Positions 1-11,247 of a stretch of 11,247 nucleotides of DNA are shown piece by piece. The position numbers were made by a program, and so were the translations under genes. Source of the stretch: Nitrospirota bacterium (GTDB taxonomy: Bacteria > Nitrospirota > Nitrospiria > Nitrospirales > UBA8639); assembly GCA_029879555.1 (NCBI GenBank), contig JAOUQB010000045.1:1-11247 (forward strand), in the 5' to 3' direction. Each line of letters opens with the position of its first letter. Position 1 is the stretch's first letter. The notes below the pieces were generated by a model. It saw nothing but the letters and a program-made list of their open reading frames with translations. It did no database searches and was not told where the DNA came from.

Positions 1-95
1 TTCTTCATGAGCAATGGCCCAAGAACCACAATTCCAAAAGAAAGGCAATGAATCAATACGGACCAAAGAGAAACTGACTGACCAGTTTCAGGAAT
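1..95 (-). CDS. Possible 5' end of a membrane-protein gene, cut by the left edge
   Basis: Reading leftwards there is an open frame that stays open to the window edge and encodes a strongly hydrophobic stretch (LWSVLIHCLSFGIVVLGPLL), which looks like a first transmembrane helix. No ATG lies at a sensible place. An AAAGGGAG ribosome-binding sequence (103-110) sits 7 bases before an ATT codon (93-95). The first conventional start in frame is a TTG at 54-56, with no clear ribosome-binding site. A plausible sigma70 promoter lies just upstream (136-164). Only about 31 codons are visible, so no family can be named. The gene would be divergent from the one starting at 261. I infer a gene from promoter, ribosome-binding site and hydrophobic frame together; each alone would be weak. 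Confidence 0.35.
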   Translation of the reverse strand, partial: MPETGQSVSLWSVLIHCLSFGIVVLGPLLMK

Positions 96-135
96 GGAAT
101 TTCTCCCTTTCGAACGTCTGAGGGAACGAGCCTAA

Positions 136-164
136 TGAATACACCAATTCGATAATTTGGTCAA
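136..164 (-). promoter_or_regulatory. Candidate sigma70 promoter for the leftward gene at the left edge
   Basis: On the minus strand TTGACC (159-164) matches the -35 consensus at five of six positions. It is separated by exactly 17 bases from TATTCA (136-141), a poor -10 match (three of six). The expected transcription start, near position 129, lies upstream of the AAAGGGAG sequence at 103-110. Confidence 0.3.
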
Positions 165-260
165 CCCTATACAGGGAAATGACCATTTAGTCTCGTTTCA
201 AGAAACGCCCCCCAGCACCCATTCATTTCGCGACTCAAACAAAGGAACAACCGAGGAACT

Positions 261-971
261 ATGGCCCCTCCACTATCAAAAACACCGCGCCTCGCAAAAC
301 ATACCGCCCAGCAGATTGCACACATCTATCAAAAGCTGGATTACCAGGGCCTCGGACCCATTTATTGCGACGAAGGAGGCGATGAATTCTGGGAGGACCG
401 CCGAGGGCCCTGTCAGAAAATGGGAAGCGCCATCGCCAAAGCCCTCAAAATCCGCCTCCCACCTGGTGGACGAAGCCTCTACGTGGGGGCTGGCGTCCCG
501 GAAATACCCCCGCTGCTCATGGAACAACTGGAATTGAATCGTACCGTCTGTCCCTACAATCTGCGCCAAGGAGAAGTGGATATTCTGAACGAGGCCGGAG
601 GAGAAAACGGTATTCCTTTTATTTGGGGTTCCGCCGAATCGGCAACCGGCACATTTGACCATCTCTGGATCGTCAGCGTGCTCAATGACCCGGAAGAATT
701 CCCCAATCTCTCCGTCCTCTTTTCGTATGGTCGAGCTGACCCGCTGGCCTTTGACGTCTCGGCTTTTTCGTCCGAACGAGAAACCGGTGTGCGATTATTC
801 GCCAGCTGCATGGAGAAACTGAACAAACCGGGATTACTCACAACCTCAGTGGAAGAACTTCCCTGGGTGGAACATTGGTGCGCCACCCATGATCGAACGT
901 ATTACATTGAAGAAACGACCTATCCAACCGCCCTGGTGGGCGATCCCGTGTGTTTTGTTCGCATTACATGA
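261..971 (+). CDS. Methyltransferase-like protein of unknown function (236 aa)
   Basis: I do not recognise a characterised family. The central part has a Rossmann-like pattern resembling class I SAM-dependent methyltransferases: a strand and glycine loop SLYVGAGVPEIPPLL at about residues 74-88, and a later strand FDHLWIVSVLNDPEEFP where the fourth strand of that fold would be. The loop is VGAGVP and not the usual D/E-x-G-x-G-x-G, and no clear acidic residue ends the second strand, so cofactor binding is uncertain and the protein may be a degenerate member. There is no signal peptide or membrane segment, so it is probably cytoplasmic. The ATG is preceded by GAGG four bases upstream. A Gfo/Idh/MocA oxidoreductase follows 60 bases downstream on the same strand, so the two may be co-transcribed. 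Confidence 0.75.
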   Translation: MAPPLSKTPRLAKHTAQQIAHIYQKLDYQGLGPIYCDEGGDEFWEDRRGPCQKMGSAIAKALKIRLPPGGRSLYVGAGVPEIPPLLMEQLELNRTVCPYNLRQGEVDILNEAGGENGIPFIWGSAESATGTFDHLWIVSVLNDPEEFPNLSVLFSYGRADPLAFDVSAFSSERETGVRLFASCMEKLNKPGLLTTSVEELPWVEHWCATHDRTYYIEETTYPTALVGDPVCFVRIT

Positions 972-1031
972 ATCCAAGGAGCCCACCTAACTATCGTATC
1001 GGTCCAAGAGAAAACAACACAGGAATCTCCC

Positions 1032-1997
1032 TTGAACACACCAATAAGAGTAGGCCTCATTGGACTAGGACGTCACGGCAGTCGCTATCTCCATCATTTA
1101 CTCGATGAAGAAACCGGTGGCCAACTGGTCGCCATCAGCCGGCAACAAGAAGCCAAAGGCCGACAGCAGGCCGCTCACCACCACCTTCGATATTTCCCCG
1201 ACTATCGAGACCTGATCACCGCCCCCGACATCCAGGCGATCTTGGTCGTCACTCCACCTGCGTTGAATACTCAAATCGCCCTAGAAGCCATCGCACACCG
1301 AAAAGCTCTACTCGTAGAAAAGCCCTTGGCTGTGAATTCAGGTGAAGGAAGGTGCATCGTCGAAGCGTCCACCCAAGCCGGCGTCCCCTTCATGACAGGG
1401 CACACATTACGTTATGAACCCGTCATTCAAAAGATTCAGGACATGAGTAAAAGCGTGGGAACGTGGCAGTCCTTGAGCGGAACGATGCACCTAGAAGAAC
1501 GCCCCGAGACTTATCACAATCAGGAAGCCGGCCATGGCGTTCTTCTGGAATTCGGCATTCATCTGTTGGATTGGATACGAGTGATGCTACCCACAGAATC
1601 CCTCATTGTGTCGGCAAAGATGACATCCTCATCTCCGGGCACACCTGAAAAACAGGCCGAGATTACACTGACCACCCCTTCCGGTCTCTCCTGTCATGTC
1701 GAGATCGCCAGAGTACACACCAAACGGGTCACGCACATTGAACTTGTTGGCACAACAGGGCGCGTACGAGGTGATTGGACGAGTGGGCTAGTTCAAGTCT
1801 TTGCCCAGGAGCGCCTCATCTCTGAGGAAACGGTGCCGGCCACGCCCACTCTCGTGCCCATGCTCAAAGATTTTTTCCGGGCACTTCAAACAGGCCAACC
1901 GATGCCCATTACCGGGTTCGATGGACTACGCGCCGTGGAATTGGCTGAAGCCTGCCAAGAGGCGGCACAAACCGGGCAAAGGATCCGCGTGAAGTGA
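1032..1997 (+). CDS. Gfo/Idh/MocA-family NAD(P)-dependent oxidoreductase (321 aa)
   Basis: The N-terminus carries the dinucleotide-binding fingerprint VGLIGLGRHGSRYL (GxGxxG at residues 11-16). The family hallmark EKP is at residues 96-98 (LLVEKPLAVN), and EFGIHLLDW at about 173-181 supplies the histidine and aspartate of the catalytic region. Known members oxidise or reduce hydroxyl groups of sugars, inositols or related small molecules with NAD(P); the substrate cannot be read from the sequence. The length is at the short end for the family but both domains appear complete. The start is a TTG with AGGA (1021-1024) seven bases upstream; no better ATG start precedes the Rossmann motif. There is no export signal, so the protein is cytoplasmic. 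It lies 60 bases after the methyltransferase-like gene and converges on the leftward gene that ends at 2013. Confidence 0.9.
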   Translation: MNTPIRVGLIGLGRHGSRYLHHLLDEETGGQLVAISRQQEAKGRQQAAHHHLRYFPDYRDLITAPDIQAILVVTPPALNTQIALEAIAHRKALLVEKPLAVNSGEGRCIVEASTQAGVPFMTGHTLRYEPVIQKIQDMSKSVGTWQSLSGTMHLEERPETYHNQEAGHGVLLEFGIHLLDWIRVMLPTESLIVSAKMTSSSPGTPEKQAEITLTTPSGLSCHVEIARVHTKRVTHIELVGTTGRVRGDWTSGLVQVFAQERLISEETVPATPTLVPMLKDFFRALQTGQPMPITGFDGLRAVELAEACQEAAQTGQRIRVK

Positions 1998-2012
1998 AGC
2001 CACACCAGGGGG

Positions 2013-2693
2013 TTAAGACGTCCCACCTGGCACTTTCATCTGCCACCCCTGATACACTTTGTACAACGATCGCCCCTGACCACGAAACACCGTTTCGGCT
2101 TGTTGGAAAAGATCAACCATCAGATCCCAATCGGCACGCGTCACATTAAATTCCTGCAGGGCGAAGGCTAGCTTCTGATCCTCCCAGAGGGAATGCTCCT
2201 GATCATAGGCAATAAAAGCCCCCAACACTTTCGCGGTTAAGCCCCGGCCTTTTGCCTCTTCTGCGACGCTTTCGGCATGTTGGTTCTGCCAAAAACGATC
2301 AACTGCCACTTGATAAGCCGCGAACTCTGGTGAAGTCGATTTCATCACAGCCGATTGCAATTGGATCACACTGTGGATTATTTGATTGGCTTGCGAGGTT
2401 CCCTCAGGCGGCAACACCCCCGCCTCTTCCAGCGTGGCCAATAAGGCCATGATGGTGCCAACGGCAGAGGAGCTAGCGCGTGCCGATGTCGTAATTTTTT
2501 GAAATTGAGGAAACCCGAAACGTGCAGTTCTCCCCTCTGCATGCACCAAGGCTGTGCTTAGCCCACCGATCTCGCTAGAGCGGAGAACTATCACCAGCGT
2601 CAGCACAATCAGCACACAGATACTCCTCCAACAACTCCTCTGTCCGCCGCGAAAGACGCGACCAGAAAATCGCTCTACTTGGGTTGTTTCCAT
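2013..2693 (-). CDS. Membrane-anchored or secreted protein of unknown function (226 aa)
   Basis: Not recognised. A basic N-terminus is followed by a hydrophobic segment at about residues 24-37 (SICVLIVLTLVIVL). This could be a signal anchor, or a long signal peptide cleaved near VHA-EG at residue 52. The remainder has no cysteines or catalytic motif that I can name and looks largely helical, with many Q, A and E residues. The C-terminal half contains repeated aromatic-acidic stretches such as FIAYDQEHSLWEDQKLAF and ADWDLMVDLFQQAE. The body is therefore expected outside the cytoplasm. The ATG has a close GAAGG upstream. The gene is divergent from the methyltransferase at 2748 with only 54 bases between, so the promoters must be packed there. 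It ends 15 bases from the convergent oxidoreductase gene. Confidence 0.7.
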   Translation of the reverse strand: METTQVERFSGRVFRGGQRSCWRSICVLIVLTLVIVLRSSEIGGLSTALVHAEGRTARFGFPQFQKITTSARASSSAVGTIMALLATLEEAGVLPPEGTSQANQIIHSVIQLQSAVMKSTSPEFAAYQVAVDRFWQNQHAESVAEEAKGRGLTAKVLGAFIAYDQEHSLWEDQKLAFALQEFNVTRADWDLMVDLFQQAETVFRGQGRSLYKVYQGWQMKVPGGTS

Positions 2694-2747
2694 AAACCTT
2701 CAAGAGTACGATAAGTATGGTTGGTCTGTTTGTGAGAATTACCTAGC

Positions 2748-3665
2748 ATGTCATCACCACCTGCTCCATCTCCACCCAATTCCAATTTACAACGCTCCCT
2801 ACAATATTACCAAAAAGGCGTGCTCCAACCGGAAGCCTGGTTTCAAATCGTCGAACAAGATTACACCCAGCTTATCGCAGCCATCAATTGGGAAGAACTG
2901 TTTCCCCACGACCGAAAAGAGTTTCAAGTGGTGGATATTGGATGTGGGACAGGACGCTTCCCCCACATGCTGCGATCCCATTTATCTCCCACACTACGTA
3001 TTCACTATGACTACCTGGATCCATCCGCATATTGTCTGACCACCTGCCAGAAAGCGCTCACACCCCCATTTCTCGCGAGATATGGGTGGCAGACCACACT
3101 GGAACATTCGCAAAAGATGCTGACCCCTGGGCTGTATGATCTGGCCTGGGCCATTCAATCGCTCTATTGCCTGGAACCAGCCAATGTGCGAACCGCACTG
3201 ACACGACTCATCCAAGCCCTCCATCCCTCACGAGGGACCGCCTGCCTGGTCCTAGCCAAACGCGAAGCCTTTTTCCCTCAAATCCACCAAATTTTCTTTG
3301 AACATTGCGCCGAACAGACCCCTCCGCCGTACCTGTCAGCGGAATCGGTGGTAGCCGCGTTAGGAGAACTCGGGGCCATGAGTGTCATCCGAGAATTGCC
3401 CTGCACCCACAGCATTTCCATCAGAGAAGATCGCCTGCTTGAACAATACCTCCAACAAAGCGTCATGGATACCTTGCCGCTCCCCAAATGGCGACAACAC
3501 CCCCGGTTGCGGGCCTTCTTAGAATCGCATCGCCAAGACGATATCTACCAATTCCCCAACCCTTATTGGCTCATCCTCAGCGTACCGCCCTCCGCAGGGG
3601 CAGCCGGGAAGCAGCGCCTACACACCTACCTCTCCTCCGTCACTCCATCACCACGAGCAAAGTAG
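2748..3665 (+). CDS. Class I SAM-dependent methyltransferase (305 aa)
   Basis: Motif I is textbook: VVDIGCGTGRFP at about residues 62-73 binds S-adenosylmethionine. The second strand ends in DYLDPSAYCL, providing the acidic residue that usually contacts the ribose, and YDLAWAIQSLYCL matches the strand-four region. The N-terminal 60 residues are helical, typical of an added substrate-lid region. The C-terminal third (about 200-305) contains PKWRQHPRLRAFLESH and a final hydrophobic strand YWLILSV. No membrane segment or export signal is present. The methyl acceptor is unknown; small-molecule N- or O-methylation is the default guess for this architecture. The ATG at 2748 has no strong ribosome-binding sequence, and I chose it because it keeps the full N-terminal helix. 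It is divergent from the secreted-protein gene at 2013-2693. Confidence 0.85.
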   Translation: MSSPPAPSPPNSNLQRSLQYYQKGVLQPEAWFQIVEQDYTQLIAAINWEELFPHDRKEFQVVDIGCGTGRFPHMLRSHLSPTLRIHYDYLDPSAYCLTTCQKALTPPFLARYGWQTTLEHSQKMLTPGLYDLAWAIQSLYCLEPANVRTALTRLIQALHPSRGTACLVLAKREAFFPQIHQIFFEHCAEQTPPPYLSAESVVAALGELGAMSVIRELPCTHSISIREDRLLEQYLQQSVMDTLPLPKWRQHPRLRAFLESHRQDDIYQFPNPYWLILSVPPSAGAAGKQRLHTYLSSVTPSPRAK

Positions 3666-4189
3666 CCCGGCCAACGTGGCTGTCATCTTGCGACTATCCC
3701 ACGCAACAGTATAAAGACCAAAAACCGCGACCGTGTTCGACCGTAGGGCTTTGTGCAGGCGCAGGGGGAGCGGGTCTTTTCTCAACGTCCAAAGCAAGGA
3801 CTTCATGGGGGACGTTGCTTGTCTTTGCCTCGATTCCTGACCTGAACTGGCCACCAATTTCACTCGATATCCGGTCATCCGCTTGATGAAATTGACTGGA
3901 TGGTGGATCAAGATGTTTCACAAAGATGAGGTTTCTGTTTTTCTGATGATCTAGCTCTGACGCTGTAGAAAAGAAAATGCGTCGAGGGATAAAGATGTTC
4001 AAGCGGATACACTCCTAGAGAATTTTAACTTTCAACGAAGACCATTCAGAACTCCCTCGCCCTTTCAGGGCTTGGCCTTGAAGAGAGGACAAGGGTTGGG
4101 GTGAGCGTGGGATCTCATTGAATAGTTAAACGACTATATGTCATGAAGCACACGCCTTGACGAGTCGATTTATCTATTCCAGGAGTGAT

Positions 4190-4363
4190 GGCCTCATTGA
4201 GAGGTCCCGTCGTACGCAAGACGTATGCGGGAAACCATAGGAGCGAGAGGCTATCGGGCATGAAATGTTAAGCCACCCAATGCCCCAAAGTGTGTCCTCT
4301 GCTCACCAAAGGGTGGCATAACCAACAACACGGGAACATGTTATTTGGTGGTTCTCGCCAAAT
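4190..4363. other. Cluster of consecutive hairpins, possible structured RNA or degenerate mobile-element end
   Basis: Successive stems can be drawn. GGCCTC/GAGGTC (4190-4195 with 4201-4206) has a 5-base loop. TCCCG plus CGTACG pairs with CGTATG plus CGGGA across 4205-4232, giving 11 pairs with one bulged T and loop CAAGA; it shares 4205-4206 with the first stem. ATAG/CTAT (4237-4240 with 4251-4254) is weak. GTTAAGCCACCC (4267-4278) matches GGGTGGCATAAC (4311-4322) at 11 of 12 positions. ATTTGGTG/CGCCAAAT (4343-4350 with 4356-4363) has a 5-base loop. None is followed by a T run, so they are not ordinary intrinsic terminators. I do not recognise a known RNA family. Confidence 0.4.
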
Positions 4364-4399
4364 TTGAATAGGACGAAACCAAGTGCATTCTTACAATGA

Positions 4400-4456
4400 G
4401 GCAGATCTACCCCCCGCACTGGTCTCTTCCCTTTACTCGCAGGATGAAGATCTGCC
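4400..4456. repeat. 9-base perfect inverted repeat GGCAGATCT / AGATCTGCC
   Basis: The arms are at 4400-4408 and 4448-4456, separated by 39 bases. The repeat lies about 160-220 bases upstream of the protease start. It could be a regulatory protein site or chance; no function is assigned. Confidence 0.35.
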
Positions 4457-4595
4457 CGTCAGCGATGACCTCCAGAGATTGATCCATTCACAAGTTCTTT
4501 GGTACGTTCCTATCGACACAAAAAAGCCTTTTAGCACTCCAGGTTTCACCCTCCGCAAGGAGCATTCCATAACCCCCCATTCCCCTCGTGGGGAT

Positions 4596-4611
4596 TCATG
4601 TACTCATGAGG
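4596..4611 (+). promoter_or_regulatory. Ribosome-binding site of the M48 protease inside a small hairpin
   Basis: TGAGGT with core GAGG at 4608-4611 lies 6 bases before the ATG at 4618 and decides that start. A perfect 5-pair hairpin TCATG-TACT-CATGA (4596-4609) overlaps the first bases of this site, and a second hairpin TCCCC-TCGT-GGGGA (4581-4594) stands directly before it. The pairing might modulate translation, but this is inference only. Confidence 0.4.
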
Positions 4612-4617
4612 TAAACC

Positions 4618-5511
4618 ATGACACCTGTATCGTTACAGCATGTATTCCAAGGCCCTGCGATGGGGCTTCTATTAGCCATGACCCTGTTAACTGGGTGTGA
4701 AACGAATCCCTACACGGGCCGTTCACAACTGTTGATGGTGTCCGCTGACCAAATGAACCAGATGGGCGCCACGCAGTATGGAGAAGTACTCAAAGACCCT
4801 AAAGTGGTTATTTCGAAAAACCCTCAAGAAATCGAGCCGGTCAATCGAGTAGCCAAACGAATTATAGAGGCAGCTAAGCGATCAAAATATGCCGAGGCGG
4901 CCAAGGCCTTTGAGTGGGAAGTGACCGTCATCAAAGATGATGCGACCAAAAACGCGTGGGCGATGCCTGGAGGAAAGATTGCCGTGTACACCGGGATTTT
5001 TCCCATGGCAAAGGATGAGGCTGGGCTCGCGGCGATTATGGGCCATGAAGTGATTCATGCTCTCGCGCAACATGGAGGAGAGCGAATGAGCCATGGGGTG
5101 ATCGCCCAGGCAGGGTTAACAGTGAGCAACATTGGCCTGGCAATTCTCGGCGTGGACCCCGCGCTCAATCAACTGGCCATGGCCGCCTTAGGTGCGGGAA
5201 CGCAAGGTCTGGTACTGTTGCCGTTCAGTCGAAAACATGAATCAGAAGCTGATTATGTGGGCCTTCTTCTAGCTGCTGATGCTGGGTATGACCCACGAGA
5301 GGCCATCCATATTTGGGAACGCATGGCGGCGGCATCTGAGGGAGCTCCACCGGAGTTTATGTCCACTCATCCGTCTCATGAAACACGGATCAGTGATCTT
5401 AAGCGTTGGATGCCCGAGGCGATGGCCATTTATGAAGGTGCTCCGAAAGCGGCTTCAGCTCCATTACCTCAGGTTACTCCGTCTCCGTCCTCTTCTGCCA
5501 AGCCAAATTAG
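4618..5511 (+). CDS. M48-family zinc metalloprotease lipoprotein (297 aa)
   Basis: The N-terminus is a lipoprotein signal peptide: hydrophobic residues 15-24 followed by the lipobox LTGC with the acylated cysteine at 27. The zinc site is HEVIH at residues 143-147 within GHEVIHALAQHGG, and the third ligand is the first glutamate of ESEAD (208-212), as in M48 peptidases. The region NPYTGRSQLLMVS after the cysteine and the STHPSHETRISDLKRWM segment near the C-terminus are typical of bacterial periplasmic M48 lipoproteins of the LoiP/BepA type, which act in outer-membrane protein quality control. All catalytic residues are present and the length is normal. The proline- and serine-rich tail (280-297) is probably disordered. 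The gene stands alone: a long gene-poor stretch precedes it and convergent genes follow. Confidence 0.93.
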   Translation: MTPVSLQHVFQGPAMGLLLAMTLLTGCETNPYTGRSQLLMVSADQMNQMGATQYGEVLKDPKVVISKNPQEIEPVNRVAKRIIEAAKRSKYAEAAKAFEWEVTVIKDDATKNAWAMPGGKIAVYTGIFPMAKDEAGLAAIMGHEVIHALAQHGGERMSHGVIAQAGLTVSNIGLAILGVDPALNQLAMAALGAGTQGLVLLPFSRKHESEADYVGLLLAADAGYDPREAIHIWERMAAASEGAPPEFMSTHPSHETRISDLKRWMPEAMAIYEGAPKAASAPLPQVTPSPSSSAKPN

Positions 5512-5548
5512 GGTGGAACAGTTTTTCAATGGGGCTATTGAATAATTC

Positions 5549-5703
5549 TTGAAAATTGCCCGTATAGAACCGAAAAAATTCCAGCAAGGCCACGACTGGC
5601 ATGGCTCATCCGGAAGAGTGACACTCTGGTTTTGCTCGCGGAGCATACTTCCAGTACGTGAGCACGGGAAAATGGTGACGACGCCGCTGGCGGCTTTTTT
5701 CAA
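5549..5703. repeat. 155-base structured intergenic element with imperfect terminal inverted repeats
   Basis: The ends TTGAAAATTGCC (5549-5560) and GGCTTTTTTCAA (5692-5703) are inverted copies matching at 10 of 12 positions. Inside are GCCA-CGAC-TGGC (5589-5600), AGAGT-GAC-ACTCT (5615-5627), and a longer stem of GCTCGCG with CGTGAGC closed by TACT-TCC-AGTA (5634-5663, 11 pairs including one G-U, with a 5-base bulge). The right end is the GC-only stem at 5683-5694 followed by six Ts. From memory, sequences like TTGAAAAAGCCGCCAGCGGC recur between genes in Nitrospira and related genomes, so I infer a dispersed REP- or MITE-like element. No target-site duplication is evident. Confidence 0.5.
5683..5700 (+). 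terminator. Candidate intrinsic terminator downstream of the M48 protease
   Basis: GCCG-CTGG-CGGC is followed by six Ts (5695-5700). The stem has only 4 pairs, all G-C. It lies about 170 bases after the protease stop codon, on the correct strand, and coincides with the right end of the structured element, so the element may carry its own terminator. Confidence 0.4.
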
Positions 5704-5775
5704 CAGGCCCACTGAAGAAATTCTAGCTTCTCGAGCCCCCTAACAGCACACTTCAAGAAAGTACGTTGGAAGGCT

Positions 5776-5793
5776 CCCAGCAGTTTTGCTGGG
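5776..5793. terminator. Hairpin at the end of the cytochrome operon, possible terminator
   Basis: CCCAGCA (5776-5782) and TGCTGGG (5787-5793) form a perfect 7-pair stem with a 4-base loop, touching the stop codon of the cytochrome gene that ends at 5794. Read leftwards it lacks a T run. Read rightwards it is followed by a T-rich stretch (TTACTTCTTTTT). It may work better against rightward transcription or simply protect the operon's 3' end. Confidence 0.4.
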
Positions 5794-7038
5794 TTACTTC
5801 TTTTTCAGCAGCACGTTCGTTTTTTTCTGGGCGATTTCGACGATTTGGAAGGCACGGTCCTTTTGACCAAGAGGGGCATCCTGCTCCACTTCCTTCAAGA
5901 AATCTTGGGGACCATGAACCGGCGCATAGGTAAGGGTGACGATCACATCCATGGACGGCGCATCTTTGGGGGTGGGGAAGGTGAAGACTTCTTTGCGGGT
6001 TTCTTCCGGCTGGAGCAGAGTGTCTTGTAACACTTTTTTGGCTTCAAAATCGAAGACGGTTTCTTTCCCATCCCCGCCGCCAAACACTCGTTGATAAAAC
6101 CGTTGTTCATTATAGACGGTTTTCAAGTTTTTCCCCTTAATGGACAGATCGACGACGATTCTTGACCATCCAGGATGGGGCATCGGCAGGTTATGGGGTA
6201 CGAGACTTTTAATGGAGACATCCACCTGAGACGTCGCTCCATTGACGGTCGTGGAAAAATCGAGTTCAACCGCGTCCGCTCGAACTTTCCCAAATCTTCC
6301 AGGGAAACTATGGTTCGCCACTTTCCGAATCTTTTCGCCATTGGCTGATTCATCAACGGCTTCGGGCATATGGCAGGCCTGGCAGGGCTTGCCACTTGTT
6401 TCGGCTTGAGAGGCCTTCCAATCTCCCAACCAACCAGGGAGGTCCTTCGCTGTTTGTGGGGTCTGTGGCAAGGAATCATGACAGGTGACGCAGAGCTGTG
6501 AATTCCTAAAGAGGTCAAGCTTTTGGGATTGATGCGCCAAGTTTTCAGCCGCCTTATCGTAACTCCCAAAAATTGTTTTGCCTAATTCAAAGGTGGGTAT
6601 CGGGGGGTGAGACGCGGCATCCACCTCATGAATTAAATGACATTGGGGACAGCCCACACCATCCATCTGCGGATCCTTGGATTGCACTTCTTTGATGAAC
6701 TGGGGCAAGAGCTCTCCATATTCAGCAATATGTGGAGCATGGCATTGAAAACACATGGCCTGATCTTTTTTATCAGCTTTGGCCAAATACCGTTCTAAGG
6801 TGATACGGAATGGAGCAGAGACGATTGACCGGGATTGTGCCGATGCTTCCCATTCTTCAAAAACCCGGAGATGACAACGTTTACATTTTTCTGAGCTCGG
6901 AAAGGCCTTTTCCAGTGGCTTTTTAGCTGCCCATGTTGAAGATATCCCCAAAGCCAAAACCGTGAGCACCAGGATGCTCCCCATGACGGCCAAAATTGGC
7001 CTGGCTGATAGCGTTGGTTTTTGTATTGTCTTATCCAT
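5794..7038 (-). CDS. Pentaheme cytochrome c, membrane-anchored or secreted (414 aa)
   Basis: Five CxxCH heme-attachment motifs are at residues 52-56 (CKRCH), 96-100 (CFQCH), 130-134 (CPQCH), 183-187 (CVTCH) and 219-223 (CQACH). A hydrophobic segment at about 15-37 ends in TWAAK, so it is a signal peptide or anchor and the hemes lie in the periplasm. Histidine 243 in ANHSFPG and the histidine in ENLAHQS (about 165-171) are likely distal heme ligands, because both motifs recur in the neighbouring paralog. After residue 260 there are no hemes; the region is beta-rich (VDVSIKSLVPHNLPMPHPG) and looks like a separate sandwich domain. The arrangement resembles cytochrome c554-type electron carriers. 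AAGGA stands 8 bases before the ATG. It is the last gene of the leftward operon, 57 bases after its paralog. The electron partner is unknown. Confidence 0.9.
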   Translation of the reverse strand: MDKTIQKPTLSARPILAVMGSILVLTVLALGISSTWAAKKPLEKAFPSSEKCKRCHLRVFEEWEASAQSRSIVSAPFRITLERYLAKADKKDQAMCFQCHAPHIAEYGELLPQFIKEVQSKDPQMDGVGCPQCHLIHEVDAASHPPIPTFELGKTIFGSYDKAAENLAHQSQKLDLFRNSQLCVTCHDSLPQTPQTAKDLPGWLGDWKASQAETSGKPCQACHMPEAVDESANGEKIRKVANHSFPGRFGKVRADAVELDFSTTVNGATSQVDVSIKSLVPHNLPMPHPGWSRIVVDLSIKGKNLKTVYNEQRFYQRVFGGGDGKETVFDFEAKKVLQDTLLQPEETRKEVFTFPTPKDAPSMDVIVTLTYAPVHGPQDFLKEVEQDAPLGQKDRAFQIVEIAQKKTNVLLKKK

Positions 7039-7095
7039 GAGCCGGTTCCTTTAATATGAAGCCTTGAGACTTGGGCAAAGACGGTGCTCCCAAAA

Positions 7096-8421
7096 CTATA
7101 AATTCATCGTCCGGAACGTCAGCAACCGTGGCGACGAATAATCTTGAATAATGGCTTCGGCCTTCTCACGATCCTTGTCCGTGGGTAGGGTGGCCAGATA
7201 TGCGGCCTTTAGCTCTTCCGTCGGAGTGGGAATTAAGGCATAACTCAAAGCAGCTTCCAACACCAATCCTTTGGTTTCCAATGACGATTTCAATGAAAAA
7301 GGAATGTGCCGCGTTGTTCCTCCATTCACCAGAGGCCGGGGAATCGGTCCCCGCAACAATTCTTCAAACGTCTTTCCAAACCGCTCTTCATATTGATCGA
7401 CAATTTGTCCATCTTCCGTTTTAAGCGTGACCGTCACAAAAAACTGCTTCAGAACCGGGTCTCCTCCAGGAAAAGAATGCGGAAGTGCTCCATTTTTCAC
7501 GAGCACTTCACCTTCAATCACGCCTTGACCAGGCTTCACGTCAATATCAACACGAGAAAACCATTCGGCCTGGAGGTTCCGGTTACTCAGCATGATTCCT
7601 GGAATAACAATGCCTTGGAACCAATGCCGCCCAATGGGCCGGGTTAAGGCTCCCCGTTGGGATGTCGAACTCCCAGTTGATTGTTCCATATGGCAATCCT
7701 GGCAAATGGTCCCTTTGAGAATTTCACCTGGTATATCTTCCCGCATGACATCTTTGACTTTGCCAAAGTGGCAAGAGGCACAATAGTGGGCGCCTTTATA
7801 AACATCAGCCTGTTTCGAAGGATGGACCAGATTTTCATCTGGCTCGGCGTAGGGACCAAAGATCGTCGCCCCCGCAGAAATTTTAAACGTCGGGTGTCCA
7901 TTCGGATTGTCTTGGGTCCCAGAAATCAAATGGCAGGCACTACAACTGATCCCTTCAACGGTGACATGCTTTCTGCCCTTCATCACCTGCTCAATAATTC
8001 GATCAGTATGCTGAGGGAACACCGTAACCGACGGGGCATGACACGAGAGACACCGATTCCGTTGATCGGCATCTGGTTTGGTTTGGAGCCATAGACCCAG
8101 GACAGTTTGGAACACCGGCGAAGTCAGCGCAGTGCCATGCAACAGGGCGCCATCCACCCGACCAAAGGTTTTGAGATCCATGGTTTGCTCACGCATGCCC
8201 TTCCATTCTTCATAATGGCGGTCATGGCATTGCTTACATTGCTCAGAGGGGATAAACGTCTGTTCAATCTCTTCAATCCAGGTTTGGTCGGCTTCAGCAA
8301 CCGCTGACTCGCCTTGCGCTCTGACGATTCCTACCAGACTGAGAACCAGGACGAGGCTCCCAAGCCAAACGATTGGTGGGTTCCATCTCCATACCGTTGG
8401 ATGAGCAAATCGGTTCAACAT
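7096..8421 (-). CDS. Pentaheme cytochrome c, paralog of the downstream cytochrome (441 aa)
   Basis: With the ATG at 8421 as residue 1, CxxCH motifs are at 62-66 (CKQCH), 124-128 (CLSCH), 160-164 (CSACH), 214-218 (CASCH) and 240-244 (CQDCH). A signal peptide with core WLGSLVLVLSLVGIV ends at VRA-Q, near residue 35. The protein shares with its neighbour SE-C-CH followed by a YEEW/FEEW box, a TIFG-Y-ENL-H-S box and an HWFQG/HSFPG box, as well as a heme-free C-terminal domain containing ALPHSFPGG. A longer reading from a TTG at 8454 would overlap the preceding PDZ gene by 23 bases and add residues ahead of a clean signal peptide, so I prefer the ATG; neither start has a strong ribosome-binding site. 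It probably passes electrons in the periplasm, with the heme-b protein encoded upstream as a possible partner. Confidence 0.9.
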   Translation of the reverse strand: MLNRFAHPTVWRWNPPIVWLGSLVLVLSLVGIVRAQGESAVAEADQTWIEEIEQTFIPSEQCKQCHDRHYEEWKGMREQTMDLKTFGRVDGALLHGTALTSPVFQTVLGLWLQTKPDADQRNRCLSCHAPSVTVFPQHTDRIIEQVMKGRKHVTVEGISCSACHLISGTQDNPNGHPTFKISAGATIFGPYAEPDENLVHPSKQADVYKGAHYCASCHFGKVKDVMREDIPGEILKGTICQDCHMEQSTGSSTSQRGALTRPIGRHWFQGIVIPGIMLSNRNLQAEWFSRVDIDVKPGQGVIEGEVLVKNGALPHSFPGGDPVLKQFFVTVTLKTEDGQIVDQYEERFGKTFEELLRGPIPRPLVNGGTTRHIPFSLKSSLETKGLVLEAALSYALIPTPTEELKAAYLATLPTDKDREKAEAIIQDYSSPRLLTFRTMNL

Positions 8422-8431
8422 TGGTAGGTCA

Positions 8432-8917
8432 CTAATCTTGCAAAATCCGAACAAAATGAAAATTCAATCCGCCAGTGACACCCACGCCACTCATCGGTTC
8501 ATAAGTAGCGACCGTAAAATTTGGCGTGGACATGGTCTTTTCCAACGCATTTCCCAAATCGACCAAGGTCCGAATTTCAAAAATATCAACTTCTTTAATG
8601 ACCGCTTTGACTTTGATGCCAGATAATTCGGCAGGCGAACCCCCGATGACCGCAAAGACCACCACGCCTTCGGCCTTGTTCAGGCCAAGAAGCTCCTTAA
8701 TTTCTTCATCAACTTCTCCTACGTCCACACCGAACTTCTCCGCAAGCTGGATCGCCTTTTCTGCCGTCATGGGGCTAACCGCATTAGGGTCCGACTCAGG
8801 GGTGGTAGCGAGACCTGTATGGGCGAATAAGATACACCAGAGGACCAGCAGGAACATGATGGTAGCCTGCTTGGTAGACCTCCGACCAACCTCTTTTTTA
8901 ATAGCATCCTCTCGCAT
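8432..8917 (-). CDS. Small secreted PDZ-domain protein (161 aa)
   Basis: Residues 19-37 (hydrophobic core IMFLLVLWCILF, then GLA) form a signal peptide or anchor. Residues about 75-140 fit a PDZ domain: LLGLNKAEGVVVFAVIGGSPAELSG is the carboxylate-binding loop, strand and SPA-G turn seen in HtrA-type PDZ domains, followed by VIKEVDIFEIRTLVDLGNALEK. There is no protease domain and no heme motif. PDZ domains of this class bind protein C-termini, so a scaffold or assembly role for the neighbouring periplasmic redox proteins is a reasonable inference. The ATG overlaps the upstream stop codon in TAATG (8915-8919), implying translational coupling to the heme-b gene. It ends 10 bases before the preferred start of the first cytochrome gene. 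Confidence 0.8.
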   Translation of the reverse strand: MREDAIKKEVGRRSTKQATIMFLLVLWCILFAHTGLATTPESDPNAVSPMTAEKAIQLAEKFGVDVGEVDEEIKELLGLNKAEGVVVFAVIGGSPAELSGIKVKAVIKEVDIFEIRTLVDLGNALEKTMSTPNFTVATYEPMSGVGVTGGLNFHFVRILQD

Positions 8918-9849
8918 TATGAACCACTCTTATTGTTGACCACCGGATCGATTTGCAGTTGCATCCACGAGGCCACGGCCTTCTGTCCATTTCGCTCTTT
9001 GTTCTCCCCATTCCAAACGGCAAAGGCAATGGCTTGTAGGCGACCAGGAATCAGCATCGCCTCATTCTCCAGGTCATCTCCATCGACAGTCAGAGGCCGT
9101 TTCATCACCAGCCGCCAGAGTCCCCGTTTCCACTCTGCTTGGCCTTTAATGCGTCCTTGCCGTTCCTTACTGGTCAAGGTACTGAATCCGCCTCCGATCA
9201 GATCCTCCACTGAAGACGGTCGACGTGGGATGACTTCAAATCGACGTGGGCCTTTTCGTTCCCGCTTAGATTCCTGAGCGCGGGCTTCTCGGCGATCCAC
9301 GTCGCTTTGCCAATCCGCTTTCCAATGCCAGATATTCACATAATGGTCTAACTGTCCCATACAAAAGAAGGCTGGTGCATCGCCAACCGGAAGCGCCACC
9401 GCCGCACCATCCCTAAACACTCCAGGCGTGAGCGATTCATTGACTGTGGCATCCTGCCATTCCATTAAAAATGCGACCTCTTTCCCATTGTGAATCGACC
9501 GGATCGATAACGCACGGACACTCGGTTCTGGCCAGACAGGCCGAGTAATAATTTGTCCGCTCAGGGGAAGCGGAAGCGGTGAGACTTTCTCCCACGCTGG
9601 ATCCGATGGATGATCAGGCACCTCCCCTTCTTGATAATGCGCGCGAACGACCATGCCCTGTGAACTCACTAATGGCACTTCGTACCAAGTTAAGCCAGAG
9701 AGCAGAACTAAACCCATCACGCCCCACAACCACAGTGGCTGCATCAACAGTGCGTTGATCTGATTGAGTGCCTTATTCAAATTAAAGAACCCTTTGGATA
9801 TCTCTTTACCCAACTCATTTGATGGAAACATAGATTTTCGATAGGCCAT
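8917..9849 (-). CDS. Heme-b gamma-subunit-like protein (ethylbenzene dehydrogenase-type heme-binding domain), membrane-anchored (310 aa)
   Basis: The domain resembles the heme-b gamma subunits of type II DMSO-reductase-family enzymes (ethylbenzene dehydrogenase, selenate and chlorate reductases, nitrite oxidoreductase NxrC). With the ATG at 9849 as residue 1, APAFFCMGQ places a methionine at 164 and HYVNIWHWKADWQ follows at about 169-181. GQKAVASWMQLQ has a lysine at 290. Met and Lys are the heme ligands in EbdC, and these two fit by position. No CxxCH is present. A hydrophobic segment at about 38-55 follows some 37 polar residues, unlike a simple signal peptide, so it is probably a membrane anchor with the heme domain in the periplasm. 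TTG codons at 9858 and 9855 are alternative starts; AGGG lies upstream. It heads the operon, but no catalytic alpha or iron-sulfur beta subunit is encoded in the window. Confidence 0.82.
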   Translation of the reverse strand: MAYRKSMFPSNELGKEISKGFFNLNKALNQINALLMQPLWLWGVMGLVLLSGLTWYEVPLVSSQGMVVRAHYQEGEVPDHPSDPAWEKVSPLPLPLSGQIITRPVWPEPSVRALSIRSIHNGKEVAFLMEWQDATVNESLTPGVFRDGAAVALPVGDAPAFFCMGQLDHYVNIWHWKADWQSDVDRREARAQESKRERKGPRRFEVIPRRPSSVEDLIGGGFSTLTSKERQGRIKGQAEWKRGLWRLVMKRPLTVDGDDLENEAMLIPGRLQAIAFAVWNGENKERNGQKAVASWMQLQIDPVVNNKSGS

Positions 9850-10070
9850 ATTCAACAATACCCTGCCCCATCCCGGACAATGCTATGACTGTCATTTCAT
9901 CTTACCATTTTCAATTGAGAGAACGCATAATCGAGATGACCATCCCCACATAGAATAGAAAGATTTCGAAAGTTGAGAGAAAAGGGGTTCACGGAAAAGA
10001 AGAGGGAGTCGACGATTGTGACAACAGCCACAGAAATTTGACGAATTGGTCATTCAAGGAGTGGGGAGGA
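9850..10070. other. Intergenic region upstream of the heme-b/cytochrome operon
   Basis: This stretch of about 220 bases should hold the operon promoter on the minus strand. I see no convincing -35/-10 pair and no sigma54 GG/GC pair with correct spacing. TTGAAA on the minus strand (about 9910-9915) has no good -10 partner. No strong terminator for the upstream NHL gene is visible either, so read-through from it is possible. Confidence 0.4.
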
Positions 10071-11247
10071 CTATCCCAATTTCACTCGTCGAATTTTATT
10101 TTCATTACGCTCACAAATATATAAATGCCCTTGGGAATCCAAGGCTAAGCCAGACGGCGTATTCACGATCGCCTCTGTGGCCAACAGACCATCTCCATGC
10201 TTCAACATGCCGGCGTCTTCTTTCGCCACAAAGCGAGCAGCCCCACAGCCACCCATATTTTTGTCATCATACCCACTGTCTCCATTGCCCACGACAGTGG
10301 TAATAATGCCTGTCTTGGCATCCACCTTTCGTATCCGGTGATTCATGGAGTCGGAAATATAGACATGTCCTTCTTCGTCTACCACCGCACTTTCCGGAAC
10401 ATTCAACATCGACTGGACGGCCAACTTCCCATCCCCATCAAACCCAAATCGACAAACTCCAGCTATGGTAGAAACCAGACCCGTTTTCATGTCGATTTTT
10501 CGTATGCGATTGGTGCCCTTATCCGTCAAGTACAGGTCGCCTTGGCGATCGATATCAATACCGACCACATCATAAAACTTACATTCCGTCGCAGGCTTTC
10601 CATCATCAAGATAAAGATCCAAATCCAATCCATCGGAGCACTTCGGACGCAACAATCCTTCGTCGTTACTGAAATCGATTCCAATTGCATCGCCAGACAA
10701 CACAATGAGGTTTTGCGCGGTTAACGGACTGATTCGCTCATCATCTTCATCCGTCCAACAACCACCAATCGTCGTTACGAGACCCGTTGCAGTATCATAT
10801 TTTCGAATACGATGAGCTTGCGTATCGGCAATGTACAGACAATCATGGCTGTCAAAGACAATGGCGGCTGGATAGGTGAGATTGACCTCTAATCCTGGAC
10901 CGTCCCCATTAAATCCCCATTGTCCAGTACCCACCACTGTTGTAATAATTCCAGTTTCCGCATCGATTTTCCTGATTCGGTTACTCCCAGAATCACAAAC
11001 ATAAAGATTATTTTTTGAATCACAGGCTACATCCAAAGGGAGATACAATCCTGCTTCAGCACAAGGGCCATAATCACCGCTATAGCAGGTTTCCCCGGTT
11101 CCGGCGAAATTATGGAGGAGGCCAGTTTCCATATCAACTCGACGAACCCGGTCAGAACCACATTCGGCAATGTAGAGGTATCGCCCTTCTCGATCAACGG
11201 TGACCTGGTTCGGAAGTGGAATACCGGCTTTAACCGCACGCTTGCCA
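10071..11247 (-). CDS. NHL-repeat beta-propeller protein, 5' end beyond the right edge (391 aa visible)
   Basis: Six NHL-type repeats are visible. Each has the pattern (D/S)xxGxLYxxDxxxxRIRKxDxxTGxxTTxxGxG; examples are NLYVCDSGSNRIRKIDAETG, CLYIADTQAHRIRKYD, DLYLTDKGTNRIRKID and HVYISDSMNHRIRKVD. The last one (HLYICERNENKIRRV) ends the protein. The frame stays open to the window edge above the methionine at 11132: codons there encode LYIAECGSDRVRRVD, another repeat, so that methionine is internal and the gene is partial. Between the third and fourth repeats (about 10560-10750) is an atypical acidic insertion with cysteines (DLDLYLDDGKPATECK). NHL propellers usually bind proteins or other ligands; no catalytic residues are recognisable. 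It lies upstream of the heme-b operon on the same strand, about 220 bases away. Its cellular location is unknown because the N-terminus is missing. Confidence 0.88.
   Translation of the reverse strand, partial: GKRAVKAGIPLPNQVTVDREGRYLYIAECGSDRVRRVDMETGLLHNFAGTGETCYSGDYGPCAEAGLYLPLDVACDSKNNLYVCDSGSNRIRKIDAETGIITTVVGTGQWGFNGDGPGLEVNLTYPAAIVFDSHDCLYIADTQAHRIRKYDTATGLVTTIGGCWTDEDDERISPLTAQNLIVLSGDAIGIDFSNDEGLLRPKCSDGLDLDLYLDDGKPATECKFYDVVGIDIDRQGDLYLTDKGTNRIRKIDMKTGLVSTIAGVCRFGFDGDGKLAVQSMLNVPESAVVDEEGHVYISDSMNHRIRKVDAKTGIITTVVGNGDSGYDDKNMGGCGAARFVAKEDAGMLKHGDGLLATEAIVNTPSGLALDSQGHLYICERNENKIRRVKLG

Follow-up and report, generated by a model that had tools for sequence, protein, structure and literature searches.

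What does a heme-b gamma subunit do when it is encoded beside a PDZ protein and two pentaheme cytochromes, with no catalytic subunit gene found by open reading frame (ORF) listing and profile searches in the surrounding DNA? This is the arrangement in the window analysed here, an 11,247-nucleotide stretch of a Nitrospirota genome. The four genes (heme-b, PDZ, cytA and cytB) are as tightly packed in the ORF listing of the window as a preliminary description of this DNA had claimed: they share the minus strand, the heme-b stop and the PDZ start overlap by one base in TAATG, and only 10 nt separate PDZ from cytA and 57 nt cytA from cytB (Table 1). Besides the TTG at 9858, the heme-b start could be the ATG at 9849, the TTG at 9780 or the ATG at 9744, and cytA has a further open TTG start upstream at 8454. 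The strongest hydrophobic stretch lies at the N-terminus in all four proteins, consistent with the export or anchor segments ascribed to them (hydropathy scan only, with no signal-peptide program). Promoter and terminator scans of positions 5700-10100 returned counts near those of shuffled sequence (6 versus a mean of 3.6 and 8 versus a mean of 5.3). The NHL gene upstream of heme-b was absent from the gene set described earlier.

Table 1. Features of the four-gene set and its upstream neighbour in the window. Residue numbers of the heme-b protein count from the TTG at 9858.
Feature	Position	Strand	Basis
Heme-b gamma subunit (nxrC_1 ortholog by mass and gene order)	8917..9858	-	EB_dh profile match, 7b04_C match, Met/Lys ligands
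Presumed heme-b ligand Met167	codon 9358..9360	-	Alignment
Presumed heme-b ligand Lys293	codon 8980..8982	-	Alignment to RNGQK/RSGRK
PDZ-only protein, N-terminal hydrophobic segment, without protease domain	8432..8917	-	DegP/HtrA PDZ matches, AlphaFold2 model
Cytochrome A (CytA), five CXXCH, C-terminal beta domain	7096..8421	-	ATG start
MccSep selenocysteine position in CytA: Asp	codon 7459-7461	-	Asp in 76/76
Cytochrome B (CytB), five CXXCH, homologous to CytA	5794..7038	-	Profile and sequence matches
MccSep selenocysteine position in CytB: His	codon 6175-6177	-	His in 70/71; the other without the motif
NHL-repeat gene, 5' end cut by contig end	10071..11246	-	PF01436

The heme-b protein belongs to the EB_dh family (PF09459, 87.2 bits, cut-off 33.3) and matches Kuenenia NxrC (7b04_C, E 3.9e-25) as well as EbdC (2ivf_C, E 1.6e-13). 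Its Met167 aligns with NxrC MGDRQ and EbdC MGATG, and its Lys293, in RNGQK, with Kuenenia RNGQK and EbdC RSGRK; the heme-b ligands of Kuenenia NxrC are reported to be Met155 and Lys305 (PMC8387239). Both residues are invariant in 80/80 orthologs, so the claim of EbdC-type Met and Lys positions holds by alignment and by conservation. With NF042980, the EbdC model, the protein reaches 64.1 bits, short of the 400 required. The subfamily model TIGR03477 gives 140.9 bits, below its cut-off of 169.85, which we did not use for exclusion because N. defluvii NxrC_2, the counterpart of a published gamma-subunit candidate, likewise misses it (145.9 bits). Protein mass and gene order identify the heme-b gene as orthologous to nxrC_1 of Nitrospira moscoviensis (NITMOv2_3617): the N. 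moscoviensis locus encodes a heme-b protein of 30.8 kDa and an NxrC_2 of 34.2 kDa, equal to the masses given for nxrC_1 and nxrC_2 in PMC6606698. NITMOv2 locus tags were assigned from these protein masses and gene order, not from an annotated record. Searching plasmids with the heme-b protein returned eight distant records with 26-30% identity.

The four-gene set is part of a cluster already in print, NITMOv2_3614-3631. A 2025 paper (PMC12342949) describes this cluster as a conserved feature of nitrite-oxidizing Nitrospirales and names NxrC, TorD and a pair of putative pentaheme cytochromes in it; NHL, TPR, B12-rSAM and nxrC_2 genes are in it as well. The catalytic subunits, which the preliminary description had reported as absent, are indeed missing from the window but not from the genome: one further contig (C427) carries a 3' fragment of nxrA (87%) and a full nxrB (93%), and another (C195) carries TorD, nxrC_2 and rSAM. 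An already described operon with its catalytic subunits elsewhere, the outcome that the preliminary description had named as speaking against its own reading, is thus largely what was found. Nitrospira nxrC genes are reported to lie, as a rule, apart from nxrAB (PMC6606698, PMC8115632); in N. defluvii, one nxrA-nxrB pair is located about 11 kb beyond cytB.

A conserved-neighbourhood search, proposed beforehand as a check, found heme-b, PDZ and cytA in the same order on one strand in 80/80 loci; that the four genes rarely occur together, the other outcome named as refuting the module, is false. These loci are the best 80 of 242 relatives, chosen by heme-b similarity, and adjacency was counted in them; among them the PDZ gene is present in 80/80 and the NHL gene lies upstream of heme-b in 79/80. 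They yielded 76 cytA, 71 cytB and 52 NxrC_2 ORFs, and the three alignments (A1-A3) have 26, 27 and 26 rows, window included. A genome survey chosen independently of the operon (98 genomes of the order, 197 other Nitrospirota) gave ortholog-level matches for heme-b and for cytA in 97/98 genomes of the order each, and for neither in any of the 197 others. Both genes are kept in small genomes (for example 1.7 Mb in G184 and 1.8 Mb in G180), and in the distant family f3 one contig (C213 of G301) has heme-b at 16707, cytA at 18079 and a cytB-like match at 19350. With the N. defluvii NxrA protein as probe, NxrA was matched in 84/98 sampled genomes of the order; TIGR03479 was rejected as a probe, being too unspecific (288/295 genomes matched).

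The description of both cytochromes as five-heme proteins is confirmed across the relatives, with five CXXCH motifs in 75/76 cytA ORFs (one in the remaining one) and in 71/71 cytB ORFs. In CytA, five extra histidines are conserved at more than 95%, a number sufficient for every one of its hemes to be closed; CytB has only four such residues for five hemes, and one heme may therefore be open. By sequence, the two are distant relatives of the ExtKL/MccSep cytochromes (NF040886; 9wt8), with which they have in common the heme-binding N-terminal part and a C-terminal H-x-(I/L/F)-P-x-x-x-P motif; they differ in that some members there carry selenocysteine where CytA and CytB have Asp or His. We do not count them as family members, mainly because their scores lie far below the NF040886 cut-off of 250 (CytB 100.1 bits, CytA 53.8 bits), and also because they have no selenocysteine. 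The model is named for a (seleno)protein, from which we presume that selenocysteine may be optional. Among eight loci from outside the order (L140-L147), the selenocysteine motif occurs in L140 only; L145 and L146 have five CXXCH without it, and the remaining five show no open frame with three CXXCH on the scanned strand. CytB also matches cytochrome c554, and both proteins match the Thermochromatium tepidum pentaheme cytochrome c552 (5ze8) by sequence. The latter is also the best structural match of the CytA model, a weak one (TM 0.24) on a low-confidence model: the AlphaFold2 prediction for mature CytA (406 residues) has a mean pLDDT of 58.4, and 189 residues, most of them in the heme-binding region, score under 50. 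We used its C-terminal domain alone and left heme geometry aside. One genome (G001) has a second cytA-cytB pair without heme-b and PDZ. The literature excerpts consulted mention neither the kinship with ExtKL/MccSep nor the Asp/His replacement nor a second pair of this kind.

The PDZ protein, correctly described as PDZ-only and TAATG-coupled to heme-b, has 161 amino acids, one PDZ-like domain in its AlphaFold2 model (pLDDT 89) and no Pfam match at 0.01. It matches DegP/HtrA PDZ regions by sequence and HtrA-family PDZ domains by structure. Neither profile search nor model revealed a trypsin-like protease domain, and we rejected its assignment as an HtrA/DegP protease. The published passages on the NITMOv2 cluster (PMC12342949, PMC6606698) make no mention of it. 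CytA ends in a conserved tail of the R-L-L-T-F-R type, with Leu or Phe as the final residue in 68/76 sequences. We discarded the tail as evidence for a PDZ ligand because the other 8/76 carry 1-6 additional residues at the C-terminus and because the tail is part of the predicted fold: residues 397-405 are modelled as the final beta strand of the C-terminal domain (block pLDDT 81-87), which accounts for the conservation. The tail may nonetheless be such a ligand.

The identities of the genes, their heme motifs and ligand residues, the synteny and the taxonomic range are direct observations, as is the presence of both nxrA and nxrB in this genome. Starting from these, we propose that the window contains the nxrC_1 operon of a nitrite-oxidizing Nitrospirales bacterium and that NxrC_1 serves as an alternative gamma subunit, through which NXR is connected to two dedicated cytochromes as an electron side branch, a reading to which we give about an even chance. 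NxrC_1 would dock on NxrA-NxrB made from other loci, and electrons would be taken (or given) at its Met/Lys heme b and exchanged with CytB or CytA, which together could form a ten-heme relay to a further periplasmic or membrane partner; the PDZ protein might hold the partners together. Multi-histidine cytochromes usually have low potentials. Because of this, and because the nitrite/nitrate couple lies at +420 mV (PMC8387239), we consider a side branch, be it for reverse flow, for nitrate reduction by NXR or for redox balancing, more probable than service as the main path to the oxidase. In Kuenenia, electrons must leave the NXR-C heme for another binding partner (PMC8387239), and different NxrC forms for different acceptors were proposed by Luecker in 2013 (PMC3578206). 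In published transcript data, nxrC_1 (354 RPKM) is close to nxrA_1 and nxrB_1 (486 and 311), and under nitrite oxidation it lies 57-fold below nxrC_2 (PMC6606698); it is therefore no main subunit. The excerpts on the cluster report no physical interaction of NxrC_1.

Besides the transcript gap to nxrC_2 and the lack of a reported interaction, several observations were counted against the side branch. One genome (G200) encodes NxrA while lacking ortholog-level matches for both heme-b and cytA. Fourteen of the 98 genomes of the order have heme-b and cytA without an NxrA match at 1e-60, 12 of them also without an NxrB match at 1e-40; such nxr gaps have been attributed to the assembly of repeated nxr genes (PMC12342949). 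Of 45 loci that extend 9.9 kb or more upstream, 3 do not have NxrC_2 and TorD next to the operon, and 12 genomes outside the order encode an NxrA-like protein (39-42% identity) with no ortholog-level cytA. The second pair in G001 indicates that cooperation with NxrC_1 is not obligatory for the cytochromes.

That same pair suits a different view, in which CytA and CytB are not a wire but do the catalysis themselves, as a multiheme enzyme that reduces or oxidizes, for example, a nitrogen oxide or another small oxyanion, with NxrC_1 as its electron port. The ExtKL/MccSep kinship, with selenocysteine in some relatives, the c554 match of CytB, the near-invariant Asp and His at the selenocysteine position and the possibly open heme of CytB all point this way. 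However, no substrate is known, the extra histidines of CytA suffice for all its hemes, and confinement to an NXR-bearing order fits service to NXR at least equally; we consider the enzyme unlikely. Rather unlikely, too, is a function in NXR assembly, in which the operon would mature NXR jointly with its TorD, rSAM, TPR and NHL neighbours; NxrC_1 would then serve as placeholder or deliver heme b, and the PDZ protein would be a chaperone-like adaptor. The shared conserved cluster with TorD, NxrC_2, B12-rSAM, TPR and NHL genes, the DegP/HtrA proteins as best matches of the PDZ domain and the few nxrC_1 transcripts relative to nxrC_2 (PMC6606698) would agree with it, but assembly hardly calls for two pentaheme cytochromes, and both NxrC_1 ligand positions are kept in 80/80 sequences.

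The preliminary description had suggested an electron-transfer module in its own right, without molybdopterin and iron-sulfur subunits, in which ten c-hemes might be the wire and PDZ the organiser. Its conserved, co-oriented gene set is real (80/80), and the window lacks a catalytic subunit gene, with nxrAB on another contig. The orphan, stand-alone part, however, is mostly superseded, since the genome also encodes nxrA and nxrB and the cluster is published; moreover, the range is that of an order with NxrA in most sampled genomes, and Nitrospira NXR gamma genes normally lie apart from nxrAB (PMC6606698, PMC8115632). We regard a stand-alone module as improbable. Chance neighbourhood without a joint role is almost certainly wrong: no supporting point was found, the order is kept in every one of the 80 loci and in the distant family f3, and the counts already place the synteny clearly above random gene quartets.

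Returning to the side branch, a more specific and rather doubtful version may be put forward tentatively: NxrC_1, PDZ, CytA and CytB could be a second dedicated electron outlet or inlet, the NXR core swapping gamma subunits so that NxrC_2 would lead to the oxidase and NxrC_1 to a ten-heme relay of selenocysteine-cytochrome relatives, with PDZ as clamp. If true, this would be the hardware by which electrons from nitrite are shared out to respiration and to reverse flow, or by which NXR is operated in the opposite direction. It touches the question of how Nitrospira apportions these high-potential electrons, some to the reduction of oxygen and some to uphill flow. PMC8387239 did not settle which partner the NXR-C heme has. 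An operon in which one NxrC is paired with two dedicated cytochromes and with a PDZ protein, and whose heme-b and cytA genes are each kept in 97/98 sampled genomes of the order, names concrete proteins for that question; its novelty is limited, the cluster itself being published.

Compared with known systems, the heme-b protein has the EB_dh family and ligand motifs in common with EbdC (2ivf_C), and family and Met/Lys ligand positions in common with Kuenenia NxrC (7b04_C). In Kuenenia, nxrC is one of the clustered nxr genes, and the encoded protein copurifies with NXR-A and -B (PMC8387239), whereas the gene studied here lies apart from nxrAB. The closest parallel is N. moscoviensis, which has TorD, nxrC_2, rSAM, TPR, NHL, nxrC_1, PDZ and two pentaheme cytochromes in the same order, with best-segment identities of 71% (heme-b), 48% (PDZ), 60% (cytA) and 51% (cytB). 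Beyond cytB the two loci differ: an H+-pyrophosphatase follows in N. moscoviensis, a 226-aa gene and a GFO gene in the present contig.

The preliminary description had read four tightly packed leftward genes in the window, the heme-b and PDZ genes being coupled by a TAATG junction, and the ORF map of the window, an entire contig (C356) of a genome of 3.2 Mb in 605 contigs, confirms this arrangement (see table). An M48-family metalloprotease gene with BepA/LoiP-type matches faces the end of the operon. The intergenic repeat 3' of cytB is a member of a dispersed repeat family, parts of it yielding 35 more match segments in the same genome (segment identity 73-97%, core of about 80 bases).

Coordinates of the operon, its surroundings and related cytochrome genes
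Feature	Location	Strand	Remark
Heme-b protein (EB_dh)	window 8917-9858	-	ORF
PDZ protein	window 8432-8917	-	ORF
Cytochrome A (CytA)	window 7096-8421	-	ORF
Cytochrome B (CytB)	window 5794-7038	-	ORF
Repeat	window 5560-5730		intergenic
M48-family metalloprotease	window 4618-5511	+	
226-aa protein	window 2013-2693	-	no family match
GFO/IDH/MocA oxidoreductase	window 1032-1997	+	
Second cytA-cytB pair	L134 13621-16325 (G001:C1, ~4437.6-4440.3 kb)		members overlap by 4 bases
Pentaheme cytochrome	L140 1324-2583 (G239:C86)		in-frame TGA

The heme-b protein matches PF09459 (EB_dh) with 87.2 bits, and its nearest PDB match is Kuenenia NxrC (7b04_C, E 3.9e-25), followed by EbdC (1.6e-13). The EbdC-type Met and Lys positions with which it had been credited are Met167 and Lys293, counterparts of the motifs of the reported heme ligands Met155 and Lys305 of Kuenenia NXR (PMC8387239), and are invariant in 80 of 80 orthologs; NxrC_2 ORFs carry the Met in 49 of 52 cases (three gaps) and the Lys in all 52. 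At the Nitrospira moscoviensis locus, the heme-b ORF counted from ATG corresponds to 30.8 kDa and NxrC_2 to 34.2 kDa, equal to the masses in print for nxrC_1 (NITMOv2_3617) and nxrC_2 (NITMOv2_3624; PMC6606698). Because of this match, the heme-b gene of the window is nxrC_1.

Conservation of the neighbourhood was assessed in the best 80 of 242 heme-b relatives, chosen by heme-b similarity, of which 78 bear Nitrospira-group names (Nitrospira, Nitrospirales, Nitrospirae etc.) and two are labelled Nitrospinota (L038, L044). That the four families should occur together in other genomes held: heme-b, PDZ and cytA are consecutive on one strand in all 80 loci, and a cytB match follows in 74, the other six retaining at most 202 bases past cytA. 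An NHL gene lies upstream of heme-b in 79 of these 80. Forty-five of them extend upstream by 9.9 kb or more; in these, TPR, an unknown protein of 401 aa and B12-rSAM are each matched in 44, NxrC_2 and TorD in 42, and a ferredoxin of NapG type and an unknown protein of 343 aa in 41; L021 lacks all seven, L053 and L071 the last four, and L041 the last two. L021 lies on a chromosome (CP070743.1) and has NHL, heme-b, PDZ, cytA and cytB, with TPR, rSAM, NxrC_2 and TorD not adjacent within 10 kb upstream. Downstream content varies: among the 53 of the 80 loci with more than 4.5 kb past cytA, H+-pyrophosphatase is found in 24, the 226-aa protein and the GFO gene of the window in seven each, and none of the three in 22.

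Of the 295 Nitrospirota genomes surveyed, among them that of the window, 98 come from the order Nitrospirales and 197 lie outside it. Matches to cytA at E 1.7e-86 or better and to heme-b at 1.1e-111 or better were each found in 97 of the 98 and in none of the 197, whose best cytA match is 2.6e-20; three outsiders have heme-b matches of 1.7e-45 to 5.9e-41 (35-39% identity). The sole exception within the order, G200 (99% complete), has NxrA and lacks heme-b and cytA at ortholog level. Small genomes keep both genes (1.7 Mb, G184; 1.8 Mb, G180), in family f3 (G301), perhaps NS-4, heme-b is followed by cytA and then by a cytB-like match, and in two genomes of the same genus that have no strong heme-b match (G011, G012) contigs start inside cytA and run on into cytB. 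N. defluvii NxrA is matched at 1e-60 in 84 of the 98 and in 12 outsiders (39-42% identity). The 14 order genomes without such a match (G129, G146, G188 and 11 more) have heme-b and cytA, and NxrB was found in two of them, one being G129, whose assembly is a single contig. The absence of NXR subunits from MAGs has been ascribed to the assembly of near-identical copies (PMC12342949), and the NxrA gap may reflect either assembly collapse or real loss.

The heme-b protein had also been taken for an orphan gamma subunit, which it is not. Contig C427 of the same genome carries a 3' fragment of nxrA that covers residues 734-1155 at 87% identity and, after it, nxrB in full (93%), and a 4.3 kb contig (C195) carries TorD, NxrC_2 and rSAM. 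Alpha and beta genes, to be looked for in the flanks, do occur there in N. defluvii: one pair of nxrA and nxrB is located about 11 kb past cytB, beyond H+-pyrophosphatase, RecJ and RelA/SpoT genes. In the window's genome they are on another contig; Nitrospira nxrC genes are reported to lie apart from nxrAB (PMC6606698, PMC8115632).

According to published accounts, NXR electrons reach the heme b of NXR-C and must pass to another partner, the nitrite/nitrate potential being +420 mV (PMC8387239). Transcripts of nxrC_1 are given as 57-fold below those of nxrC_2, so that NxrC_1 is not the main gamma subunit; its 354 RPKM is close to nxrA_1/nxrB_1 (486/311; PMC6606698). An electron split through different NxrC forms was suggested by Luecker 2013 (PMC3578206). 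Motifs, ligand positions, synteny and taxonomic range were observed directly. We consider the chances about even that NxrC_1, together with CytA and CytB, would form an NXR side branch. Multi-histidine hemes usually have low potential, which disfavours a main path to oxygen through these proteins. An enzyme role of CytA and CytB seems unlikely, and a role of the operon in assembly slightly more so. The interpretation in the preliminary description is partly supported: the conserved set and the Met and Lys positions bear it out, whereas the orphan status fell with nxrA and nxrB.

The gene cluster itself is already known. Several of 140 genes proposed as diagnostic of nitrite-oxidizing Nitrospirales fall in NITMOv2_3614-3631, described as encoding NxrC, TorD, unknown proteins, two putative pentaheme cytochromes and a two-component system, and as expressed in N. 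moscoviensis (PMC12342949). Searches of open-licence PMC papers turned up none in which the operon is given a function or the PDZ gene is named. At 0.01 no Pfam family matches the PDZ protein, but it gives DegP-type matches by sequence, and its model (pLDDT 89) fits HtrA/DegP PDZ domains. Further down the match list stands MamP, a magnetosome cytochrome carrying a PDZ domain.

Both cytochromes are pentaheme proteins, as originally described, with five CXXCH motifs in 75 of 76 CytA and 71 of 71 CytB ORFs, and five (CytA) and four (CytB) extra histidines are conserved above 95%. They are homologous to each other (profile against profile, E 1.1e-43 over 324 columns) and, judged from profile comparisons, distant kin of the ExtKL/MccSep cytochromes. 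The ExtKL model NF040886 scores 100.1 bits for CytB and 53.8 for CytA, both below its cut-off of 250, and the CytB profile matches the MccSep structure 9wt8 (E 1.7e-10); because the CytA profile gives no match to it at 0.01, CytA is linked to MccSep via NF040886 and CytB. A second cytA-cytB pair in G001 (57% and 61% identity) has no heme-b NxrC_1 or PDZ gene within the 19 kb examined; a second NxrC_2-like gene lies about 8 kb away. The MccSep selenocysteine, altered in mutant U325A, lies within H-S-I-P-D-G-U-P, and its place is taken by Asp in 76 of 76 CytA and by His in 70 of 71 CytB sequences, the remaining one being without the motif. Among eight loci outside the order, the selenocysteine motif was seen in L140 alone, from a Nitrospirota genome (G239), where an in-frame TGA stands at this place (P-H-N-V-P-D-G-U-P); its cytochrome looks like an ExtKL-type selenoprotein. 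We list as new the homology between CytA and CytB, their kinship to ExtKL/MccSep, the residues at the selenocysteine place, the motif in L140 and the second pair in G001.
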